NCBI GenBank assembly: GCA_030430205.1
Contig: JAUIGE010000008.1
Span: forward strand, 1-64,000
Source of the DNA: Bacteroidia bacterium
Lineage (GTDB): Bacteria > Bacteroidota > Bacteroidia > J057
DNA length: 64,000 nucleotides
Reading direction: 5' to 3'
The notes under the pieces are model-generated. The model was not told the origin of the DNA. It was given only the letters and a program-made list of their open reading frames with translations, and made no database searches. Positions 1 to 64,000 of this stretch are shown here, in pieces (position 1 is the first letter of the stretch; each line of letters opens with the position of its first letter). Both the position numbers and the translations under genes were made by a program.

Positions 1-297
1 TATTAGAGATAATCCCGAAAACCTTATCGTATCATGACGAATTTCAGATTGTCCAATTCCAGATAACATTAGAAGAACTTGAACAATGAAGGGAAGAGTA
101 GTTTTTCTCATTTTTTTTCTGACAACGCCCGCCTACCCGCCGGCTTTCCTAACACGTCCTGGCTGGCTGGGCGGGTAGGCAAGTGTTGAACAAAGCCCTT
201 CGGGCAGCCCCCCGCCGATGTGTAACATAGTGTAAGATAGGGTATTAGAGCAAAAAAAATGCTTTCATAGAGATTTTAACCAATAAATCATAAATCT
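1..297. other. intergenic, left flank with hairpins
   Basis: No credible gene is visible. The stretch holds a perfect 11-bp inverted repeat (131-141 with 170-180, GCCTACCCGCC type) and a small hairpin GCCCTTCGGGC at 195-205. A similar GCCCGAAGGGC hairpin lies at 862-872, on the other side of the decayed transposase at 298-649, and AACAAAGC occurs beside both hairpins. They may therefore be subterminal structures of the same dead element, but this is inference. Confidence 0.4.
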
Positions 298-649
298 ATG
301 AAAGCAATTTCTGAAAAGAACGTAGCCGGTTTACCGGCTGTATTGTCGAAAATGACTCAGCGAATGGGCCTGGCCAATTATGCTGAGAGTACGATCACGA
401 TTTATGTACGGGCCGTTCCATTACGGCTTGCTGGCAAGCCGCAGCAAGACGGCTGCCTTGCAGCAGGCCCGGAGCAGCCTGGGCGTTCAGCCGCCGCCCC
501 CGCAGCCAGAGACCGACTGGAAGGAACTGCTGTTCAAAACCACAGGCATCGACCTCGAAGCTTGCCCCTGTTGCAAAACAGGCCGCATGCAGACCATCCG
601 CACTTTTCATAAGGCCAGGAGCCCGCCAAGGCTGCCCCTTGCTGTATAA
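298..649 (+). pseudogene. decayed tyrosine recombinase / IS91-type transposase remnant
   Basis: Two overlapping frames carry pieces of two different mobile-element proteins. The frame starting at 298 begins like the core-binding domain of a tyrosine recombinase, with a helix ending in ANYAESTITIYVRAV. At about 410 the similarity moves to the second frame, which reads FHYGLLASRSK, then a CPCCKTGRMQTI zinc-ribbon-like motif near 565-600. That is how the C-terminus of IS91-family Y2 transposases looks. In many Bacteroidota a recombinase gene and an IS91-type transposase gene lie side by side. This locus appears to keep the first ~40 codons of the former and the last ~80 of the latter, with everything between deleted. 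It cannot encode an active enzyme. Recognition is from motif memory. Confidence 0.6.
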
Positions 650-960
650 GTTTTTCCAGCAGGCCCGCAAGAGGCCATGGGATAGCTATGCTTAGCCCAC
701 AGATTTTTACTCGAAAATAGCTGGAAATGAACCCAAAATGAAGTTTTTCGCTGTTACCAAACTGCTGATCCCGCCCGTTTTTAACCTGCCGCCCAGGCAG
801 ACAAGCCCGCCAACTACCCCCTCCTTTTTTTCTATACCCATAGCGTAAGGCCCGCCCAGAAGCCCGAAGGGCATCGCACAACAAAGCATTAAAGGCCGGA
901 ACGCGCCCTGCGGTCCCAGCCTTTAATGCTTTAGTGTTACTTGCATTTTATTTATTAGGT
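650..960. other. intergenic between IS remnant and EAD-like gene
   Basis: No gene is seen. A long hairpin, GCATTAAAGGC paired with GCCTTTAATGC (about 886-929), could terminate the minus-strand gene that ends at 961. Left of it is the small hairpin GCCCGAAGGGC at 862-872. The decamer GTTACTTGCA at 936-945 is the left half of the inverted repeat that brackets the next gene. Confidence 0.4.
886..930 (-). terminator. hairpin downstream of EAD-like gene
   Basis: An 11-bp arm GCATTAAAGGC and its complement GCCTTTAATGC flank a GC-rich loop of about 22 nt, roughly 30 bp beyond the stop of the minus-strand gene 961-2079. No clear T-tract follows. It could be a terminator or an end structure of the mobile element. 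Confidence 0.35.
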
Positions 961-2095
961 CTAATTAACTGAAACTCTAATTTTTTGGGCTATCTTCTTT
1001 TTTATGTCAGTACATTCAATTGAGACTTTTATCTCAAAAATGCCAGTTCTTAAAGGAACAAGATAGTATTCATCCCATATCCCTTTTGTCGAAATTTTTT
1101 CAATAGTTTCAATTTTTATAATGATTTCATTGGTTTCGGAATGAATTAAATAATCAGTTAGGTAGTGTTTTTTTAGCGAAAGTGGTTCCAGGTATTGAAG
1201 ATTTAATTTGTTCGGATTTTTTCTTTCAAGAAAATCATTAAATTCTTTTATAGCCTTCTTTATTGGATTAGGAAGGATTTCAGGTGATGAAGGCTTCTTT
1301 ATTGACTGGAATTCATTACTTGAAAGTAAAATTAGCTCATTGGGGATTACAATGTGGATATAAACATTTTTTGCATTTATTAAACCATGATTTAAGACGT
1401 TAATTCTTATTTCATTTGAATAGTGTAATTTTCTAAAATATAGTTCATATATATCATTAAACGATTCAATCTCTAGCCTTTTTTTTGCCAGAGTTTTATT
1501 GTATTCTCTAATTTCAGTAGAAATTTTGTCAAAATTTATGTAGGAAGGAATTGCTTCTAACTCAAGAGGAATAATTGGTTCGTAATCTTTATGATTAATT
1601 TTTTTTATGTAATTTAAATTAATTTCATCTCCATTATTCATTAGGAGTTTTAAATCAGGGGAACTTTTATAAAATAAACTAAGAAGTTCATCATTTTTTT
1701 CTTTGAGTTTTTCATTCCTTTTCTCTAAAGCAGAGATCTTTTGTTCCAACTTGCCTTTTGGTACACCGCCTTCAACTATTTCCGCAATTAAATCCCCCTC
1801 TTTTTCATTAATATATGATTGGCTCAATTCAGATATAGTTTCTAAAACCCCAATAGTGATTTTTTGCCTTTCTATTTGATATTCTTGATGGTAAATTACA
1901 CTGTTAAGGTATTTTTTTTCAATAACATTTAAGTTACTAGAGAACGCAAGAAATGAGTTGAAAAAGCTTTCATATTTTGATAATTTTTCAAGTTCAGATA
2001 TCAGAATAGCTACAGCTTTTTCCAAAGCTCCTAGCTTTATTTCATTCCTTACCCCTTTTATTATCGTTTCCATATTCATTTACATTGCAAGTAAC
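936..2095. repeat. inverted repeat bracketing the EAD-like gene
   Basis: GTTACTTGCA at 936-945 and its exact complement TGCAAGTAAC at 2086-2095 flank the AT-rich gene 961-2079. Similarity continues imperfectly inward for about a dozen bases. The arms lie 15 and 6 bp outside the ORF. This geometry suggests a discrete inserted cargo unit. No target duplication is evident. Confidence 0.45.
961..2079 (-). CDS. EAD11-like effector-associated domain protein with coiled coil
   Basis: 372 residues, no signal peptide, cytoplasmic. Residues ~3-88 have the pattern of effector-associated domain 11: a helix with LEKAVAIL, a second with the N-F-L-x-x-SSNLN region, then YHQEYQIERQKI leading to VLETISEL. 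EAD domains are small death-fold-like adaptors that, in predicted bacterial conflict systems, join NACHT, caspase, TIR or similar partners through like-with-like pairing. Residues ~108-135 form a charged coiled coil. The C-terminal ~200 residues look beta-rich (INVLNHGLINAKNVYIHIVIP) and resemble an Ig-like module, but no family was recognised. The gene is far richer in AT than its neighbours and sits inside an inverted repeat beside a dead IS91-type element, so horizontal gain is likely. No NTPase or effector gene adjoins it. The domain call is by eye. Confidence 0.6.
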   Translation of the reverse strand: MNMETIIKGVRNEIKLGALEKAVAILISELEKLSKYESFFNSFLAFSSNLNVIEKKYLNSVIYHQEYQIERQKITIGVLETISELSQSYINEKEGDLIAEIVEGGVPKGKLEQKISALEKRNEKLKEKNDELLSLFYKSSPDLKLLMNNGDEINLNYIKKINHKDYEPIIPLELEAIPSYINFDKISTEIREYNKTLAKKRLEIESFNDIYELYFRKLHYSNEIRINVLNHGLINAKNVYIHIVIPNELILLSSNEFQSIKKPSSPEILPNPIKKAIKEFNDFLERKNPNKLNLQYLEPLSLKKHYLTDYLIHSETNEIIIKIETIEKISTKGIWDEYYLVPLRTGIFEIKVSIECTDIKKKIAQKIRVSVN

Positions 2096-2633
2096 GCGAG
2101 TCTGTGCAAAAACCTGAATTTAAAATAAAAAACCACCTAATATCGCTTAAAAAGGCCTGTTTCTAGTGGGTGAAAGAGGGTTTTTGCACGGTCTGACGCC
2201 TGGCTATACGCCATATTTCGGTTATTAAAATCATATACCCCATAAAATGACAATCCATGTCTTCAACAGGCAATCACGCACAATTTATGGTGGTTAAAGG
2301 TTTTGTATATCCCTTCATCCTCCGCAATATAATCCTTTTGAAAAAAACTACAGGCTAAGATTACAACCATTTAATTCAATCCCTCTCACTACCAGATAAA
2401 TCATTAGCCTCGCCCAGGCACATCCTGCCTGGCCCTAAGCCATACCTCCATCACCCGCTTGGGGAGAAAATAAAGATGGACATTTTCATTTTTCCCACCA
2501 CCATATCCAATTCTTCCATATCTTTAATATAGGCAACCAAACCAACGCACCCATCCACCCGGAATAGTGCAAGGGTTCGTGTGGGAAAGAAGCCCGATTT
2601 TCGTTTTCTCACATATTTAACCCAATATATTGT
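2080..2633. other. intergenic with inverted repeats
   Basis: No supported gene. At 2096-2199 there is a MITE-like structure. A short GC-rich hairpin-prone stretch (CCAGGCACATCCTGCCTGG) lies near 2413-2431. The palindrome CAATATATTG at 2622-2631 directly precedes the next start codon and may belong to its promoter. Confidence 0.4.
2096..2199. repeat. possible MITE-like inverted repeat
   Basis: GTGCAAAAACC at 2104-2114 is perfectly complementary to GGTTTTTGCAC at 2179-2189. Outside these arms, the sequences GCGAGTCT and the complement of GGTCTGACGC stay alignable. The ~100-bp unit has no ORF. It looks like a small non-autonomous element or the fused ends of a lost insertion sequence. No other copy was found in this window. 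Confidence 0.35.
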
Positions 2634-4355
2634 ATGAAAAAAATGCTTTTCCTGCTGCTCCTTCTGGCTGCGGCCTGTTTTAGGGGTGTCGCCCAGTGTC
2701 CTACTGTCATTTCCCTCAACTTTTCCAGCCAGGCGAATATTGACACGTTCTATTCCCATTATAAAAACTGTACAAATTTTACCGGAAATGTGATGATTGA
2801 TGGGCCAACTATCAGAAATCTGGGAGGTCTCACTAATATCGTTGAAATTACGGGTAGCCTGACCATCCAGCATAGTGACTCGCTTACCTCGCTCAGTGGC
2901 CTGGATAACCTGGGAGAAATCGGAGGCAGGCTCAGGATCTTTGATTGTGATACACTCCAGAGCCTCTCCGGCTTGTCAAAGCTGAGGTCGGTGGGCACTT
3001 ATGTAGAAATTAACACCAACAAACAGCTTCGACACATCCGTGATTTATTTGCTCTAACAAGCATTGGCTCCTACCTGGATATCAATAACAATGACATGCT
3101 GGAAGACCTGATGGGTTTGGATAAACTATCATCTGTGGGGCAACGACAGCCTATCCGGATACGGAATAACGATGCCCTGACCGATTTTATGAGCTTCAAT
3201 TCGCTCACCGAAATAGATGGCTATTTTGAAATTTTCAATAATGAATCGCTCGAATTACTGACGGGCCTGGGTTCGCTCGAACGCATCGGCGGTTATTTCA
3301 GGATTCAAACGAATCCCAGCCTGAAAAACATTTCCTCTCTGACAAGTTTACACACCATTGGAGAGTATCTCCTGATGGCAGGGAATGACTCGCTGACCAC
3401 CATCAGTGGCCTTTCCGGCCTCCGAAATATCGGAGATTACCTGTGGATTGGGCAATGCCACAATCTCTGGGACCTCTCAGGTCTTGAAGGCTTGATTCTC
3501 CTTCCGGGAAAACTGAATTTGTATGAAAACAAAGGACTGCAAAGCTTAAATGGTCTGGATAACCTGCTTACGATAGGGGGCGAATTCGTTATCGATTCAA
3601 ATGATGGCCTGGTCAACCTGGCTGGCCTCAATTCCCTGAATTCTGTAGTGGGGAAAATGAAAATCAATAACAATGACAGCCTGCTATCTTTGTCAGGTAT
3701 AGATAAACTCCAGCTGGTAGGGGAAGAAGTAGAAATAGGCGGCAATCTCCTTTTGGAGCATTTGTCAGGTATCAATGGGCTCCGCACGATCGGAGGCAGC
3801 CTCCGGCTGACCGGAAACCCGAGCCTGATGCATATCCGGGATTTAACCCATTTGTCCGAAATTCGGGGCCCCCTCTATCTGGAGCTTAACAATAAATTGA
3901 CCTCGCTTGCCGGCCTGGATAGCATTGACATCACAACAATAAGCTCTCTGCAAATTCTCCATTCCGCCAAATTATCTGACTGCGCTGCGCCTACAGTTTG
4001 TGCCTATCTGGCAAGCCCCATGGGATCAAGCCTTTTTTTTAACAATGCCAATGGCTGTAATTCTTTTGCAGAAGTAGATATGGCCTGTGCTTCAGTAGCC
4101 ATTGATCCGGATGAAGATTTCTTCAACAGCCTGAGAGCATATCCCAATCCCGCCACAACTTCCATACAGATTCAGGGGATTGCCGGCTCGGAGGAAGTTT
4201 CTCTGAGCATTTCTGATCTGACGGGGCGCAGCCTGCATCATGTTCAGGTAGTTGATGATCGTCCGATTGATATAGAGGCGCTTCCCGCGGGATTTTACCT
4301 GATTGGGATTTCTGCGCGGACGCAGGTTAGGCGGTTTGTGTTGGTGAAAGAGTAG
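2634..4355 (+). CDS. receptor-L/LRR-like surface protein with T9SS type A sorting domain
   Basis: 573 residues. A signal peptide (KKMLFLLLLLAAACF) ends near residue 20. From ~50 to ~440 there are about 16 units of 23-26 residues, with repeats such as LSGLDNLGEIGG-L-I and alternating N/D-S-L positions, as in receptor-L-domain (LRR-related) solenoids of bacterial surface proteins. The C-terminal ~75 residues start at AYPNPATTSIQIQG and finish with RRFVLVKE. This is the classic type A T9SS signal, so export and outer-surface anchoring or release are expected. The ligand is unknown. The start is the first in-frame ATG before the signal peptide. The stop codon TAG opens a repeated TAGGGTCAGATTATT sequence also found after the gene ending at 7200. 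Confidence 0.85.
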   Translation: MKKMLFLLLLLAAACFRGVAQCPTVISLNFSSQANIDTFYSHYKNCTNFTGNVMIDGPTIRNLGGLTNIVEITGSLTIQHSDSLTSLSGLDNLGEIGGRLRIFDCDTLQSLSGLSKLRSVGTYVEINTNKQLRHIRDLFALTSIGSYLDINNNDMLEDLMGLDKLSSVGQRQPIRIRNNDALTDFMSFNSLTEIDGYFEIFNNESLELLTGLGSLERIGGYFRIQTNPSLKNISSLTSLHTIGEYLLMAGNDSLTTISGLSGLRNIGDYLWIGQCHNLWDLSGLEGLILLPGKLNLYENKGLQSLNGLDNLLTIGGEFVIDSNDGLVNLAGLNSLNSVVGKMKINNNDSLLSLSGIDKLQLVGEEVEIGGNLLLEHLSGINGLRTIGGSLRLTGNPSLMHIRDLTHLSEIRGPLYLELNNKLTSLAGLDSIDITTISSLQILHSAKLSDCAAPTVCAYLASPMGSSLFFNNANGCNSFAEVDMACASVAIDPDEDFFNSLRAYPNPATTSIQIQGIAGSEEVSLSISDLTGRSLHHVQVVDDRPIDIEALPAGFYLIGISARTQVRRFVLVKE

Positions 4356-4450
4356 GGTCAGATTATTTTCTTTTTGTTTTGGGTAAAACATCAGGGCAAT
4401 TTCCATATTTTTGACTAATTCCCTACTTTCATACTATAAACATCAATCCT

Positions 4451-4855
4451 ATGAAAAACATTTTCCGAATTAGCTTTTTACTGACAATCCTCCTCATGTT
4501 GGCCGTTCAGACACAGGCCCAAAAACCTGAGGTTCAGGTGATCCTCGCAGATTCCGAGCAACTGATCTCCTACCCCATGAGCGTCATGAGCATCATCGAA
4601 AACAAATGTTATGGCTGCCACTCTCCCAACGCCAGAAATGAAAAGTCCAGGGAAGCCATGCAATGGATTAACCTCCAGTCTATGGATATGGTGGACCTGA
4701 TGGCTAAAATGGATGCCATCCTGGAGGTCCTGGAGAAAGGAGAAATGCCGCCCGCAAAAATGCTGGAACGATATCCCAATATGAAACTCACCGAGGAAGA
4801 AGCCAGCACACTGAAAGCATGGGCTGAAGCTACCATAAAAAGTCTGGATGAATAA
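4451..4855 (+). CDS. periplasmic haem-binding (cytochrome c-like) protein
   Basis: 134 residues. A signal peptide ends around the Ala-Gln at 23-24. A single c-type haem motif CYGCH (C53, C56, H57) follows, and a Met-Pro-Pro in the segment EKGEMPPAKM could give the sixth ligand. The layout matches the short Haem_bd-type proteins of Bacteroidota. It is co-translated with the next gene, since the stop codon overlaps the downstream ATG. The pair probably forms a small electron-carrier or redox module in the periplasm. Partner enzymes are not evident nearby. Confidence 0.75.
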   Translation: MKNIFRISFLLTILLMLAVQTQAQKPEVQVILADSEQLISYPMSVMSIIENKCYGCHSPNARNEKSREAMQWINLQSMDMVDLMAKMDAILEVLEKGEMPPAKMLERYPNMKLTEEEASTLKAWAEATIKSLDE

Positions 4856-5315
4856 GATTATCAAATACCTGCTCATCGCTTTTGCTGCCATTTTCCTGTT
4901 GATTCAGTTTCTGGGGCCCTCCGCTCCTGCGACTTCGACAGAAAATCCTGAGGATCTGCTTGCTGTGCCGCAAATTGATCCTCAGGTGGCCGACATACTG
5001 CGGACCGCCTGCTATAACTGCCATTCCATGGAAACAAAATATCCCTTCTATAGCAGAATTGCGCCCCTTTCCTGGTGGATTTATGGCCACATCAATCACG
5101 GGCGAGAAGAGCTGAATTTTTCAGCATGGGAATCCATGAAGAAATCCAGCAAGGTCCGTAAGCTGAAAGACATCACAGAAGTAATAGAAGAAGGGGAAAT
5201 GCCCATGAGCAGTTATGTCAACATGCATCCGGAAGCCAGGCTTTCCGAAGCGCAAAAAGAACTCCTCATCAACTGGGCCAATACTTTTGCACGGGAAGTG
5301 GTGAAGAAGAAATGA
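4848..5315 (+). CDS. membrane-anchored haem-binding domain protein
   Basis: 155 residues. An N-terminal hydrophobic helix (residues 4-22) acts as anchor or uncleaved signal. The c-type haem site CYNCH is at C55, C58, H59, followed by PFYSRIAPLSWWIYGHINHGR. This last stretch is the signature of the Haem_bd (PF14376-type) family. A conserved EEGEMPMSSY segment near 117-126 may supply the distal Met ligand. The start codon lies 8 bp inside the preceding gene, so translation is coupled. The function is probably electron transfer; the donor and acceptor are unknown. Confidence 0.8.
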   Translation: MNKIIKYLLIAFAAIFLLIQFLGPSAPATSTENPEDLLAVPQIDPQVADILRTACYNCHSMETKYPFYSRIAPLSWWIYGHINHGREELNFSAWESMKKSSKVRKLKDITEVIEEGEMPMSSYVNMHPEARLSEAQKELLINWANTFAREVVKKK

Positions 5316-5364
5316 TCAGCGCAGCTTTTTTACATCTACCACTCCTGACGAAAACCTATATCAC

Positions 5365-7200
5365 ATGCGTAAATTTGGCCTCCTTTTCCTGCTTTTTTTC
5401 TGGTTGATCCCCTTTTTCAAAGCCCAATCTCCGCTTATCACCCACACCCATAGCAGAGCACAGCTCTCCCTCAATGGGCAATGGAGATATATCGTAGATC
5501 CCTACGAATCAGGCTATTATAACTACCGACAGGATGTACGGGATCAATTGCAGGACCCGGGAAAATCAGAAGCCCTCTTTTTAAATCATCACACCACGGA
5601 TTCTTCAGAGCGCATAGAGTATGATTTTGAAAAAGCTGACAGGATACAGGTGCCGCGGGACTGGAATTCGCAGAAGGAAAAGCTGTTTTATTACGAAGGA
5701 ACGATCTGGTATTACAAAGCTTTTGACTACGAAAAAGCGGGCAAGGGTGGCAGGCAGTTTTTGTATTTCGGGGCGGTGAATTATGAGGCGCATGTGTACC
5801 TGAATGGCAAAAAAGTGGGCAGCCATATCGGCGGCTTTTCGCCTTTCAACTTTGAGGTCACAGACCTCCTCCAGCCGGAAGGCAACTTCCTGATTGTCAA
5901 GGCCGATAACCGGCGCAGCCGGGAGCAGGTCCCCACTGTCAATACCGATTGGTGGAACTATGGCGGCATCACCCGCGACGTCAAAATCCTGGAAGTCGGC
6001 AAGACTTTTATCCAGGACAGCTATGTGCAGTTGCTCAAGGGAGATGCAAACACCCTGGAGGTGGAAGTACAACTCAACGGCCCCAACAAATCCCAGCAAA
6101 AAGTTTTGCTGGAAATAGCTGAAGCAAAGCTTCAGCTCAGCCTCACAACCGACGATTCGGGCCTCGCCCGAGGCGTGGTGCGCGCAAGCGAGCTGAACTA
6201 CTGGTCACCCGAAAATCCTCATCTCTATGAGGTCAAATGGCGCTATCAGGGCGATAGCCTGATGGACCGCGTCGGCTTTCGAACCATCGAAACGCGAGGA
6301 GCCAATATCTTGCTCAACGGAGAATCCGTCTTTTTGCGCGGCATCAGCATACATGAAGAAAATCCCATCCGGGGCGGGAGGGCAAATTCGAAAGAAGATG
6401 CACGCATGCTCCTGGGCTGGGCCAAGGAAATGGGCTGCAACTATGTGCGCCTGGCGCACTACACCCACAACGAGCACATGATCCGCATGGCGGATGAGAT
6501 AGGCCTGATGGTCTGGTCCGAAGTACCCGTCTACTGGACCATCCAATGGTCCAATCCTGCGACTTTGCAAAATGCAAAGGATCAGCTGGCAGCCGCCATC
6601 ACCCGCGACAAAAACCGCGCTTCCGTGATCATCTGGTCTGTGGCCAATGAAACGCCGATTTCAGCTGCCCGAAATGTCTTTCTGACGCAGCTGATCCAGC
6701 TTTGCCGGACGATGGATCGTGTGCGTTTGGTGAGCTGCGCGATGGAAAAACGACACAAGGAAGGCACGCAAAACGTGCAGGAAATCGGCGATCCGCTACA
6801 GGAGCTTGTCGATATCATCAGTTTCAATGAATACATCGGTTGGTACGATGGCCTGCCTGAAAAGACGCAGCGCGTGCGCTTTGAGATACAATACGACAAG
6901 CCTGTCGTGATCTCTGAATTTGGGGCAGGTGCCCTTCATGGCTTACATGGCGCCAAAGGCGCCCGCTGGACGGAAGAGTTTCAGGAAGATTTGTATATAC
7001 AAACGCTACAGATGCTGGACTCCATCCCGCAATTGCGGGGGATGACGCCCTGGATCCTGGCGGACTTTCGTTCGCCGAGACGGATGCTGGATGGCATCCA
7101 GGATGGCTGGAACCGCAAGGGGCTGATCTCAGAGGGAGGAGAAAAAAAGAAAGCTTTTTATGTGATGCAGCGATATTATGCTGCAAAGCAAGGGCTGTAG
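5365..7200 (+). CDS. glycoside hydrolase family 2, beta-glucuronidase-like, secreted
   Basis: 611 residues. A signal peptide ends near FFKAQS (residue 21). It has the three GH2 parts: a sugar-binding jelly roll (~50-210), an Ig-like domain (~210-305) and a TIM barrel (~310-600). The acid/base Glu is E429 in SVANE and the nucleophile is E518 in ISEFGAG. NEYIGWY and an N583-R-K585-G motif near the C-terminus match the NxK and NxYxGWY features that mark beta-glucuronidases (UidA type), which bind the uronate carboxyl group. This argues for cleavage of glucuronides rather than galactosides. The length is normal for a GUS. It lies 49 bp after the haem gene pair, and no polysaccharide-utilisation genes (SusC/SusD) adjoin it. 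The stop codon TAG is part of a hairpin repeat. Confidence 0.85.
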   Translation: MRKFGLLFLLFFWLIPFFKAQSPLITHTHSRAQLSLNGQWRYIVDPYESGYYNYRQDVRDQLQDPGKSEALFLNHHTTDSSERIEYDFEKADRIQVPRDWNSQKEKLFYYEGTIWYYKAFDYEKAGKGGRQFLYFGAVNYEAHVYLNGKKVGSHIGGFSPFNFEVTDLLQPEGNFLIVKADNRRSREQVPTVNTDWWNYGGITRDVKILEVGKTFIQDSYVQLLKGDANTLEVEVQLNGPNKSQQKVLLEIAEAKLQLSLTTDDSGLARGVVRASELNYWSPENPHLYEVKWRYQGDSLMDRVGFRTIETRGANILLNGESVFLRGISIHEENPIRGGRANSKEDARMLLGWAKEMGCNYVRLAHYTHNEHMIRMADEIGLMVWSEVPVYWTIQWSNPATLQNAKDQLAAAITRDKNRASVIIWSVANETPISAARNVFLTQLIQLCRTMDRVRLVSCAMEKRHKEGTQNVQEIGDPLQELVDIISFNEYIGWYDGLPEKTQRVRFEIQYDKPVVISEFGAGALHGLHGAKGARWTEEFQEDLYIQTLQMLDSIPQLRGMTPWILADFRSPRRMLDGIQDGWNRKGLISEGGEKKKAFYVMQRYYAAKQGL

Positions 7201-7250
7201 GGTCAGATTATTATCTGACCTCACCTTCCAGTCAGATTATAATCTGACCC
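7198..7250. terminator. double hairpin between convergent genes
   Basis: GGTCAGAT-TATT-ATCTGACC (7201-7220) is a perfect 8-bp stem. GTCAGATTATAATCTGAC (7231-7248) is a perfect palindrome. They separate the plus-strand GH2 gene from the minus-strand gene ending at 7237, so they may terminate both. Both stop codons fall inside the repeat unit, and a third copy of the unit follows the stop at 4353. Confidence 0.6.
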
Positions 7251-8007
7251 TACCTTCCAATATCTCTTTTATCATTTTCAAATCTTTCAGATTTGCCTTT
7301 CTCATCATCCTGCTCATGAAGGGTTTCATGATTTTGGAGAAGCCTTTAGGCTCTCCCCTATTCCTCAATTTCATCAGGGTAGAGTCATCATCTACCGCCG
7401 TCCAACTGTAGGTGGTTTCCATAGGAAAAGGGCCTTGCGCGGTGCGCATGATAAGCTTTTTGTTAGGAATGAGCTCGGTGATCTCGTAGGTATAGGCCAG
7501 TTCCCGGCCCATAAACTTTGCCTTGAAGGCAAGTTGTGAGCCTATGGCCAGGGGCTTAGCGGTTTTCCATTCAATGGATTGAATATTCACATACCAGGAA
7601 GGCGCGTTGTCGGGATTACCGGCATAGGCGGCGACCTCGGCGATGGGCTTTTGGATGATGATTTCTGTTTGGACGTCTACCATGGTTTTAGTTGTCGGTT
7701 CCTGAAGAGATGATGCTTCTCCAAGGGATGTTTTAAGCACCGCAATTACCTCTTTCCTCTTAAAAAGCTTCGCTGCTTCTAAAGCATTTTCTCCGCCCAT
7801 TATGGCCTTTGCATGGATATCTGCACCATTTTCCAATAAGTATTTCACTACTTCTAGCTGTCCCAATCCTGCTGCTTCAATCAAAACTGATGTCAGGTAT
7901 TCAGGATGTTGGTAGTTTGGATCAATACCGTTTTTGATATGGTATTTAACCAATTCGAGATCGCCCTTTTGGGCTGCGTGAAACATTTCTTTCCAGTCCC
8001 CCCCCAT
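7237..8007 (-). CDS. ankyrin-repeat / SRPBCC fusion protein
   Basis: 256 residues, no signal peptide. Residues ~5-105 hold three ankyrin repeats ([42 protein letters not shown], then a degenerate one). After a short linker, residues ~112-250 form an SRPBCC (START/polyketide-cyclase-like) domain, with [32 protein letters not shown] and a MKLRNRGEP strand. SRPBCC folds bind hydrophobic small molecules, and ankyrins bind proteins. The ligand and partner are unknown. The last codons (GRVRL) and the stop lie within the GTAGGGTCAGATTATA repeat, so the repeat has shaped the C-terminus. Confidence 0.75.
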
Positions 8008-8084
8008 ATTTTTGAATGAGTTATTTTAATCTTTCCACTCAAATACATTTCGCTCATTTTCAGCTACACGGATGCCATAGTTTC

Positions 8085-8477
8085 TTATAAGCGCTCTATT
8101 TCCTCCATACTGAGGCGGGTATACTGAATTATTTTTTCAATAGGCTCCCCATTTGCTTTCATCTCTCTGGCAATGGTAAATCGTTCCTCTTCCCTTCCTT
8201 CTTCTTTGCCTGCTTCTCTTCCTTCTTCTCTTCCTTCTTCTCTTGAAGTATCTACCACATTTTTCAAATCACGATAATATTTCAGGCTATCTTCATAGGC
8301 ATCCCGCTCTTCCGGGCTGAATTTCGCTATCTCGGCAGCTTCAAATAAACGCTCAAAGACCCTGTCTTGCAGAGCTTTAGGTCTATCCTGGAGCTTTGAA
8401 AGATGCTTAAATACGAAAAGCCGTTTAAAACCAAAATCCGTTAATGGATTGACATATTTATCTTTCAGGTGACTCAT
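8085..8477 (-). pseudogene. internally deleted PD-(D/E)XK nuclease family transposase
   Basis: 130 residues. The first ~21 residues (KDKYVNPLTDFGFKRLF) are the N-terminus of the PDDEXK_2 transposase/Rpn-like family. They run straight into the family's C-terminal part (RVFERLFEAAEIAKFSPEE, YRDLKNVVDTSREEG, the EEGREEG charged repeat, and a final helix with LSMEEIERL). Full-length members are close to 300 residues, so the middle, including the PD-(D/E)XK catalytic core, is gone while the frame stays open. It lies 8 bp after the TonB receptor stop. It may still be expressed as a small helical protein, but nuclease activity is not possible. Confidence 0.7.
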
Positions 8478-8485
8478 AATGCAAG

Positions 8486-10921
8486 TTAAAAATCAATCTT
8501 ATAATAAAACAGCGGCAGACGCCCCAACTGATACTCCTCGCGGATCGGATTGCCGCTCGGATGATCCGGCGCGTAGGTCAGCGTCAGGATATTTTTGATA
8601 TCCAATAGGTTGACGATGTCTATGGCTATCTCATGGGTAAGTTTGGGACGGTTGAAGCGAAAAGCCAGCTTCAGGTCTGCGCGGAAATAAGGGTCAAATT
8701 GCAGGGTATTCACCGTTTCATCTACATAGATGATGTCCAGGGCAGCGGCTGATTTTTCATCATCCACCGGCCCATACCAACGCCCTCCGATGGAGGTCAC
8801 TTTACCGCCCAGGTTGAAGGTGGAATTCTCCCCGAGTGCAAATTCTTTTGCGAAAAGCGCATTGAATGCAAAGCGACCGTTGAAGACGGTATTGCGCAGC
8901 ACATCATCGCTGCCGCGATATTTCGCATCAAAGACAGAGGCTGTCAGCAGGAAGTAGTATTTGTTGCTGAAAAACTTTTCCAGCGTTACTTCCAGGCCGT
9001 AGTTGCGGCCGGTTCCTTCATTGACAAGTGTGTCCGGGAAAAGGCGCGAAAAGCCTGAACCGGCATTGATCATCGAGAATGAACTCGTCTGCAATTCCAC
9101 AGGAATGTTGAACAAATACTGGTAATAAGTTTCCGCCTTCAGGCGCATCGCTTTTCCCAAAGACATATCGTAGGACAGCACGCCATGCCAGCTTTTGGTC
9201 AGGCCCATCCCTAAATTGTATTCCTGCGGGTCATTTCCAACGGTATTATTCGAATAAAAATAGGTATAGGGAGATTGAGTCTGCGAATGCAGGCCCGTAC
9301 CCAGGCTGAGCCTTTTTCCCGGAGCCATGGCGTAGGAAAGGCCCAAACGAGGCTCAATAGGCGAAAAACTGTTTTTATTCAAACTATAATACAGGCTGGT
9401 CACGCCTGCGGTAAAGTCCAGCTTTTCCTGCAAACGGAAGCGGTATTGGATATAAGGCTGCACCAGGGCCGCTCCCTGATCGGCATCCCAGCGTGTCAGC
9501 CAGGGATCGAGGGTGGTGACGCCTCCCACACTGGGCCGCACCATACGCGCACTATCGATGTAGCGCATTTGGGTAAAGTCAATATTGATCCCTGCCTTGA
9601 GGGTCTGGCGACGATCCAGCTTTTTGGTATAGCTGAAAACGGCGGAGTATTTGGTCTCTTTAAAATTGTAATCCAAAATCGCAGGCAGCGAATCCACCAC
9701 AAACAGATCGCTCTCTACATGGCGGAAAATCTGGTCGTGATTGGCAAAAATCGAGGCATGAGACACAGCAACACCTGCCTTGATGTAGGTATTGATGTTG
9801 AAGGGATAGGTATAGGAAAGGCCTACGATGCCGGTATTGGAGGAAAAATACTGGTCGCGGTCGTTGTCGCCGTATATCAGCGTAGAGGTATCGGGCGCTG
9901 CCGCATCACTCAAAACGATGTCTATCGTGCTCAATCCTCCTATGCCCCACAGGGTAAAAAAGGAGCCATTTTTCTGGGGCAGGTTGATGCGAAAAGCGCC
10001 ATCCTGGTACTGCGGGATCGCATCGGTTCCCACATTGATGCCCATGAAGCTGAAAAGCTGCAAAGTCGAATAGCGATAGGTCGCCAGGTAGGAAGCGCCG
10101 CTTTCTTTGTTCAATGGCCCTTCGGCCATCAGCTCTGTCCCCAAAAAGCCCAATTGGGCACTGAATTCGTGCTTTTCATTGTTTCCATTACGCATCCTCA
10201 GGTCAAATGCTCCGGCTATGCCGTTGGCATATTCGGCGGGGAAAGCGCCGGTAAAGAAGTCTGAATTGGTCAGAAATTTATTGTTCAAAATGGTCACAGG
10301 ACCGCCCCCGGTACCGGGGATGGAGAAGTGGTTGGGGTTGGGGATATTGATCCCATCGACCCGCCACAGGACGCCCTGTGGCGTATTTCCCCGCACGACG
10401 AGGTCGTTGCGGGAGTCGTCGGCTCCCTGCACCCCGGCGTAGTTGGACGCCATGCGCGCGGGCTCGCCGCGCGAGCCGGCATAGCGATTCGTCTCCTCTA
10501 CGGAGAACTCCCGGGCACTCACGAATGCCAATTCGTTGATCGGCTCGCCCGAGCGTCGGGCGGTCAGCTCGACCTCTTCCAGATCGTAGGACGACTCACT
10601 CATCTCCACATTCAGGATCACTTCCTTACCGGAAGTAACCTCGATATTATCCAATGAAACCTCCTGATACCCGGCAAATCTAAATACAACCACCTGCCTT
10701 CCCACTGGCACCTTATCCACCCGGTAACGGCCTTGCTCATCAGAAAGCCCTCCCAATACTTTGCCGTCGGTCAGGGTGACCGTGACCTGGACCGCCTCCA
10801 GCGGAAATTGTGAGGCCTCATCTACAACTTTGCCTCGGATAGTTTGGGTGATGGTTTGAGCAGTCAGGCTCGTAAGGCTGATGCAAAAACAAAAAATCAA
10901 AAGGGTAAATCGGTTTATCAT
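8486..10921 (-). CDS. TonB-dependent outer-membrane receptor with carboxypeptidase-regulatory domain
   Basis: About 811 residues from the ATG at 10921, which begins a clear signal peptide (INRFTLLIFCFCISLTSLTAQ). An in-frame extension to 10999 has no signal character. Residues ~28-110 form a CarboxypepD_reg-like domain (IRGKVVDEASQFPLEAVQV). The plug domain follows (NDLVVRGNTPQGVLWRVDGI, ~170-190), then a 22-strand-type barrel ending in an aromatic residue (FYYKIDF). It imports an unknown ligand using TonB/ExbBD energy. No SusD partner is adjacent, so this is not a classical SusCD pair. It is divergent from 10994-11401 with 72 bp between. Confidence 0.85.
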   Translation of the reverse strand: MINRFTLLIFCFCISLTSLTAQTITQTIRGKVVDEASQFPLEAVQVTVTLTDGKVLGGLSDEQGRYRVDKVPVGRQVVVFRFAGYQEVSLDNIEVTSGKEVILNVEMSESSYDLEEVELTARRSGEPINELAFVSAREFSVEETNRYAGSRGEPARMASNYAGVQGADDSRNDLVVRGNTPQGVLWRVDGINIPNPNHFSIPGTGGGPVTILNNKFLTNSDFFTGAFPAEYANGIAGAFDLRMRNGNNEKHEFSAQLGFLGTELMAEGPLNKESGASYLATYRYSTLQLFSFMGINVGTDAIPQYQDGAFRINLPQKNGSFFTLWGIGGLSTIDIVLSDAAAPDTSTLIYGDNDRDQYFSSNTGIVGLSYTYPFNINTYIKAGVAVSHASIFANHDQIFRHVESDLFVVDSLPAILDYNFKETKYSAVFSYTKKLDRRQTLKAGINIDFTQMRYIDSARMVRPSVGGVTTLDPWLTRWDADQGAALVQPYIQYRFRLQEKLDFTAGVTSLYYSLNKNSFSPIEPRLGLSYAMAPGKRLSLGTGLHSQTQSPYTYFYSNNTVGNDPQEYNLGMGLTKSWHGVLSYDMSLGKAMRLKAETYYQYLFNIPVELQTSSFSMINAGSGFSRLFPDTLVNEGTGRNYGLEVTLEKFFSNKYYFLLTASVFDAKYRGSDDVLRNTVFNGRFAFNALFAKEFALGENSTFNLGGKVTSIGGRWYGPVDDEKSAAALDIIYVDETVNTLQFDPYFRADLKLAFRFNRPKLTHEIAIDIVNLLDIKNILTLTYAPDHPSGNPIREEYQLGRLPLFYYKIDF

Positions 10922-10993
10922 GAGAAGAAATTTAATTTTACAAAAATGACAGCAGTGTTTGCTTGTACCACTCGCACTTTTCAAATATACATT

Positions 10994-11401
10994 ATGCAAC
11001 TTATAAAAATTTTACCCAGGTTCTTTTTTTGTTTTTCGGTCTTTTTTCCCCTTGCTGGCCTCGCACAGCAGGCACCTTATGTTGGAGGGGAAGCCGATGG
11101 CTATGATATGGCTGTTTGGCGTGCGGGCCTGGGCTGGGAAGAGGATTTTCAACAGCAGTTGATTTTGGCTCCTTCTTCTGTGACTTCGGGTGATTTTTTT
11201 CAGCTACAAAGCAGCCGGGTCATAGATCGGGCCGAAGTACATTTGCTGGATATTCATGGAAAAATGATTTTCAGAAAGGATTGGATAGCCGGGAAAGCTG
11301 TAAGCCTACTGCTCCCTTCTCTTCCCGCAGGCTTTTATTTTCTTCACATAAAAACGGAGAATAAAATGGCAGTAAAGAAGCTTCAGGTTTTAGGAGAATA
11401 A
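10994..11401 (+). CDS. minimal secreted protein with T9SS sorting domain
   Basis: 135 residues from the ATG at 10994; an upstream in-frame extension overlaps the divergent gene and lacks a signal peptide. A signal peptide ends at GLAQQ (~27). Only ~35 residues of passenger (VGGEADGYDMAVWRAGLGWEED) precede a type A T9SS C-terminal domain (VTSGDFFQLQSSRV, VHLLDIHGKMIF, LPAGFYFLHI, KKLQVLGE). Usual T9SS cargo is far longer. It could be a truncated surface protein, a decoy, or a regulator of the T9SS. The neighbouring TonB receptor may share its promoter region. Confidence 0.7.
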   Translation: MQLIKILPRFFFCFSVFFPLAGLAQQAPYVGGEADGYDMAVWRAGLGWEEDFQQQLILAPSSVTSGDFFQLQSSRVIDRAEVHLLDIHGKMIFRKDWIAGKAVSLLLPSLPAGFYFLHIKTENKMAVKKLQVLGE

Positions 11402-11524
11402 GCCATTATGGCAGCGAATACTGCCAAATGGTCATCAAGAATTTTCCCGGTATGTATGTTGCCAACAAGGATTGTATCGCCTTTACAACAATCAGTTACT
11501 TCATATAAACCGATTCAAAAAATC

Positions 11525-11932
11525 ATGAAAAAACAACATCAATTCAACAGCTTTTCGGACCTGATCGAAAACATTTTCAATGGCGTGGAAGACCTGAGCG
11601 CAGGTCAGATGGGAAGGTTTCCCGCCGCCAACATCCGCGAAACAGCGGAAGCCTTTTTGATTGACATCATTGTTCCCGGTCGTACCAAAGAAGACATCAA
11701 AATTCACCAGGAAAAAGACAGCCTGGTGGTTTCTTCTGAGGTAAAGCAGCCCAATGAAGGCGAGACATACCGCCGCACGGAGTTCAAATTATCTCCTTTC
11801 AAGCGTAGCTTCCGCCTCCCCGAGACCGCTGACCGCGAGCATATCACCGCCAGCTTCGAAAACGGCATACTGACCATCAGTATCGGAAAGAAGGAAGAAG
11901 CGCGTGTGCAAAGAGAAATCAGTATTGATTAG
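11525..11932 (+). CDS. small heat-shock protein, Hsp20/alpha-crystallin
   Basis: 135 residues, starting at the ATG at 11525 (KKQHQFNSFSDLIENIF). Upstream in-frame codons to 11408 look non-coding. The alpha-crystallin domain spans ~38-130, from FPAANIRETAEAFLIDIIVPG to the conserved FENGILTISI (A-x-x-x-x-GxL motif). It binds unfolding clients and prevents aggregation without ATP. The length is typical for Bacteroidota Hsp20. No CIRCE or other heat operator was seen. Its 3' end faces the caspase gene through a 15-bp stem hairpin. Confidence 0.9.
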   Translation: MKKQHQFNSFSDLIENIFNGVEDLSAGQMGRFPAANIRETAEAFLIDIIVPGRTKEDIKIHQEKDSLVVSSEVKQPNEGETYRRTEFKLSPFKRSFRLPETADREHITASFENGILTISIGKKEEARVQREISID

Positions 11933-11947
11933 AAGATGAGGAGATGA

Positions 11948-11996
11948 GCAGATTAGCAGATTAGCAGATGCGATTATCTTGAATCTGCTAATCTGC
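11948..11996. terminator. octamer-repeat hairpin between convergent genes
   Basis: GCAGATTAGCAGATT (11948-11962) pairs perfectly with AATCTGCTAATCTGC (11982-11996) over 15 bp, with a 19-nt loop. The arms are tandem AGCAGATT octamers. It lies between the plus-strand Hsp20 gene and the minus-strand caspase gene and can fold on both transcripts, so it is a likely bidirectional terminator. Confidence 0.55.
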
Positions 11997-12005
11997 AGAT
12001 CCTCT

Positions 12006-15000
12006 TCACATTCCAAAAAGCGATTTCAGCCAGGCCCAAAAGCCTGTTTCTTCTGATTTTGCTTCGCTTTGGACAATTTCCACCTCTACTTCCTGATCTT
12101 CCTGATCTTCCTGATTGGCATTTTCCCTATCGACTTGCTCTTCTTCGACTGAAGGGCTGTTTTTGATGGAGAGAATGGCTTTTTGCAATTCGGGAAGGCC
12201 GCCATCTGGCACAAAAAAGCCAAAGTGGTTGCATGGCACTTTGTGGAATTGAATGGGGAATTTCCTTTCTGCAGGAATGTTATTCACGCTGCCTACGCCC
12301 ACGAAAATATCATTTTCGTCTCCAAAGATGTATTTCTTCAGGGAAGAAAACTGCGGATCGCCAATGCCGATCTTATCCAGGATTTTGCCGACCATTTTTT
12401 CTCCCTCATCGGGTATCATGGTAAGGCTTCCGGCAAAAGCGGTATAAGGAATGCCCGGATCGGGCGCGTTATGCAGGTTTTTCAGAAATTCTGAACCGGG
12501 TGTCATGGCCTCGGAATTAAATTCCAGGAATTGGTCGGCGGCTTTGACCGCGCCAAAAAGATAGCCCAGGGCAGCGATGCCCCAGCCAAGGCCTGTCAGG
12601 CCATTCAACAAAAGCGTTGAGCCAAAGGTAGCCCACTGCTTGATGCTCAACCAGGGAGAGCCGCCGCTTGGCGTACCCGCTACTATCAGGTGGTTGACCA
12701 CCTTGTTGCCATCGAGCATCTCGATGAAGTAGCGCGACACCAGACCGCCCATGGAGTGGGCGATGATGTTCAATTCTTTGCCGTGGCCGGCACCAAGCCC
12801 CACAGCTTCCAGCTGGTCTTTGAGCAGCTTGGAGGTCTCCGCGATGCGGGTATTGAGGGTTTCGTAATCGAAAACCAGCACCGTATCGTAGCCGCCTTCT
12901 TTTTTCAAAAAGCTATAAAGAGACTGTTCCGGAAATTCTTCCATATCCGCAAAGAAGCATTCTTTGCAGGAGCTGGTAAAGCCATGAATCAATATCATGA
13001 TTTTATCAGAAGCCGCGATTGCGCTTTGCACCGCATCTTTTTCGTAGGTAAACTCAAAGCCATCTTCACCCAATCCCGCCACGCCAAGGCGTGGATATGG
13101 AAATTCGGATATACCGAATTTACCACCTAAGAGCCTGTGTACCACAAGTTTAACGGATGAACTGAGGCTGCGCTCGGCAGTGGCAGGAGTCGTCAGCCGA
13201 TCCAGGCTGATCTCTGGTTTGCCGTCGGCATTGGATTCAGAAAACCAGGGCAGCAGGATGCCATCGTCCTCCTGAACGATCACCAACTGATCGTCGGCTC
13301 CCAGTTCCGTATCGAAGGTCAGTACCAAAGGATTTTCCTTGCTGACCGAAGAGCGGTCCAGCCCTTCTATTTCGAGGATTTCCATGCCGGGAGAGGCATT
13401 CTGACCCGCCACCAGCTCAAAGGGCTGGCTGTTGGGGATAGATCGAAAAGCCTGTGTACCAGGCAATTCTGCCTGCACAGATCGGGAGGCATGTCCGATG
13501 CTGGATAGCTTTACCTTGCCATTCGTACCTGAAGGGAATTTGACACTGACAGCCGATTTCGCGACCACCTGCTCATCCGATGCCTTATCATCCCAGATAT
13601 TGGTCATCGAAATCAAAGCCGTGGTCCAATCTGTCACCTTCTTGGGTTTTCGGATAATCAAAGACCGGGTCTGCTGCTCCTCCAGCAATATGCTGAAGGA
13701 ATCCATTCCTTCTTCATTCCCCACACTGCGATCTCTTTGAGGATAGTCAAAGCCGCTTTGTTCCATCAGAGAAGCCTTGAAGGGCTCAGTGCTGGCTACC
13801 ATTTTCAGGTAGGTGGTATCCTGCCTGATGCCTTTGTTTACCAAAGCCTCGGGCACATTGGGCGCCAGGGTATCACCTCCGGCCACAAAAATACTTTGCC
13901 CTGGCCCTACTACATTTTGACCAAAAAGGATGTTCTGGATGGAAAAATCACTGCCCATGGCAAGGACAGCTACATGATAATCCTGGCTGCTGTGGTTGTT
14001 TTTTACTTTTACCTTGTAGACAGGTGTTCTGCCCCAACTGCTATCTGTTATTTCCCCATATATCTGAAAAGCAATGGCAATTTCGCCTTTGCTATTGGGC
14101 GTGACGGGCTCTACTTTGAGAAGCTGGTCGGTCTGGGGATCAAAATGGTGGGCCTCCACTTCCAGCTGCAATGTTCCCTGCGGAATATTGGTGGTAGCAT
14201 TGGCGAGGGACTGCGTCCTGTCCCATCGGGCGATGCCCGAGACGATTTTCAGCGCGTTCTCAGCCTGTCGGCTGTTGATTTCAGCGAGTGGCTCGCTGAG
14301 GGCACGGGCATCGGTAGGACGAAAAAATCCAAATTTTTCCTTTCTCTCATGGGCGTAGGCCATGATTTTGTAGTCTGCCTCGGCATCAGGAGCTACCAGC
14401 TCCAGGTATTTTTGTGCATCGGCATCCTGCTTAAAAGCCGCTTCCAATAGCTTTACGCCATTTGCCTGAGCAGCTGTTTCCGCTTCAAAATAAATTTTGG
14501 TTTTGGTGATCGGCAAACTCAAAATCGTTGCCTTGAAGGTGGCGTCATGACTCAGCGTAGCTGTTCCGTCAAAGCTGATGGTCGTCACCGAAGCGTCAAC
14601 CTCTTTTGACTGGGCAACTTCCAAATATTCGGAAGGCTTCGCCGCTATATCCGCCTGGGAATCATAGATGGCAAAGCGGGTAACGCCTGTAGCCGGGATG
14701 CCATTCAATTGTCCTCCGGAAAGCGTCCAACTGCCTCGCTTTTGATCCCACTGCACCATATAGCTTTTATCCGTAGACTTCAGGCTTCCTTTCAGAAAAA
14801 CCATGTTGGCGTCCACTTTGGCACCTGATGTTTTGAGGGAAAAAACCACATCCAACTGTGGATTTTGCTCTGCTACCTTTCCACTTACAAAAGAAGTGGA
14901 CTTGCTGATCAATTCATCATAGGAAATATCGCCCTGGCTTTCCTTCAGAAATTTCAGGATGGAATAGGTGAAAATGCCTCGCTTTTTCCCGTCAATGACC

Positions 15001-15674
15001 AATTCTTTGGCAGTCTGCGAACTCAAGGAGCCTTGCAAGGCAATGTGTGAGCCGGTCGGCAGCTCGCTATTGACCATTTTGCCATTGGCAAACTCCTTCT
15101 GAAAAGTATCCGCGAACTCGCTTCGCTCCATGAAGACGTAGTCTTTGAGGTCGCGTGCTTTGGCCTGATCGTCAGAGGCCTGACGCTTGGTGACTTTGGC
15201 GGTATCGCGGGTATTGGAGCCCGAATGGCAACAGTCAAATATGGTGACGATATGCGGATTTTTCCGCGCTACCTGGTGCAGCAAGGCGCGCAACTCTTTG
15301 TCTGCAAGATCGCGGTGATAGACAGAATCTATGGTCTGGCGGCTATCATATAGCACCAGGGTTTCATTTTTGTGATCTGGCTCCAGGTCATAAAAGGCTT
15401 CATGGGTTTTTTCCTGAGAACCATGACCGCTATAATGAATAAAAACGGTGTCCTCTGAGCCTGCCTGCGAAAGGTGAGAGAGAAAAGCATCTACCACATT
15501 TTTGCGGGTGGCTTGTTCATTTCGGAGCGTTTGGAGCTTCAATTGATCTGAAGGAATCGTTCCTTCCAGATATGCCTGAACTTCTTTGCTGTCCTGCACA
15601 CAACCGCTCAAGGGCGGGACAGGATGGCGGTAGCTATCAATAGCAATCAGGAGGGCATAAATTTTATTGGCCAT
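12006..15674 (-). CDS. caspase (C14) - alpha/beta hydrolase fusion
   Basis: 1222 residues, no signal peptide. The N-terminus (~1-285) is a caspase/metacaspase-like p20 domain: YSGHGSQ with catalytic H84, and DCCHSG with nucleophile C149. The beta-rich middle (~290-850) has several Ig-like or DUF4384-like stretches and was not matched to a family. From ~885 to ~1110 comes an alpha/beta hydrolase of lipase/PGAP1 type, with an oxyanion HGF at H897 and nucleophile elbow AHSMGG at S974. The tail is a Glu/Asp/Gln-rich linker (~1165-1205) ending in a Trp/Phe-rich amphipathic segment, GFWAWLKSLFGM, which could touch membrane. Both catalytic centres look intact. A plausible reading is a protease-controlled lipase or esterase acting in cell death or conflict, but that is inference. 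It is monocistronic, with a 15-bp-stem hairpin at its 3' end. Confidence 0.8.
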   Translation of the reverse strand: MANKIYALLIAIDSYRHPVPPLSGCVQDSKEVQAYLEGTIPSDQLKLQTLRNEQATRKNVVDAFLSHLSQAGSEDTVFIHYSGHGSQEKTHEAFYDLEPDHKNETLVLYDSRQTIDSVYHRDLADKELRALLHQVARKNPHIVTIFDCCHSGSNTRDTAKVTKRQASDDQAKARDLKDYVFMERSEFADTFQKEFANGKMVNSELPTGSHIALQGSLSSQTAKELVIDGKKRGIFTYSILKFLKESQGDISYDELISKSTSFVSGKVAEQNPQLDVVFSLKTSGAKVDANMVFLKGSLKSTDKSYMVQWDQKRGSWTLSGGQLNGIPATGVTRFAIYDSQADIAAKPSEYLEVAQSKEVDASVTTISFDGTATLSHDATFKATILSLPITKTKIYFEAETAAQANGVKLLEAAFKQDADAQKYLELVAPDAEADYKIMAYAHERKEKFGFFRPTDARALSEPLAEINSRQAENALKIVSGIARWDRTQSLANATTNIPQGTLQLEVEAHHFDPQTDQLLKVEPVTPNSKGEIAIAFQIYGEITDSSWGRTPVYKVKVKNNHSSQDYHVAVLAMGSDFSIQNILFGQNVVGPGQSIFVAGGDTLAPNVPEALVNKGIRQDTTYLKMVASTEPFKASLMEQSGFDYPQRDRSVGNEEGMDSFSILLEEQQTRSLIIRKPKKVTDWTTALISMTNIWDDKASDEQVVAKSAVSVKFPSGTNGKVKLSSIGHASRSVQAELPGTQAFRSIPNSQPFELVAGQNASPGMEILEIEGLDRSSVSKENPLVLTFDTELGADDQLVIVQEDDGILLPWFSESNADGKPEISLDRLTTPATAERSLSSSVKLVVHRLLGGKFGISEFPYPRLGVAGLGEDGFEFTYEKDAVQSAIAASDKIMILIHGFTSSCKECFFADMEEFPEQSLYSFLKKEGGYDTVLVFDYETLNTRIAETSKLLKDQLEAVGLGAGHGKELNIIAHSMGGLVSRYFIEMLDGNKVVNHLIVAGTPSGGSPWLSIKQWATFGSTLLLNGLTGLGWGIAALGYLFGAVKAADQFLEFNSEAMTPGSEFLKNLHNAPDPGIPYTAFAGSLTMIPDEGEKMVGKILDKIGIGDPQFSSLKKYIFGDENDIFVGVGSVNNIPAERKFPIQFHKVPCNHFGFFVPDGGLPELQKAILSIKNSPSVEEEQVDRENANQEDQEDQEVEVEIVQSEAKSEETGFWAWLKSLFGM

Positions 15675-15725
15675 AAGTAAGGATTTAAGTGTCTATGGCC
15701 TCAAATTACAAGTTTTCTCTGAATA

Positions 15726-16688
15726 TCAAATGCCTAACTGATCCCTCAGATTTCTATCTGAATTGCTGTTGCGGCTCCAGTAATCCAATCTCATGGATTT
15801 CTTTCGACGGGCTTTGCTCGTCATCTGTGGGCCGTCAGGCCGCCAGGCGGGGCTGGCATAGCTTTCATCCCAACCCATGATATCAAATGGAAATGCCTCT
15901 TTATAGTAAATGCTCAGGCTGCGTTTTTCCTCGCTATAATCGATGGACAATTTCTTCACGGCCTCGCCGGCAAATTCCCCGGAAGCGTCTTCCACACTGA
16001 TAAATGCCTTTTCTGGCCGTATGGGCCGATGGCGCAGGCGTGCAGCCAGATTCGAAGGCACGATTTCCTGTAAACCCATAGGGATACTTTTCGGATCTAT
16101 CCGCAGCCGAGTCCAGATTTCATCTTCCAGCAAAGCCTTCGGAAATTGCTTTTCCACATCCCCTTCTGACTCAAAATAGGACCGGAGTTCCATCTGATAG
16201 GCATTTTTGTCCAGACTCAGCTGGCTGAAGGTATGGCCACACCATTCCTGGCTGGTGGTAGTCAGCTTCAGGCTGTTGGGATGCTTTTTCAGATCTACCG
16301 GCGTAAAGACGGAACGCATCATGGAATAAGGGTAAATTCCTGTCAGGAACTTGCGGCTGTCATTGAGTTTCAGGATAGAAACTTTGTCAGCCGGATGGGC
16401 TCCGGGATTGTCCAGCTTTACCAGCTTAGATTTGGAAAAGTCCTCTGTCACAAAGATCAGGACAGCATGCCCTTCGTGGATTTCGCCATAGCGCACCTGC
16501 TGCAGATCGTAGCTGTTAAGCTCCGCCAGGCCATCGTACCAGTGCGCAGCGAAATCTTTGGGAATTTCAAATTCGGATAAAGTCGTTTCAGCCTCAGCTG
16601 GCGCGTCTTCCGGCGCCTGTGCCGTTTGCTGGCAGGAAAAGAGGATGAAAGGCAAAAGAAGGAGGAGGAAAAACCGTTTTTTGTTCAT
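15726..16688 (-). CDS. conserved Bacteroidota lipoprotein of unknown function
   Basis: About 320 residues from the ATG at 16688 (NKKRFFLLLLLPFILFSCQQ). The lipobox LFSC and a Ser-rich/acidic linker (QAPEDAPAEAETT) indicate an outer-membrane lipoprotein. Conserved-looking segments are AHWYDGLAELNSYDLQQVRYGE, HAVLIFVTEDFSKSKLVKLD, GIYPYSMMRSVFTPVD and TTTSQEWCGHTFSQ. I recall this family as one sometimes mislabelled septum formation inhibitor Maf in automatic annotation; nothing here resembles the Maf fold. Function is unknown. It is divergent from the permease genes that start at 16986. Confidence 0.6.
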   Translation of the reverse strand: MNKKRFFLLLLLPFILFSCQQTAQAPEDAPAEAETTLSEFEIPKDFAAHWYDGLAELNSYDLQQVRYGEIHEGHAVLIFVTEDFSKSKLVKLDNPGAHPADKVSILKLNDSRKFLTGIYPYSMMRSVFTPVDLKKHPNSLKLTTTSQEWCGHTFSQLSLDKNAYQMELRSYFESEGDVEKQFPKALLEDEIWTRLRIDPKSIPMGLQEIVPSNLAARLRHRPIRPEKAFISVEDASGEFAGEAVKKLSIDYSEEKRSLSIYYKEAFPFDIMGWDESYASPAWRPDGPQMTSKARRKKSMRLDYWSRNSNSDRNLRDQLGI

Positions 16689-16840
16689 ATCCAAGCAATT
16701 ATAATTTGTTATTTGTCTCACATTGGGACACTTATTTGCGTCAGTATGAGACGGATGTTTTCTTATTTTAATCTACATAAAGACTCAACAATCTGAATGT
16801 CAGCTATATAACAAGTGGGCACAGCTATTGTTTGGAGACA

Positions 16841-16974
16841 GGAGAGCAGAGAGCGGAGAGCGGAGAGCAGAGAGCGGAGAGCAGAGAGCAGAGAGCAGAG
16901 AGCAGAGACAAGAGAACCCGAAACACGAAACACGAAACCCGAAACACGAAACCCGAAACACGAAACCCGAAACC
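16841..16974 (+). repeat. double heptad array upstream of ABC permease gene
   Basis: About ten copies of GAGAGCR (16841-16912) pass directly into about eight copies of CCCGAAA/CACGAAA (16916-16974). Both have a strict 7-bp period. The array ends 11 bp before the ATG of the permease gene at 16986. A reading frame runs through the array into the gene, but the encoded heptad peptide (ESRERRA...) is low complexity and not expected to be translated. Confidence 0.85.
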
Positions 16975-16985
16975 ATCTTCAACCC

Positions 16986-19388
16986 ATGTTAAGCAACTAC
17001 CTCAAAATAGCGTGGAGAAACCTGAAAAGACAAAGACTTTTCTCATTTCTCAATTTATTGGGCTTAGCCATCGGCATGGCGGCTTGCCTGCTCATCCTGG
17101 AGTATGTTCAGTTTGAGCGGGGATTTGATGATTTTCATGAGAAAAAAGAGCGGATTTTTCGGGTGAAGCAGGATCGCTTTAACCACGGTGAGCTGAGCAC
17201 CGAATGGGCTGGCGGCTGCGCTGCCGTGGGTTTTGAGGCAAAGGCAAATCTGCCTGAAGTAGAAGCATTTACCACCCTTCATAAGCAAAAAGCCTTGTTT
17301 TCCGTGGAAGACAAACATGCCCGTATGGAAGATGTCTATTTTGCCACAGAAGACCTGTTTAAGGTCTTTTCCTATAAGCTCATCTCCGGTGATCCGCAGC
17401 AAGCCCTAAAGGAACCCTTCACCATGGTTATTCCGGAAAGCGTAGCAAAACGCTTTTTTGGAGAGGTGGACCCAATGGGCAAAACCATACAACTGGATGG
17501 ACAGGAAAATTACCGGGTTACGGGGGTAATCCAGGACCCACCAGGCCCATCCCATCTACATATTGATGCTTTTTTATCCTTTGAAACATTCCGTGGCTGG
17601 GAGCCTGACGTCATCACTTCCTGGCAATGGGATGGCTTTTTGAGTTATCTCCTTTTGGCTGAAAATACAGACCCGCTTGCCTTTTTAGAAAAATTAAACC
17701 AACTGGTTCAGGAGAAGGAAGGAGAAAACCTTACACAATACGACTCGGACATGAAGTTTCATCTCCAGGCAGTGAGGGATATCCATCTGAATTCTGATTA
17801 TATGGCGGAAGCAGAGACAAATGGCGACGGTGAAGCCGTGAATATGCTTTCGCTGATCGCGATTTTCATCCTGCTGATTGCCTGGATCAACTATATCAAC
17901 CTATCCACGGCCAGATCTATCCGCCGTGCCAGGGAGGTAGGTCTTCGCAAAACTACAGGCGCCAGCAATGGTCAATTGATTTCACAATTTTTGCTGGAGT
18001 CCTTTATGCTCAATATCATCGCTGCGATCCTTGCGCTGACTTTATACCAGATATTCAGGCCCTATCTCATCGAGGTAAGTGGCACGCCGGCTGCATTTTC
18101 GTTCTGGGTTCATCCAGTCAGCTGGCTCATTTTCCTGCTTATGCTGCTGTTAGGTTCCTTTCTGGCAGGATTATATCCCGCATTTGTACTCTCCTCCTTC
18201 CAGCCGGCGGCAGTATTGAAGGGGACCATCAGCGGAGGGAAAAAAGGCATAAAACTGCGCAAAGGATTGGTCATTTTTCAATTTGCTCTCTCCAGCCTGC
18301 TCATAGCAGGCACCCTGACAGTCTACCAACAATTGCAGTATATGAAATCCATGGATCTCGGCGTAAAATTAGAACAACGCCTGATCGTACGGGGTCCGAT
18401 GGCCATTGATTCGCTTTACCGCAGCCGTCAGGATATTTATTACGAAAATCTGCTAAAAAACCCTCATATAAGCCAGGTGGCTTTCTCCTCCTCCATACCG
18501 GGCGACCCTACCAACAACAATGCCGGTGGCATACGCCGCTGGGGGGCAGATGCTTCGGAAGGCAATACCGTTGAATTTGTCTGGATGGATCATGGATACA
18601 TCGATTTATATAATATCCCTGTAGTCGCAGGGCGAAATTTTGACCCCAATCATTTTACAGATACCAATACGGTTATTCTAAATCAATCGGGCGTCGCGCT
18701 ATTGGGTTTCAGCACACCAGAAGATATTATCGGCCAGGAACTCCATTTCTGGGGTGAAAAAGTAAAAGTGATCGGCGTCATTCAGGATTACAACCACAAG
18801 TCTCTCAAAGTGTCGGGAAGACCGACGATCTGCAGGTATTGGCCTTACCTCCTTTCATTTCAGTCCATCCTGCTGGATCCACACAATTTGAACGAGACGC
18901 TTTCTTTTATCGAAAAAACCTATCAGGAGGCTTTTCCCAATAATCCTTATGAAGCCTATTTTGCTGATGAATACTTCAACCGCCAGTACCTTTCTGATCA
19001 GAGATTCAGCAAAGTATTTGGGGCATTTTCCATTCTGGCAATTCTCATCGCCTGCCTGGGCCTCTTCGGCCTGGCTTCTTATGCACTAAGTCGCCGATCC
19101 AAGGAGATGGGCATCCGAAAAGTGCTGGGCGCCAATGTCACCCAACTCACTACGCTGATTTCCAGGGAATTCATTCTCCTGATCGTGCTGGCAAATGTCA
19201 TCGCCCTGCCTCTGGCAGGCTGGGGAATCAGCGAATGGCTCAGCCATTTCCCCTATCGCATGGACATGCACTGGACTCTGTTCCTGATTCCGTTTGTCCT
19301 GATCCTGCTCGTCGCTATGCTGACCATCAGTAGCCAGACCTTTAAAGCTGCAAATACCAATCCTGTTGAAGCGCTCCGGAGTGAATAA
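16986..19388 (+). CDS. ABC transporter permease, FtsX/MacB type
   Basis: About 800 residues from the ATG at 16986 (LSNYLKIAWRNLKRQRLFSFLNLLGLAIGMAAC), the standard beginning of Bacteroidota YknZ/MacB-like permeases. It has a TM helix near 20-45, a large periplasmic MacB_PCD region, three TMs around 285-430 with an FtsX domain, a second PCD-like region, and a final FtsX domain (IGRKVLGA-like motif RKVLGANVTQL). Such permeases drive export or mechanotransmission with a MacB/LolD-like ATPase. None is encoded next to it. The following gene, 8 bp downstream, is a paralogue. An in-frame extension through the repeat array to 16815 is rejected. Confidence 0.85.
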   Translation: MLSNYLKIAWRNLKRQRLFSFLNLLGLAIGMAACLLILEYVQFERGFDDFHEKKERIFRVKQDRFNHGELSTEWAGGCAAVGFEAKANLPEVEAFTTLHKQKALFSVEDKHARMEDVYFATEDLFKVFSYKLISGDPQQALKEPFTMVIPESVAKRFFGEVDPMGKTIQLDGQENYRVTGVIQDPPGPSHLHIDAFLSFETFRGWEPDVITSWQWDGFLSYLLLAENTDPLAFLEKLNQLVQEKEGENLTQYDSDMKFHLQAVRDIHLNSDYMAEAETNGDGEAVNMLSLIAIFILLIAWINYINLSTARSIRRAREVGLRKTTGASNGQLISQFLLESFMLNIIAAILALTLYQIFRPYLIEVSGTPAAFSFWVHPVSWLIFLLMLLLGSFLAGLYPAFVLSSFQPAAVLKGTISGGKKGIKLRKGLVIFQFALSSLLIAGTLTVYQQLQYMKSMDLGVKLEQRLIVRGPMAIDSLYRSRQDIYYENLLKNPHISQVAFSSSIPGDPTNNNAGGIRRWGADASEGNTVEFVWMDHGYIDLYNIPVVAGRNFDPNHFTDTNTVILNQSGVALLGFSTPEDIIGQELHFWGEKVKVIGVIQDYNHKSLKVSGRPTICRYWPYLLSFQSILLDPHNLNETLSFIEKTYQEAFPNNPYEAYFADEYFNRQYLSDQRFSKVFGAFSILAILIACLGLFGLASYALSRRSKEMGIRKVLGANVTQLTTLISREFILLIVLANVIALPLAGWGISEWLSHFPYRMDMHWTLFLIPFVLILLVAMLTISSQTFKAANTNPVEALRSE

Positions 19389-19396
19389 AAAGATTT

Positions 19397-21844
19397 ATGA
19401 TTAACCATCTCAAAATCAGTTGGCGTAAAATGCGCAAGCATAAAGGCTACGCCCTGACACATATCCTGGGCCTCGCCATAGGCATGGCTGCCAGCCTGCT
19501 CATCCTGGAATTGTTGGTATTCGAATACAGCTTTGATCGCTTTCATGCGGAGGGAGAGCAAATCTATCGGGTGACCAATGACCGTTTCCAAAACGGAGAG
19601 TTGGTCCAGCATGGAACCATCACATACCCGCACATAGGAAAGGTGATGGAGGACGATATTCCGGAAGTTACAGATCATCTTCGACTGATTCCCTCCTGGG
19701 GAAAAACAGCTGTGAGGATCGGAGAAGCATTTTTCTCAGAAGAAGGAGTCATGTACGCAAATGCGAATTTCTTTGACTTTTTCAGTTTTCCCCTCCTGGC
19801 AGGCGATGCAAGTGATGCCTTGCAAAAGCCCTTTACAATTGCGCTTTCTGAATCTTTTGCAAAAAAGTATTTTGAAGGGCTTGCGATAGAGCAAGCCATA
19901 GGTAGGCAACTCATTATTGATGAAGAAGAAAATCCGTATTTGGTGACAGCGGTGTTCGCTGATATTCCGGAAAATTCGCATTTGCAATTTGACATGCTTA
20001 TCTCCTTTGAAACTTTTGTAACCGAAGTCGGGCCTGGTTTTGCAAACAATTGGGAATGGTCTGACTTTTGGCATTATGTCAAATTGCAGCAAAGCACAGA
20101 TCCTCTGGCGCTTCGCACCAAGCTCGATGCTTTCAGCAAGCAACATTTCCGAGGAGCCGAAGTCTCGGGTAGCGAGGAGGTCTTTTTGTTACAGCCTCTT
20201 TATGAGGCTCATTTGTATTCGGATTATGAATACGAGATCGGCCAAACCGCTGATGGCAAGGCCTTTGAGTTGCTCTATGGCATCGCCATTTTCATCCTCC
20301 TGCTTGCATGGATTAACTACGTCAACCTCAGCACGGCACGCTCTCTGGAGCGCGCCAAAGAAGTGGGGCTTCGCAAAGTCATGGGTGCAACGCGCCCTCA
20401 CCTCATCCGGCAATTTCTGATAGAATCTTTTCTTTACAACCTACTGGGTCTGATTTTCGCTCTTACCCTCATTCAACTCTGCCAGCCCGCTTTCAACCGT
20501 TGGTTGGAAAGGCCACTTTCGCTGACACAAATGTGGCAAACCTCCACAGCCGATTGGTTAAATCCTGCTTTTTTCGTCATTTGGGTAATCCTGGGTATGT
20601 TTGCATCTGGCTTTTATCCTGCTTTTGTCCTATCTGCATTTCGGCCAGCAACTGTTTTAAAAGGCACTTTTAAGCGTTCTCAAAAAGGAAATCGCCTGCG
20701 CCAGAGCCTGGTCATATTCCAATTTGTCTGCTCTTTTATCCTGATGACAGGTACTCTTGCAGTTTACCAACAAATCAAATACATGCAGGACCGTGATTTG
20801 GGAATAGACCTGGAACAGATTGTCGTGGTGGAAGGGCCTTATCTATACGATTGGGATTCTACCTGGATTGGCAAAATAGATGCTTTTAAAACGGAATTGA
20901 GACGGATTCCTGCTATCAGACAGGTTTCAACTTCTGAAAACCTAGCAGGAAATCGCCTTTCGCGCATCTTCGATCTGCGAGCATCGCATCATGATGCCAC
21001 ACAAAAATTTACGGCCAGCCGTATGTCTATCGATCACGACTTTGTTGAGACCTATCAACTTCGTTTGCTGGCAGGAAGGGATTTTCGGCTAGACGACCAT
21101 CATTATAGTTTTCGGGAAATCAAATATGTCCTGGTAAATCAGGCGACTACCCGCCTTTTGGGCTATGAAAAAGTTGAAGATGCCCTGGATAAACAAATCA
21201 CATTTTATGGACGAAACTGGCAGATCGTAGGCGTGCTGGCAGATTTTCACCAACAAAGTTTACATCTCCCTATTGAGCCCATTATTTTTCCGCCAGCCTA
21301 TAGCACGGAAGATTATTTTTCTCTGCGCATGGAAACAAAAGACTTGGCAAGTTCTCTGGCAGAAATCCGGGCTGTTTACAGCAACCTCTTTCCGGGCAAT
21401 CCCTTTGAATACTATTTCATGGACCAGCGGTTTGCGGCCCATTACGCTTCAGACCAACAATTTGGGCAAATGATCGCCCTTTTCGCCCTGCTTGCTGTTT
21501 TGATTGCCTGCCTCGGTCTTCTCGGCCTTGCGGCCTACAGCATCCTCCAACGAAGCAAAGAAATCAGCATCCGTAAAGTGCTGGGAGCCTCCCTTCAACA
21601 GCTTTTCATGTTACTTTCCGGGCGCTTTTTGCGCCTGGTTGGGATTGCCAGCCTGCTCGCGATGCCCATCGCCTGGATAGCCGTCCGCCATTGGCTGGAT
21701 AATTACGCCTTCCACACTTCCCCTTCTTTGCTACTTCTGTTGCTGCCAGCAATCATGGTCTTTGGTATTGCTCTGCTGACGATCAGTTGGCAGACTTTGA
21801 GCTCGGCACGGAGAAATCCTGTTGATAGCCTGAGAAATGAATGA
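19397..21844 (+). CDS. ABC transporter permease, FtsX/MacB type (paralogue)
   Basis: 815 residues with the same build as the preceding gene: INHLKISWRKMRKHKGYALTHILGLAIGMAAS at the start, two PCD-type periplasmic regions, paired FtsX domains (NLSTARSLERAKEVGLRKVMGA and RSKEISIRKVLGASLQQL), and a C-terminal SSARRNPVDSLRNE. The two genes probably arose by tandem duplication and may work as a heterodimer, or with separate substrates. The 8-bp spacing implies one operon. The substrate is unknown; macrolide-type efflux, lipoprotein handling and peptide export are all known in the superfamily. Confidence 0.85.
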   Translation: MINHLKISWRKMRKHKGYALTHILGLAIGMAASLLILELLVFEYSFDRFHAEGEQIYRVTNDRFQNGELVQHGTITYPHIGKVMEDDIPEVTDHLRLIPSWGKTAVRIGEAFFSEEGVMYANANFFDFFSFPLLAGDASDALQKPFTIALSESFAKKYFEGLAIEQAIGRQLIIDEEENPYLVTAVFADIPENSHLQFDMLISFETFVTEVGPGFANNWEWSDFWHYVKLQQSTDPLALRTKLDAFSKQHFRGAEVSGSEEVFLLQPLYEAHLYSDYEYEIGQTADGKAFELLYGIAIFILLLAWINYVNLSTARSLERAKEVGLRKVMGATRPHLIRQFLIESFLYNLLGLIFALTLIQLCQPAFNRWLERPLSLTQMWQTSTADWLNPAFFVIWVILGMFASGFYPAFVLSAFRPATVLKGTFKRSQKGNRLRQSLVIFQFVCSFILMTGTLAVYQQIKYMQDRDLGIDLEQIVVVEGPYLYDWDSTWIGKIDAFKTELRRIPAIRQVSTSENLAGNRLSRIFDLRASHHDATQKFTASRMSIDHDFVETYQLRLLAGRDFRLDDHHYSFREIKYVLVNQATTRLLGYEKVEDALDKQITFYGRNWQIVGVLADFHQQSLHLPIEPIIFPPAYSTEDYFSLRMETKDLASSLAEIRAVYSNLFPGNPFEYYFMDQRFAAHYASDQQFGQMIALFALLAVLIACLGLLGLAAYSILQRSKEISIRKVLGASLQQLFMLLSGRFLRLVGIASLLAMPIAWIAVRHWLDNYAFHTSPSLLLLLLPAIMVFGIALLTISWQTLSSARRNPVDSLRNE

Positions 21845-21880
21845 TTGCATTCCAGATAATTCAGCTAAGAATCCTATCCA

Positions 21881-22417
21881 TCACAAATAAGCCTTCAAAT
21901 GCTTGCGCAGTTCCTTCAGGGCTTTGCCCATTTGCACCTCTACGGTCTTGGGCGAGATCTCCAGCACATCGGCGATTTCGCGGTATTTGAGGCCCTCAAA
22001 GCGGCTCAGCTCAAAAATCTCGCGGCAGCGAGGCGGCAAAGTAGCTATGGCTTGCTGGATTTTTTCGGCCAGTTCGGTTCCATCATCAGCCTTTTCGCGC
22101 ACATTTTCCGAAAATTGCTGCACTGCTTCCTGCCGGTATTTTTCCTTTACCTTTTCGTGCTTGATGAAATTCAGGCAGCGATTCCGCACGGAACGATAGA
22201 GATAGGATTTGAGGGAAGTGTTGATTTGGAGTTGTTCCCGTTTTTCCCACAACTGAAAAAAGAGGTCCTGAACGATCTCTTCCCCGTCTTCGGGTGATCG
22301 TAGGATGCTTGCAGCAAAAAGGCACAGGGCTTTATAATAGCTTCGAAAAAGCTGTTCAAAGATTCCCCTTTTGCCTGCCTGAATTTGTTGCAGGATTTCC
22401 TGATCAGTCATGTTCAT
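21881..22417 (-). CDS. ECF-type RNA polymerase sigma factor
   Basis: 178 residues from the ATG at 22417 (NMTDQEILQQIQAGKRGIFEQLF). A longer in-frame ORF to 22546 overlaps the divergent gene and is unlikely. Region 2 (FRSYYKALCLFAASIL, DGEEIVQDLFFQLWEKREQL, SLKSYLYRSVRNRCLNFIK) and region 4 (LPPRCREIFELSRFEGLKYREIADVLEISPKTVEVQMGKAL) are intact. No FecR-type anti-sigma gene is next to it, so it is an orphan ECF, and its regulon cannot be inferred. A -7-like box (TTACTTTG read on the minus strand, 22420-22430 region) touches the start codon, which suggests a very short or absent leader. Confidence 0.85.
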   Translation of the reverse strand: MNMTDQEILQQIQAGKRGIFEQLFRSYYKALCLFAASILRSPEDGEEIVQDLFFQLWEKREQLQINTSLKSYLYRSVRNRCLNFIKHEKVKEKYRQEAVQQFSENVREKADDGTELAEKIQQAIATLPPRCREIFELSRFEGLKYREIADVLEISPKTVEVQMGKALKELRKHLKAYL

Positions 22418-22443
22418 GGCCCAAAGTAAAGAAATCTTGGGCC

Positions 22444-22472
22444 TTTGAAAAAGAGAGAATTCATTACCTTTG
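22444..22472 (+). promoter_or_regulatory. Bacteroidota-type promoter TTTG-N17-TACCTTTG
   Basis: TTTG at 22444-22447, a 17-bp spacer and TACCTTTG at 22465-22472 match the TTTG/TAnnTTTG consensus of the primary Bacteroidota sigma factor. Transcription would begin near 22478, at or just before the two candidate start codons (22478, 22487) of the OmpA-type gene. Confidence 0.6.
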
Positions 22473-22477
22473 CGGCT

Positions 22478-24469
22478 ATGAAGAGCATGAAGCGAAACCT
22501 GATGTTTAGCCTTCTCCTCATCATTAGCCTGTGTATGAATGCCCAAACGACTTTCTGGAACCAGTTTTATGGGGGCAGCAGCTATGATATGGGGAGAAAA
22601 GTCCTGTTAAATGATGATGGCACCATCATCCTTGCAGGAGAAGTTTATTCAAAAGATGGCCTGGGAAGTCAAAACCATGGGGAAGTTGGCAGCAGCGATG
22701 TAGTGATTTTCCGTTTTGCCACCCAGGGAATCAAATTTTGGGAAATAACGCTCGGCGGTAGCGGAGATGAGACCATTTCTGATTTGATCAAAACCCATGA
22801 CGGCGGTTACCTGATGATTGGTACGACTGATTCACGGGAAAACAGCCTGGGCTCCGCCTACGGCGGCTCCGATGTGTGGGCTGTCCGCCTGAGCAGCAAA
22901 GGCAAAGTCCTTTGGAGCAAGCGTTTTGGAGGTCGTGGCAACGACCAGGGCCTCGCAGCGATGGCGCTGCCAGACGGCTATTTCTATATCGCCGGCGAAG
23001 CCGGCTCCAAGGATGGCAGCATGCGCGGCCCGCATCATGGCGGGCTGGATGGCTGGCTTGCCAAGCTTGATGGAGATGGCAACCTCATCTGGCAACAATT
23101 CTACGGCGGCTCTGGCGATGAGCAAATCATCGGCACCTACCTCCTACCCAATTATGAGTGCATCGTGGTCGGTTCGACCTCCTCAAAAGACTATGATGTA
23201 AGCCGGAATATCGGCAAAAAGGACGCCTGGATTTTCAAAATCGGCGAGTTTGGGCATATCATTGAGGAGCAGACCTTTGGGGGTTCAGATATAGACGAAG
23301 TCCACAAAAGCGCGCGTGATGCCCTCGGCAATATCTATATCGCAGGAACGACTTTTTCCAACAATGGCCATATTCCTTACCAACAGGGAGGGGGCGATTT
23401 TTGGGTGATGAAAATAGATGCTGCGAAAAATGTGCTGTGGAGCAGAACCTTTGGCGGTTCCCGCCCTGACGGCGCCAATGACCTCTGCCTGACGCAGGAT
23501 GGCGGTGTGGTAGTGAGCGGTACCGCCCGATCTTCCAATGGGGATATTCTGCTCACACGCGGTTATTATGACGGATTTGTGGTAAAAATAGATGCCTTTG
23601 GCAACAAACAATGGTCGCGTAACTACGGCTATTATGGCAAAGACGACATCACAAGCATCATAGAAGTGCCCAAAGGAGGCTACCTCGCGCTGGGTTATAT
23701 GGAAGAGCCCATAGCCACGAGGCCTGTTCCAGGGGATACGATTGATCCCCAATCCTACCTGGATTTCCCCAAACATGCCGGAGGCTATGATTTTTGGCTG
23801 ATCAATTTCAGTGATCCTCTCAGGGATGTCACCCGTCCTTATATCACTCCTCCCCTGCTCTCCGGTACTACGATGGATGACTTTAATGGCAAGCCCATTG
23901 AGGCTACCATCACCCTGGTGGACAACAATACCCTGGATTCTATCACCAGCACCATTTCTGATGTGCAGTACGGCAATTTTGATATGCTGATGCCAGCTTA
24001 TGGTCTGGTGAGTATCAAGGTACTGGCAAAAGGCTACCTTTTCTATGGAGAAGACCTGAGCATGGATACGGTGATCAGCAAAGCGCAAATCAAACGAAAC
24101 ATCCGCCTGGAGCCGATTCAAATCGGCAGCTCTTTGATCCTCGAAAGGATCTATTTCAACTCCGGCAGATGGAATATCCTGCCTCCTTCCCGGGCAGAGC
24201 TTGCCCGGCTTGTGGACTTCCTCAACCTCAATCCCAGCGTGCGGATCGAAATCAGTGGACATACCGATAATACCGGTAACCGCGCACAAAAAGTGAAATT
24301 ATCTGAATACCGCGCCAACGCCGTCCGCGAATACCTCGTCGATCAGGGTATCGAATCCAGCAGGCTCCGCTCCATCGGAGAAGGACTGAAGCGACCCATC
24401 GCTACCAACAGCACCTCCGAAGGCCGCCGGAAAAACCGGCGGGTGGAGTTTAAGGTAATTGGGATGTAA
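22478..24469 (+). CDS. outer-membrane propeller protein with OmpA-like peptidoglycan-binding domain
   Basis: About 663 residues. Start candidates are ATG 22478 and ATG 22487; the promoter position favours either one over 22445. A signal peptide ends at CMNAQ. Residues ~25-430 contain about seven or eight blade-like repeats with FGGSGDE / GG-D-W-x-x-K motifs, as in secreted beta-propellers. A short carboxypeptidase-regulatory-like region follows (~460-540). The last ~115 residues form an OmpA_C domain (ILERIYFNSGRWNI, ISGHTDNTG, LSEYRANAVREYL, GEGLKRPIATN) that grips peptidoglycan. It probably links the surface or outer membrane to the cell wall. It is divergent from the ECF sigma gene. Confidence 0.8.
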   Translation: MKSMKRNLMFSLLLIISLCMNAQTTFWNQFYGGSSYDMGRKVLLNDDGTIILAGEVYSKDGLGSQNHGEVGSSDVVIFRFATQGIKFWEITLGGSGDETISDLIKTHDGGYLMIGTTDSRENSLGSAYGGSDVWAVRLSSKGKVLWSKRFGGRGNDQGLAAMALPDGYFYIAGEAGSKDGSMRGPHHGGLDGWLAKLDGDGNLIWQQFYGGSGDEQIIGTYLLPNYECIVVGSTSSKDYDVSRNIGKKDAWIFKIGEFGHIIEEQTFGGSDIDEVHKSARDALGNIYIAGTTFSNNGHIPYQQGGGDFWVMKIDAAKNVLWSRTFGGSRPDGANDLCLTQDGGVVVSGTARSSNGDILLTRGYYDGFVVKIDAFGNKQWSRNYGYYGKDDITSIIEVPKGGYLALGYMEEPIATRPVPGDTIDPQSYLDFPKHAGGYDFWLINFSDPLRDVTRPYITPPLLSGTTMDDFNGKPIEATITLVDNNTLDSITSTISDVQYGNFDMLMPAYGLVSIKVLAKGYLFYGEDLSMDTVISKAQIKRNIRLEPIQIGSSLILERIYFNSGRWNILPPSRAELARLVDFLNLNPSVRIEISGHTDNTGNRAQKVKLSEYRANAVREYLVDQGIESSRLRSIGEGLKRPIATNSTSEGRRKNRRVEFKVIGM

Positions 24470-24487
24470 GAAGACGCTTTTCGTAGG

Positions 24488-25447
24488 CTAAATCTTCTTC
24501 TTCAGACGCTCCATCAGCATCTCAAAAGGCTGCGTATTGAGCATGATATAAAAATGAAGGTAAGGGATACCCGCATCCAGCAACTCTATGGCTTGCTTGT
24601 AGGCCCAATCTACTCCAACCTGCATTTCCTCCTCTTTGCTTTTCGCAGACATCATGCGGTCACAAAACTCCTCGGGTATGTCTATATGAAAAATAGAGGG
24701 GAGGCGGGTCAGCTGGGATTTTCGGGTAAGGATTTTTAATCCGGGAATCAACGGCATTTGAATGCCGGCGGCGCGGGAGGCTGCCAGGAAGTCAAAATAC
24801 TTTTGGGTATCAAAAAACATTTGAGAAACGCCGTATTGAGCGCCTTTTTCTTCTTTTTGCTTCAATACCTTCAATTCAAAAGCCTTATTGGGGGCCTGAA
24901 AGTGTTTTTCAGGATAATAAGCGACACCAATGGAAAAATTTGTTTTGGCAGCATTGACCATGGATTTGTCCAGGTATTTCCCTTCATTCATGTGACTGAC
25001 CTGCTCCACCAAATCCATTGCATATTCATTGACCGTGCGGTCTTCAGGTATGGGTCGGGGGCTTTGCTTATCGCCACGGATAGCCAGTATACTCTCTATC
25101 CCCAGATAGTTGAGCTCAATCAGCGCGTCTTCTGTCTCCTCCTGTGTAAAACCTCCACATAAAATATGTGGCACAGGCTCAATCTCGTATTTGTATTTGA
25201 TTGCAGCACAAATCCCAAAAGTACCTGGGCTTTTGCGCTTGACCTTTCGCTTGTACGAACCGTCAGGCCGCTCTTCCCACATGACCTCGGCCGCATGGCT
25301 GGTCACATCTATAAAAGGCGGATTGTACTGAATAATAGATTGAAGGGCCTTGTCAATTTTGGCCAGGCTACCTCCTCGTTTGGGAGGAATAATTTCAATG
25401 CTGACAGTAGGGTTTTTGGTCTGTAACAAATGGTCTATAACACGCAT
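24488..25447 (-). CDS. metF: methylenetetrahydrofolate reductase
   Basis: 319 residues, a normal MetF length. It is an FAD-dependent enzyme that reduces 5,10-methylene-THF to 5-methyl-THF for methionine synthesis; it is cytoplasmic. Visible motifs are VSIEIIPPKRGG near the start with the catalytic Glu of the F-E-x-x-P-P type motif (here IEIIPPKRG), FIDVTSHA, PHILCGGFTQEE, ILAIRGDKQ, IGVAYYPEKH and GVSQMFFDTQKYFDF. It is last in a minus-strand row after an ABC permease gene, separated by a 115-bp GGGTTTY heptad array and a structured ~100-nt leader with an inner hairpin and an outer stem. That leader may control expression, but it does not match a riboswitch I can name. Confidence 0.93.
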   Translation of the reverse strand: MRVIDHLLQTKNPTVSIEIIPPKRGGSLAKIDKALQSIIQYNPPFIDVTSHAAEVMWEERPDGSYKRKVKRKSPGTFGICAAIKYKYEIEPVPHILCGGFTQEETEDALIELNYLGIESILAIRGDKQSPRPIPEDRTVNEYAMDLVEQVSHMNEGKYLDKSMVNAAKTNFSIGVAYYPEKHFQAPNKAFELKVLKQKEEKGAQYGVSQMFFDTQKYFDFLAASRAAGIQMPLIPGLKILTRKSQLTRLPSIFHIDIPEEFCDRMMSAKSKEEEMQVGVDWAYKQAIELLDAGIPYLHFYIMLNTQPFEMLMERLKKKI

Positions 25448-25455
25448 GAGCAGCG

Positions 25456-25528
25456 AAAAGAGATTGAGATTAAAAGATACTGCTCAGGTGTTCTCCTGAG
25501 CAGCGCCAAAGTTGTGAGAATCTCTTTT
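25456..25528 (-). promoter_or_regulatory. structured leader of metF
   Basis: An outer 10-bp stem, AAAAGAGATT (25456-25465) with AATCTCTTTT (25519-25528), encloses a perfect 9-bp hairpin, CTGCTCAGG (25480-25488) with CCTGAGCAG (25495-25503), loop 6 nt. It ends 8 nt before the metF ATG. The two-tier fold so close to the start codon is consistent with a cis-regulatory RNA. It does not show SAM-I or cobalamin riboswitch core sequences that I recognise. Confidence 0.45.
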
Positions 25529-25547
25529 AATTCGCAAAGATTGGACC

Positions 25548-25662
25548 GGGTTTCTGGTTTCGGGTTTTGGGTTTCGGGTTTCGGGTTTTGGGTTTTGGGT
25601 TTTGGGTTTCGGGTTTTGGGTTTTGGGTTTCGGGTTTCGGGTTTCGGGTTTTGGGTTTTGGG
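25548..25662. repeat. GGGTTTY heptad array, 16 copies
   Basis: Sixteen heptads plus GGG, nearly all GGGTTTC or GGGTTTT, with one TGGTTTC. It fills the space from 2 bp beyond the stop of the ABC permease gene (25665) towards metF. The G-rich strand is the template for the flanking minus-strand genes and has many G3 runs, so G-quadruplex formation is likely; the RNA would read (CCCRAAA)n. Confidence 0.92.
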
Positions 25663-25664
25663 AA

Positions 25665-26921
25665 CTATTTAAATCTGAGTGCGATCACAGGGTCTACTGA
25701 GGAAGCGACATAGGCTGGGATGATTCCCGCCAGCAGGCCCATAACCAAACTGATGATGGAACCGAAATATATTTCGCTTCGGGTGAGGCGGATTTCGAGC
25801 GGGAGCTCCGCCTTTTGGATAATCACATCCACCCACTCCATCAATCCATACACCATCAAGAGGCCCATTACCCCTCCAATGAGGCAAATGATCACCGCCT
25901 CAGACATAAACTGGTAGAGAATAAATTTTTTGCTGGCGCCCAGCGATTTTTGAATTCCGATTTGCTTGGTTCTTTCCCTTACCGAAATAAACATAATCAG
26001 CCCAATACTCACCAGCCCAATCAGGACCGCAAATATACTGATCCAGACTCCTACGGATCTCAAGACACCAAAGAAGCCATTGATCTGATTCATCAGCATT
26101 TCCTGCTTGTTGATGGAAAAATTATCCTCTGCACTTGGCCGCAGCCCCCGACTGGCTCGCATGATACCCGTCAATTCACTTTCTACATAGTCAATTTTAT
26201 CGGCTGAAGAAGCCTTTACAGCCAGTACCTTATCCACTCCCCTATTATTGAGGTTGTACATCAGGGCGCTGGTTTTATAGGGAACATAAATACCATCATC
26301 CACACTTGGCCCAAAAAGGGCCCCTTGCTTTTCGGCCACGCCCACTACCGTGAGCCGTTTTCCCCTGATCCGGATGCTTTCCCCCAAAGCATTTTTATCA
26401 TCAAAAAGCCCTTTATACAGATTGTATCCCAGTATACAGACCTGTCCTGCACGAAAGAATTCGGTCTGCGAAATCGGCCTGCCGTCCACCAATTTCCACT
26501 CATTGATGATATCAAAGCCTTCCGTAATACCAAAAACGCTGACAGGAGACATGCTTTTCCCTTCACGCTTGATGGTCTGCCCACCAAAGGTTACCTGATA
26601 ATAGGTACCATCTATATTTTTAAGGTTTTTGGCAACCTTTTGATAATCCTCAAAGCTTACCTTGGGTCTTCCCCAATACTTAAACCAATCATCGTTATTG
26701 TCCTTCCAGGGCCAGTTATGCACAAACATGGTTGTGTTGCCCAATGTCTCCAGATTTTTGGTAATGGAATGCTCCATGGAGTTGATCATGGTGCGGATAC
26801 CCGTGATCACAAATACCCCTATCGCCACTCCCAGCACAGTAAGCACTGTCCGGGATTTATAGCTTGTCAAAGCATTGGTGGCAAAATTGATACCTTCTGT
26901 AAGAAAGGAGAATAATTTCAT
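25665..26921 (-). CDS. ABC transporter permease, MacB type
   Basis: 418 residues, one MacB_PCD plus one FtsX domain (normal length). The N-terminal TM is in residues ~20-42 (SRTVLTVLGVAIGVFVITGIRTM), then the periplasmic domain, then three TMs at ~290-400, with RTKQIGIQKSLGASKKFILYQF between them and the family end AYVASSVDPVIALRFK. It works with an ATPase not encoded here. It starts 47 bp after the MoxR gene and is in the same direction. Its link to the MoxR/VWA genes may be only positional. The stop lies 2 bp from the heptad array. Confidence 0.85.
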   Translation of the reverse strand: MKLFSFLTEGINFATNALTSYKSRTVLTVLGVAIGVFVITGIRTMINSMEHSITKNLETLGNTTMFVHNWPWKDNNDDWFKYWGRPKVSFEDYQKVAKNLKNIDGTYYQVTFGGQTIKREGKSMSPVSVFGITEGFDIINEWKLVDGRPISQTEFFRAGQVCILGYNLYKGLFDDKNALGESIRIRGKRLTVVGVAEKQGALFGPSVDDGIYVPYKTSALMYNLNNRGVDKVLAVKASSADKIDYVESELTGIMRASRGLRPSAEDNFSINKQEMLMNQINGFFGVLRSVGVWISIFAVLIGLVSIGLIMFISVRERTKQIGIQKSLGASKKFILYQFMSEAVIICLIGGVMGLLMVYGLMEWVDVIIQKAELPLEIRLTRSEIYFGSIISLVMGLLAGIIPAYVASSVDPVIALRFK

Positions 26922-26968
26922 GCTGAAAAAATAAATATAGCCAATCAGTCGAAGCCTGCCTGCGCTTC

Positions 26969-28066
26969 TTACATATTTTCCAGCAAAATCTGGCTGATCT
27001 CAGGATCGGTCATGATTTCAGCCAACTGTGGGTTGGCGGAGGTCACCAGGTCCTGGGCCATGGCCAGACGAATGTCATTGGGCAAAAAGTCGATTTTGAT
27101 AAATCGTTTTACATTTTCCATCCTTGCTACATCCAGTTTATTTTCCTGCATGCCCAGGTAATTGACCAGACGGGTGCAAAGTGTCGCCAGTATATCGACC
27201 CGGATGGTTTCTTTCAACACCACCTCTTTAATAGGCATAAGCACCTCATTATCAAAGTCTTTTGCCTCACAAATCTCCTGTGGTGTAATCAGGCTGCTGA
27301 GGTTGTTGTTGACAAAGGAAATGAATGCTGAAACCGTCTGGCTGTCCAGGCAGGAGTCTCCCAGCAATTGTACCAAAGGCAGATTGGCGCCCAGGTCTTC
27401 AATATGTGAAATGGCTTCAAAAAACTGAACCAGCGTACGCGGGGTAGTCCGATGACCCGAGACAATCTCCGGATAGGTAAGCACGAAGTTGATCCCCCTC
27501 GGGTCTATTTGCTGCTTTTCAGCCCAGCGCGACCATACCTTTGCATCAAACTCAAGCGTAGTATGCATCATGCGTGTCAGCATGGCATCGTCCATGGGTG
27601 TTACGGAATAATCTCCGCCATCGGGATTGGCGGTCAGGATAATGTGCCATTGGCGAGGCAGCTTCCAGCTGACCAACTCATAGTTTTGCAGCAATTGCAT
27701 GATTCCCCGCAGGATGCGGTCATCGGCCCGATTGACATCGTCAATCAGCAGTATGCCCGGCCCTTCCTGGGAAGGAACCCAGGCAGGCGCCCGAAAGACA
27801 GTCTTTCCCTCCTCAATGGAAGGCATACCAAGCAAATCGCCCATTTCCTCAAATTGGGCAGGAGCGATATAGACAAACTGATAGCCCTTTTCCTGGGCAA
27901 TGCTTTCCACGATTTCGGTTTTTCCAATCCCATGGTTTCCCCATATACATATAGGCGTTTTTTTCCTCCCATGGGCTTCGGCCTGCTCATTGACCAGCAA
28001 AACATGCTCAACAAAGGCGATGACTTCTGTGGCTTTTGCCTTCGTACCGTAATAGATATAGTTCAT
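26969..28066 (-). CDS. MoxR-type AAA+ ATPase
   Basis: 365 residues. Walker A is GNHGIGKT at 43-50, Walker B ILLIDDVNRAD at ~105-115, sensor-1 ILTANPD near 148, and a MoxR-like lid follows. MoxR ATPases remodel partner proteins and act with VWA-domain partners, here the gene directly upstream in transcription (28174-29454). The pair fits the MoxR/VWA chaperone arrangement. The C-terminal ~90 residues (VKRFIKIDFLPNDIRLAMAQDLVTSANPQLAEI) are helical and less conserved. The ATG is 4 bp from a 12-copy heptad array that fills the gap to the VWA gene. Confidence 0.85.
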   Translation of the reverse strand: MNYIYYGTKAKATEVIAFVEHVLLVNEQAEAHGRKKTPICIWGNHGIGKTEIVESIAQEKGYQFVYIAPAQFEEMGDLLGMPSIEEGKTVFRAPAWVPSQEGPGILLIDDVNRADDRILRGIMQLLQNYELVSWKLPRQWHIILTANPDGGDYSVTPMDDAMLTRMMHTTLEFDAKVWSRWAEKQQIDPRGINFVLTYPEIVSGHRTTPRTLVQFFEAISHIEDLGANLPLVQLLGDSCLDSQTVSAFISFVNNNLSSLITPQEICEAKDFDNEVLMPIKEVVLKETIRVDILATLCTRLVNYLGMQENKLDVARMENVKRFIKIDFLPNDIRLAMAQDLVTSANPQLAEIMTDPEISQILLENM

Positions 28067-28070
28067 TTTT

Positions 28071-28154
28071 GTGTTTCGAGTTTTGGGTTTCGAGTTTCGG
28101 GTTTCGAGTTTCGAGTTTTGTGTTTCGGGTTTCGGGTTTTGTGTTTCGGGTTTC
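28071..28154. repeat. GGGTTTY-type heptad array, 12 copies
   Basis: Twelve exact-period heptads (GTGTTTC, GAGTTTT, GGGTTTC, GAGTTTC variants) starting 5 bp before the MoxR ATG. In the sense of the minus-strand gene they read GAAACNC / AAAACNC, i.e. the same orientation as the arrays near 16916 and 36730 relative to their genes. Confidence 0.9.
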
Positions 28155-28158
28155 TATT

Positions 28159-28190
28159 TGCTAATCCGCAAATCTACGAATCTGCTAATC
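28159..28190. repeat. octamer repeat covering the VWA gene stop
   Basis: AATC spaced every 8 bp (AATCCGCA AATCTACG AATCTGCT AATCTAAC). On the minus strand it reads as degenerate AGATTAGC units, related to the AGCAGATT octamers at 11948 and 33993. It encodes the final residues RLADS and the stop of the VWA gene. Confidence 0.6.
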
Positions 28191-29454
28191 TAACCTTCCT
28201 CCCTGGTAGATTTTCCCAGGCTTCCTCTTCCGGCCTGATGCCTTCTCTTGTTATGATCCATAGGATGGGTTGGCGGCTGGCGACTTCAGGAGCCGGCCCA
28301 AAGCCGTCTGTAAAATAAAAAATGGCATCTGGCCGATATGTCATATTTGCAAAGCGAATAGGTTCATCAAAAGCAGTGCCTCCCCTGCCTTTGATCACCT
28401 GAGGCAGGATTCCTTTATACGGATAAGTCCGCTGGATTTTGGAGTCACATTCTGCTACCAGCAATTCGCCTCCCTGCCGCCAAAGGTGGTATAATTCATT
28501 GAAAAAAGCATGCAATTCATCTTCCTTCATGCTGGCGGAAGTGTCCAGAACGACCAGGACTTTTTGCTTGTGTTTTACCTGTATACCCGGAGTGGTGCCG
28601 TATCGCTTGGAAGGCCTTCGAATGGTATTGGCGAGACGTGTCTTGCTGCTGTTGCTGGCAAAAAGGCGCAGAATTCTGCGCCAGTCAAATTGGGGGGCAG
28701 CGGCGAGTGCGAAGCGCTCCAAATAGGCCTCCAGGCCTGAAGGGACTGCCCCCTGCCCCTTGTCTTTGACACGGTTCATGCTGCGCCGCAGGGCGCTGTT
28801 GATGGCCTGCTCCAGGAGCTGGCGTTCGGGAGCGCTCAGGCGCTCAAACTCATCCCAATAGCGATGGCGGTCCAGCTCGGGATGCCCTTCTTTGAGCATC
28901 TGATCCAGCAGGCTGCTGTCTGCGGGCTTGCCTTTTCCGGGGCGGTTACGCTTTCCTCGGGGAGACATATTTTGCTCATCCTTCGCATCCATGCGCTGCT
29001 CTACCTCCGCCAAAAGCTTTTGGTAGTAATAGCCCACATCCTGATGGGCCTGAAGCTTGAGGTAGGCAAAATCTTCCAGCAAAATGGGCTCTCCGGGCAA
29101 TTGAGAACGATCTATATATTGATTGACGACTATGTCGGCAGCGATGTTAAACAGGCGTTTAAAGGGAAACTGATGCGCAATCACTATGTGTTTGAGCAAT
29201 ACATGAAGCATTTCATGCTTGATGATCCCATAACGATGCCCAGCATCTTTCAACTCATTTTGCCAATAATCGGGGTTAATCACCAATTTGACCTGCTCAT
29301 CAGAAGCCAGCCTCACGCCCAGGGTCGGGCCTTCTTCATTTACCTCCCGCAGCATGCCCGAAAAAAAGTGCCCATAAAATGGCTCTTGTAGCAAAAATTG
29401 TACACTCGTCCGGGTAACCTGATCTAGTATCGCTTCCTTCTGTTCTCTTTTCAA
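28174..29454 (-). CDS. HExxH metallopeptidase-like / VWA protein (DUF2201 type)
   Basis: 426 residues. The start is TTG at 29454, which overlaps the stop of the upstream gene (TTGA); no ATG is available before residue 33. The N-terminal half has a zinc-peptidase-like KHEMLHVLLKH (H80, E81, H84) followed by FNIAADIVVNQYI, as in DUF2201. A charged linker (~165-190) is followed by helices. The C-terminal VWA-like domain has MIDAS residues in VVLDTSASM (D304, S306, S308) and later GRGGTAFDEP. Proteins of this kind partner with MoxR ATPases, here the next gene in the operon. The function is unknown; conflict, stress and assembly roles are all described or proposed for related systems. The last five codons come from an intergenic octamer repeat. 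Confidence 0.8.
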   Translation of the reverse strand: MKREQKEAILDQVTRTSVQFLLQEPFYGHFFSGMLREVNEEGPTLGVRLASDEQVKLVINPDYWQNELKDAGHRYGIIKHEMLHVLLKHIVIAHQFPFKRLFNIAADIVVNQYIDRSQLPGEPILLEDFAYLKLQAHQDVGYYYQKLLAEVEQRMDAKDEQNMSPRGKRNRPGKGKPADSSLLDQMLKEGHPELDRHRYWDEFERLSAPERQLLEQAINSALRRSMNRVKDKGQGAVPSGLEAYLERFALAAAPQFDWRRILRLFASNSSKTRLANTIRRPSKRYGTTPGIQVKHKQKVLVVLDTSASMKEDELHAFFNELYHLWRQGGELLVAECDSKIQRTYPYKGILPQVIKGRGGTAFDEPIRFANMTYRPDAIFYFTDGFGPAPEVASRQPILWIITREGIRPEEEAWENLPGRKVRLADS

Positions 29455-30404
29455 GTCAATGGTTCGTTGGATTTTAAGACAATTCTCAGGTTGGGGGATT
29501 TGCCAGCCTGAATTTTTTGAAGACAGGCCTTGCCTGCATCTGTCAACATAGGCTGGCTTACAGCCAGGACAAATAAACGAGGCATTTCAAGGATTGTTTG
29601 GGGTAAATAATCAATCGGGTTGAAAGTCAGGTCGAGGATACGCAGGTTGTGCAAGTGGCCGATTTCATCCGGCACTTCGGTGATGCCATTTGCCATGAGC
29701 CTCAGTTCCTGTAGCTGCTTCATGCCCAGCAGGGAGCCGGGAATGCTTTTCAAGGCATGCTCTCCCTGACCATAAATGGTCAGTTTTTCTATCTGGTCCT
29801 GCTGGCTTACAGCATCAGGCAGGCTTTTTAAAAGCCCGAGGTTCAGGCTGTTATTATAAATCATTGCCTGGAGGCAATTGTCAAAATAGGCCTCCTGATC
29901 CTTTTCAACCAGGTATTTGAAGGCTGACCATACTTTGGGATTGATTTGTTTGTCCTTGTCGTATTTGTTTGCCAGGCAAACCATCAGGGCCAGGCGGGGG
30001 GTGTTGAGGTCTGCCAAAAGCTTTTGAAGCTTTTCGAGATCCCCAGCGAGGTCGCTGGGGGCTGGATAGCCAAATTGCTTGAAAGTCTGATAAGCCTTTT
30101 CCTGCACCTCAGCCTCCAGAAAAGACTTTACCCATCCATAAGAAGTACCTACTGTTCCTACAGATAAATACCTGAACCACAGAGCCTCATACAAAAAATC
30201 TGGCCCTAAGGCCTTTGCAATTTTGATACCCAGGGTTACCCTTGGCCTGTTGTTTCCACTGAGATAATCCACGAGAAGTTCATCCCGGAAAGCCTCCGGC
30301 AGGCCATGGGCCTGTATAAGGGTCAGCGCAAGCTGCTGATTGGCTGCAAGCGGACTTGCGAACAAGTCTTTGATGCGGGCCAGCATGGGAATGGAATAGT
30401 TCAT
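29451..30404 (-). CDS. leucine-rich-repeat protein of the MoxR/VWA cassette
   Basis: 317 residues from the ATG at 30404 (NYSIPMLARIKDLF). An in-frame extension to 30464 would read through the heptad array and is rejected. The N-terminal ~200 residues are helical with no known family (LASPLAANQQLALTLIQAHGLPEAF, VDYLSGNNRPRVTLGIKIAKALG). The C-terminal ~100 hold four or five LRRs (MKQLQELRLMANGITEVPDEIGHLHNLRILDLTFNPIDYLPQTI). There is no signal peptide, so it is cytoplasmic. It overlaps the VWA gene by 4 bp, so the two are translationally coupled. It may be the recognition or scaffold part of the MoxR/VWA system. Confidence 0.7.
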   Translation of the reverse strand: MNYSIPMLARIKDLFASPLAANQQLALTLIQAHGLPEAFRDELLVDYLSGNNRPRVTLGIKIAKALGPDFLYEALWFRYLSVGTVGTSYGWVKSFLEAEVQEKAYQTFKQFGYPAPSDLAGDLEKLQKLLADLNTPRLALMVCLANKYDKDKQINPKVWSAFKYLVEKDQEAYFDNCLQAMIYNNSLNLGLLKSLPDAVSQQDQIEKLTIYGQGEHALKSIPGSLLGMKQLQELRLMANGITEVPDEIGHLHNLRILDLTFNPIDYLPQTILEMPRLFVLAVSQPMLTDAGKACLQKIQAGKSPNLRIVLKSNEPLT

Positions 30405-30410
30405 AGGAAA

Positions 30411-30445
30411 GAGTAGAGAGCAGAGAGCAGAGAGTAGAGAGCAGA
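30411..30445. repeat. GAGYAGA heptad array, 5 copies
   Basis: Five heptads GAGTAGA/GAGCAGA ending 6 bp from the ATG (30404) of the LRR gene. This is the same family as 16841-16912, in the opposite orientation relative to its gene. Confidence 0.8.
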
Positions 30446-30553
30446 GATGTGAGACTAAAGACATTTCTGTTTACAGCATCCCTGAATTTTAATAAAGGGC
30501 AAAAATCTACAATCACCGCCAGAATGGCAAGAAGAAGTAAATCCTGGTTTCTT

Positions 30554-30658
30554 GTCTCTCGTCTCTCGTCTCTCGTCTCTCGTCTCTCGTCTCTCGTCTC
30601 TATTCTCTATTCTCTATTCTCTATTCTCTATTCTCTATTCTCTATTCTCTATTCTATT
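30554..30658. repeat. GTCTCTC then TTCTCTA heptad array, ~15 copies
   Basis: Six copies of GTCTCTC, one transitional GTCTCTA, then at least six TTCTCTA, all in 7-bp register. The clean switch of unit without a change in period suggests repeated slippage of a mutated unit. It lies ~150 bp upstream of the LRR gene start. Confidence 0.9.
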
Positions 30659-30672
30659 GTCCCGCCCCCAAC

Positions 30673-30704
30673 AAAAAAAAAGCGACCCGTCGTAACGGAT
30701 CGCC
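30673..30704 (-). terminator. rho-independent terminator
   Basis: On the minus strand, GCGATCCGT (30703-30695) pairs with ACGGGTCGC (30690-30682), one G-U, four-nt loop, followed by nine Ts (30681-30673). It is placed ~90 bp beyond the stop of the DUF4783 gene (30795). Confidence 0.75.
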
Positions 30705-30794
30705 CCACTCCAATAAATAATCCAGTTTTGCTCCTAAATCTTAAAATTTCTTTATTTTCTCAATGCTTAAAAAAACTCCCGACCTGAAAAAAAA

Positions 30795-31202
30795 TTACTT
30801 CTGACGTTCAAATTTGATCTGATTGATTACATAATGAGTGTGATGGAGCTTCAAATACAAGTCAACTTCGAAAACACCTTCCTTGCTGCGGTAAGTACCC
30901 AAGGCATAAATGGTGTTATCAGTACTCCCCTGGTGGTTAAATGTAAAAGCTGCAGGGGGGAACGATTCTAAAAAGTTCTTCATAACGAACTTAGCCTGGC
31001 TTTTTGCATACTCTTTACTTTCGCCAGACAGTGTGATTTCAACACGTTCATTAAAGTAAGAGGATAATCTTTCTGCGTCATTGTGTACAAAACACTCTAC
31101 AATGTCATTTAAAACAACTTTGTCATTGGTCTGAGCGAAAACACTTTGGCAGAGGGTAGCAAGAGCAATGGAAAACACGAGTACAATTAAACCTAACCTC
31201 AT
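30795..31202 (-). CDS. DUF4783 family secreted protein
   Basis: 135 residues. A signal peptide ends at VFAQ (~24). The rest is a small NTF2-like alpha+beta domain with the DUF4783 pattern: DAERLSSYFNERVEITLSGESKEYAKSQAKFVMKNFLESFPP, FTFNHQGSTDNTIYALGTY and VINQIKFER. Members are widespread single-domain periplasmic proteins of Bacteroidota without an assigned function. It stands alone, with its own terminator. Confidence 0.75.
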   Translation of the reverse strand: MRLGLIVLVFSIALATLCQSVFAQTNDKVVLNDIVECFVHNDAERLSSYFNERVEITLSGESKEYAKSQAKFVMKNFLESFPPAAFTFNHQGSTDNTIYALGTYRSKEGVFEVDLYLKLHHTHYVINQIKFERQK

Positions 31203-31461
31203 TTGCGCTACACTTACGTTGTTAAAGCTTTTTCTTCTTTTTTTCTGAATTTCTTACAAACATCAGGCATAAATCATGCCAGTTTCGTCAGTTTTGTAAA
31301 AATCCATGAAATGGAAATAACGTCTATTGGTGTTTTGGCAAAAACCAGTCCACACTTATCTTTTTCCAAAAAAATGTAATACTTTTTCACAAAAGAATAC
31401 CAACTATTACGGATAGCCTATTTGCAGCCTTTTTGGCCTTACTTCCTGTAAAATTTATGCT

Positions 31462-31469
31462 TACTTTTG
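31462..31469 (+). promoter_or_regulatory. -7 box TACTTTTG of gpmI
   Basis: TACTTTTG fits TAnnTTTG and ends only 4 bp before the gpmI ATG at 31474. No good -33 TTTG is seen at 17-19 bp. If used, the transcript would start at or next to the A of the ATG, i.e. leaderless. Confidence 0.4.
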
Positions 31470-31473
31470 GCCC

Positions 31474-33030
31474 ATGAAATCAAACAAAGCAATTCTAATC
31501 ATCATGGATGGATGGGGAATTGCGGAAGATCCTTCCGTGAGTGCTATAGAAGCAGCCAATACCCCTTTTTATGACCAGTGTCTCCAAAAGTATCCACATA
31601 TACAGCTTGAAGCTTCAGGCACAGCAGTGGGCCTGCCGGCAGGTCAAATGGGCAATTCGGAGGTAGGGCACATGAATATCGGCGCAGGCCGCATTGTTTA
31701 TCAGATGCTCGAACGCATCAACCAAAGCATAAAAGATGGCTCTTTCGCCAAGAATGAGCAGTTTCAGGACATCATTTCCTACTGCAAATCACAGCAAAAG
31801 CCTATGCATTTGATGGGCCTTCTTTCTGATGGAGGAGTTCATAGCACTATAGATCACCTGACAGGAATCCTTTCAGAGTTGGCAAAACACGATCTTCCCG
31901 CTGGGATTTTTATACACTGTTTTACGGATGGCCGTGACACAGATCCCAAAGGCGGTATACATTACCTCAAAGACCTGCAGGAAAAGCTCGACGAGCTGGG
32001 TGTCGGAAAAATTGCTTCCATCATTGGAAGATACTATGCGATGGATAGAGATAAGCGCTGGGAGCGCACACGCAAGGCTTATGACCTTTTGGTGCACGCA
32101 AAAGGGCAAGCCTTTGAAAACGCACAGGAAGCTATGCTTGCCGCCTATGAAAAAGGCCTCACAGATGAGTTCGCTGAACCTATAATTCTTACCGAAAACA
32201 GCAAGCCCATAGCTGTAGTACAGGAGGAAGATGCCGTACTTTTCTTCAATTTCAGGACAGATAGGGGGCGTCAACTTACACAGGTTTTGACGCAGGAAAA
32301 TGTTCCTGAGCAGCAGATGCACAAGCTGAAATTGCATTATACCACCATGACACGTTATGATGCGACCTTTCAGGATGTGCGGGTTATTTTTGAAAAAGAA
32401 GCAATCCAAAATGGTCTGGGCGAATACCTTTCCCATCAGGGCAAGCGCCAGATTCGCATCGCCGAAACGGAAAAATATCCCCATGTGACCTTTTTCTTTA
32501 ATGGAGGTCGGGAAAAGCCCATGGAAGGGGAAGAACACATCCTTTGCCCTTCTCCCAAAGTCGCTACCTACGATTTGCAACCGACTATGAGCGCCCAGCA
32601 AATCTGTGATAAAATCATCCCACGCCTACAGGCTGCCGATGTGGACTATGTCTGCCTCAACTTTGCCAATCCGGATATGGTGGGCCATACAGGCGTTTTT
32701 GAAGCGGCAGTGATAGCCTGCGAAACGGTAGACCGATGCACCCAGGCAGTCGCTGAAGCGGCAATGAAAAGTGGATTTAAAATCATTATCACAGCTGACC
32801 ATGGCAATGCTGACCGCATGCGCAACCCCGACGGCAGTCCCCATACGGCCCATACGACTGTGCAGGTGCCTTGCATCCTGATCGATCCTGCGCAGGAATT
32901 TACTTTCGCCTCCAACGCAACGGGAAAATTGGGCGACCTTGCCCCTACTTTCCTCCAACTGATGAATATGCCAGTGCCCGCAGAAATGACCGGAAATGTT
33001 TTGGTAAAAAAACTGGAGGTGAAAATATGA
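31474..33030 (+). CDS. gpmI: 2,3-bisphosphoglycerate-independent phosphoglycerate mutase
   Basis: 518 residues, normal for the family. It interconverts 3- and 2-phosphoglycerate in glycolysis and gluconeogenesis using two Mn2+ ions. IIMDGWGI holds metal ligand D12; S62 in MGNSEVGHMNIGAGR is the phosphoserine nucleophile; FTDGRDTDPKGG, GRYYAMDRDKRWERT, NPDMVGHTG and ITADHGNAD complete the two-domain alkaline-phosphatase-like site. It is followed by a small secreted protein gene through an ATGA overlap, and crcB comes next, so the three may form one transcript. Confidence 0.96.
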   Translation: MKSNKAILIIMDGWGIAEDPSVSAIEAANTPFYDQCLQKYPHIQLEASGTAVGLPAGQMGNSEVGHMNIGAGRIVYQMLERINQSIKDGSFAKNEQFQDIISYCKSQQKPMHLMGLLSDGGVHSTIDHLTGILSELAKHDLPAGIFIHCFTDGRDTDPKGGIHYLKDLQEKLDELGVGKIASIIGRYYAMDRDKRWERTRKAYDLLVHAKGQAFENAQEAMLAAYEKGLTDEFAEPIILTENSKPIAVVQEEDAVLFFNFRTDRGRQLTQVLTQENVPEQQMHKLKLHYTTMTRYDATFQDVRVIFEKEAIQNGLGEYLSHQGKRQIRIAETEKYPHVTFFFNGGREKPMEGEEHILCPSPKVATYDLQPTMSAQQICDKIIPRLQAADVDYVCLNFANPDMVGHTGVFEAAVIACETVDRCTQAVAEAAMKSGFKIIITADHGNADRMRNPDGSPHTAHTTVQVPCILIDPAQEFTFASNATGKLGDLAPTFLQLMNMPVPAEMTGNVLVKKLEVKI

Positions 33031-33587
33031 AAATGCTGCTCCTGTCAGCATTTTTTGCTGTCACATCTTTATTTGCTCAGGAAACACTTCCTGCTGAGCT
33101 TTTTAAGCAACAGCTTCAAAGAAGCTGTGAGGCCAATATGCACATCACCAAATCCGTTCAGGATTTGAATGAGCCTGAGGCTGCGCCTCAGACAAAATCC
33201 ATTCTTGCCTCCGCAGGCGATGCCTGCGTTCTTCAGGATGAACTCGTTCATGCATTTTTGATCTACCATGGCGAAAAACGCCTGCAGGAGTTTTTCCAGG
33301 TAGTACAAAAGGGTGATACCCTGGTGGCAAGTCTTCTCCCTGAGAAGGTAAAAAGTGGGGCCCTGCTCTATCAAAAGATCCTTCTTTCAAAAGACGGGAA
33401 GACCCTTTTGTATGTGGAAAGCAAAATCCTTCGCGAATACTGGCTCTACACCACCTCTTCCCACATCAAACTCCATTTCGATGCCCAGGGCCTGTATCAG
33501 AGCCATGAATTGGAAACCCGCACCGATGTCGCAATCATAGGTGATGGCGTAAATGTGAGAATTTTGGGAAAAAGAGAAGTTAAGTAG
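33027..33587 (+). CDS. secreted protein of unknown function
   Basis: 186 residues from the ATG at 33027, which overlaps the gpmI stop (ATGA). A longer in-frame ORF from 32871 lies wholly inside gpmI and is rejected. A signal peptide ends at SLFAQ (~17). The mature protein has two Cys (in SCEAN and DACVL) that could form a disulphide, and a beta-rich C-terminal half (LLYVESKILREYWLYTTSSHIKLHFDAQG). I do not recognise the family. Translation is coupled to a glycolytic gene, but a functional link is not implied. Confidence 0.7.
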   Translation: MKMLLLSAFFAVTSLFAQETLPAELFKQQLQRSCEANMHITKSVQDLNEPEAAPQTKSILASAGDACVLQDELVHAFLIYHGEKRLQEFFQVVQKGDTLVASLLPEKVKSGALLYQKILLSKDGKTLLYVESKILREYWLYTTSSHIKLHFDAQGLYQSHELETRTDVAIIGDGVNVRILGKREVK

Positions 33588-33601
33588 GAAGCCCAAACAG
33601 C

Positions 33602-33976
33602 ATGTTAAACCTTCTCCTCATATTTATTGGCGGTGGCCTGGGAAGCCTGGCCCGATTTGGGATATCGAAGTGGCTGAACCCGCCTGTCGGCGGATTTCCC
33701 TGGGGCACCCTCGCCGCAAATACACTGGCCTGCCTGGTACTTGGCCTGGTGGCTGTCCTTATTTCTCAAAAAAGTGGTATCTCAAAAGAACTACAGGCCA
33801 TGATCCTGATTGGTTTCTGCGGAGGCTTTTCAACCTTTTCCACTTTCAGCATGGAGACCCTGCGCATGATCCAAAACGGGCAGTGGCTGATGGCAACGGC
33901 TTACGTTTTTCTTTCTTTGCTATCCTGTCTTTTTATCCTGGCAGCAGTAGCCAAGATGCTGAACATCAAGCCCTAA
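33602..33976 (+). CDS. crcB: fluoride exporter CrcB/FluC
   Basis: 124 residues with four TM helices. It is a dual-topology dimeric F- channel that prevents fluoride toxicity. Family motifs are visible: GGGLGSLARFG near the start, WGTLAANTLACLVLG (central pore Asn), and GFCGGFSTFSTFSMET (the phenylalanine box and Ser/Thr track). The ATG is 14 bp after the preceding stop, so co-transcription with gpmI is likely. No fluoride riboswitch was seen. Confidence 0.93.
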   Translation: MLNLLLIFIGGGLGSLARFGISKWLNPPVGGFPWGTLAANTLACLVLGLVAVLISQKSGISKELQAMILIGFCGGFSTFSTFSMETLRMIQNGQWLMATAYVFLSLLSCLFILAAVAKMLNIKP

Positions 33977-33992
33977 ACCTATCTCTTGACAT

Positions 33993-34035
33993 GAGCAGAT
34001 TAGCAAAACCAGGTTTTTCATCTGCCAATCTGCTC
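33993..34035. terminator. octamer hairpin between crcB and pepD
   Basis: GAGCAGATTAGCA (33993-34005) pairs with TGCCAATCTGCTC (34023-34035), with one mismatch in 13. The genes are convergent, so it can serve both. The arm is the same AGCAGATT octamer family as at 11948-11996. Confidence 0.55.
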
Positions 34036-34044
34036 ATCCGCTAA

Positions 34045-35511
34045 TTATTTCTTAGGAATCCGCTTCAACGTCTCCAACAAATACTTCCAGTATTTATCAA
34101 CAGTTTCTATCTCGCAACGCTCATCGGGAGAGTGCGGGCCTTTGATCGTAGGACCAAAGGAAATCATATCCAGATTTGTATAAACCTCCCCTATCAAACC
34201 ACATTCCAGCCCTGCATGTACAGCCACCACCTTGGCTTCTTTTCCAAACATTTCCTTGTACAAAGGCTTCATCACATCCATGATCTCGGATTGGGGATTG
34301 GGCTTCCAGCCGGGATAATCCCCTCCGTGCTCCACTTCAGCTCCTATCAGTTCAAAAGCAGCTGCGATGCTGTTGGCGACATCATCCTTGGCAGTGTTGA
34401 CAGATGAACGGGTCAGAAACTGAACCAGGATGTTGCCATCCTTAGCCAATACCCTGGCCAGGCTTGTGCTGGTCTCTACCAGGTTGGGAATATCTGCACT
34501 CATGCGGATCACCCCATTGATGGCGGCGTATAGCGCACTTACAAGCCCTTTTTGTACTGCCACAGGCAATACTTTTTCAGGCACCTCACTGGGCGGCAAT
34601 ACTTTCAATTCAACAGTCAGGTTTTTTTCCACGCTTCCCAGTTCTTCTTTGAGAATGGAAAACATATCCAAAACGTGGGCTTCAAAAGCATCTGAATTCT
34701 CGACGCCTACGATCACTTTGGCAACCGACTCCCGCGGAATGGCATTCCGCAGACTTCCCCCGTTTATCTCCGCTACGCGGAGACCAAATCGCTCATCGGT
34801 GCGATAGAGGATGCGGTTCATGAGTTTATTGGCATTGCCATGACCGAGGTGAATGTCTACCCCGGAGTGTCCTCCGAGTAGGCCTTTGACAACCAACTTG
34901 TAGGCTATGCCTACGGGTGCATTTTTCGGCTCATAGCCGAGGGTGATATTGGTATCTATGCCTCCGGCACACCCAATCGTCAATTCGCCCTCATCTTCGG
35001 TATCCGTATTGAGCAGGATATCACCTTTCACAAAACCAGGCTTGAGGCCTTTGGCACCGGTCATACCCGTCTCTTCATCTATGGTAAAAAGCGCTTCCAG
35101 CGGCCCATGAACAATGTCTTTTGCTTCCAGCAAAGCCATGATAGAAGCCACCCCCATCCCGTTGTCGGCTCCCAGCGTGGTGCCCCGGGCCTTCACCCAG
35201 CCATTGTCTATATATGACTGAATGCCTTCGGTATTGAAGTCAAATTTTGTATCAGAATTTTTCTGATGCACCATATCGAGATGTGCCTGCAAGACTACGG
35301 TCTTGCGGTCTTCCATGCCTGCGGTGGCAGGCTTGCGGATGAGGACATTTCCGACTTCGTCGACCTGGGTCTCGAGGCCGAGATCCTCCCCAAATTTTTT
35401 CATAAACGCGATCACGCGTTCTTCGTGCTTGGAGGGGCGTGGGACTTCGTTGAGTTTTTCAAAATTGGTCCAAACGGACTGTGGAGACAGGGTTGCTACT
35501 TCTTGATTCAT
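34045..35511 (-). CDS. pepD: aminoacyl-histidine dipeptidase (M20 family)
   Basis: 488 residues, the standard PepD length. It is a cytosolic Zn-dependent dipeptidase that splits Xaa-His (carnosine-like) dipeptides. M20 metal and catalytic motifs are present: LQAHLDMVHQK (first His and catalytic Asp), TLGADNGMGVA (bridging Asp), IDEETGMTGAKGL (catalytic Glu plus metal Glu), LLNTDTEDEGELTIGCAGG, and SFGPTIKGPHSPDER with the C-terminal His. It starts with ATG at 35511. It stands alone; an imperfect hairpin at about 35586-35615 separates it from the upstream minus-strand gene. Confidence 0.92.
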   Translation of the reverse strand: MNQEVATLSPQSVWTNFEKLNEVPRPSKHEERVIAFMKKFGEDLGLETQVDEVGNVLIRKPATAGMEDRKTVVLQAHLDMVHQKNSDTKFDFNTEGIQSYIDNGWVKARGTTLGADNGMGVASIMALLEAKDIVHGPLEALFTIDEETGMTGAKGLKPGFVKGDILLNTDTEDEGELTIGCAGGIDTNITLGYEPKNAPVGIAYKLVVKGLLGGHSGVDIHLGHGNANKLMNRILYRTDERFGLRVAEINGGSLRNAIPRESVAKVIVGVENSDAFEAHVLDMFSILKEELGSVEKNLTVELKVLPPSEVPEKVLPVAVQKGLVSALYAAINGVIRMSADIPNLVETSTSLARVLAKDGNILVQFLTRSSVNTAKDDVANSIAAAFELIGAEVEHGGDYPGWKPNPQSEIMDVMKPLYKEMFGKEAKVVAVHAGLECGLIGEVYTNLDMISFGPTIKGPHSPDERCEIETVDKYWKYLLETLKRIPKK

Positions 35512-35585
35512 GTGCGTGGATGTAAATTTTCAGAAAATGATGGAAAAAATGATCCTGAAAGTTACGGATTTTTTTGAAGGGAAAG

Positions 35586-35615
35586 AGCCCAAACTTCAAG
35601 CTGAAGTTTGAGCCC
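35586..35615 (-). terminator. hairpin upstream of pepD
   Basis: CAAACTTCA and TGAAGTTTG form a 9-bp stem with an AGC loop, extended imperfectly by GAGCC/AGCCC. It lies ~60 bp after the stop of the frameshifted lipoprotein gene on the same strand, with no strong T-tract. Confidence 0.45.
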
Positions 35616-35673
35616 TTAGGTGAGGTCTCTTTAGTATCCACCCGTTTCTTATTCCTGGGGAAATGGCTTTCTC

Positions 35674-36154
35674 CTAATATTTCTCTTCCCTGAATTCCCC
35701 ATTGGGGAGAACAAATAGCTTTTTGACAATTCGACCGATAGGCGAATAAAAAATGGATGAGTCCTGATTTGCTCTGTTCCTAATGGCGCCATCAGGATAA
35801 AAGGCCTCCCACCATACCCATTCATTTTTGTCCTCCGGCCTACATTTAGATCCGTTATAGTAGGCTCTGGATTTAATCACATAGGAGGAGTCATATATAC
35901 TTTTCTCCTGTCTCAAAGATTTCCTCCCCTTTCAGGAGGGTGTGAAAGGCAGTATCCTTTATCCCTGTAATAACCATCTTTAGTTCATAACAGCAACGAC
36001 AGATGCAGATTCCCTGGTCCAGCCTATTATCACAGGCTGTAGGAATGATCCTTACCAATTGAGGAGCCAGTCTTGCGGCAGGCGTACTTACCTCATTGTA
36101 GGTGGATTTACAGGCCAGAAAGGAAAAGAGAATACAAAACCAGAGCTTTTTCAT
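35674..36154 (-). pseudogene. frameshifted small lipoprotein gene
   Basis: Two reading frames together make one protein. The first runs from the ATG at 36154 (KKLWFCILFSFLACKS, lipobox FLAC) to a premature stop at 35891. The second continues to 35674 (DSSYVIKSRAYYNGSKCRPEDKNEWVWWEAFYPDGAIRN ... LPNGEFREEKY). The switch is at a short TA repeat (TATATATG, about 35893-35900): adding one TA pair would join GEKYI to YDSSYV in frame. The joined protein would be ~160 residues with a MORN/toxin-antidote-like WEAFYPDGAIRN strand pattern. No family was recognised. It may be a true pseudogene, a sequencing error or a slip-strand switch. Confidence 0.55.
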
Positions 36155-36223
36155 ACTTGGATGGAGTTGGAAAATGGACTTATTTATAAAAGAGTTCAAT
36201 ACAGGACAATTTTTCAGGAAAGT

Positions 36224-36427
36224 CCCCCAAAGTCCCGAAGGGACGCCATATTCAGCATGGGGCGAAGCCCCATGAAGGTGAACGACTCCCATAGAAGTCC
36301 TGAAAGGACGACATATCTTAAAACGCCATACCCAATATATCGCCCTTTCAGGGCTTTAATGCCTGGTCTTAATCGAAGGATCGGGCTTTGCCCGATCGTA
36401 GTATATAGCGTCCCTTCAGGACTTTGA
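36224..36427. repeat. 204-bp multi-hairpin intergenic element, copy A
   Basis: Six short stem-loops follow one another: GTCCCGAAGGGAC, ATGGGGCGAAGCCCCAT, GTCCTGAAAGGAC, GCCCTTTCAGGGC, GATCGGGCTTTGCCCGATC and a final GTCCCTTCAGGAC. The same order and length recur at 56081-56284 and 56478-56681, with some base changes in copy A. Short ORFs across it are artefacts. Confidence 0.85.
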
Positions 36428-36702
36428 GGATGTTTATAATTCATGACTTTCATTTTTTGTCCTGTACTAAGATAAAAGAGATAATTTTTCATTCCTTCCA
36501 CAATTTTCAGCTTTTCGGCTCAATGCCTGAAATAATTTGAAGGAAATATTCACCCGAAGGGAGATGTGCCTTGGGGATTTCTTCAATTGTGGACTGATTG
36601 GGAGAAAACAGGAATTGCTTTTGGCACCTCCCCCAATCCACATGCTGTGGAAATCTCCCCGGCATCTTAGGGAAAATCAGGCTAACTTTATATCCTAAAG
36701 AA

Positions 36703-36769
36703 GTTTCGGGTTTCGGGTTTTGAGTTTCGTGTATGGCTCACCCGAAACCCGAAACACAAAACCCGAAAC
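36703..36769. repeat. inverted heptad array upstream of dnaE
   Basis: Four GTTTCGG-type heptads face four CCCGAAA-type heptads across a centre at about TGGCTC (36733-36739), giving a hairpin with arms near 28 bp. It ends 9 bp before the dnaE start codon. It is the only one of the arrays that is palindromic. Confidence 0.8.
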
Positions 36770-36778
36770 TTTCCGCGA

Positions 36779-39700
36779 ATGCCAGACTTCATCCATCTCC
36801 ACAACCACACCGAATTCAGCCTGCTCGACGGAGCAGCCAAAATAGCCGATATGACCGCCAAAGCCGCATCCTGCGGCATGTCTCACGTGGCCATTACCGA
36901 CCACGGCAATATGTTTGGCGTCCCCAAATTCGTGCTGGCAGCACGCCGAAATAACATCAAGCCGATCGTCGGCTGCGAGTTCTACATCGTAGATGGCGAC
37001 TCTACCGAGCGCATCAAAGGCACCAGGCGCTACCATCAGATCATGTGGGCAAAAAATGCCGAAGGCTACCGCAACCTGATCAAGCTCTGCTCCTACGGCT
37101 ATACTGATGGCTATTACTACAAGCCACGCATCGATAAAAACATCCTGCGCCAGCATGCCGAAGGCGTCATCGCCTCCACCTGTTGCCTGGCTTCCCAGGT
37201 CAACCAAACCCTGCTCAACGAGGGAGAAGTGGCGGGCGAAAAAATGTTGATGGAATACATCGACATGTTTGGCAAGGAGAACTACTATATCGAAGTCCAG
37301 CGACATACGCTGGGCGATATGGAAAAATGCAACGAATGGCTGCTGCGCATGGCCAAAAAGCATGACCTCAAGGTCATCGCCACCAACGATGTTCACTACG
37401 TGAACAAAGAAGACGCCGACGCGCATGACATGCTGCTCGCCCTTCAGACACAGTCTGACTATGCCGACCCCAACCGCTTTCGCTTCACCGACGACAAAGG
37501 CCGCCTCAATCCGCGCTTCTACTTCAAGGATCAAACCGAGATGATCGAGCTTTTCCAGGACATCCCCTGGGCGCTCGACCAGACCAAAGAGCTCGCAGAG
37601 CGCTGCGATTTTGAGATGAACCTGACCGGTGAGATGATCCTGCCCCAGTACAAAGTACCGGAGCAATACAAGGACATGGACGACTACCTCAAGGCCATGG
37701 TCTGGGAAAGGGTCCCCCGAAGGTATAGCGAAGTCACCAGCGAAATCCAGGAGCGGATCGATCATGAGCTCAAGATCATCAAGCGCATGGGTTATGCGGG
37801 CTACTTCCTTATCGTGCAGTCATTTACCACGGTGGCGAGGGAAAAAGGGGTATATGTAGGTCCGGGCAGGGGTTCGGCGGCGGGAAGCGTGGTCGCTTAT
37901 GTGCTGGGGATCATTGACATTGATCCTTTGACTTATGACCTGCTGTTTGAGCGATTTCTCAACCCGGAACGGGTATCGCCTCCTGATATCGACATCGACT
38001 TTGACGATGAGGGGCGGCAGGAGGTCATCGACTATGTCGTGGAAGAATACGGACGTAAGTCCGTGAGTCAGGTGATCACCTATGGTACCATGGGTGCCAA
38101 AACGGCTTTGCGCGACGTGGGTCGCTCCCTGGGCATTCCGCTCTCGGAAGTCAACCGCATCGCCAAGCTCATCCCGGATAAACCGGGGATGTCTTTCAAA
38201 AAGGCAATAGATTCTGAAAACAATCCCGACCATGCAGAAGAGTTGGCCGAGCTCTTTAGCAGCCCCGACCCGCAGGTCAAAAAGATGATGACTTTTGCCA
38301 AAACCCTGGAGGGCACCGCCCGCCATACAGGCGTGCACGCCTGTGCCGTCATCATCGCGCCCGATGAGATCACCAACTATGTGCCTGTCTCCAAGGCAAA
38401 AGATGATGCCATCATCACCCAATATGACGGCCCTATGGCCGAGATGTGCGGCCTGCTGAAGATGGACTTCCTGGGCCTCAAGACCCTTTCCATCATCAAA
38501 ACCGCCGTCAAACTGGTAAAAGAAGTTCACGGAATCGAGGTAGACCCGGATGAAATCCAGCTCACCGACGAAAAGACCTACGAGCTCTACCAGCGAGGCG
38601 ATACCGTAGCGACCTTCCAGTTTGAGTCCGACGGCATGCGCAAGTACCTGCGCCAGCTCAAACCCACCAATATTGAGGACCTGATCGCGATGAACGCCCT
38701 TTATCGTCCCGGTCCGATGGACAATATCCCCTCCTTCGTCAACCGAAAAAACGGAACCGAAAAGATCGAGTATCCCCACGAAATGCTCGAACCCATCCTC
38801 AAAAATACCTACGGCATCATGGTCTACCAGGAGCAGATCATGCAGGTAGCCCAGAAGATGGGCAGCTACTCCCTCGGCGGCGCGGACCTGCTCAGGCGAG
38901 CCATGGGTAAGAAGAAGATGGATGTCATGCAGAAGGAGAAAGCCAACTTCGTCAAAGGCGCTGAGGATCAGGGCGTAGACAAAGGTGTAGCGGATGGCGT
39001 TTTTGCGCTGATGGAGAAGTTTGCGTCTTATGGCTTCAACAAGTCTCACGCTGCAGCCTACTCCGTCCTCGCCTTCAAAACGGCCTATATGAAGGCCCAT
39101 TACCCTGCGGAATACATGGCATCGGTCCTCACGCACAACGTGAGTGACATCAAGAAGATTACCTTCTTTATCGAGGAATGCCGGCGCATGGGCATCAAAG
39201 TGCTGCGCCCGGATGTGAATGAATCCCGAAAATTGTTTTTTGTTAATAAACAGGGACAGATCCGATTTGGCCTATCGGCCATCAAGGGTGTCGGCAGCGC
39301 CATCGTGGAGGCGCTCATAGAAGAAAGAGATGAAAATGGCCCCTATGAGTCCATTTTTGACCTGACGACGCGCCTCGCTGGTCAAAGCCTCAGCCGCAAA
39401 ACCATGGAATCCCTAGCCTATGCAGGGGCATTTGACAGCTTTGGGATCAAGCGTTTTCAATATTTTCTCCATTCCAATCCCAATGAAGAAGTCTCCGTAC
39501 TCGACAAAGCCATCCAATATGGCCGCAAGGTACATGCAGAAAAGAGCAGTATGCAGATCAGCCTCTTCGGCGGTGTCGATAGCAGTGGGGGCCTCGAAGA
39601 GCCACCCATCCCCATGGGCACCATGCAAAATGGCCGTGTTGTCGAATCCTGGAGCAGGCTGCAGGAACTCAACTTTGAAAAGGATGTGATCGGCTTTTAC

Positions 39701-40285
39701 CTCTCAGGCCATCCCCTGGAGCGCTACAAATGGCAGATCGAAACTTTCTGCAAGCCCATTGCAGAAATTGAAAACTACCGCGACCGGACCGTCAGCATCG
39801 CTGGCATCGTGACTTCAGCACGGGATCGCATCTCCGGCAAGGGAAATAAATTCATGACCTTTGGCGTCGAAGACTTCACCGGCGGCATAGATCTCGCCCT
39901 CTTTGGCGACAGCTATGTCGAAATGCGCAACGCCATCCGCCCCGATGAAATGATTTTCATCACAGGCACCTACCAGCCCCGCTGGAAAGACCCAACAGAA
40001 TACGAACTGCGCATCAGCGACATCAAACTCATGGACGAAGAACTGTTTGAAAAAATGATCAAACACGTCAAAATACGCCTCGACAATGCCCTGCTCACCT
40101 CCGACACCGTCGCAGAACTCGACAAAATCATCCAGGAACACCCCGGCAAATACAACCTGTTTTTTAGCATAAAAGACATGAACCTGGGCGCCGTGAACGT
40201 AGTCGCATCAGATATCGGGGTGGAAGCAAATGCTGAATTTATCCAGGGCGTGAGGGATCTGGGACTGAAGATGGAATTGGTGTAA
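36779..40285 (+). CDS. dnaE: DNA polymerase III subunit alpha
   Basis: 1168 residues, a typical DnaE. It is the replicative C-family polymerase. The PHP domain is at ~1-280 (LHNHTEFSLLDGAAKI, AITDHGNMFG). The catalytic palm has GPGRGSAAGSVVAY and PDIDIDFDD with D403, D405 and D407 in the range of the active-site aspartates; fingers YGIMVYQEQIMQVAQ and GGADLLRRAMGKKK follow. The helix-hairpin-helix region (~840-930) is followed by the OB domain (VSIAGIVTSARDRIS ... TGTYQPRW, ~1010-1090). The start ATG lies 9 bp from a palindromic heptad array with no obvious Shine-Dalgarno sequence. Confidence 0.96.
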   Translation: MPDFIHLHNHTEFSLLDGAAKIADMTAKAASCGMSHVAITDHGNMFGVPKFVLAARRNNIKPIVGCEFYIVDGDSTERIKGTRRYHQIMWAKNAEGYRNLIKLCSYGYTDGYYYKPRIDKNILRQHAEGVIASTCCLASQVNQTLLNEGEVAGEKMLMEYIDMFGKENYYIEVQRHTLGDMEKCNEWLLRMAKKHDLKVIATNDVHYVNKEDADAHDMLLALQTQSDYADPNRFRFTDDKGRLNPRFYFKDQTEMIELFQDIPWALDQTKELAERCDFEMNLTGEMILPQYKVPEQYKDMDDYLKAMVWERVPRRYSEVTSEIQERIDHELKIIKRMGYAGYFLIVQSFTTVAREKGVYVGPGRGSAAGSVVAYVLGIIDIDPLTYDLLFERFLNPERVSPPDIDIDFDDEGRQEVIDYVVEEYGRKSVSQVITYGTMGAKTALRDVGRSLGIPLSEVNRIAKLIPDKPGMSFKKAIDSENNPDHAEELAELFSSPDPQVKKMMTFAKTLEGTARHTGVHACAVIIAPDEITNYVPVSKAKDDAIITQYDGPMAEMCGLLKMDFLGLKTLSIIKTAVKLVKEVHGIEVDPDEIQLTDEKTYELYQRGDTVATFQFESDGMRKYLRQLKPTNIEDLIAMNALYRPGPMDNIPSFVNRKNGTEKIEYPHEMLEPILKNTYGIMVYQEQIMQVAQKMGSYSLGGADLLRRAMGKKKMDVMQKEKANFVKGAEDQGVDKGVADGVFALMEKFASYGFNKSHAAAYSVLAFKTAYMKAHYPAEYMASVLTHNVSDIKKITFFIEECRRMGIKVLRPDVNESRKLFFVNKQGQIRFGLSAIKGVGSAIVEALIEERDENGPYESIFDLTTRLAGQSLSRKTMESLAYAGAFDSFGIKRFQYFLHSNPNEEVSVLDKAIQYGRKVHAEKSSMQISLFGGVDSSGGLEEPPIPMGTMQNGRVVESWSRLQELNFEKDVIGFYLSGHPLERYKWQIETFCKPIAEIENYRDRTVSIAGIVTSARDRISGKGNKFMTFGVEDFTGGIDLALFGDSYVEMRNAIRPDEMIFITGTYQPRWKDPTEYELRISDIKLMDEELFEKMIKHVKIRLDNALLTSDTVAELDKIIQEHPGKYNLFFSIKDMNLGAVNVVASDIGVEANAEFIQGVRDLGLKMELV

Positions 40286-40306
40286 ACAAGGTTTATTTAG
40301 ACTGTT

Positions 40307-41632
40307 ATGATCGAAAAAGCCATTTTACTCAAACAAGAATTAGATACACTGCGTCCGCTTAACAAAGAGGCGGAAGAGAGGATCATGCAAAAATTTCGTC
40401 TCGACTGGAATTATCATTCCAACCACCTGGAAGGAAATACCCTGACTTATGGCGAAACAAAAGCGCTCATTTTATTTGGAATTACTGCTCAGGGAAAACC
40501 GCTGAAAGATCATTTTGAGATCACCGGGCATGACGAAGCCATCAAATGGATCATCGACATTGTCTCTCAACAACGGCCATTAACAGAGAACTTCATTCGG
40601 GAGTTGCACAAATTAATTCTAAAAGAACCTTATGAGGTAGATGCCATCACACCAGATGGAAAACCGACCAAAAGAAAGATAAATATTGGGGTATATAAAT
40701 CTTCCCCCAACCATGTTCGAACGATAACAGGTGAGATTTTCAGGTTTGCTACGCCGGAAGAAACACCAGCCAAGATGCATGATCTTCTTTCCTGGTACAG
40801 ACAGGAAATAGAAAAAGAAGTCATCAATCCCATCATTCTTGCTGCTGAGTTTCATTACAAATTCATTCGAATTCATCCATTTGATGACGGCAATGGCCGC
40901 ACCGCCAGGATACTGATGAATTTTATTCTGATGCAGTTTGCATATCCGCCAGTTATCATCAAGACAGAAGATAAGGAAAACTATTTTGCTGCACTTAGGC
41001 AGGCAGATGCGGGTTTGATCATACCGTTTGTTGAGTATATCGCGCAAAACCTGGTTCGGTCTTTAGAGATTATGATTAAAGGAGCAAAAGGGGAAAGTAT
41101 TGAAGAGCCGGATGATTTGGAGAAGGAGATTGCGTTGTTGAAGCAGAAGGTGAAATCTGTGGAGAAGAAGGTGGAGAAACAGAAAAATGAGGAAAGTTTA
41201 CATGAGGTAATTGATCATTCTTTTTCAAAACTCTTTCAACTGTTTAAAAAAAAGGGAGCATTACTTGAATCATTTTATTCAAACTCTCAACTTTTTGTAC
41301 CGCTCAATCATACCAAGGTAACAGAGTTCGATAATGATTTTAGTCCTGTAAAAGAAGAATTGAAAAACCCTCATTCATATATCATCAGGCTTATTTATCA
41401 ATACACTCATTTCAAATATGAGGAATTAGGGGAAATCGATTTCCTCTCTAAAATTTCCTTTAATTTTAAACGGAATAATTACCTGGTACATTCATCTGAC
41501 AATAAATTGACTTTTACAAAGCTATATGGCGAGCAGTTGGAGGATGAAGAAATTATGGCTCTGGTTAATAATGAAATAAGACGCCATAAATCTTTTATTG
41601 AAAAGAAACTGGAAGAGTTAAATAGGAAATAA
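40307..41632 (+). CDS. Fic family AMP-transferase with N-terminal inhibitory helix
   Basis: 441 residues. The Fic core carries HPFDDGNGRTAR (H190 to R201), matching the active HxFx(D/E)GNGRxxR. An inhibitory motif SNHLEGN (S38, E42, G43) lies N-terminal, which makes this a class II Fic protein that is auto-inhibited until E42 moves. Such enzymes transfer AMP, or in some cases other phosphate groups, to Tyr/Ser/Thr of target proteins. After ~245 come a charged coiled coil (~255-300) and a 140-residue C-terminal domain (YIIRLIYQYTHFKYEELGEIDF) that I do not recognise and that is richer in AT. It starts 21 bp after dnaE. The target is unknown. Confidence 0.88.
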   Translation: MIEKAILLKQELDTLRPLNKEAEERIMQKFRLDWNYHSNHLEGNTLTYGETKALILFGITAQGKPLKDHFEITGHDEAIKWIIDIVSQQRPLTENFIRELHKLILKEPYEVDAITPDGKPTKRKINIGVYKSSPNHVRTITGEIFRFATPEETPAKMHDLLSWYRQEIEKEVINPIILAAEFHYKFIRIHPFDDGNGRTARILMNFILMQFAYPPVIIKTEDKENYFAALRQADAGLIIPFVEYIAQNLVRSLEIMIKGAKGESIEEPDDLEKEIALLKQKVKSVEKKVEKQKNEESLHEVIDHSFSKLFQLFKKKGALLESFYSNSQLFVPLNHTKVTEFDNDFSPVKEELKNPHSYIIRLIYQYTHFKYEELGEIDFLSKISFNFKRNNYLVHSSDNKLTFTKLYGEQLEDEEIMALVNNEIRRHKSFIEKKLEELNRK

Positions 41633-41659
41633 CAAACGTTTTTGTCAAAATCTCCCCCC

Positions 41660-42499
41660 ATGCAAATCACAGACATCTCCGGCTCCTTCACCCTCCACAA
41701 TGGCGTCAAGATGCCCTACCTCGGGCTAGGCGTATACCAAAGCAAAGACGGAGCAGAAGTCATTCAAGCCATCAAATGGGCGCTGGAAGCGGGCTACCGC
41801 CACATAGACACCGCCGCCATTTACCACAATGAAGAAGGCGTAGGCGAAGGCATCCGCCAAAGCGGGCTCCCCCGCGAAGAGGTCTTTGTCACCAGCAAAG
41901 TATGGAATAGCGATCAGGGTTATGAAAGCACGCTGCGCGCTTTTGATACCAGCTTACGCAAGCTAAAACTCGATTACCTCGACCTCTACCTGATCCACTG
42001 GCCGGGAAATGACAAAAACACTTTTGTGCAGACCTGGAGGGCCCTGGAGTACCTGTACAAAGAGGGAAAAGTCCGCGCCATAGGCGTGAGTAACTTTTTG
42101 CAGCATCACCTGGAAGCTTTGCTTCCGGAGGTGGAGATCGTCCCCATGGTCGATCAGTTGGAATTTCATCCCCGACTTGTCCAACAAAGCCTTCAGGATT
42201 TCTGCAAAAGCCATAAAATTCAATACGAAGCCTGGTCGCCCATCATGAAGGCAAGGGTGATGGACATAGCAGAATTACAAAAATTAGGAGAGAAATATGG
42301 CAAAACCCCCATTCAGATCGTGCTGCGTTGGGATTTGCAAAAAGGGGTGGTGACCATCCCCAAATCTGCCAAACAGGCCCGCATTCTGGCAAATACAGCC
42401 ATTTTTGATTTCGAATTGACAGCCGAAGAAGTTGCTATGATTGATGGACTGGACAGGCATCAGCGGATTGGACCTGATCCGGATAGCTTTGGGTTTTGA
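41660..42499 (+). CDS. aldo/keto reductase
   Basis: 279 residues from the ATG at 41660; a TTG 18 bp upstream is in frame but unneeded. It is an NADPH-dependent AKR barrel of the 2,5-diketogluconate-reductase/AKR5-like type. The tetrad is D50, Y55 (AAIYHNE), K80 (TSKVWN) and H113 (LIHWPG). VRAIGVSNF and the cofactor-binding IPKSAKQARI are present. It ends in DPDSFGF, usual for this subgroup. It reduces carbonyls; the substrate is not predictable. It is last of the plus-strand genes from dnaE on. Confidence 0.9.
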   Translation: MQITDISGSFTLHNGVKMPYLGLGVYQSKDGAEVIQAIKWALEAGYRHIDTAAIYHNEEGVGEGIRQSGLPREEVFVTSKVWNSDQGYESTLRAFDTSLRKLKLDYLDLYLIHWPGNDKNTFVQTWRALEYLYKEGKVRAIGVSNFLQHHLEALLPEVEIVPMVDQLEFHPRLVQQSLQDFCKSHKIQYEAWSPIMKARVMDIAELQKLGEKYGKTPIQIVLRWDLQKGVVTIPKSAKQARILANTAIFDFELTAEEVAMIDGLDRHQRIGPDPDSFGF

Positions 42500-42502
42500 T
42501 TT

Positions 42503-42542
42503 GTTTCAAATAGCTCGTTTTTTAAGCTAAAATCTTTGAAAC
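42503..42542. terminator. inverted repeat between convergent genes
   Basis: GTTTCAAA (42503-42510) and TTTGAAAC (42535-42542) form an 8-bp outer stem with an inner AGCT..AAGCT pair and a T-run. It separates the aldo/keto reductase gene from the minus-strand DUF5723 gene and may terminate the former. Confidence 0.4.
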
Positions 42543-42586
42543 ACCTATCTTTCGCGCCAAATTTTGGCAGAATCAGGGGTTGATTG

Positions 42587-43864
42587 TTAAAATCCAATGC
42601 TTGCGCCCACATTCAAGCCGCTCCCCTGCCCACGGGCAGGTATGAGCACGCCCAGGGCGTTGTCCATGCTACCAAAGATATTGACGACATATTCGTCCTT
42701 TTTGACAAATTGAAGCATGGCGACGGCTCCAAGGCCGTATTGATCGGGGCCTCCGCCATAGGCATTGATGCCCAGCATCAGCCAGGATGTGAATTGATGG
42801 TGATAAGCCAGATTGACGAGCGGAAGCTCATATTGTGGAGCGACAGCTCCGGGGGCAAGATGTGCTGAAAGCATCATTTTTCCTTTTTCGCCCAGCTTAC
42901 GGCTGACAGCCAGACTAAACTGCGAAGGCAGCCCCATACGGTAGCTTTCGTGAGAAGAATCAGGCAACAAAAGCGTCCGCAAGGTATCAGTGATAAAAAA
43001 ATTGGGGCTTTCAGGATCGGGGCCCAGAAGCTCCAGCAGGTTGATGCCCTCGTATTCAAAATCCAGATCGCCCTGGAAGCGCTCTACCTGCCAATTGATG
43101 TGTCCCAAATCGACCGCTGAAAGCTGAATACGCCACTTTTCAGAGATATCATAAATCACGCCTACATCCACGCCCAAACCCATTTGGTCAAAGGCACGGA
43201 CACTTTCTTTATTGAAAAAAGCGTCATAGGTCCCATTGACCTCCAGACGGGTGCCATTGGCAGCAGTGAATAAACTGTAATCCAGTTTTTCCATGGCTGT
43301 ATACCGCTGGCCGAAAAGCACTTTGGGACGAATCCCGATTTTGAATTTTTCTTTGATGGAAAAGGCCGCTGAAAGGCCCAACTCCCATGCGCGAAAACTG
43401 CGCATATATACCCCCTGGTCAGCGATGGTCTGACCGGCATAGGGCGCATTGCCGCGCAATACCAGCCCCATCGTCAGGGGATTGTCGAAGCCGCCATTGG
43501 TCGCCCAACGATTCCGCCAGGAAATGCCCCAGCGGAGCTTTCCTGTGCGAAAATTGAGCATTTCGCCATAATTGTACGCTACCTGAAAGCGGTTATCCGC
43601 ATCGAGATCAGCGATCAGGTTTTGCTTAAAATCATCCGTCAGGTAGTTGGTGATGCCCAAAAGGCTTTCATAGGTGACGGTGGAGGAATTCAGCCAAAGG
43701 CTGCCTGCTCCCGACAGCCTGAGGGCTGTCATCTCCATATCTGCCAGCAAAGCTGGCTGAAAAAACTGTCCCGCCGGAGCATCCGGCATAAATTGCAGGT
43801 GCAAACCGCTTTGACCCAGGGAAAAAAGCGGCAATAGGAATATGCAAAAAAGAATCTTTTTCAT
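42587..43864 (-). CDS. DUF5723 family outer-membrane protein
   Basis: 425 residues. The signal peptide ends at SLGQ (~18). The mature protein has alternating aromatic/hydrophobic strands and GLGVDVGVIYDISEKWRIQLSAVDLGHINW, typical of the DUF5723 barrel-like proteins of Bacteroidota (FadL/PorV-like look). The end GLNVGASIGF has the terminal Phe of outer-membrane barrels. It follows the 706-residue lipoprotein gene by 20 bp, so it is probably the second gene of a two-gene operon. Function is not known; surface assembly or transport is possible. Confidence 0.75.
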   Translation of the reverse strand: MKKILFCIFLLPLFSLGQSGLHLQFMPDAPAGQFFQPALLADMEMTALRLSGAGSLWLNSSTVTYESLLGITNYLTDDFKQNLIADLDADNRFQVAYNYGEMLNFRTGKLRWGISWRNRWATNGGFDNPLTMGLVLRGNAPYAGQTIADQGVYMRSFRAWELGLSAAFSIKEKFKIGIRPKVLFGQRYTAMEKLDYSLFTAANGTRLEVNGTYDAFFNKESVRAFDQMGLGVDVGVIYDISEKWRIQLSAVDLGHINWQVERFQGDLDFEYEGINLLELLGPDPESPNFFITDTLRTLLLPDSSHESYRMGLPSQFSLAVSRKLGEKGKMMLSAHLAPGAVAPQYELPLVNLAYHHQFTSWLMLGINAYGGGPDQYGLGAVAMLQFVKKDEYVVNIFGSMDNALGVLIPARGQGSGLNVGASIGF

Positions 43865-43884
43865 TAAGCAGATGTGTACAAAGC

Positions 43885-46002
43885 TTACAAAGTGTAATTG
43901 AATTGGCCAACGAGTTTGGCAGAGACCTCATAATCTGTGTAGAAGCGCACAGCTTCTCCATCAGGTTTGGAACTCAACTTGAAGTGAAAGCTGACAAAAC
44001 TGCTTTCTTCCAGAATTTTTATCAAATGCTCTCTGTCAAAGGGAATTTCTACGATGGTTGTCGTGGGTTTTTCCACATAGCCGGTTTCATTTTTAACACC
44101 TGCCTGCAGCCGGGTTCCCTGCGCCAATACCTGGACAACATTCATGTTCTGATCATGCAATTTGGCGGTTACTACCCCTTCAATCGGAAACCGATTGTCG
44201 AGAATCAGGCGGAAAAAACCGCCATTGATGCGGTTGATGTCTTCGCTGGTTTCTATCTGAAAATCTGTTTCAGTTGTATCTCCAAAACGGAAGTTTTTGA
44301 AATTTCCCTCCAGCGGCAATTCAAATTCGACATAAGCCGCTACTTCGCTTTTGTTGGAAGCAAAATTGTCATGTACGCCTGGCTGGCCATTGTAATTGCC
44401 CAAAATCTCAAAGTCATAAGTCAGGCGATCAGGCAGCACATTGATAAAGTCATCGAGATTGCCGCTTTCGGCATCAAATTGTACATCGGTATACACAACC
44501 AGGTTTGTGTCAGGCAGGCTGGGGCCATTCACTACAAGTGGGGTATTGCTGCGGTTTACTTCCCCTACCAGGGAGACTTTTTTCCCTGTCCGGCTATTGC
44601 TTGCCTCCAATTTTTTGATCTTGATCTGGTTATCAATTCCGATGGAATTGGCAAAAACGAGCTTTGCTTTAGGCTTGCTGAAAGACAGGCGCTCCATGTT
44701 CAGGTCATTGAAAATGGCGACAGCCTCTTCTCCACTGAAGGAAAAAGATTGCTTGCCAATATAGCCCTCCACATAGGTCGGTTCCAGCCCGTACAGGCCA
44801 AAATCAACGATTACGCTATCCGTTTTTTCAATTTCGACCAGTTTTCCCGAGTAAACCAGGTTTACCTGATATGCCTGAATCAGGGTGTTAAACTTGGAGC
44901 CACCGGCTGTCATATCCAGCGTAAATCCAGCGAGGTCTATCTCCTGCCTTTGTTCCGATGGTACGCCATTTTGGGCGGGCAGCAGTTTCAACAAAGACCG
45001 TGGGATTTGCCCATTTCGCTCTGCCGAAGGCAGGCTGTAGGAAAATTCGACTGTGTCTTCGATATAACTTCTTGAATAGGCTTTCAGTTTTCCGCCAGAA
45101 ACGACCATCTTGGTTATTTCTACATCCGCAAATTCTGGCGGAAAAGTATAGGTTGTTTCCTGCACGCTGTCAATCACAGTTTGTCCGGGGAAAATGGCTT
45201 TTGCAGAAAGCACCTTCACATCCACCGGTTCAAGTGAAATGCTGATGTAATCGAGGGTATCTATGACGATTCTTCCAGCCAATACGGTCATGTCCGACAG
45301 GTTGGCTTCCAGTTCACTTTCAATGGTTTTCCCTGCCATATCATAGTACTCTACCAGTTTGGTATGTTTGAAGATGAAGGGAAAAGTATCCTGAATAAGG
45401 ACAGAGCCACTGACATTTTTGATCTCAAACTGGAGATCTACGATGTCTACCGGCAATTGATTATCAATTGACAATTTCAATTGTCCGGATTCTACGATGG
45501 CAAATTCGAAGAATTCTGAGGCGTTAATGGCCTGATTGCCAAAGCTTACGCCTGAAAAAGGCAGCAGGTCGATGGTATCTCCCTGGCGGAGCAGGGTGCG
45601 GCCAATGATCGCCTGTATGGGGTCGCCTCCATCGATCAGCTGATGGGCGATGTCTCCCAGCGTAACACGCTGTTCTATATTTCCGGTCGCCAAAGCGAGC
45701 GAATCCAGGGTAGCCACAAAATGCAGACTGGTGTCCGGCAATTGAACCAATTCACTCAGATTGGTGGCGGCCAGCGTATCACGGTAGACCAGGATAGCTT
45801 CACCATCATTGCCTGTTTCAAAAAAGGCTGAATCTCCCAGCACATCATTCAGCGAGAGGCTGGAATAAGCGATAGGGGTAAGCAAATCAGCATCCCAGCT
45901 GATGCCTTCTGCCGGGTCAATTTTGCAAGCGTGGAAACTAAAAACGAAGATCAATGCCGTTATCCAAAGGCCTGTTTTTTTCAAGTCAGGGGAAAAATTC
46001 AT
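43885..46002 (-). CDS. large beta-sandwich lipoprotein
   Basis: About 705 residues from the ATG at 46002 (NFSPDLKKTGLWITALIFVFSFHACKI); two codons upstream is only a TTG. The lipobox FHAC predicts an outer-membrane lipoprotein. The body is made of repeated beta-sandwich-like stretches (VEYYDMAGKTIESELEANLSD, YVEGYIGKQSFSFSGEEAVAIF, AYVEFELPLEGNFKNFRFGDTTET). It resembles the Bacteroidota surface proteins found next to DUF5723 genes, though no named domain is sure. It may act with the downstream barrel. Confidence 0.7.
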   Translation of the reverse strand: MNFSPDLKKTGLWITALIFVFSFHACKIDPAEGISWDADLLTPIAYSSLSLNDVLGDSAFFETGNDGEAILVYRDTLAATNLSELVQLPDTSLHFVATLDSLALATGNIEQRVTLGDIAHQLIDGGDPIQAIIGRTLLRQGDTIDLLPFSGVSFGNQAINASEFFEFAIVESGQLKLSIDNQLPVDIVDLQFEIKNVSGSVLIQDTFPFIFKHTKLVEYYDMAGKTIESELEANLSDMTVLAGRIVIDTLDYISISLEPVDVKVLSAKAIFPGQTVIDSVQETTYTFPPEFADVEITKMVVSGGKLKAYSRSYIEDTVEFSYSLPSAERNGQIPRSLLKLLPAQNGVPSEQRQEIDLAGFTLDMTAGGSKFNTLIQAYQVNLVYSGKLVEIEKTDSVIVDFGLYGLEPTYVEGYIGKQSFSFSGEEAVAIFNDLNMERLSFSKPKAKLVFANSIGIDNQIKIKKLEASNSRTGKKVSLVGEVNRSNTPLVVNGPSLPDTNLVVYTDVQFDAESGNLDDFINVLPDRLTYDFEILGNYNGQPGVHDNFASNKSEVAAYVEFELPLEGNFKNFRFGDTTETDFQIETSEDINRINGGFFRLILDNRFPIEGVVTAKLHDQNMNVVQVLAQGTRLQAGVKNETGYVEKPTTTIVEIPFDREHLIKILEESSFVSFHFKLSSKPDGEAVRFYTDYEVSAKLVGQFNYTL

Positions 46003-46110
46003 GCGCAATTATTTAGGTTATTTAACAACCCCTAATACCAACTTTATCATAGTGCTAACGAAGGTACAAGCTAATAAGTAATTATAATTTTCCCTATTTT
46101 ATCAAAATCC

Positions 46111-46141
46111 TTGTCACAATATTTGCTTCCTTTATGTTTTG
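46111..46141 (+). promoter_or_regulatory. promoter TTG-N19-TATGTTTTG
   Basis: TTG at 46111-46113, 19-bp spacer, TATGTTTT at 46133-46140, close to TAnnTTTG. It is 17 bp before the ATG of the T9SS protein gene at 46158. Confidence 0.45.
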
Positions 46142-46157
46142 AGTAAACCCCTATTTT

Positions 46158-47519
46158 ATGAGAATCCTATTTGTTGCTATCCTGTCCTGTGCTTTCCTCG
46201 CTTCCTCCGCCCAAGGTCTCTCCCTCAATCTTTCGGGCGTTTTGCCCAATCTGTTGAAGGAAACCTCAGGCCTTGCCATCACTCCTGCCAGCAAATTGTG
46301 GAGCCACAATGACAGCGGCAACGCCCCTGAGTTGTATGAAATCAGCAGCGGAGGCAGTCTGTTGCGAACCCTTTATATTGATAATGCTCAAAATACAGAT
46401 TGGGAAGATCTGACCACAGACGATCAGGGGCGCATCTATATTGGAGATTTTGGCAACAACAACAACAACCGCCAGGATTTGAAAATTTATAGAATTCCCA
46501 ACCCGGATCAGCTTACTACTGATACAGTAAGTCCTGCCGTCATTTCTTTTAGTTTCGAAGATCAAAAAGCGTTTCCTCCCCCGGCTTCTGAAGCCAATTT
46601 CGATTGCGAGGCTTTTTTCTGGCATGATGATTCCCTTTTCCTTTTTACAAAAAACCGCAGCAATCCCTTTAACGGATATTGCCGGATGTACCGGATGCCT
46701 GCCGATACGGGTACTCATGTGGCTACCCTGGTTGATAGTTTTTTTACCGGCCTGGGGCTCAAGGAGTTTTATTGGATATCTGCAGCTGACATCAGCGCCG
46801 ATGGCAAGCGGATGGTCCTCCTGGGCTATGACAAATTATGGCTCTTTCACTGTTATGAAGGAAATGACTTTTTGGGCGGAGGAGTTCGTGAAATGCCTTT
46901 GGGGCGTTTTACCCAAAAGGAAGCCATTGCTTTTCTGGGGGAAAAGGAGCTTTTCATCACAGATGAAGAATACCCGCTGATAGGCGGCAAGAACCTGTAT
47001 AAGACGGATTTGGGCATCTGGGCGGACAGCCTGCGGCTGTCTCTGGGGGATACCCTCCGCGCCACAGGCGCGAGCCTGGACCTCGACGCCGGCTATGCCG
47101 GCGGGAGCTACCTCTGGAGCAATGGTGATACCACCCGGATCACGCAGCTCACTACGGAGGGCAGCTATGCCCTGCAAATGAAGCTCAATGGCTGCATAGC
47201 CCGTGATTCTGTTTATGTCATGTTTCCAACAGGACTGGAAAATGAGGTAAAAAAGGACGCCTTCCAGCTCAGCGTCAGCCCCAATCCTTTTCAGGATTAT
47301 ACCGACATCATCTGTGTTCTGCCCAAGCCGGGTACCGTCCGCATCCAATTGTATGACAGCACTGGCAGAAAGGTCGCTGCTTTCACCTATCCACAGGAAG
47401 CTGCCGGCACACAAAAGTACCGCCTTAGCAGGCATATCCTTTCCCTCAGTCCCGGACAATACCTGCTTGTGGTCACCCATAATGACCAGAAGGTAGAGAA
47501 GAAAATAATCAAGAATTGA
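46158..47519 (+). CDS. secreted beta-propeller protein with T9SS type A sorting domain
   Basis: 453 residues. A signal peptide ends near SSAQG (~20). Residues ~25-300 look like a six-bladed propeller (SGLAITPASKLWSHNDSGNAPELYEI, NTDWEDLTTDDQGRIYIGDFGNN, WISAADISADGKRMVLLGYDKLWLF). I recall this type as an esterase-like or phytase-like soluble propeller. A short Ig-like part (~300-355) contains LDAGYAGGSYLWSNGDTT. The C-terminal domain SVSPNPFQDYTDI ... YLLVVTHNDQKVEKKIIKN is a T9SS type A signal. It would be surface-exposed or released. The enzymatic function is unproven. Confidence 0.8.
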   Translation: MRILFVAILSCAFLASSAQGLSLNLSGVLPNLLKETSGLAITPASKLWSHNDSGNAPELYEISSGGSLLRTLYIDNAQNTDWEDLTTDDQGRIYIGDFGNNNNNRQDLKIYRIPNPDQLTTDTVSPAVISFSFEDQKAFPPPASEANFDCEAFFWHDDSLFLFTKNRSNPFNGYCRMYRMPADTGTHVATLVDSFFTGLGLKEFYWISAADISADGKRMVLLGYDKLWLFHCYEGNDFLGGGVREMPLGRFTQKEAIAFLGEKELFITDEEYPLIGGKNLYKTDLGIWADSLRLSLGDTLRATGASLDLDAGYAGGSYLWSNGDTTRITQLTTEGSYALQMKLNGCIARDSVYVMFPTGLENEVKKDAFQLSVSPNPFQDYTDIICVLPKPGTVRIQLYDSTGRKVAAFTYPQEAAGTQKYRLSRHILSLSPGQYLLVVTHNDQKVEKKIIKN

Positions 47520-47527
47520 TGTAAAAA

Positions 47528-48232
47528 CTACCTACGCCAGTGCTTTTCCAAAAAAGGCTCGGATCTCTCAAATTCGACGATTCCCTGATCCGTCACCTGG
47601 ATCAGGCGGGAGGGAAATCGCTCGATGAGGCTATACTCATGGGTTGCCATGATAACGGCTGTGCCTGAGAGGTTTATTTTTTGCAAAATCTCCATTACCT
47701 GATCACTGGCCTCGGGATCGAGGTTGCCTGTGGGCTCATCGGCCAGGAGGACGATGGGATCGTTGATCAGGGCGCGGGCGATGGCAATGCGCTGCTGCTC
47801 ACCACCAGAGAGCTGGTGGGGCATGACATCGGCACGGCCGCTCAGGCCGACTTTGACAAGCACATCACTGATGCGCTGCTTGATCTTGCGGCTGTCGCGC
47901 CAGCCGGTGGCGCGCAATGCGAAAAAAATATTTTCGTACACAGAGCGATCTCCCAGCAGCTGAAAATCCTGAAAGATGATACCCATCTTGCGGCGAAGAA
48001 AGGGAATTTCGCTGGGGCGGATCTCGCCCAAATTGATGTTGCTTACGCGAATAAATCCCGCGCTGGGCTTTGTATCGGCATATACCATGCGCAGGAGCGT
48101 GCTCTTGCCTGAACCGGTTCTGCCTACGAGGTAGACAAACTCTCCCATTCGCACCTCAAAGGTGACATTGTCCAGGATCACCCGATCCTGATAATTCGCG
48201 CTTACGCCTTTAAAAGTAACGATGGGTTGCAT
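47528..48232 (-). CDS. ftsE: cell division ATP-binding protein FtsE
   Basis: 234 residues, an ABC ATPase. Walker A is GRTGSGKST (~37-45), the Q-loop is in IIFQDFQLL, the signature [15 protein letters not shown], Walker [10 protein letters not shown], and the H-loop TH. The FtsE-like opening [19 protein letters not shown] and length match the family that works with FtsX to activate septal peptidoglycan hydrolases. No ftsX lies next to it; an FtsX partner must be elsewhere. It is the last gene of a minus-strand set with a PspC protein and a 70-residue protein. Confidence 0.88.
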
Positions 48233-48271
48233 GAGGTATGAGGATTGGAAGGATGGACGAAAAAGGATTTT

Positions 48272-48484
48272 CTATATCACGACTTTTGTCATTTTGCCAT
48301 AATCTACAAGTTCATCAATGGCTAACTGGACTTTTTCGGCATCCTCAACGTCTTTGATGACCTTATCCAGGCGTTCTTTCCGATTGGGGCGGAAGTAGCC
48401 GATAAGGGTGAGGTTTTCATCTCTAAGCTGGATATAATCGGGAATTTTGGCTTTCCCTTTCACGCGCATAATATAGTATGTCAT
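48272..48484 (-). CDS. small conserved hypothetical protein
   Basis: 70 residues, charged, no signal peptide or TM (MRVKGKAKIPDYIQLRDENLTLIGYF then KERLDKVIKDVEDAEKVQLAIDELV). It starts 1 bp after the PspC gene and lies 39 bp before ftsE, so it is co-transcribed. No family is recognised. The spacing and coding character (no stop, normal composition) support a real gene. Confidence 0.6.
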   Translation of the reverse strand: MTYYIMRVKGKAKIPDYIQLRDENLTLIGYFRPNRKERLDKVIKDVEDAEKVQLAIDELVDYGKMTKVVI

Positions 48485-48485
48485 G

Positions 48486-49295
48486 CTATCTGATTCTTAT
48501 CTCTCTTCTGTTGCCTGTGCCTGTTCCTCCGAATCCTGAGAAGTTGTCATTTCCTCCTTGTGAGGGACCACCGGGTCCTTTATCAAAGGAGCTGCTGTCG
48601 TAGTCAGGTGGCAGGATGATAGAAAGGAGGAGGTAAATAAATATTACCGGAAATCCTGCGGTCATGAACATGCTGATGATAAAGCCAAAGCGAATCAGGT
48701 TAGCGGACACGCCTGTGTACTCGGCGAGGCCCCCGGCTACTCCCGAGAAGACTCGGTTGAGGCGCGAACGGGATAGCGTTTTTTTTTGCTGACCGCTTCC
48801 GGTCCTTGTCCTGCGACGATAGGTGCGGGTCCGATATGCTTCCCGGGGATCGGCGGTGCCGGTGCTTTCGGTAGTTGTAGTGCGGGTCCTTGTGCGGCTT
48901 GAGGAGGCGCTGGAAGATGTATTGCTTTGAGAAGGGCGGGATTTCGCTTTATTGGTCTTGCGGTAGACATTCAAGGTTGGAAACTCCAACTCTTTTTTGC
49001 GGAAAGCCAGTTTCAGGATTTTGTAAAATCCATATCCTAATGCTCCAAATCCCACAACAGGCAAGGCTGTACTCAAAATCTGCGTGATGTCTCCGGGAAT
49101 CAAATATCCCAAAATACCGACAGCCACCATGCCGATACCGGCAACCAAAGCCATCATCCCCGCAAAGGACAATTTGTCATTTTCGTTTTTTTCAGCTTCT
49201 TCTTCCCTCTCCCGGATCCGCTCCACATCATCATACATGAGTGAAGTATCAAAGGCCTCTAAGGAATCACTATCTCTATATCTTTCTCTCGCCAT
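48486..49295 (-). CDS. PspC domain membrane protein
   Basis: 269 residues. A charged N-terminus (ERIREREEEAEKNEN) precedes two TMs (~45-100), a Ser/Thr/Arg-rich low-complexity linker (~115-175), and a C-terminal PspC domain (SRLNRVFSGVAGGLAEYTG then two TMs to LLSIILPP). The tail is Gly-rich. PspC acts in envelope stress as a membrane sensor; other Psp genes are absent here. It heads the PspC / 70-aa / ftsE set. A degenerate heptad array lies 46 bp upstream. Confidence 0.8.
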   Translation of the reverse strand: MARERYRDSDSLEAFDTSLMYDDVERIREREEEAEKNENDKLSFAGMMALVAGIGMVAVGILGYLIPGDITQILSTALPVVGFGALGYGFYKILKLAFRKKELEFPTLNVYRKTNKAKSRPSQSNTSSSASSSRTRTRTTTTESTGTADPREAYRTRTYRRRTRTGSGQQKKTLSRSRLNRVFSGVAGGLAEYTGVSANLIRFGFIISMFMTAGFPVIFIYLLLSIILPPDYDSSSFDKGPGGPSQGGNDNFSGFGGTGTGNRREIRIR

Positions 49296-49340
49296 ATATA
49301 AAATTCGTTAAAATCGTTTTTAGTTTCTGGTTTTTCGCCT

Positions 49341-49385
49341 GTCTCGCCTCTCCAATCTCGCCTCCCGCATCTCTTCTCGCCTCTC
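49341..49385. repeat. degenerate TCTCGCC heptad array, ~6 copies
   Basis: TCTCGCC, TCTCCAA, TCTCGCC, TCCCGCA, TCTCTTC, TCGCCTC in 7-bp register. It is older-looking than the others (more substitutions). It lies in the 145-bp gap between the PspC gene start and the bshC stop. Confidence 0.6.
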
Positions 49386-49440
49386 AATTTCGACAAGTTT
49401 TCATTTATAAACAAAAGGCTTTCCAAAAGCTCCTTCAGCT

Positions 49441-51000
49441 TTATTTCAAACGAATAAACTGATGGGCAAAGTTTAGCGGATCAGCCTTTTCCCATATAAT
49501 TCGTAGCATATCTTCCGGTTTTATTTCAGGAAAAGATCCCAGCCCTAAAATTCTTTCCTGCACCAGGCCTTCCGGCTGTATTTTCTTTTTCAGTTTTTCA
49601 ATTTCATTGAACTTCTGCGGATGGTCGTGTCGGATAACCCGGTGGATTTTTTTCCGCATATTTTTGAGAAATCTTTCTGTCTTCACTTTTTGCCCGACAA
49701 CTGAACGAGGAAGGGTCGCTGAAAGTTCCTGTATATAAGCTTCCATTTTTTCAAAGCTTGCCAGCATTTCGGTGGAAAGCTCTTCATATTGTTCAGCGGA
49801 CCATATCTGAGGAATGTATTTGCCAAATATTTCATGTAGTGGCAAACGGACATCTGCCGCTTCCAGGCCCAAATCCTGCCAGCTTTGCCAGTCTTCTTCA
49901 CAAAAAAGCGTCGCAGACATGCGCGGCAGGAGCAGCGGAAAGTTGACCTGGTAGGCTTCAAACATGCCTTTGAGCTGCAGCCAGTAGCTCAACTCGCCCC
50001 ATCCGCCGGTATAGGCAAGGTTGGGCAAAATCACCTCCTGGTATAAAGGCCGAAGGCAAACATTGGGGCTGAAGTTTTCAGGCTTGTTTTCCACTTCAAC
50101 ACGCATTTCCTCCTTGCTCCAAACCGATTTTCCACCTATGGTATAGAATTTTTCATTTTCAAAAACGATCCGATCACGGCCTCCTTCTCCCAGGTAAAAA
50201 AGGTTGATGTCACGTGCATGAATCTGCAGCGGATAGCCCGCTTCATGCAAAGCTTCTGAGCTTTCGCGCACAGCAGCGGGGCTGAGTGGATCAAACAACT
50301 CCTGCTGGAGGATGTCTCCAAAAAGCGCCTTCAGGCGCTTGTCGCTTGCGTCCAGAACGAGGACGCCATATTGGCTATAGAGGTACATGCTGAAGGCAAG
50401 GGTCGCTTCAGCCAGGTTTTTTCCGGCCTGGAAAAAAGCGCCCAGCTCCTCCGAAAAATTCGGAGGCAGCAGTTTTTCTATCTCTGAGGTGAGCACATGC
50501 TCACCGGTAGCGCCCTGAAAGGGCGAAGTATAGCTCAGCTTCTTCCCAAAAGAAGGGAAATAATGGTTGATTTCTTCGAAATCGTGGTCCTCTGTATGTA
50601 TCCAGAAAATCGGGACAAAATGAAAATCGGGATGCTTCGCATTCAGCTCATGAGTCAATTTGGCTACCGTCAGGACCTTATAGGGCGTGTACAAAGGCCC
50701 GCCAAAAATATTGAGCTGGTGGCCCGCTGTCAGCGTGAATGTATTGTCCTGAAGCAAAAGCTTCAGGTTTTTGCGGGCAGCATCTGCCATCTCCAGCCCT
50801 TGGTAATGGTCCGTCAGGACCTCAACCAATACCTGGCGGTTTGCTTGCGAAAACTGTTTGTCCGCCAGGATTTTCGTAAAATCGAGCTTCTGGAGGGGAT
50901 AGGCATAAAAAGGCGACAGCTTTTCGTCGCCTGCCAGGTAATCTGCCCGGATGTTGCGGTTCTCGCGGATGGCGGGAATGCTAAGTGCGTTGCTACTCAA
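49441..51000 (-). CDS. bshC: putative cysteine ligase BshC (bacillithiol synthesis)
   Basis: 519 residues. BshC joins cysteine to GlcN-malate as the last step of bacillithiol formation. Typical features are LSPFYAYPLQKLDF, FTLTAGHQLNIFGGPLYTPYKV, PIFWIHTEDHDFEEINHY, and LPNLAYTGGWGELSYWLQLKGMF, followed by a C-terminal coiled coil (KVKTERFLKNMRKKIHRVIR). The start is TTG at 51000, inside the end of the DUF445 gene (8-bp overlap); no better ATG exists nearby. Translation is therefore coupled to DUF445. bshA and bshB are not in the window. Confidence 0.9.
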   Translation of the reverse strand: MSSNALSIPAIRENRNIRADYLAGDEKLSPFYAYPLQKLDFTKILADKQFSQANRQVLVEVLTDHYQGLEMADAARKNLKLLLQDNTFTLTAGHQLNIFGGPLYTPYKVLTVAKLTHELNAKHPDFHFVPIFWIHTEDHDFEEINHYFPSFGKKLSYTSPFQGATGEHVLTSEIEKLLPPNFSEELGAFFQAGKNLAEATLAFSMYLYSQYGVLVLDASDKRLKALFGDILQQELFDPLSPAAVRESSEALHEAGYPLQIHARDINLFYLGEGGRDRIVFENEKFYTIGGKSVWSKEEMRVEVENKPENFSPNVCLRPLYQEVILPNLAYTGGWGELSYWLQLKGMFEAYQVNFPLLLPRMSATLFCEEDWQSWQDLGLEAADVRLPLHEIFGKYIPQIWSAEQYEELSTEMLASFEKMEAYIQELSATLPRSVVGQKVKTERFLKNMRKKIHRVIRHDHPQKFNEIEKLKKKIQPEGLVQERILGLGSFPEIKPEDMLRIIWEKADPLNFAHQFIRLK

Positions 51001-52150
51001 TTTTTTTCTTTTTTAAGCTAAAGATGAGGTTATCCAGACCGTAAAGCGCCCCCATGGCTATCAAATAAACCCAAACCATATTTTCATTCCAAATAATCAG
51101 CCCCCCCAATATGCCCAGGATGGTTCCCAAATATTGTATATAAAGCAGTTGCTCATTGGTCGCCTCCCATACCATGCGCTCCAGGCGGCGCTCATCAAAA
51201 TGCTTCATCTGATTGGCAAGGATGCCCTTGATGTCAATCTTGTTGAGCAACTTCATGACGAAGCGCGTCATATAAAGCTCTGAGGCGCGTTTTTGTTTTT
51301 TGATAATTTCGATTCCTTCTTCTATTTCATCCTCTAGGCGATCGATCACATCCATGGTGCCTTCGGGAATATCCAGGATCACCTGATCTATCAAAGCCTC
51401 ATAATCTTCCCGGTTGACGCGCTTATAGGTATTGATTACCCACTTTTTAAGGCCTTTATCGGCCTTCTTTTCTACCTGCTTGTCTATCAAATCCCGCAAT
51501 TCTTTGCGGACTTCCTCCTTTTCAAAATAACCCATCAGGTTTTTATACAGGTATTGCTTGATTGCTTCGCGCAATTGCTCATCGCGCAAAATGCTTTCGG
51601 TACCAGAGATCAATATCTCGTTTAATTTTTTGATTAGGCCTGACTCTTCTATGCGTTGCAAAATCAGATTTTGACTCAGGACATGCTTGTGAATCCCACC
51701 CGCCAGGGTGTCTATGATCACATCTTTCTGGGCCGGAATCAGCCCCTGTCCCAAAAGCGGGCGCTTTTCCACTGGACGAAATAACATCCTGATAGCCAGG
51801 TAGTTGGTGCCGTATCCGATCAGACCACCTACGGTGATATTCTTCAGCAGATTTTGCAGCTGAGCATAGCTCACCTCCGCACCAAACAGGCGGAAGCTAT
51901 CATTCAGGGAAAGATTGAGGTAGGGAAAACCGAAACTCATGCCCAGGGCCAGCAGCAAGCCCACGCCACAAATCCAGGGGCTTATTTTCAACAAAAAAAG
52001 CACCAGAGCCTGCCATTTGGAGGACAGTTTTTGCTGATTGAAGCGGGAACCCGTCTGGGCTTCCGGCTCCTTCTCCCCTCCCAAAATCTGGTCAAAAGGA
52101 AAGTGTTTGGAAAAATAGTCTTTTACTGATTTCTTCTCTGTGTTCTCCAA
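50993..52150 (-). CDS. DUF445 family membrane protein
   Basis: 385 residues, probable TTG start at 52150 (the first internal ATG is near residue 70). TMs lie at ~45-75 and ~95-120 and again at ~340-378, while the centre is a long helical region (LIDKQVEKKADKGLKKWVINTYKR, VIDRLEDEIEEGIEIIKKQKRA), typical for DUF445 (YjiN-like). YGTNYLAIRMLFRPVEKRPLLGQGLIPAQKD is the family signature. Function unknown. It sits between a GWxTD gene (6 bp upstream) and bshC. Confidence 0.82.
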   Translation of the reverse strand: MENTEKKSVKDYFSKHFPFDQILGGEKEPEAQTGSRFNQQKLSSKWQALVLFLLKISPWICGVGLLLALGMSFGFPYLNLSLNDSFRLFGAEVSYAQLQNLLKNITVGGLIGYGTNYLAIRMLFRPVEKRPLLGQGLIPAQKDVIIDTLAGGIHKHVLSQNLILQRIEESGLIKKLNEILISGTESILRDEQLREAIKQYLYKNLMGYFEKEEVRKELRDLIDKQVEKKADKGLKKWVINTYKRVNREDYEALIDQVILDIPEGTMDVIDRLEDEIEEGIEIIKKQKRASELYMTRFVMKLLNKIDIKGILANQMKHFDERRLERMVWEATNEQLLYIQYLGTILGILGGLIIWNENMVWVYLIAMGALYGLDNLIFSLKKKKIE

Positions 52151-52156
52151 GGCTAG

Positions 52157-53272
52157 TTATTTTATTCTGACAAAATTCGCTCCTTCTGCTTTAAACCACA
52201 ACAGCAGGTCCCACTCCTCATAGTACCAACGCTCATATCGCGTTCCGTTTTTTACTAGTTCGCGCCGAATAGGTTTACCATAAAACAAATAAGCCTTCGC
52301 GCGATCGCTTTGCCAAACCGGCAGGCTATCATCAAAAAGGGAATCTGCCTCCAGCAGCTTTTCATAATAGGTCGCCATTTTCTCAGAAATATTATCACCG
52401 GCATACTGCTGCCACCAGGCCTCAAAGGCATTTCGCTTGGCTCCCGCATCCGGGAGAGCCAGCAGCCTGTGGATATCTTCTTGCGAAGCAATAGGCGTCA
52501 GCATCTGGATAGCTTCGTCTATCTGTGCCATCAGGGCCTCATGGCCCTGCCAGTCCAGGGAGAAGCGTACGCTTCTTTCCCGCAGCAACTGGTCATCTTC
52601 AAAAATGAAGATTTCCAGCAAATAATTCCCTGAAGACAAGCCTTTTAGCAATAATTCGCCCTCAAAAATAGCCTTTCCTTCAGCCAGGGTCAGCACCTTG
52701 TTTTCTTGCTGAATGGAGGTAAAAACCGTGGCCTTTGCCTCAAATCCCTGCTGCCGCTCCCGGTATAGCACCGCCCGCGCGGTTAGCAGTTGATGGCGCC
52801 TGCTGAGCAATTCACAATGAAAAAAAAGCTGGCCGCTATTTGCGCCTATACGGCTGAGGTGAAAGGCTTTGGGGCCGATTTTCGGAAAGGCAAAGGTGGA
52901 GAGATATACATCCGATAAAAAGGGATCCTGTTTTTTGTCCATGCACTCAAAGGGAAGTTCGAGGGATGGCAAGTCAGAATCATTGAAGTGCACTTCCAGT
53001 TGGTACTTCCCCGCCGGGAGCTGGTAGTTTTTCAATAGAGGCAGGGCCTGCCCGGGATAACATACAAATTGGTCCTGCAATTTATAGCCCGGCTGGCCAT
53101 CGGCCCGGAAGCCCAGATGGATGCTGGTGGCATGCCGCAGTTTTTCCTGGGGGAAAAAGAATACCTGGCTATTGTATGCCGAGGAGGCGCAATTGCGGGC
53201 TTCTACCTGCCACTGAGCCTGCATGTTTTGGGAAAAAATAAGAGCTGATATGGCTATCAATACCCACTTCAT
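52157..53272 (-). CDS. GWxTD domain secreted protein
   Basis: 371 residues. The signal peptide ends at NMQAQ (~19). The first ~230 residues are beta-rich. The last ~120 form a GWxTD-type domain: AKRNAFEAWWQQYAGDNIS, ATYYEKLLEADSLFDDSLPVWQSDRAKAYLFYGKP, RYERWYYEEWDLLLWF. The naming motif GWxTDRG is worn to VWQSDRA. GWxTD proteins are secreted Bacteroidota/Acidobacteria proteins of unknown role. It is 4 bp after rimO, in one operon with DUF445 and bshC. Confidence 0.78.
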   Translation of the reverse strand: MKWVLIAISALIFSQNMQAQWQVEARNCASSAYNSQVFFFPQEKLRHATSIHLGFRADGQPGYKLQDQFVCYPGQALPLLKNYQLPAGKYQLEVHFNDSDLPSLELPFECMDKKQDPFLSDVYLSTFAFPKIGPKAFHLSRIGANSGQLFFHCELLSRRHQLLTARAVLYRERQQGFEAKATVFTSIQQENKVLTLAEGKAIFEGELLLKGLSSGNYLLEIFIFEDDQLLRERSVRFSLDWQGHEALMAQIDEAIQMLTPIASQEDIHRLLALPDAGAKRNAFEAWWQQYAGDNISEKMATYYEKLLEADSLFDDSLPVWQSDRAKAYLFYGKPIRRELVKNGTRYERWYYEEWDLLLWFKAEGANFVRIK

Positions 53273-53276
53273 GCTG

Positions 53277-54605
53277 CTATTTTGCGATTTCTCCTATCAA
53301 ATCATACTCCATCGCATCGGTGATTTTTACGGTATAAAAATGTCCGATCTTCAAAGGAGCTTCAGCGTGGATGATCACTTCATTGTCTACTTCGGGTGAG
53401 TCGGCCTCCGTGCGGCCATAATAAACGCCCATATCTTCCCGGTCAACCATGACCTTCAGTTTTTTGCCGATTTTCTGTCGGTTGATTTCCAGGGAAATCC
53501 CTGCCTGCAACTCCATGATATCATCATGTCTGCGTTGCTTTACTTCCTCGGGGATGGTATCCTCGAAGCTATTGCCCGCATGGGTATTGTCTTCATGGGA
53601 GTAGGTAAAGACGCCCAGGCGGTCGATCTGAAAGTCTTCAATAAATTTCAGGAGTTCCTGATGGTCTTCTTCCGTTTCGCCGGGATGCCCCACCAGCAGG
53701 GTCGTACGAAGGGTGATGCCCGGCACCTCCTCGCGGATTTTGCTGACCAGCTCCACCGTCCGTTGGTGGTTGATGCCGCGGCGCATGGCCGTGAGGACAT
53801 TGTCGGAGATATGTTGGAGCGGAATATCGAGGTAATTGCAGATGTTGTCGCGCTCGCGCATGATCGCCAATATCTCCGTCGGGAAACCCGACGGATAGGC
53901 GTAATGGAGGCGAATCCATTCGAGCCCTTTGACATCCGCCAAAGCGTTGAGCAAATCAGCCAGGCGGCGCTTGCCGTAGATGTCAATCCCGTAGTAGGTC
54001 AGGTCCTGAGCGATCAGCATGATTTCCTTCACGCCCCTGGAAACCAGGTATTTGGCCTCCTCCACGAGGAATTCAATGGTCCGGCTTTGGTGCTTGCCCC
54101 GCATGAGCGGGATGGCGCAGAAGCTGCAGGGACGATTGCAGCCTTCTGCAATCTTGAGGTAGGCATAATGACCGTCATCGGTCAGCACGCGCTCTCCAAG
54201 CAATTCTTTTTTATAATCCACGCCCAGCTCGGTGAGCAGATCAGGCAGGTCTGTGGTACCAAACCAGGCATCCACCTCAGGGATTTCCAGCATCAAATCG
54301 TCTTTGTAGCGATGCGACAGGCAGCCTGTCACGATCACTTTTTCGACTTCTCCCCGCTCCTTGCGCCCGACGTAGTCGAGGATGGTATTGATGGATTCTT
54401 CTTTGGCTTTATCGATAAAGCCGCAGGTATTGATGACGACGACATTGGCGTCGCTGTTGTTTTCTTCGTGCACGGCCTTCACCTTATTTCCCTGCAATTG
54501 GGAAAGCAGGACCTCGGAGTCTACGAGGTTTTTGGAGCAGCCCAAAGTGATGACGTTGATCTTATCTTTTGCCCTGCTTTTGGCTTTATATGGGTTCGTT
54601 TGCAT
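53277..54605 (-). CDS. rimO: ribosomal protein S12 methylthiotransferase RimO
   Basis: 442 residues. It is a radical-SAM enzyme that adds a methylthio group to the conserved Asp of ribosomal protein S12. The UPF0004 domain has cluster cysteines C23, C61 and C95; the radical-SAM motif is C156-x3-C160-x2-C163 (CNRPCSFC); AQDLTYYGIDIYG and a C-terminal TRAM domain are present. The length is normal. It heads the minus-strand operon rimO / GWxTD / DUF445 / bshC. Confidence 0.94.
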   Translation of the reverse strand: MQTNPYKAKSRAKDKINVITLGCSKNLVDSEVLLSQLQGNKVKAVHEENNSDANVVVINTCGFIDKAKEESINTILDYVGRKERGEVEKVIVTGCLSHRYKDDLMLEIPEVDAWFGTTDLPDLLTELGVDYKKELLGERVLTDDGHYAYLKIAEGCNRPCSFCAIPLMRGKHQSRTIEFLVEEAKYLVSRGVKEIMLIAQDLTYYGIDIYGKRRLADLLNALADVKGLEWIRLHYAYPSGFPTEILAIMRERDNICNYLDIPLQHISDNVLTAMRRGINHQRTVELVSKIREEVPGITLRTTLLVGHPGETEEDHQELLKFIEDFQIDRLGVFTYSHEDNTHAGNSFEDTIPEEVKQRRHDDIMELQAGISLEINRQKIGKKLKVMVDREDMGVYYGRTEADSPEVDNEVIIHAEAPLKIGHFYTVKITDAMEYDLIGEIAK

Positions 54606-54679
54606 CTATGAATCGGATTTGGGGCAAAGATAAGAAATCGTTTTTCCTTTTTTGTCTTTCCTTCCCGGGAAGTCGCATT

Positions 54680-55120
54680 TCAGGGAAAAAACGCCCTTCT
54701 CGTCATCATGAGAGGCAATCCTATCAACAGCAAAGCGACAAGGTTGATGATGACAATATTATGTAAAGCTCCTGTGTACAGAGAAATACTGGAATCAATG
54801 ACAAACCAGGAAAGCAAAGCATACCACAGCGCTTTATAGGCCCATTTTTCTTTTTGCTTAAAGGCATTTTCAGAAATCATGATCATCAATAAGTGAAAAC
54901 CTACTATCGTCCCACCGATAATGCCAAAGAGCCAATTTTTAAACTTGAGCATATCCCCTTCTATCTCATTTCCCTGAAAAAATACATCCTGGGTATATCC
55001 ATTATGTATTTCAAAAAAAATGGAATTGCCTGCGAAGGCAACCAAAAGGCCTACGCCCAATGTCAGGACATTGGCCCATGTCAGGCATTTTTGCCAGAAG
55101 AGAAATTTTTGTTCATCCAT
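54680..55120 (-). CDS. small four-TM membrane protein
   Basis: About 146 residues from the ATG at 55120 (DEQKFLFWQKCLTWANVL); an in-frame TTG at 55138 is less likely. Four hydrophobic helices are seen (~15-35, ~65-85, ~98-115, ~122-140). Composition is otherwise plain. No family recognised. It is 36 bp downstream of the barrel-like gene starting at 55774. Confidence 0.6.
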   Translation of the reverse strand: MDEQKFLFWQKCLTWANVLTLGVGLLVAFAGNSIFFEIHNGYTQDVFFQGNEIEGDMLKFKNWLFGIIGGTIVGFHLLMIMISENAFKQKEKWAYKALWYALLSWFVIDSSISLYTGALHNIVIINLVALLLIGLPLMMTRRAFFP

Positions 55121-55156
55121 ATTGTTTGAAAGCTTCAAAGGGGAGAGGCTGGCTTA

Positions 55157-55774
55157 TCATCGAATCTCCCATAAGCAAGATACATTTAGATGAGCCTCCC
55201 AGGGAAACCTTGGATTAGCCCCAAGAAAGTATAGACCATACAAAGGCAAAATCTCCGGATGAAGGACGATCCATGCGTTTCTGGATATTTTCTTGCTGTA
55301 ACCGATCCCCAGATAAGGTTTATGCTGTGTCCTGAAAACCTGTGAAAGAAGGACCCCACGACCTTTTTTCTCGGGGTCAATGGGGTAGGCATCTCCATAG
55401 ATATACATGATTCGGCTAATAGAATAGCCCAACGAAACAAAGAGGCGGGGCATGGGCTCCGCCTCTTTTTGGATGATTCCATACACCACATTGGTTTTTA
55501 GGTAAAGGTCAGTGATGTTGGTTTTATCGTAACTCCAGAAACCCCGTTCGTATGTTGCATTTTTCAGGCTAACTTCAGGCATAAATCCCAGTCGTTTTCC
55601 TAGCTGTATATAGGCAGTGGCTCCAACATCAAAAAAAGGGTTTCCCGCCCCTGCCAGGTCTATATTGGAATTGATTGCCAAAGCGGCTTTTGCGCCGAGG
55701 AGTTGGAGCTTCTGCGCAGAAGCGACTTGCAGCGATAAGCAAAGCAAAAAGGGAACAATGAATAGAACTCTCAT
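55157..55774 (-). CDS. outer-membrane beta-barrel-like protein
   Basis: 205 residues from the ATG at 55774 (RVLFIVPFLLCLSLQVASAQ signal). A longer in-frame ORF to 55828 starts before the signal peptide. The mature part alternates hydrophobic and polar residues (NPFFDVGATAYIQLGKRLGFMPEVSL, TDLYLKTNVVYGII, LFVSLGYSISRIMY), as in small Bacteroidota porin-family barrels. A perfect 10-bp hairpin (55777-55806) is placed just before the start codon. Function unknown. Confidence 0.65.
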   Translation of the reverse strand: MRVLFIVPFLLCLSLQVASAQKLQLLGAKAALAINSNIDLAGAGNPFFDVGATAYIQLGKRLGFMPEVSLKNATYERGFWSYDKTNITDLYLKTNVVYGIIQKEAEPMPRLFVSLGYSISRIMYIYGDAYPIDPEKKGRGVLLSQVFRTQHKPYLGIGYSKKISRNAWIVLHPEILPLYGLYFLGANPRFPWEAHLNVSCLWEIR

Positions 55775-55776
55775 AG

Positions 55777-55806
55777 GAATTGTATTAGGATAGGTGAATA
55801 CAATTC
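55777..55806 (-). promoter_or_regulatory. hairpin at the start codon of the barrel gene
   Basis: GAATTGTATT (55777-55786) pairs with AATACAATTC (55797-55806), loop 10 nt, ending 2 nt from the ATG at 55774. It could hide the ribosome-binding region in the RNA or be a protein-binding operator in DNA. Confidence 0.4.
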
Positions 55807-56080
55807 TAATTACTCCTTTTTGGGGCAAAAAAGCTAATATAAATGGTCAAATATAGCCGTATTCGGCTTTTCCTGATTTCCTGGGAAAGGATGGACAGGA
55901 TAACAGGATTTACAGGAAAAATCAGGGCTTTCTGATAGAACCATGTAGGGCATGGAAGTTCATATAAGATCGCAGTTTTTGGGTGCATAGCTGAATCCCA
56001 TACATCGCATGGCGATTTTCAATACTGTTCGGGATTAGGGAAATCCCGAACAGCGGGAAATCCCGAACAGCGGGGAGGTT

Positions 56081-56284
56081 CCCCCAAAGTCCCGAAGGGA
56101 CGTCATATTCAGCATGGGGCGAAGCCCCATGAAGGTAAACGCCCCCAATAGAAGTCCTGAAAGGACGGCATACCTTAGGAAGCCATAGCTAATATATCGC
56201 CCTTTCAGGGCTTTAAGCCCTGGTGTGAGTCGAATGATCGGGCTTTGCCCGATCGTGGCGTATAGCGTCCCTTTGGGACTTTGA
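56081..56284. repeat. 204-bp multi-hairpin element, copy B
   Basis: Same order of six small stem-loops as copy A at 36224-36427, with AGGGACG and GGGCGAAGCCCC at matching places. It differs from copy A mainly in loops and linkers, with compensating changes such as GTCCCTTTGGGAC instead of GTCCCTTCAGGAC. Confidence 0.85.
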
Positions 56285-56294
56285 TCACTCACAA

Positions 56295-56965
56295 GCTGTT
56301 CGGGACTTCCCTTGTCCCGAACTTCAGAGTCCAGGACTCCTCCCAGCCTGCGTTATTACTGCCCAATGGCAGTTTTTGGGTGCATAGCTGAATCCCATAC
56401 ATCGCATGGCGATTTTCAATACTGTTCGGGATTAGGGAAATCCCGAACAGCGGGAAATCCCGAACAGCGGGGAGGTTCCCCCAAAGTCCCGAAGGGACGT
56501 CATATTCAGCATGGGGCGAAGCCCCATGAAGGTAAACGCCCCCAATAGAAGTCCTGAAAGGACGGCATACCTTAGGAAGCCATAGCTAATATATCGCCCT
56601 TTCAGGGCTTTAAGCCCTGGTGTGAGTCGAATGATCGGGCTTTGCCCGATCGTGGCGTATAGCGTCCCTTTGGGACTTTGATCACTTTTTAAAAAATTCA
56701 AAAACAACTTTGAAAAATACTTGTTTTTCAACTTTACCTTTTGCGGATAATGTAAAGACTTGACTATTATTTTTATTAACTAACTTAATGTCTCCTTCAG
56801 GACACAATAGTGTACCTTTTCCAACATGAAATTCCCTATCAAACCCCAACTTTGAATTTAAGCAGCTACCCCTGCTGTTCGGGACTTCCCTTGTCCCGAA
56901 CTTCAGAGTCCAGGACTCCTCCCAGCCTGCGTTATTACTGCCCAATGGCAGTTTTTGGGTGCATA
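56295..56965. repeat. 92-bp direct repeat pair
   Basis: 56295-56386 and 56874-56965 (offset 579 bp) share GTTCGGGACTTCCC..GTCCCGAAC, a 9-bp perfect hairpin, followed by a stretch ending in TTTTTGGGTGCATA. The tail of the first copy is also the head of the 397-bp duplication unit, so the blocks overlap like a nested mosaic. Confidence 0.75.
56478..56681. repeat. 204-bp multi-hairpin element, copy C
   Basis: Exact partner of copy B through the 397-bp duplication (offset 397 bp). Confidence 0.85.
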
Positions 56966-57023
56966 AATGACCTACACCGAGCAAAACATCCTTCATCATA
57001 AAAATCAGTGTGATCTGCGTCAA
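56682..57023 (-). pseudogene. possible gene remnant inside the repeat block
   Basis: A 113-codon frame. Its N-terminal half is translated repeat sequence. The last ~60 codons (56682-56873: GFDREFHVGKGTLLCPEGDIKL, FTLSAKGKVEKQVFF, FEFFKK) are AT-rich, unlike the repeats, and look protein-like. It may be the cut-off C-terminus of an older gene stranded between repeat copies, or chance. No family recognised. Confidence 0.3.
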
Positions 57024-57047
57024 AACGCTTTCAAATCATGGATTTAC

Positions 57048-57683
57048 CTATTTCTGATCTTTTACCAGGACTGCTCCCCAGCTCCATCCCAAACCCACTC
57101 CCAGGCTCAACTCATTGCGCCGAAAGCTCCAAAACGCACCCGGAAAGCTGCCTTCGGCATATTCTGCCCGGATGAGCAGGTTCAATTTGTTGGACAAAGG
57201 CCTGGTGTAGCCCAATCCTATATGGATATCGCCTTCATGACTGGAGCCCAAAGCATCTATTCGTGAGATGGGCAGGCCGCCCCGGAGCTGTATTTCCTGG
57301 AAATGGAATCCCAGATTTTGGGAGAATGCCAAAGAGGCAAACCAGCCCTGCCTGCGTTGGTGGAATTTTTTGCTAAAAGGAAAAAGGGCGCTGAGCTTCA
57401 CATGGATCGACCGAATCCGGAACCGGGTCAGATCAGCAGCCTGGGTTGCAAAAGATTGATTTTGCTGCCTGATGCCTATTTCAGGAACCAATAGCAGGTA
57501 ATTGCCCCATCTCAGAAAGCCAAAGGCGGAGGCCTCTGACCCCATATTGAAGCCTTCAAAGGGTATATTGTAGCTCAGTCTGGAAGAAGACCATTGCGCC
57601 CCCACCATGCTCAGGCTTTGGGCGGACAGCTGAATCAGGAGAAAAGCCTGGAAAAGAATGAGGCAGAGGAAATACTTTTTCAT
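57048..57683 (-). CDS. outer-membrane beta-barrel-like protein
   Basis: 211 residues. The signal peptide ends at QLSAQ (~21). The rest has amphipathic strands (SRLSYNIPFEGFNMGSEASAFGFLRWGNYLLLVPEIGI, FRIRSIHVKLSALFPF, IHIGLGYTRPLSNKLNLLIRAEYAEG), as in porin-family outer-membrane proteins of this phylum. Similar in style, not obviously in sequence, to 55157-55774. Function unknown. It lies 53 bp after ftsY on the same strand. Confidence 0.65.
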   Translation of the reverse strand: MKKYFLCLILFQAFLLIQLSAQSLSMVGAQWSSSRLSYNIPFEGFNMGSEASAFGFLRWGNYLLLVPEIGIRQQNQSFATQAADLTRFRIRSIHVKLSALFPFSKKFHQRRQGWFASLAFSQNLGFHFQEIQLRGGLPISRIDALGSSHEGDIHIGLGYTRPLSNKLNLLIRAEYAEGSFPGAFWSFRRNELSLGVGLGWSWGAVLVKDQK

Positions 57684-57736
57684 AAGCCTGGAATTTATTG
57701 GTGTTTAAAACATGACAACAAAGCCCAGGCTTTCCC

Positions 57737-58711
57737 TTATTCGCCAAAAAGCGAACCTATAAACTCCGCAGGTTCAAATACCTGCAAATCGTCCATCCCC
57801 TCCCCTACGCCTATATAGCGTACGGGTGTTTTGAATTCGCTGGAGACGCCAATCACAACCCCGCCTTTGGCGGTGCCGTCAAGCTTTGTCAGGGCCAAAG
57901 AAGTCACCTGCGTGGCTTCGGTGAAGGCCTTCGCCTGCTGAAAGGCGTTTTGCCCCGTGGAGGCATCCAACACCAATAATACGTCATGGGGCGCTCCTTC
58001 GAGCACTTTGCCGATGCTGCGCTTGATTTTGCCCAGCTCATTCATCAGGTTCACTTTGTTGTGCAGGCGGCCTGCGGTATCTATCAGGATAACGTCAGCC
58101 CCCATTTCAACTCCCTTTTTGACGGTGTCAAATGCAACTGCGCTGGGGTCTACATTCATCCCTTTATCCAGGATTTCGACGCCTACGCGATCAGCCCAGC
58201 GCCTGAGCTGCTCTACGGCCGCAGCGCGGAAGGTGTCTCCTGCTCCCAGCAGGACTTTGTTGCCATTTTGCTTGAAGCGATAAGCGAGCTTACCGATGGT
58301 CGTGGTTTTGCCTACGCCATTGACGCCTACAACCATGATGACATAGGGCATTTTTTTGCCGCCTGCTTCGATCCGGGGTATTTGGAAAGCCTCCCGGTCA
58401 TTTTCGGGATAATTTTCGAGCATCAGCTCGAGGATCTCACTGCGTAGCAGGTGGTTGAGTTCTTTTTCCCCTGTATATTTTTCGCGGGCGGCCCGCTCTT
58501 CGATACGCTCAATGATGCGCAAAGTAGTGCTTACGCCCACATCACTGGTGATGAGCACTTCTTCGAGTTCATCCAATACCTCGTCATCGACTTTGCTTTT
58601 GCCGACAATCGCCCGGCCGAGCTTGGCAAACAGGCTTGTCTTGGTTTTTTCGAGGCCTTTATCCAGCTTTTCTTTATTTTCCTTTTTTCGGAAAAAATCT
58701 TTGAGTCCCAT
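57737..58711 (-). CDS. ftsY: signal recognition particle receptor FtsY
   Basis: 324 residues from the ATG at 58711 (GLKDFFRKKENKEKLDKG); the TTG seven codons upstream is unneeded. It docks SRP-ribosome complexes at the membrane. The N domain is at ~20-100, then the GTPase G domain: GVNGVGKTTTIGKLA (G1), DTFRAAAVEQL (G2), IDTAGRLHNKVNLM (G3), TKLDGTAKGG (G4) and a C-terminal GVGEGMDDLQVF. It lacks the long acidic A domain of E. coli FtsY, as usual in this phylum. A perfect -7 box TATATTTG lies upstream. Confidence 0.95.
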   Translation of the reverse strand: MGLKDFFRKKENKEKLDKGLEKTKTSLFAKLGRAIVGKSKVDDEVLDELEEVLITSDVGVSTTLRIIERIEERAAREKYTGEKELNHLLRSEILELMLENYPENDREAFQIPRIEAGGKKMPYVIMVVGVNGVGKTTTIGKLAYRFKQNGNKVLLGAGDTFRAAAVEQLRRWADRVGVEILDKGMNVDPSAVAFDTVKKGVEMGADVILIDTAGRLHNKVNLMNELGKIKRSIGKVLEGAPHDVLLVLDASTGQNAFQQAKAFTEATQVTSLALTKLDGTAKGGVVIGVSSEFKTPVRYIGVGEGMDDLQVFEPAEFIGSLFGE

Positions 58712-58729
58712 AGTTTTTTTATGAAGGCG

Positions 58730-58737
58730 CAAATATA
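58730..58737 (-). promoter_or_regulatory. -7 box TATATTTG of ftsY
   Basis: On the minus strand TATATTTG exactly fits TAnnTTTG and is 18 bp before the ftsY ATG at 58711. No strong TTTG at -33 was found. Confidence 0.45.
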
Positions 58738-58769
58738 GGAATTGATAGGCAGAATTGCCGATTAGGTAT

Positions 58770-58777
58770 TACTTTTG
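58770..58777 (+). promoter_or_regulatory. -7 box TACTTTTG of the OsmC-family gene
   Basis: TACTTTTG followed by GCC, 26 bp before the ATG at 58804. The same TTACTTTTGGCC string occurs before gpmI. Confidence 0.45.
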
Positions 58778-58803
58778 GCCAAACATTTAATCTTAAATTT
58801 CTC

Positions 58804-59217
58804 ATGAAAAGAAAAGCAACAGCCGTATGGCTTGGAAGCGGTAAAGAAGGCTCTGGCCATTTGAGCACACAAAGCACCGTTTTGGATCAAACACAGTATT
58901 CCTACCTGTCCCGCTTTGAGGAAGGAGTGGGCACCAATCCTGAAGAATTGATCGGTGCAGCCCATGCAGGCTGCTTCAACATGAAGCTGAGTTTTGTTTT
59001 GGGAGCAGCAGGCTTTACGCCTACTTCTTTGGAAACGGTATGTACCATTACCCTGAAGCCGGAAGGCATCACCCAGTCTCACCTTGCCCTGACAGCTCAG
59101 GTGGAAGGTATAAATGACGAACAGTTTGCCGCAGCGGTAAAAGATGCTGAGGAAAACTGTCCTATTTCAAAATTATTTGATACCGAAATTGTTGTTGAGT
59201 ACACACTCAACGCTTAA
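58804..59217 (+). CDS. OsmC-family peroxidase
   Basis: 137 residues, normal OsmC length. It is a cytosolic thiol peroxidase that reduces organic hydroperoxides. The redox pair is C57 in HAGCFNM and C119 in ENCPISK; R37 in SRFEEG is the usual activating Arg. It belongs to the OsmC rather than Ohr branch as judged by the AAHAGCF context. Divergent from ftsY (92 bp apart); its 3' end meets the beta-lactamase gene at 1 bp (convergent). Confidence 0.92.
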   Translation: MKRKATAVWLGSGKEGSGHLSTQSTVLDQTQYSYLSRFEEGVGTNPEELIGAAHAGCFNMKLSFVLGAAGFTPTSLETVCTITLKPEGITQSHLALTAQVEGINDEQFAAAVKDAEENCPISKLFDTEIVVEYTLNA

Positions 59218-59218
59218 G

Positions 59219-60037
59219 CTACAAAATACCTTCAGCCCGTAAAATCTGTCTGCTGACAGATTTGCGGGCATTGGCATCTTCGCTGGTATAGGTATCGATA
59301 TTCATGGCGAAAAAATATACTTTTTCCCCTTTTTCAACATAACCCACCCACCAGCCGGTTCCCGGCTCCTGACGGACAGCCCAACCCGTTTTTGCCCGCA
59401 AAATATAGGTGTCCGTTTCTTCATTGATCATGCTTTCCTTTACGCCATCCATGCTTTTGGGAGAAAATGGCAGCTCATCGTGGTAGAGTCTCTGGAGAAA
59501 AGCTATTTGCTCCAAAGCGGTCATCCGCAAGCCTCCCTGCAACCAAAACAGGTCTATCCCTCCGCTGATATCGCGGTTACCATAGCCGACCCTGTCGATA
59601 TAGGCCTGCATCGTATCCTGCCCGATCCTCCGGGCCATCTCCTGGTAAAACCAGACCGCGGAGTACATCATCCCTGTGCGGATATTCTGATCCTGGTTCC
59701 AGAATGGATATGCGCGCTCCACGCTGTCCCACGGAAAAAAAGTGTCTATATCGGGCATTTGCCCGGTTTCCAGCATGACCAGCGAATTGAAAATCTTAAA
59801 AGTTGAGGCAGGCAAATAGCCTGTTTGTGCTCGGGGAAGGTTCCATACCTGTATTTCCTCGCTTCCTTCTTCCTGAAGCACAAAGGTTCCCTGAACCCTG
59901 GCCTCCTCAAAAAAAATCCCCCAATCGGATTTTTCAATCCATTGGGGGTTGGTATTTTTTTCCTGCCCGCAGGCTGGGATGATAAGGAGCAGCACCAGGC
60001 AAAAAAGGCAGAGGTGAAAATTTGGTTTTGAATTCAT
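59219..60037 (-). CDS. class D (OXA-type) beta-lactamase, lipoprotein
   Basis: 272 residues. The signal ends in a lipobox IPACG (C23), so it is probably membrane-anchored, unlike most soluble OXA enzymes. All class D motifs are present: S78-T-F-K81 (acylated Ser and the Lys that becomes carbamylated), S126-A-V128, Y152-G-N154 and K216-T-G218, then GWWVGYVE. It should hydrolyse beta-lactams by an acyl-enzyme route; the spectrum is not predictable. It lies 15 bp after the giant CHU protein gene on the same strand and may be read from its transcript. No mobile element, integron or resistance gene adjoins it, so it looks like a resident chromosomal gene. Confidence 0.93.
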   Translation of the reverse strand: MNSKPNFHLCLFCLVLLLIIPACGQEKNTNPQWIEKSDWGIFFEEARVQGTFVLQEEGSEEIQVWNLPRAQTGYLPASTFKIFNSLVMLETGQMPDIDTFFPWDSVERAYPFWNQDQNIRTGMMYSAVWFYQEMARRIGQDTMQAYIDRVGYGNRDISGGIDLFWLQGGLRMTALEQIAFLQRLYHDELPFSPKSMDGVKESMINEETDTYILRAKTGWAVRQEPGTGWWVGYVEKGEKVYFFAMNIDTYTSEDANARKSVSRQILRAEGIL

Positions 60038-60052
60038 GCTTATTTTCCTTTT

Positions 60053-63000
60053 CTACCGAAAAACAGTAATCGTTCCCGTTTTGGGATACTTCAAATTATT
60101 TTCTCCTATACCTTCGATCACATAGACATACACGCCTTCCGGCACTTGCTGCCCTTTGTAGGTGCCATCCCAACGGAAGTCTTTGTCATCTGATTCATAA
60201 ATCACCATACCCCAACGGCTGAATATCTTCACATTCAACTCTTTAATCCCATAATATCCGACATAAAACTGGTCATTGAAATTGTCATTATTGGGGGTAA
60301 AAGCGGAGGGGACATGCAGGGCTACATTTTCCAATAAAATACTGGCAAAAGCTGTATCGGGGCATCCGGTGGCACTATATACGATCAAACGGATCGGCCA
60401 TTGTCCCGCATGCGGGAAGGTGTATTGGGGGTTTTCGTCTTCATTGACGGCAGCGCCCGTACCAAAATCCCACAGGTATTTCACTGCATTCTGAGATAGA
60501 TTGATGAACTGAACAGGCTCTGGAGCCCATCCTGCATCCGGTTCCATCATAAAAGCAGCTGTAGGATAGTCGAAGTTCACATCCACGGTGATAGAATCGG
60601 GTTTGCCTTCGCACAAGCCAATAAAGGCTGTTACATAGTAAATGGTCGGTGCGACAGGCGTCACGCCTATGGTGCGATTGGTATCGCCTGTGCTCCATAC
60701 GATCCGCTGACCGCCTGTGGCGGTCAATTCAATCTGTCCGCCCACGCAGAGATAGTTCTCTCCGTCAATCTCCACCTCCGGTGGATCTACCAGGTCAATC
60801 GCTACAGTGGTGTCATTGACACAGCCGTTTTCGTCCGTTCCGGTGACGATGTAAAGGGAAGGGATATCTGGCGAAGCAATGGGGTTGGAAATATCCAAAG
60901 CCGATAGGGTCGGATCGGGTAGCCAGCGATAGCTGACTGCCCCTCTTGCATACAGCTCTATGCTGTCTCCAAAGCAGATAACCGTTTGAGGCCCTGCCTC
61001 TATGGTCGGAAGCGGATCTACCCATACCAGCACAGAGTCTGTCTCTGTGCAATAATTGGAGTCTGTTACAGAAACGTAGTAATACTGCGTCTGACGAGGG
61101 AAAACCACAGGGTCCACCCGCGTGCTGTCATCTATATTGCTGTTGGGAAACCAACGGTAGAGGAAGCCTCCGCTTGCCCTGAGTTGGGTTTCATTCCCGA
61201 TACAGATGGAATCGGGCAGGCCTGCATCCGCCGGTGGCGGATCGTCCACCTCTACCTTGACCCCTTTTTCTGAGATACAGCCATCCGAACTGACAGCCCG
61301 GACAATATACAAGGTATCCAGGCGAGGCCAAATACTGGGACTGATCACATTGGGATCACTCATATTGTAATTGGGCCGCCAGCTAAAACTCACCCCATTA
61401 TTGGTTTTCATCTGGATGGTATCCCCCAGACAGATAGAGGTATCTTCCAGGGTATACACTTCGAAAACCTCTATCCGTACCGAATCCTTTTCCAGGCATC
61501 CCCGGGCATTCACCGCAGTAATGATGTAAGTGGTAGTGGTATCTGGCGTCGCTATGGTCACCAGCGAATTGGGGTTTGTAACCGCATGTGCAGGCTCCCA
61601 GCTATGTATGACGCCATTGGTAGTACTGGCGTAGAGCTTTGCGGTAACGCCTTCACAGACGATGGTATCTGGCCGGGGAAATATCTCCAGGCTCCGGTCA
61701 ATGCTTACCTGCATGGTGTCAACCGCTTTACAACCGTTGGTATCTGTGCCTGTAACGAGGTAGTTGAAATCGCTTTTCGGATATACCGTAGCGGTGGCAT
61801 TGTTTCTCCCTGTGATATTGGAATTGGGACTCCATTGGAAATTGACAATCGTAGGATCGCCTGTACCGGTGATAGAGACGCTATCTCCCAGGCAAATTAT
61901 TTGATCCAGCCCAGCATCCACCTCCGGCTCTGCAAAGACAAGGATATTTGCATAAGTCGTATCGCGGATGTTGCAGGAAGCAGAGTCTTCGATGATCAAT
62001 TGAACCAAATACAGACCAGAATCCTGGTATACATGAGAAGGTTCAAAACCTACCACATTGACTCCATCCCCCCAATTCCAATAGTAAGTGGTCTGAGGGG
62101 TGGCCTTTGAGGTATTGTCAATATTGACCAAAAGTGGCGGACAGCCTTTAAATTCCAGGGTATCTCCAAATCTATCCAAAGGCGTAAATTCCGCCTTGAT
62201 GCCCGCCAGGTCGAAGGCGACCTTAAAGGCAGCCAGGTTACAGTTTTGGCTGTTGTTGGTGTTGCTGTGGACGCCCGGCGTCGTGGGGAAGGTGGAGACG
62301 CCTCCACAACCCGCACAAACTGCGTGGTAAACGATGCCCTCCCGGTCAAAGCGGCATGTGCCGCCATCTACATGCTCTCCTGAACCCAGCAGGTTATTGC
62401 CTCCCAGATAGGTGGCGTAGAGCAAATTACGCGCATCGCGCTCCAGCACAATCATGTAAAAGTCGCTCCCATCCGTGGAGCGCTGGATAGCGGTGTTAGG
62501 TGGGCCGGTGGTGGGCATATTGCGGGTGTTGCCGCCATAGTTGGTTGTACCGCCCCATCCGGCAACATAGACGTTGTCGCATCTGTCAACCAAAAATGCA
62601 GTAGGGGAAATATTCGGCGCGGAAGCTGTACCGGAGCCGAAAACAGTCGAATAAATAAAATTAGATAGACTGTTGTCCAGTTTGGCAATAAACTGCCGGG
62701 AACCGGGATTGGAATAGACATTTCCGTTGATTGGGAAATTGCCCATAGTCTGACCGGTTACATAAATATTGTAATCATCATCTATTTCCAGAAAATAGGA
62801 TTGGTCTATGGCATTGGTCCCTATAAAAGTAGACCGTATCAGGCTATTTCCGGAAGCGCTTATTTTCGCGATAAAACCATCTGCTGCGCCCCCCCGGTAG
62901 GTAGAAAAAAGCGCATTTCCAGAAACAGGAAAGTTGGAACTTTCTGTTCCACCTGTTACAAAAACATTGTAATTGTTATCCAGCTTCATGCCATAGGCAG

Positions 63001-64000
63001 CATCATTTCCTGAGCCTCCCAGATAGGTGGAAAAAACCAATGAGGTAAGATTGGAATTCAGTTTGGCGACGATGGCATCCTGTAGCCCACCTTTGGTCCG
63101 CTGATAAGCAGTAGGTGTGGTGGGAAAGTTGGTAGAGCGGGTACAAGCCGCTATATAACAATTGCTTTGATCATCCAGGATGATCTCTCCGCGGGCGTCA
63201 TCGCCATAATTGGCCTGCAGGGCTATGGGAGTCTGGCCACTTTGGAAATAGTTGCCATTTTCTCCATCGCTGTCACTTCCCCCCAAATAGGTGGAGCCTA
63301 ACAATTGCGTACCAGCTGCATTAAATTTTGAAACGAAAATATCAAAACGCCCCCCATTATAAGTTCTGTCATAACCATTGCTTGAGACGGGGAAGTTGAT
63401 GGAGCTTGTTCGTCCATAGACGTAGAGTTCGTCATTGCCATTGACAAAAAGACTTTGAGGCTGGTCCATATCCGAACCTCCTAAATAGGTCGAATAGACC
63501 AACCGGGTACCATCAGGCGAAAATTTGGAGATGGTACATTCCGTACTTCCGCCACCATAAATGGTCTGGAAGGAACCCGGTATGGTCGGAAAGGTAGTCA
63601 CTCCCCCTCCCGAGGCAAAAATGATTCCCCCGCCATAGAGACTTCCGGCCTTATCGTATGTGGCCGTAAACCCCCAGTTATCAGCCAAAGAACCTGTATA
63701 GGTTGAGAATACCAGGGTGGGGTCGATCACCAATTCATATTGGGTGTCATAGCCTTGAGGAAAATGAAAGGAGACTTTGTTTCCATTCAATACATATTCA
63801 CAGGCAATTTGCTGTGTTACTCCTTCTATTTCCTGGTATACCACAGGAGCTTCCTCCACAATATCCCTCACAGAGGTTTTTATGTGTAAGCTTCCTTCTT
63901 TCAAATAAATCAACTCAGCTCCTGTGTATTGAAGCTCAATCTGAGCGGGATCGCCCCCCGCTGCCACGATCAAATCGTATTTGAAATTTTCTCCGGAGCC
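60053..64000 (-). CDS. giant multidomain surface protein with CHU/gliding-motility C-terminal domain (partial)
   Basis: At least 1315 residues; the frame stays open to the window edge, so the N-terminus is missing. The first visible part (YDLIVAAGGDPAQIELQYTGAE ... YELVIDPTLVFSTY) is the DUF7948-like module seen before SBBP propellers. Repeats of STYLGGSDMDQPQSLFV type (~95-560) form a propeller. Next is a PKD domain (WNWGDGVNVVGFEPSHVYQDSG, ~640-710), then a long set of Ig-like repeats each with AGPDQ/CLGDSV-type cores, a second PKD-like unit (YLWDFGTG), and the T9SS type B sorting domain HVPSAFTPNNDNFNDQFYV ... KTGTITVFR. It would be exported by the type IX system and displayed on the surface, probably in adhesion or gliding. 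Confidence 0.9.
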   Translation of the reverse strand, partial: GSGENFKYDLIVAAGGDPAQIELQYTGAELIYLKEGSLHIKTSVRDIVEEAPVVYQEIEGVTQQIACEYVLNGNKVSFHFPQGYDTQYELVIDPTLVFSTYTGSLADNWGFTATYDKAGSLYGGGIIFASGGGVTTFPTIPGSFQTIYGGGSTECTISKFSPDGTRLVYSTYLGGSDMDQPQSLFVNGNDELYVYGRTSSINFPVSSNGYDRTYNGGRFDIFVSKFNAAGTQLLGSTYLGGSDSDGENGNYFQSGQTPIALQANYGDDARGEIILDDQSNCYIAACTRSTNFPTTPTAYQRTKGGLQDAIVAKLNSNLTSLVFSTYLGGSGNDAAYGMKLDNNYNVFVTGGTESSNFPVSGNALFSTYRGGAADGFIAKISASGNSLIRSTFIGTNAIDQSYFLEIDDDYNIYVTGQTMGNFPINGNVYSNPGSRQFIAKLDNSLSNFIYSTVFGSGTASAPNISPTAFLVDRCDNVYVAGWGGTTNYGGNTRNMPTTGPPNTAIQRSTDGSDFYMIVLERDARNLLYATYLGGNNLLGSGEHVDGGTCRFDREGIVYHAVCAGCGGVSTFPTTPGVHSNTNNSQNCNLAAFKVAFDLAGIKAEFTPLDRFGDTLEFKGCPPLLVNIDNTSKATPQTTYYWNWGDGVNVVGFEPSHVYQDSGLYLVQLIIEDSASCNIRDTTYANILVFAEPEVDAGLDQIICLGDSVSITGTGDPTIVNFQWSPNSNITGRNNATATVYPKSDFNYLVTGTDTNGCKAVDTMQVSIDRSLEIFPRPDTIVCEGVTAKLYASTTNGVIHSWEPAHAVTNPNSLVTIATPDTTTTYIITAVNARGCLEKDSVRIEVFEVYTLEDTSICLGDTIQMKTNNGVSFSWRPNYNMSDPNVISPSIWPRLDTLYIVRAVSSDGCISEKGVKVEVDDPPPADAGLPDSICIGNETQLRASGGFLYRWFPNSNIDDSTRVDPVVFPRQTQYYYVSVTDSNYCTETDSVLVWVDPLPTIEAGPQTVICFGDSIELYARGAVSYRWLPDPTLSALDISNPIASPDIPSLYIVTGTDENGCVNDTTVAIDLVDPPEVEIDGENYLCVGGQIELTATGGQRIVWSTGDTNRTIGVTPVAPTIYYVTAFIGLCEGKPDSITVDVNFDYPTAAFMMEPDAGWAPEPVQFINLSQNAVKYLWDFGTGAAVNEDENPQYTFPHAGQWPIRLIVYSATGCPDTAFASILLENVALHVPSAFTPNNDNFNDQFYVGYYGIKELNVKIFSRWGMVIYESDDKDFRWDGTYKGQQVPEGVYVYVIEGIGENNLKYPKTGTITVFR

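Follow-up and report, generated by a model that had tools for sequence, protein, structure and literature searches.

A caspase-like domain fused to a lipase-like alpha/beta hydrolase in a Bacteroidia bacterium, and the sensor-linked proteases encoded beside its relatives

Bacterial caspases are known to serve defence in two ways: they activate other proteins, or they cut those of the cell itself. It is well established in bacterial immunity that a pro-enzyme can be activated by its paired protease, as in Canu, AVAST, and Hachiman (PMC12799240). In Canu, the caspase-activated nuclease, a MALT1-like caspase with an Ig-like fold has been shown to gate a separate MBL-type nuclease (PMC12799240). 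Among VMAPs that carry a caspase domain, an alpha/beta hydrolase gene is described as always adjacent and the pair as likely to co-operate, according to Kaur et al. (2020; PMC7159879). Bacterial orthocaspases, or type I metacaspase-like C14 peptidases, have been surveyed twice (PMC3501461, PMC8283722); no alpha/beta hydrolase domain on a caspase protein was found in these two surveys, and that of 2012 lists one Chitinophaga protein combining GDSL-lipase, amidase, and caspase domains. Lastly, STAND-caspase/AP-ATPase death systems of multicellular bacteria bring together caspase, STAND, and WD40 or TPR modules under an apoptosome-like scheme (PMC8195603).

The protein described here is encoded in a window of 64,000 nucleotides (the whole stretch of DNA that was analyzed) from a Bacteroidia bacterium (contig JAUIGE010000008.1). 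Its likeness to Canu is a caspase gating a second hydrolytic enzyme, which is a proposal here, and in contrast to Canu the second enzyme is an alpha/beta hydrolase held in cis. With the orthocaspases it shares the fold, the His-Cys dyad, and candidate acidic S1 residues. Whereas caspase and hydrolase are separate neighbors in the VMAP systems, as described in the main text of PMC7159879, the window protein is a single chain, and no VMAP-C, MoxR, or vWA gene was found among its ten scanned neighbors; most of its fusion relatives are instead paired with caspase-nSTAND1 genes. The STAND-caspase/AP-ATPase systems share the caspase, STAND, and scaffold components, but a caspase-hydrolase protein as an operon partner, or as part of a 3057-residue chain, was not found in the accessible text of PMC8195603. 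The literature searched also yielded neither the fused caspase-hydrolase protein, nor its STAND operon, nor a mention of DUF7379, the profile matched by the hydrolase half. What is new is the caspase-nSTAND1 neighborhood of the fusions, along with their CHAT partners and one VMAP set; the occurrence of caspases and alpha/beta hydrolases as VMAP neighbors was already noted in PMC7159879. The family ties those neighbors, predicted in 2020, to concrete and widespread proteins, some of them plasmid-borne. To the first-pass annotation of this DNA, the exact architecture was not known to have been characterized; no characterization was found in the literature searched, although the fusion itself is not rare.

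The fusion gene and its two catalytic halves

The gene is an uninterrupted reading frame of 1222 residues with an ATG start and no internal stops. Its features, all on the minus strand, are as follows.

12006..15674, minus: caspase / beta-rich / alpha-beta hydrolase fusion gene, 1222 aa, single ORF
14850..15659, minus: caspase domain, residues 6-275 (PF00656; fold match to 3bij)
15423-15425 and 15228-15230, minus: caspase dyad H84 and C149, conserved in relatives
within 14850..15659, minus: acidic S1-pocket candidates D28 and D147
13605..14777, minus: beta-rich region, residues 300-690, common to caspase-only relatives
13035..13577, minus: second beta-rich region, residues 700-880, accompanying the hydrolase
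12159..13013, minus: alpha/beta hydrolase domain, residues 888-1172 (PF24096; fold matches to 6wpy and 6zth)
12984-12986, minus: HG motif H897, predicted oxyanion hole
12753-12755, minus: predicted nucleophile S974, in HSMGG
12309-12311, minus: predicted triad acid D1122
12225-12227, minus: predicted triad histidine H1150
12009..12158, minus: tail, residues 1173-1222, an acidic linker and a short hydrophobic helix predicted at 1212-1219
12009-12044, minus: short hydrophobic helix GFWAWLKSLFGM at the end of the tail

The first-pass annotation had read this frame as one protein with a caspase-like and a lipase-like half, and the intact frame together with two profile matches above their cut-offs bears this out. 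Peptidase_C14 and DUF7379 were both recovered in the Pfam search that it had suggested, PGAP1 giving a weak match. The probability that the fusion is an assembly join or a chance frame is practically nil: more than 50 full-length relatives carry the same fusion, which rules out a join, and the best of them, from the same genus as the window organism, is 45% identical over 1173 residues. Both folds are recovered in the structure models, and the two halves are fused in more than 50 genomes, contrary to both outcomes that the first-pass annotation had named as refuting its reading. By sequence comparison, the fused caspase-hydrolase architecture is real and old.

The caspase half matches Peptidase_C14 (PF00656) at residues 6-275 (E 9.6e-17, above the curated cut-off). 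In the AlphaFold2 model, residues 1-300 adopt a caspase fold, with a VIA Z of 26.6 to 3bij (GSU0716), which together with metacaspases, including metacaspase-4, is among the closest solved structures. The dyad proposed at first pass was confirmed in the alignment, where Cys149, a position outside the search patterns, is kept in all 53 sequences; His84 is likewise kept in 53 of 53, a count that is biased because this residue falls inside a search pattern. By fold and dyad, the N-terminal half is a caspase-like C14 peptidase (orthocaspase) and a predicted protease. Asp28 and Asp147 are invariant across the same 53 sequences and occupy the positions that in metacaspases confer a preference for a basic P1 residue. 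They are thus candidates for the S1 pocket, with Arg or Lys as the predicted P1 residue of the fusion caspase. The EACC1-associated caspase type (NF047832) was rejected, the match reaching 43.6 bits against a curated cut-off of 140.

The hydrolase half matches DUF7379 (PF24096) at residues 894-1020 (E 3.6e-15; 56.8 bits against a cut-off of 33), and the LCAT and Palm_thioest models, like PGAP1, match the same region weakly. Residues of approximately 858-1172 form a lipase-like alpha/beta hydrolase fold in the AlphaFold2 model (Z 21.0 to 6wpy and 20.2 to 6zth), with lipase BlEst2 and phospholipase PlaB among the closest folds. Profile and modeled fold thus place the C-terminal half with DUF7379 and the lipase-like alpha/beta hydrolases, a fold from which the substrate is not readable. 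Ser974 had been named as an element of the lipase-like hydrolase, and its setting in HSMGG and its conservation (47 of 53 sequences) uphold that assignment. His897 had been named beside it; it is a real residue of the HG oxyanion-hole motif and not the catalytic histidine, and the triad is predicted to be completed by Asp1122 (53 of 53) and His1150 (52 of 53). All three residues of this predicted Ser-Asp-His triad are present in the window protein.

Six of the 53 members lack the nucleophilic serine yet retain the Asp and His of the triad, suggesting that binding alone can suffice, and Palm_thioest is the most frequent hydrolase Pfam match after DUF7379 (37 of 42 members). Both points favor a different reading, in which the hydrolase would act like a depalmitoylase or thioesterase on an acyl substrate, either small or protein-bound, and would regulate the caspase or the sensor instead of damaging membranes. 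We consider this distinctly unlikely, as a lipase and the phospholipase PlaB are among the nearest folds, even if neither a fold nor a weak profile match identifies the substrate, and as the chain is membrane-anchored in 11 members.

That anchor is a transmembrane helix at the C-terminus of those 11 relatives; it is absent in most members of the family. At the same end, the window protein has the Trp/Phe-rich tail FWAWLKSLFGM that had been called amphipathic and a possible membrane tail. The tail is there and is predicted to be helical, but its amphipathicity is weak, with a helical moment marginally above that of shuffled sequences (p about 0.07). A membrane tail gains plausibility from the 11 anchored relatives, although the signal in the window protein by itself is weak.

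Distribution of the family and the region between its halves

Fifty-two full-length relatives were compared, at 26-45% identity, from at least seven phyla: the cyanobacteria, Bacteroidota, Pseudomonadota, Chloroflexota, Deinococcota, Actinomycetota, and KSB1. Peptidase_C14 and DUF7379 occur together in all 42 aligned relatives, and database records label such fusions "caspase family protein." Searching genome contigs with the single window protein retrieved no relative; an alignment of three fusions retrieved 79 loci. Cyanobacteria, many of them filamentous, are the commonest source among these loci, and other fusion relatives are carried on plasmids. The sole match among the phage records searched was one distant caspase-domain match. 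Several cyanobacterial relatives are without the hydrolase half yet fall inside the fusion clade, often beside a caspase-nSTAND1 gene, and the hydrolase is therefore not always required.

Between the two halves, the region of residues 300-690 shows beta strands in the model and has no match in the Pfam profile search. Caspase-only relatives match residues 1-693 of the window protein and end at approximately residue 693, whereas the hydrolase-only protein of genome G008 matches residues 707-1176 and so includes the second beta-rich region. Each half can therefore work without the other in cis. This, the separate conservation of the two active sites, and the lack of an assignable cleavage site between the halves are consistent with two independent effectors that are delivered together, the caspase cutting cell proteins and the hydrolase attacking an ester or thioester, with no proteolytic activation between them. 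We regard such an arrangement as unlikely: the same order of fused domains recurs across phyla, which independent action would not strictly need, and activation of a pro-enzyme by its paired protease has the precedents named above (Canu, AVAST, and Hachiman). In a search for a conserved cleavage site, Arg670, Arg731, and Arg835 between the halves were each found in 51 of 53 sequences, and Arg164 and Arg174, which follow the catalytic Cys, in all 53. These residues may be structural, and none is therefore claimed as a cleavage site.

Operon partners and a proposed two-step switch

A caspase-nSTAND1 gene lies within 6 kb of 34 of the 52 fusion genes, and in 23 cases it is directly downstream, on the same strand, and less than 600 bp away. 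The catalytic His and Cys are retained in all 38 of these partner genes that lie near fusions. In Saprospiraceae the gap between fusion and partner is 11 bp, and in Boseaceae the one strong nSTAND1 match of the genome is a gene that overlaps the fusion gene. On Nostoc plasmid pNLP1, effector and sensor form one protein of 3057 residues with caspase, hydrolase, second caspase, nSTAND1, and periplasmic-binding-protein-like domains. Elsewhere, the partner is a TPR-CHAT gene, which overlaps the fusion by 4 bp in genome G239 and lies downstream of it by 31 bp in Alcaligenaceae and by about 245 bp in Anabaena sp. 90; in genome G001 and in KSB1 the partners are CHAT plus STAND. The Mastigocoleus fusion is directly upstream of VMAP-C, MoxR-type AAA, and caspase/FGE-sulfatase genes, a likeness to the VMAP systems of PMC7159879. 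Judging from these gene orders, the recurrent operon partner in the relatives is usually a second clan-CD protease, caspase or CHAT, attached to a sensor.

The fusion and the caspase-sensor neighborhoods of its relatives suggest a built-in two-step switch for self-destruction or defence. To the fuller proposal, that the protein is a two-enzyme, proteolytically gated lipase-like effector of bacterial conflict or programmed death driven by an apoptosome-like sensor protease, we give an even chance, and we infer its activation steps, substrate, and outcome as follows. The sensor, typically with the second protease on a scaffold of STAND NTPase, WD40, or TPR type, would detect an invader or damage and assemble. 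The proteases would thereby be brought together, and the fusion caspase would be switched on through proximity or cleavage. A cut within the chain would then unmask or free the lipase-like hydrolase, held at the membrane or close to it in some members by the C-terminal anchor, and the hydrolase would attack membrane lipid or another acyl ester, leading to cell death or growth arrest. A more specific version, which is tentative, is an initiator-executioner cascade in which a STAND-caspase sensor activates a membrane-associated caspase-lipase whose self-cleavage frees the lipase to breach the membrane of its own cell. If so, the Nostoc protein would hold the whole pathway in one chain, and the pairing of a caspase-lipase fusion with a STAND-caspase sensor would offer a compact model of the route from apoptosome to executioner. 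The fusion also offers a testable case of coupling between proteolysis and a hydrolase.

The ten genes scanned near the window gene are ordinary or unrelated, with no STAND or CHAT gene among them, and the window neighbors scanned include no Canu MBL-type pro-nuclease gene. This isolation and the prevalence of cyanobacteria among the retrieved loci would suit a role outside defence, for instance in developmental death or in the handling of envelope stress; we judge it very unlikely, since the recurrent STAND, CHAT, and VMAP partners and the presence of the family on plasmids fit conflict systems better. Lamassu was rejected: its hydrolase effector LmuA gives a weak PADLOC match (residues 890-1014, E 0.0036), no LmuB or other Lamassu component was recognized among the neighbors scanned, the three neighbors scanned with PADLOC gave no match, and no Pfam-scanned neighbor is SMC-like. 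The 331-residue upstream gene was also rejected as a partner; it occurs in 10 of 13 family genomes, without a tie to caspases, and in the other nine it lies on contigs or at places different from those of the caspase-hydrolase relatives. For the gated effector proposed above, any partner in the window's genome would need to act from another locus. That genome has two CHAT-STAND pairs at other loci, which resemble the pair of G001.

Domain architecture and active sites

The caspase and the alpha/beta hydrolase that the first-pass annotation had placed in one protein are both matched in a single frame, above the curated Pfam cut-offs.

12006-15674 (-): caspase-hydrolase fusion gene, single stop-free frame, 1222 aa
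Residues 6-275: Peptidase_C14, Pfam match above the curated cut-off
Residues 300-690 and 700-880: beta-rich regions without a Pfam match
Residues 894-1020: DUF7379, Pfam match above the curated cut-off

Over the DUF7379 stretch, the Pfam models for PGAP1, LCAT and palmitoyl-thioesterase give weaker matches. The generic 'caspase' model of PADLOC matches the protein (E 3e-33), and its sequence matches among solved structures are metacaspases and small lipases. In an AlphaFold2 model of residues 1-1180 (mean pLDDT 75, pTM 0.59), the caspase part resembles 3bij (Z 26.6), metacaspase-4 (Z 26.1) and MALT1 (Z 21.8). The second half, modelled alone (pLDDT 77.5, pTM 0.75), matches the lipase BlEst2 (Z 21.0) and the phospholipase PlaB (Z 20.2). 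Since many other alpha/beta hydrolases score only slightly lower (Z 18-19), the predicted fold class is firm but the substrate class is not.

H84, C149, H897 and S974 lie at the positions first assigned to them. H897, however, which had been listed with S974 as an element of the hydrolase, is part of an HG oxyanion motif, and the triad is S974, D1122 and H1150. Across 53 sequences, D28, D147, C149 and D1122 show no variation, while 52 of the sequences retain H1150 and 47 retain S974. H84 is also invariant, a count that is biased because one of the two search patterns used to gather relatives contains it; C149 and the hydrolase residues fall outside those patterns, and their counts are free of that bias. 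In six fusion relatives (L105, L106, L114, L115, L125 and L156), five of them cyanobacterial, the nucleophile Ser is replaced by Gly, Glu or Asp and the triad Asp and His are retained; these may be inactive hydrolases.

Distribution of the fusion and its halves

A scan of GTDB genomes using three fusions as queries returned 79 loci, 52 of which carry the full-length fusion as a single ORF: Cyanobacteriota (41), Bacteroidota (3), Pseudomonadota (3), Chloroflexota (2), Deinococcota (1), Actinomycetota (1) and KSB1 (1 record). Both Peptidase_C14 and DUF7379 were matched in all 42 members scanned. Full-length copies, annotated 'caspase family protein', were found on four plasmid records (Anabaena sp. 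90, Rhizobium ruizarguesonis, a Nostoc cyanobiont and Deinococcus aetherius). An assembly join is ruled out by these plasmid records together with the 52 single-ORF loci. The second half was found in just 2 of 395 evenly drawn Bacteroidota genomes, and the family is therefore rare in this phylum.

Within the window's taxonomic family, fusions are present in genomes G001 (45% identity over residues 1-1173) and G006 (truncated at a contig end). Caspase-only paralogues, about 700 aa long, are common in this family; the window's own genome has two, on contigs 29 and 80. Genome G008 encodes a hydrolase-only protein of 591 aa that corresponds to the second half. This gene occurs on two contigs (L037:9386-11161 and L036:195-1970) with identical flanking gene order, perhaps as an assembly duplicate. 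In a tree built rapidly from the caspase half, without bootstrap, with an uncertain deep order and with two long branches that meet, the window sequence groups with G001 (support 100) and the retrieved locus L080 (97). Most caspase-only proteins of Bacteroidota form a separate group in this tree, and those of Cyanobacteria are placed among the fusions, which fits repeated loss of the hydrolase.

Other domain orders were observed as well. In genome G002, a frame open for at least 1368 aa (L031:63-4166) carries an additional N-terminal region ahead of the caspase and, C-terminal to the middle region, apparent leucine-rich repeats. A 1249-aa protein (L041:549-4298) has a long N-terminal part followed by a C-terminal caspase domain, the reverse of the usual order.

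Partner genes

Partner genes were scanned with profiles built from Pfam-verified examples. Of the 52 fusions, 34 have a caspase-nSTAND1 gene within 6 kb, and in 23 such a gene follows the fusion immediately on the same strand, less than 600 bp downstream; several partnerless loci are short contigs. Strong nSTAND1 loci number several to a dozen per genome in five cyanobacterial genomes checked (8-12 Mb), and the Boseaceae genome has one, in the gene overlapping the fusion. The estimated chance expectation is that no more than a few per cent of genes would have a strong nSTAND1 match within 6 kb. Among Cyanobacteria the cases cannot be counted as independent, but the pairs from Boseaceae, Saprospiraceae and Cyanobacteria are taxonomically distant from one another. 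The catalytic His and Cys are kept in 38 of 38 caspase-nSTAND1 partners. Caspase-only relatives often have such a gene nearby too, so the STAND association is also one of the caspase half.

At two more fusion loci (G001 and KSB1), STAND and CHAT genes occur together. TPR-CHAT partners are present in genome G239, Alcaligenaceae and Anabaena sp. 90, a divergent CHAT partner in Rhizobium, and another caspase in Deinococcus aetherius. In Mastigocoleus (L113:8001-19526), the fusion gene is immediately followed by genes for VMAP-C, a MoxR-type AAA protein and a caspase/FGE-sulfatase. CHAT is a member of the caspase-like clan, and what the partners share is thus a sensor scaffold linked to a second clan-CD protease. 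A Nostoc plasmid, pNLP1, encodes such a combination in one chain.

L172:3491-12664: annotated one-chain protein, 3057 aa
Residues 6-280: caspase
Residues 679-1158: hydrolase half
Residues 1221-1488: caspase
Residues 1517 on: nSTAND1
Residues 2711-3040: periplasmic-binding-protein-like domain

Beside the window fusion, no STAND- or CHAT-type partner was found among the ten nearby genes scanned, which are of other kinds; the gene 51 bp upstream, encoding 331 aa, is widespread in the taxonomic family. Two CHAT-STAND pairs elsewhere in this genome (contigs 29 and 6) resemble the pair beside the G001 fusion.

Mechanistic reading and C-terminal tail

The fusion is best read as a protease-gated hydrolase effector, a function that we infer. 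Caspase and alpha/beta-hydrolase genes have been inferred to operate together in VMAP systems (Kaur et al., 2020; PMC7159879), and the bacterial caspase of Canu is able to activate a pro-enzyme (PMC12799240). An alpha/beta-hydrolase fusion of this kind is not listed in the relevant passages of two domain surveys (PMC3501461, PMC8283722). The present analysis adds the fused family and its actual triad, candidate C-terminal anchors, the neighbouring STAND-caspase genes and the single-chain form.

The first-pass annotation had also proposed an amphipathic membrane tail. A strong transmembrane helix follows the hydrolase in eleven relatives, all cyanobacterial (best 19-residue hydropathy 2.25-2.88). 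The tails of the window protein and of G001 each combine a linker, acidic or polar, with a short hydrophobic helix; G008 has a comparable helix at its C-terminus. The p value for the helical moment is about 0.003 in G008 and about 0.04 in G001, but about 0.07 in the window protein, where amphipathicity is not significant alone. Many family members have no tail. Membrane association at this end thus appears recurrent rather than universal, and for the window protein it is plausible.

Elsewhere in the window, two genes were observed.

961-2079 (-): 372-aa protein with an EAD11 effector-associated domain (residues 10-85, E 1.7e-6, above cut-off), in a low-GC stretch at the contig start; possibly part of another conflict system
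7237-8007 (-): 256-aa protein combining ankyrin repeats with a START-like domain of the polyketide-cyclase/lipid-transport type

Follow-up and report, generated by a model that had tools for sequence, protein, structure and literature searches.

The gene at 59219..60037 on the minus strand of the window—the whole stretch of 64,000 nucleotides of Bacteroidia DNA that was analyzed—very probably encodes a lipid-anchored class D serine beta-lactamase, a reading made from its sequence. The product is a class D (OXA-type) homologue of 272 aa with a lipoprotein-type signal peptide, identified by the family model NF012161, its motifs, and a match to OXA-48. It is most likely a periplasm-facing outer-membrane lipoprotein that would destroy beta-lactams. 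The gene is an ordinary one: genes of this type are widespread in related bacteria, and a lipid anchor has been described before in clinical OXA enzymes. Nothing that the literature searches brought up describes this gene. The first-pass annotation had called it a lipidated class D beta-lactamase on the chromosome of a Bacteroidota, which fits, as a prediction, with the family model, the motifs, the lipobox, the CHU_C/T9SS neighbor, and the housekeeping context; from the sequence, the phylum is read from the T9SS domains.

Class D identity and the sensor alternative

The list of open reading frames confirms coordinates and strand, with an intact frame of 272 codons. The protein scores 276.8 bits with the NCBI equivalog model for class D enzymes (NF012161), above its cut-off of 250, and the E-value of 1.2e-82 excludes a chance match. 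Its sole Pfam match is the Transpeptidase domain (PF00905, 139.6 bits). The class D motif set consists of S-X-X-K, S-X-V, Y-G-N, a Trp in the omega loop, and K-T-G; all are present and intact as S78TFK81, S126AV128, Y152GN, F164W165, and K216TG, just as had been read at first pass. At E ≤ 0.001, the protein matches 136 distinct Protein Data Bank chains, and the names among the 60 listed include beta-lactamase, OXA-48, OXA-10, and oxacillinase. Top-ranked are 6nlw, OXA-48 (3hbr), and 6nhs, the first and third of which bear only the name Beta-lactamase. Membership in a named OXA family was tried as well and rejected, with no "exception" (family-specific) model at its cut-off among 25 of 68 listed.

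The fold is common to the sensor BlaR1, and the protein might be a penicillin-binding or sensor-type homologue—a BlaR1-like domain or a pseudo-enzyme—that is acylated by beta-lactams, turns them over very slowly, and serves signaling or has no useful role in resistance. This is an unlikely reading, though it survives better than the other alternatives. With the BlaR1 model NF000326, the query reaches 195.5 of the 400 bits required, and the match covers only the C-terminal model positions 347-584; the N-terminal sensor half that this model demands is absent from the 272 aa. In addition, V128 stands where BlaR1 of Staphylococcus aureus has Asn (SAVW versus SVNW), and the class D equivalog model is passed. 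A BlaR-type sensor, named at first pass as the outcome that would overturn the enzyme reading, is thus rejected by its model score and its domain layout, whereas the tree does not decide the matter. An approximately unbiased (AU) test with query and BlaR1 on one side of a branch gives p = 0.359 and so does not reject that grouping; the value comes from a tree with a single long-branched BlaR1 and from a pair chosen after seeing it. Pseudo-enzymes of the family also exist in print, according to the excerpted text of PMC9045261. Against the sensor reading, BlaR1 exceeds the cut-off in none of 119 genomes of the class, a search that is without a positive control because the 14 control genomes gave none either, and the 13 neighboring proteins scanned, four of them without any match, include no recognized blaI-type product. 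One match of the BlaR1 search (G049) spans positions 236-583 and carries six in-frame stops. Two other genes of the query's genome, G000:C60:7765-8454 and G000:C10:5361-5996, match the N-terminal half of BlaR1 (117 and 86 bits) and are devoid of the beta-lactam sensor half.

Signal peptide, predicted location, and predicted function

Residues 1-23, encoded by 59969..60037 on the minus strand, feature a signal peptide as judged by the sequence and by hand-made lipobox rules. By eye and by rule, the N-terminus MNSKPNFHLCLFCLVLLLIIPAC contains an n-region, a hydrophobic region, and a lipobox Cys. The lipobox reads IPA-C with Cys23 as the +1 residue, in agreement with the first-pass reading; Pro at −2 is not the commonest residue at that position. 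Two rules were applied to the relatives, both of them rough. The first accepts 32 of 73 rows, the query included, of which at least two are likely false (L044 and an OXA from a wastewater plasmid). The second, stricter on the hydrophobic stretch and tolerant of odd residues at −3, accepts the query, 21 of 35 class relatives, four of the 26 remaining rows from the phylum search, and one of the ten references. The figure of 21 of 35 is probably an undercount, since the second rule missed OXA-24 and OXA-58.

The surprise implied at first pass over a lipobox on such an enzyme is unjustified. OXA-23, OXA-24, and OXA-58 carry lipoboxes in the alignment as well; lipidation of OXA-58 has been proven with [3H]palmitate, and its lipobox Cys is important for high levels in the cell (PMC12691667, excerpted text). 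A 2022 survey predicts lipoprotein signals for 22% of class D homologues and names them mainly for Acinetobacter and Leptospira (PMC9045261, excerpted text). As to the side of the membrane, the excerpt of PMC5080379 gives K-(D/E)2 or Q-A-(D/E)2 just after the +1 Cys as minimal surface-export signals. The residues GQEKN that follow Cys23 fit neither, which makes a periplasm-facing anchor likelier than a surface position; the test is a weak one, as the signals were defined in other Bacteroidota families.

Class D enzymes work by acylation of a Ser and deacylation by a carboxylated Lys. Here, a beta-lactam would acylate Ser78, and a carboxylated Lys81 would act as general base and drive hydrolysis of the acyl-enzyme. 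The Lys81 residue is present, and its carboxylation is predicted from the family. Such hydrolysis would protect the cell from beta-lactams of competing microbes. The substrate range cannot be predicted from sequence. Published activities of comparable proteins, as far as the excerpted text of PMC9045261 reports them, differ: of ten class D homologues taken from clusters that lack a described enzyme, seven hydrolyzed at least nitrocefin in crude extracts, and two of these seven hydrolyzed imipenem and three nitrocefin only. The other three gave no active enzyme, one of them having mutated active-site lysines. With three of ten inactive and three of seven confined to nitrocefin in that text, weak or no resistance is possible for the query too.

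Genomic neighborhood and the nearby repeat

The upstream neighbor at 60053..64000 on the minus strand is a large SBBP/PKD/Ig-like protein with a T9SS type B (CHU_C) sorting domain (PF13585, PF18911, DUF7948, TIGR04131) whose start lies 501 bp past the window. In full, it has 1482 aa and occupies 60053-64501 of the contig (L009 54-4502). The part inside the window holds the DUF7948, SBBP, PKD, and Ig-like domains, and the TIGR04131 sorting domain scores 52.9 bits against a cut-off of 35. This gene ends 15 bp upstream of the OXA gene on the same strand, and the gene beyond it is divergent (L009 4654, plus strand), so that the OXA gene is the second and last in a two-gene minus-strand unit—second after a giant T9SS protein, as had been noticed at first pass. 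The two genes are probably transcribed together, given their spacing. The Bacteroidota-type promoter pattern, TTG-N17-21-TAnnTTTG, is absent from the minus strand of 59001-64000, which says little.

The short gap on a common strand suggests that the enzyme might work with the giant, being displayed at the surface, where it would act on, or together with, a cell-surface protein or an envelope layer. This is improbable. The giant finds no match in eight homologous stretches from seven genomes (7 to 20 kb each; L081 and L083 are cut by contig ends), so the link with the OXA gene is not conserved, and a conserved operon is unsupported in these stretches. The misfit of GQEKN to the export signals (PMC5080379, excerpted text) also argues against surface display, within the weakness of that test. 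In G067, another genome of the class, the OXA homologue (L080 8879-9697) directly follows a T9SS type A gene (L080 6942-8897), which would speak for a partnership; that neighbor is a different protein, an M1-like peptidase with a Por_Secre_tail domain, and the adjacency is taken as coincidence. The upstream neighbor in a genome of the same genus (G001) has a Spond_N match below the Pfam cut-off; these two upstream proteins, of G067 and G001, are the ones covered by the Pfam check of neighbors in homologous stretches. Overall, the partnership of the OXA gene with the giant looks incidental. Equally improbable is a broader reading, in which this Bacteroidota family has kept a lipid-anchored class D lineage by vertical descent and the enzyme, co-transcribed with a surface protein of the T9SS, serves envelope or cell-surface competition—periplasm- or vesicle-borne—and not resistance of the clinical type.

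The downstream side is occupied by an OsmC family peroxiredoxin at 58804..59217 on the plus strand (TIGR03562, 164.4 bits, cut-off 85.8), which is convergent, lies 1 bp from the OXA stop, and stands outside the unit. It is followed by two housekeeping genes: ftsY for the SRP receptor at 57737..58732 on the minus strand (TIGR00064, 343.7 bits, cut-off 260.7) and, at 53277..54605 on the minus strand, a radical SAM methylthiotransferase (PF00919, PF04055, TRAM_2), which we take from its domains to be rimO-like. The presence of ftsY, rimO, and smpB nearby and the length of the contig (198 kb) point to the chromosome, and a chromosomal location is likely. For comparison, the excerpted 2022 survey puts about 70% of class D genes on chromosomes, with a transposase gene close to only 5.6% of these (PMC9045261). 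The claim that no mobile element lies nearby holds for transposases, with no such domain in the 13 neighboring proteins scanned with Pfam (4 of 13 without any match), and needs a caveat for a duplicated MITE-like repeat 2.2 kb downstream.

This interspersed, strongly hairpinned repeat at 55969-56970 is MITE-like and is more curious than the OXA gene. It consists of copies of a 300-nt unit at 55969 and 56366 and of a 97-nt unit at 56295 and 56874. A further copy lies at 36223-36427, with its right end at 36457-36468. The core has 58 matches in the genome, some places being counted on both strands and 40 of 73 candidates being scored; six are at contig ends. Other copies are framed by the 12-bp inverted repeat AGTACAGGACAA, which occurs 55 times in the genome against 0 for a reversed control. 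Both ends are exact at 17 places, of which 12 are 271-272 bp, three 260 bp, and two 198-199 bp long. In the alignment, the two copies beside the OXA gene are without these ends. Among the exact matches, AGTACAGGACAA forms no facing pair at the wide spacing that would suggest a parent element. Both copies contain a match to the Rfam family Acido-Lenti-1 RNA (RF01687) at 56088-56131 and 56485-56528 on the minus strand (38.3 bits, cut-off 37). With 115 candidates scored per genome, this family has at least 53 matches in the query's genome, 43 of them overlapping places of the repeat core, and at least 68 in G002 of the same family; the same-genus G001 has none, and 6 of 40 genomes searched, the query's own included, have a match. 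In this genome at least, Acido-Lenti-1 may be part of a MITE-like element and not an independent RNA.

That the OXA gene is a recently acquired resistance gene brought by a mobile element is the least probable reading and very unlikely: the nearby duplicated repeat and the patchy presence in the family (7 of 13 genomes) would fit it, but ftsY and osmC separate the repeat from the gene and the repeat sits in dozens of places genome-wide, the stretch 59400-60199 (800 bp, including most of the gene) has a G+C of 0.476, within the local range of 0.417-0.535, none of 4731 matching plasmid records reaches 60% identity, and a homologue stands in the same neighborhood of a same-genus genome.

Relatives, phylogeny, and known systems

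The query's own genome holds a single copy. With that genome counted each time, a homologue is present in 7 of the 13 genomes of the family (one of them a weak fragment) and in 8 of the 22 of the order (two of them weak). In the class, 61 of the 395 genomes sampled have one at E up to 1e-10; in the phylum, the family model finds one in 80 of 296 genomes, and 44 of these pass its cut-off. On plasmids, the best of the matching records is OXA-48 at 44-45% identity. A single-protein scan of genome contigs, which reaches close relatives only, gives one relative, in Opitutia (38%).

The same-genus homologue in G001 passes the class D model at 289 bits and is 45-50% identical to the query. It has ftsY and rimO within approximately 8 kb, at distances of about 5 kb and 6 kb, respectively, and a homologue of the gene at 52157-53272 (28% identity) adjoins rimO there; relative to ftsY, the OXA homologue has the reverse orientation. 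Its placement indicates that the OXA gene, or a relative of it, has probably been in this neighborhood for some time. The orthology of the two is not proven: ftsY and rimO are about 80% identical between the genomes against 45-50% for the OXA pair, and the pairing in the tree is weak (60/81).

The tree comprises 74 rows: the query, six family rows, L011, 26 further class rows, 29 rows of the phylum search (three of them of the class), ten plasmid references, and PDB 6nhs. L007 and L010 were dropped as too short or weak and L049 as identical to the query, and the loci of the BlaR1 search (L094-L103) were left out. The class search gave 63 places, of which 33 have no locus there and 29 of these are outside the tree; the phylum search gave 81 places, 51 without a locus, three of them present in the tree via the class search. 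The ultrafast bootstrap had not settled (0.983), and the backbone is without resolution. One supported branch (95/94) splits the query, OXA-48, OXA-10, OXA-2, OXA-23/24/58, and other rows from OXA-1, OXA-9, and BlaR1; OXA-9 and BlaR1 have long branches, and their placement is unsure. The nearest row to the query by path is the G001 homologue (L002). A pair of query and OXA-48 alone scores worse in the AU test (p-AU 0.023) and is thus disfavored against the expectation from the best hit; both AU p-values are loose, as the pairs were chosen after seeing the tree. Nothing in the tree places the query as ancestral, and the first-pass description of an ancestral lineage is unsupported.

The gene adds a predicted enzyme to a reservoir known from published surveys. 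Its main value is as a further example from a part of the Bacteroidota in which lipid-anchored class D enzymes are common by the hand-made rule (21 of 35 class relatives). If proved a carbapenemase, it would be a distant OXA-48 relative outside the known clinical hosts.

Among known systems, the BlaR1 sensor domain of Staphylococcus shares the fold, Ser-X-X-Lys, YGN, and KTG with the query at 25.7% identity and differs by SVN in place of SAV and by the N-terminal half before model position 347. The G001 homologue (L002, L076) has a signal peptide that closes with ISC, a lipobox made unusual by the Gln at −3, and its 20-kb stretch gives no match to the T9SS giant or osmC. PDB 6nhs, the third best solved match, aligns over nearly the full length (E 3.5e-68) and has the stretches KIFNSLV and VWFYQ in common with the query; its position in the tree is without resolution. 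OXA-58, OXA-23, and OXA-24 of Acinetobacter are class D enzymes with a lipobox like the query, are 33-38% identical to it, and form a separate starred clade. The closest named plasmid-borne relative is OXA-48, a class D carbapenemase for which the excerpt of PMC12282331 calls Shewanella the progenitor. It is approximately 44% identical over 93% of the query; the query scores 235.5 bits with its family model, far short of the cut-off of 580 (NF000387). Both have the same loop length from KTG to GWW with an Arg at the same place (KTGWAVRQEPGTGWW versus KTGYSTRIEPKIGWW), an Arg common to several other rows, and OXA-48, unlike the query, carries no lipobox.
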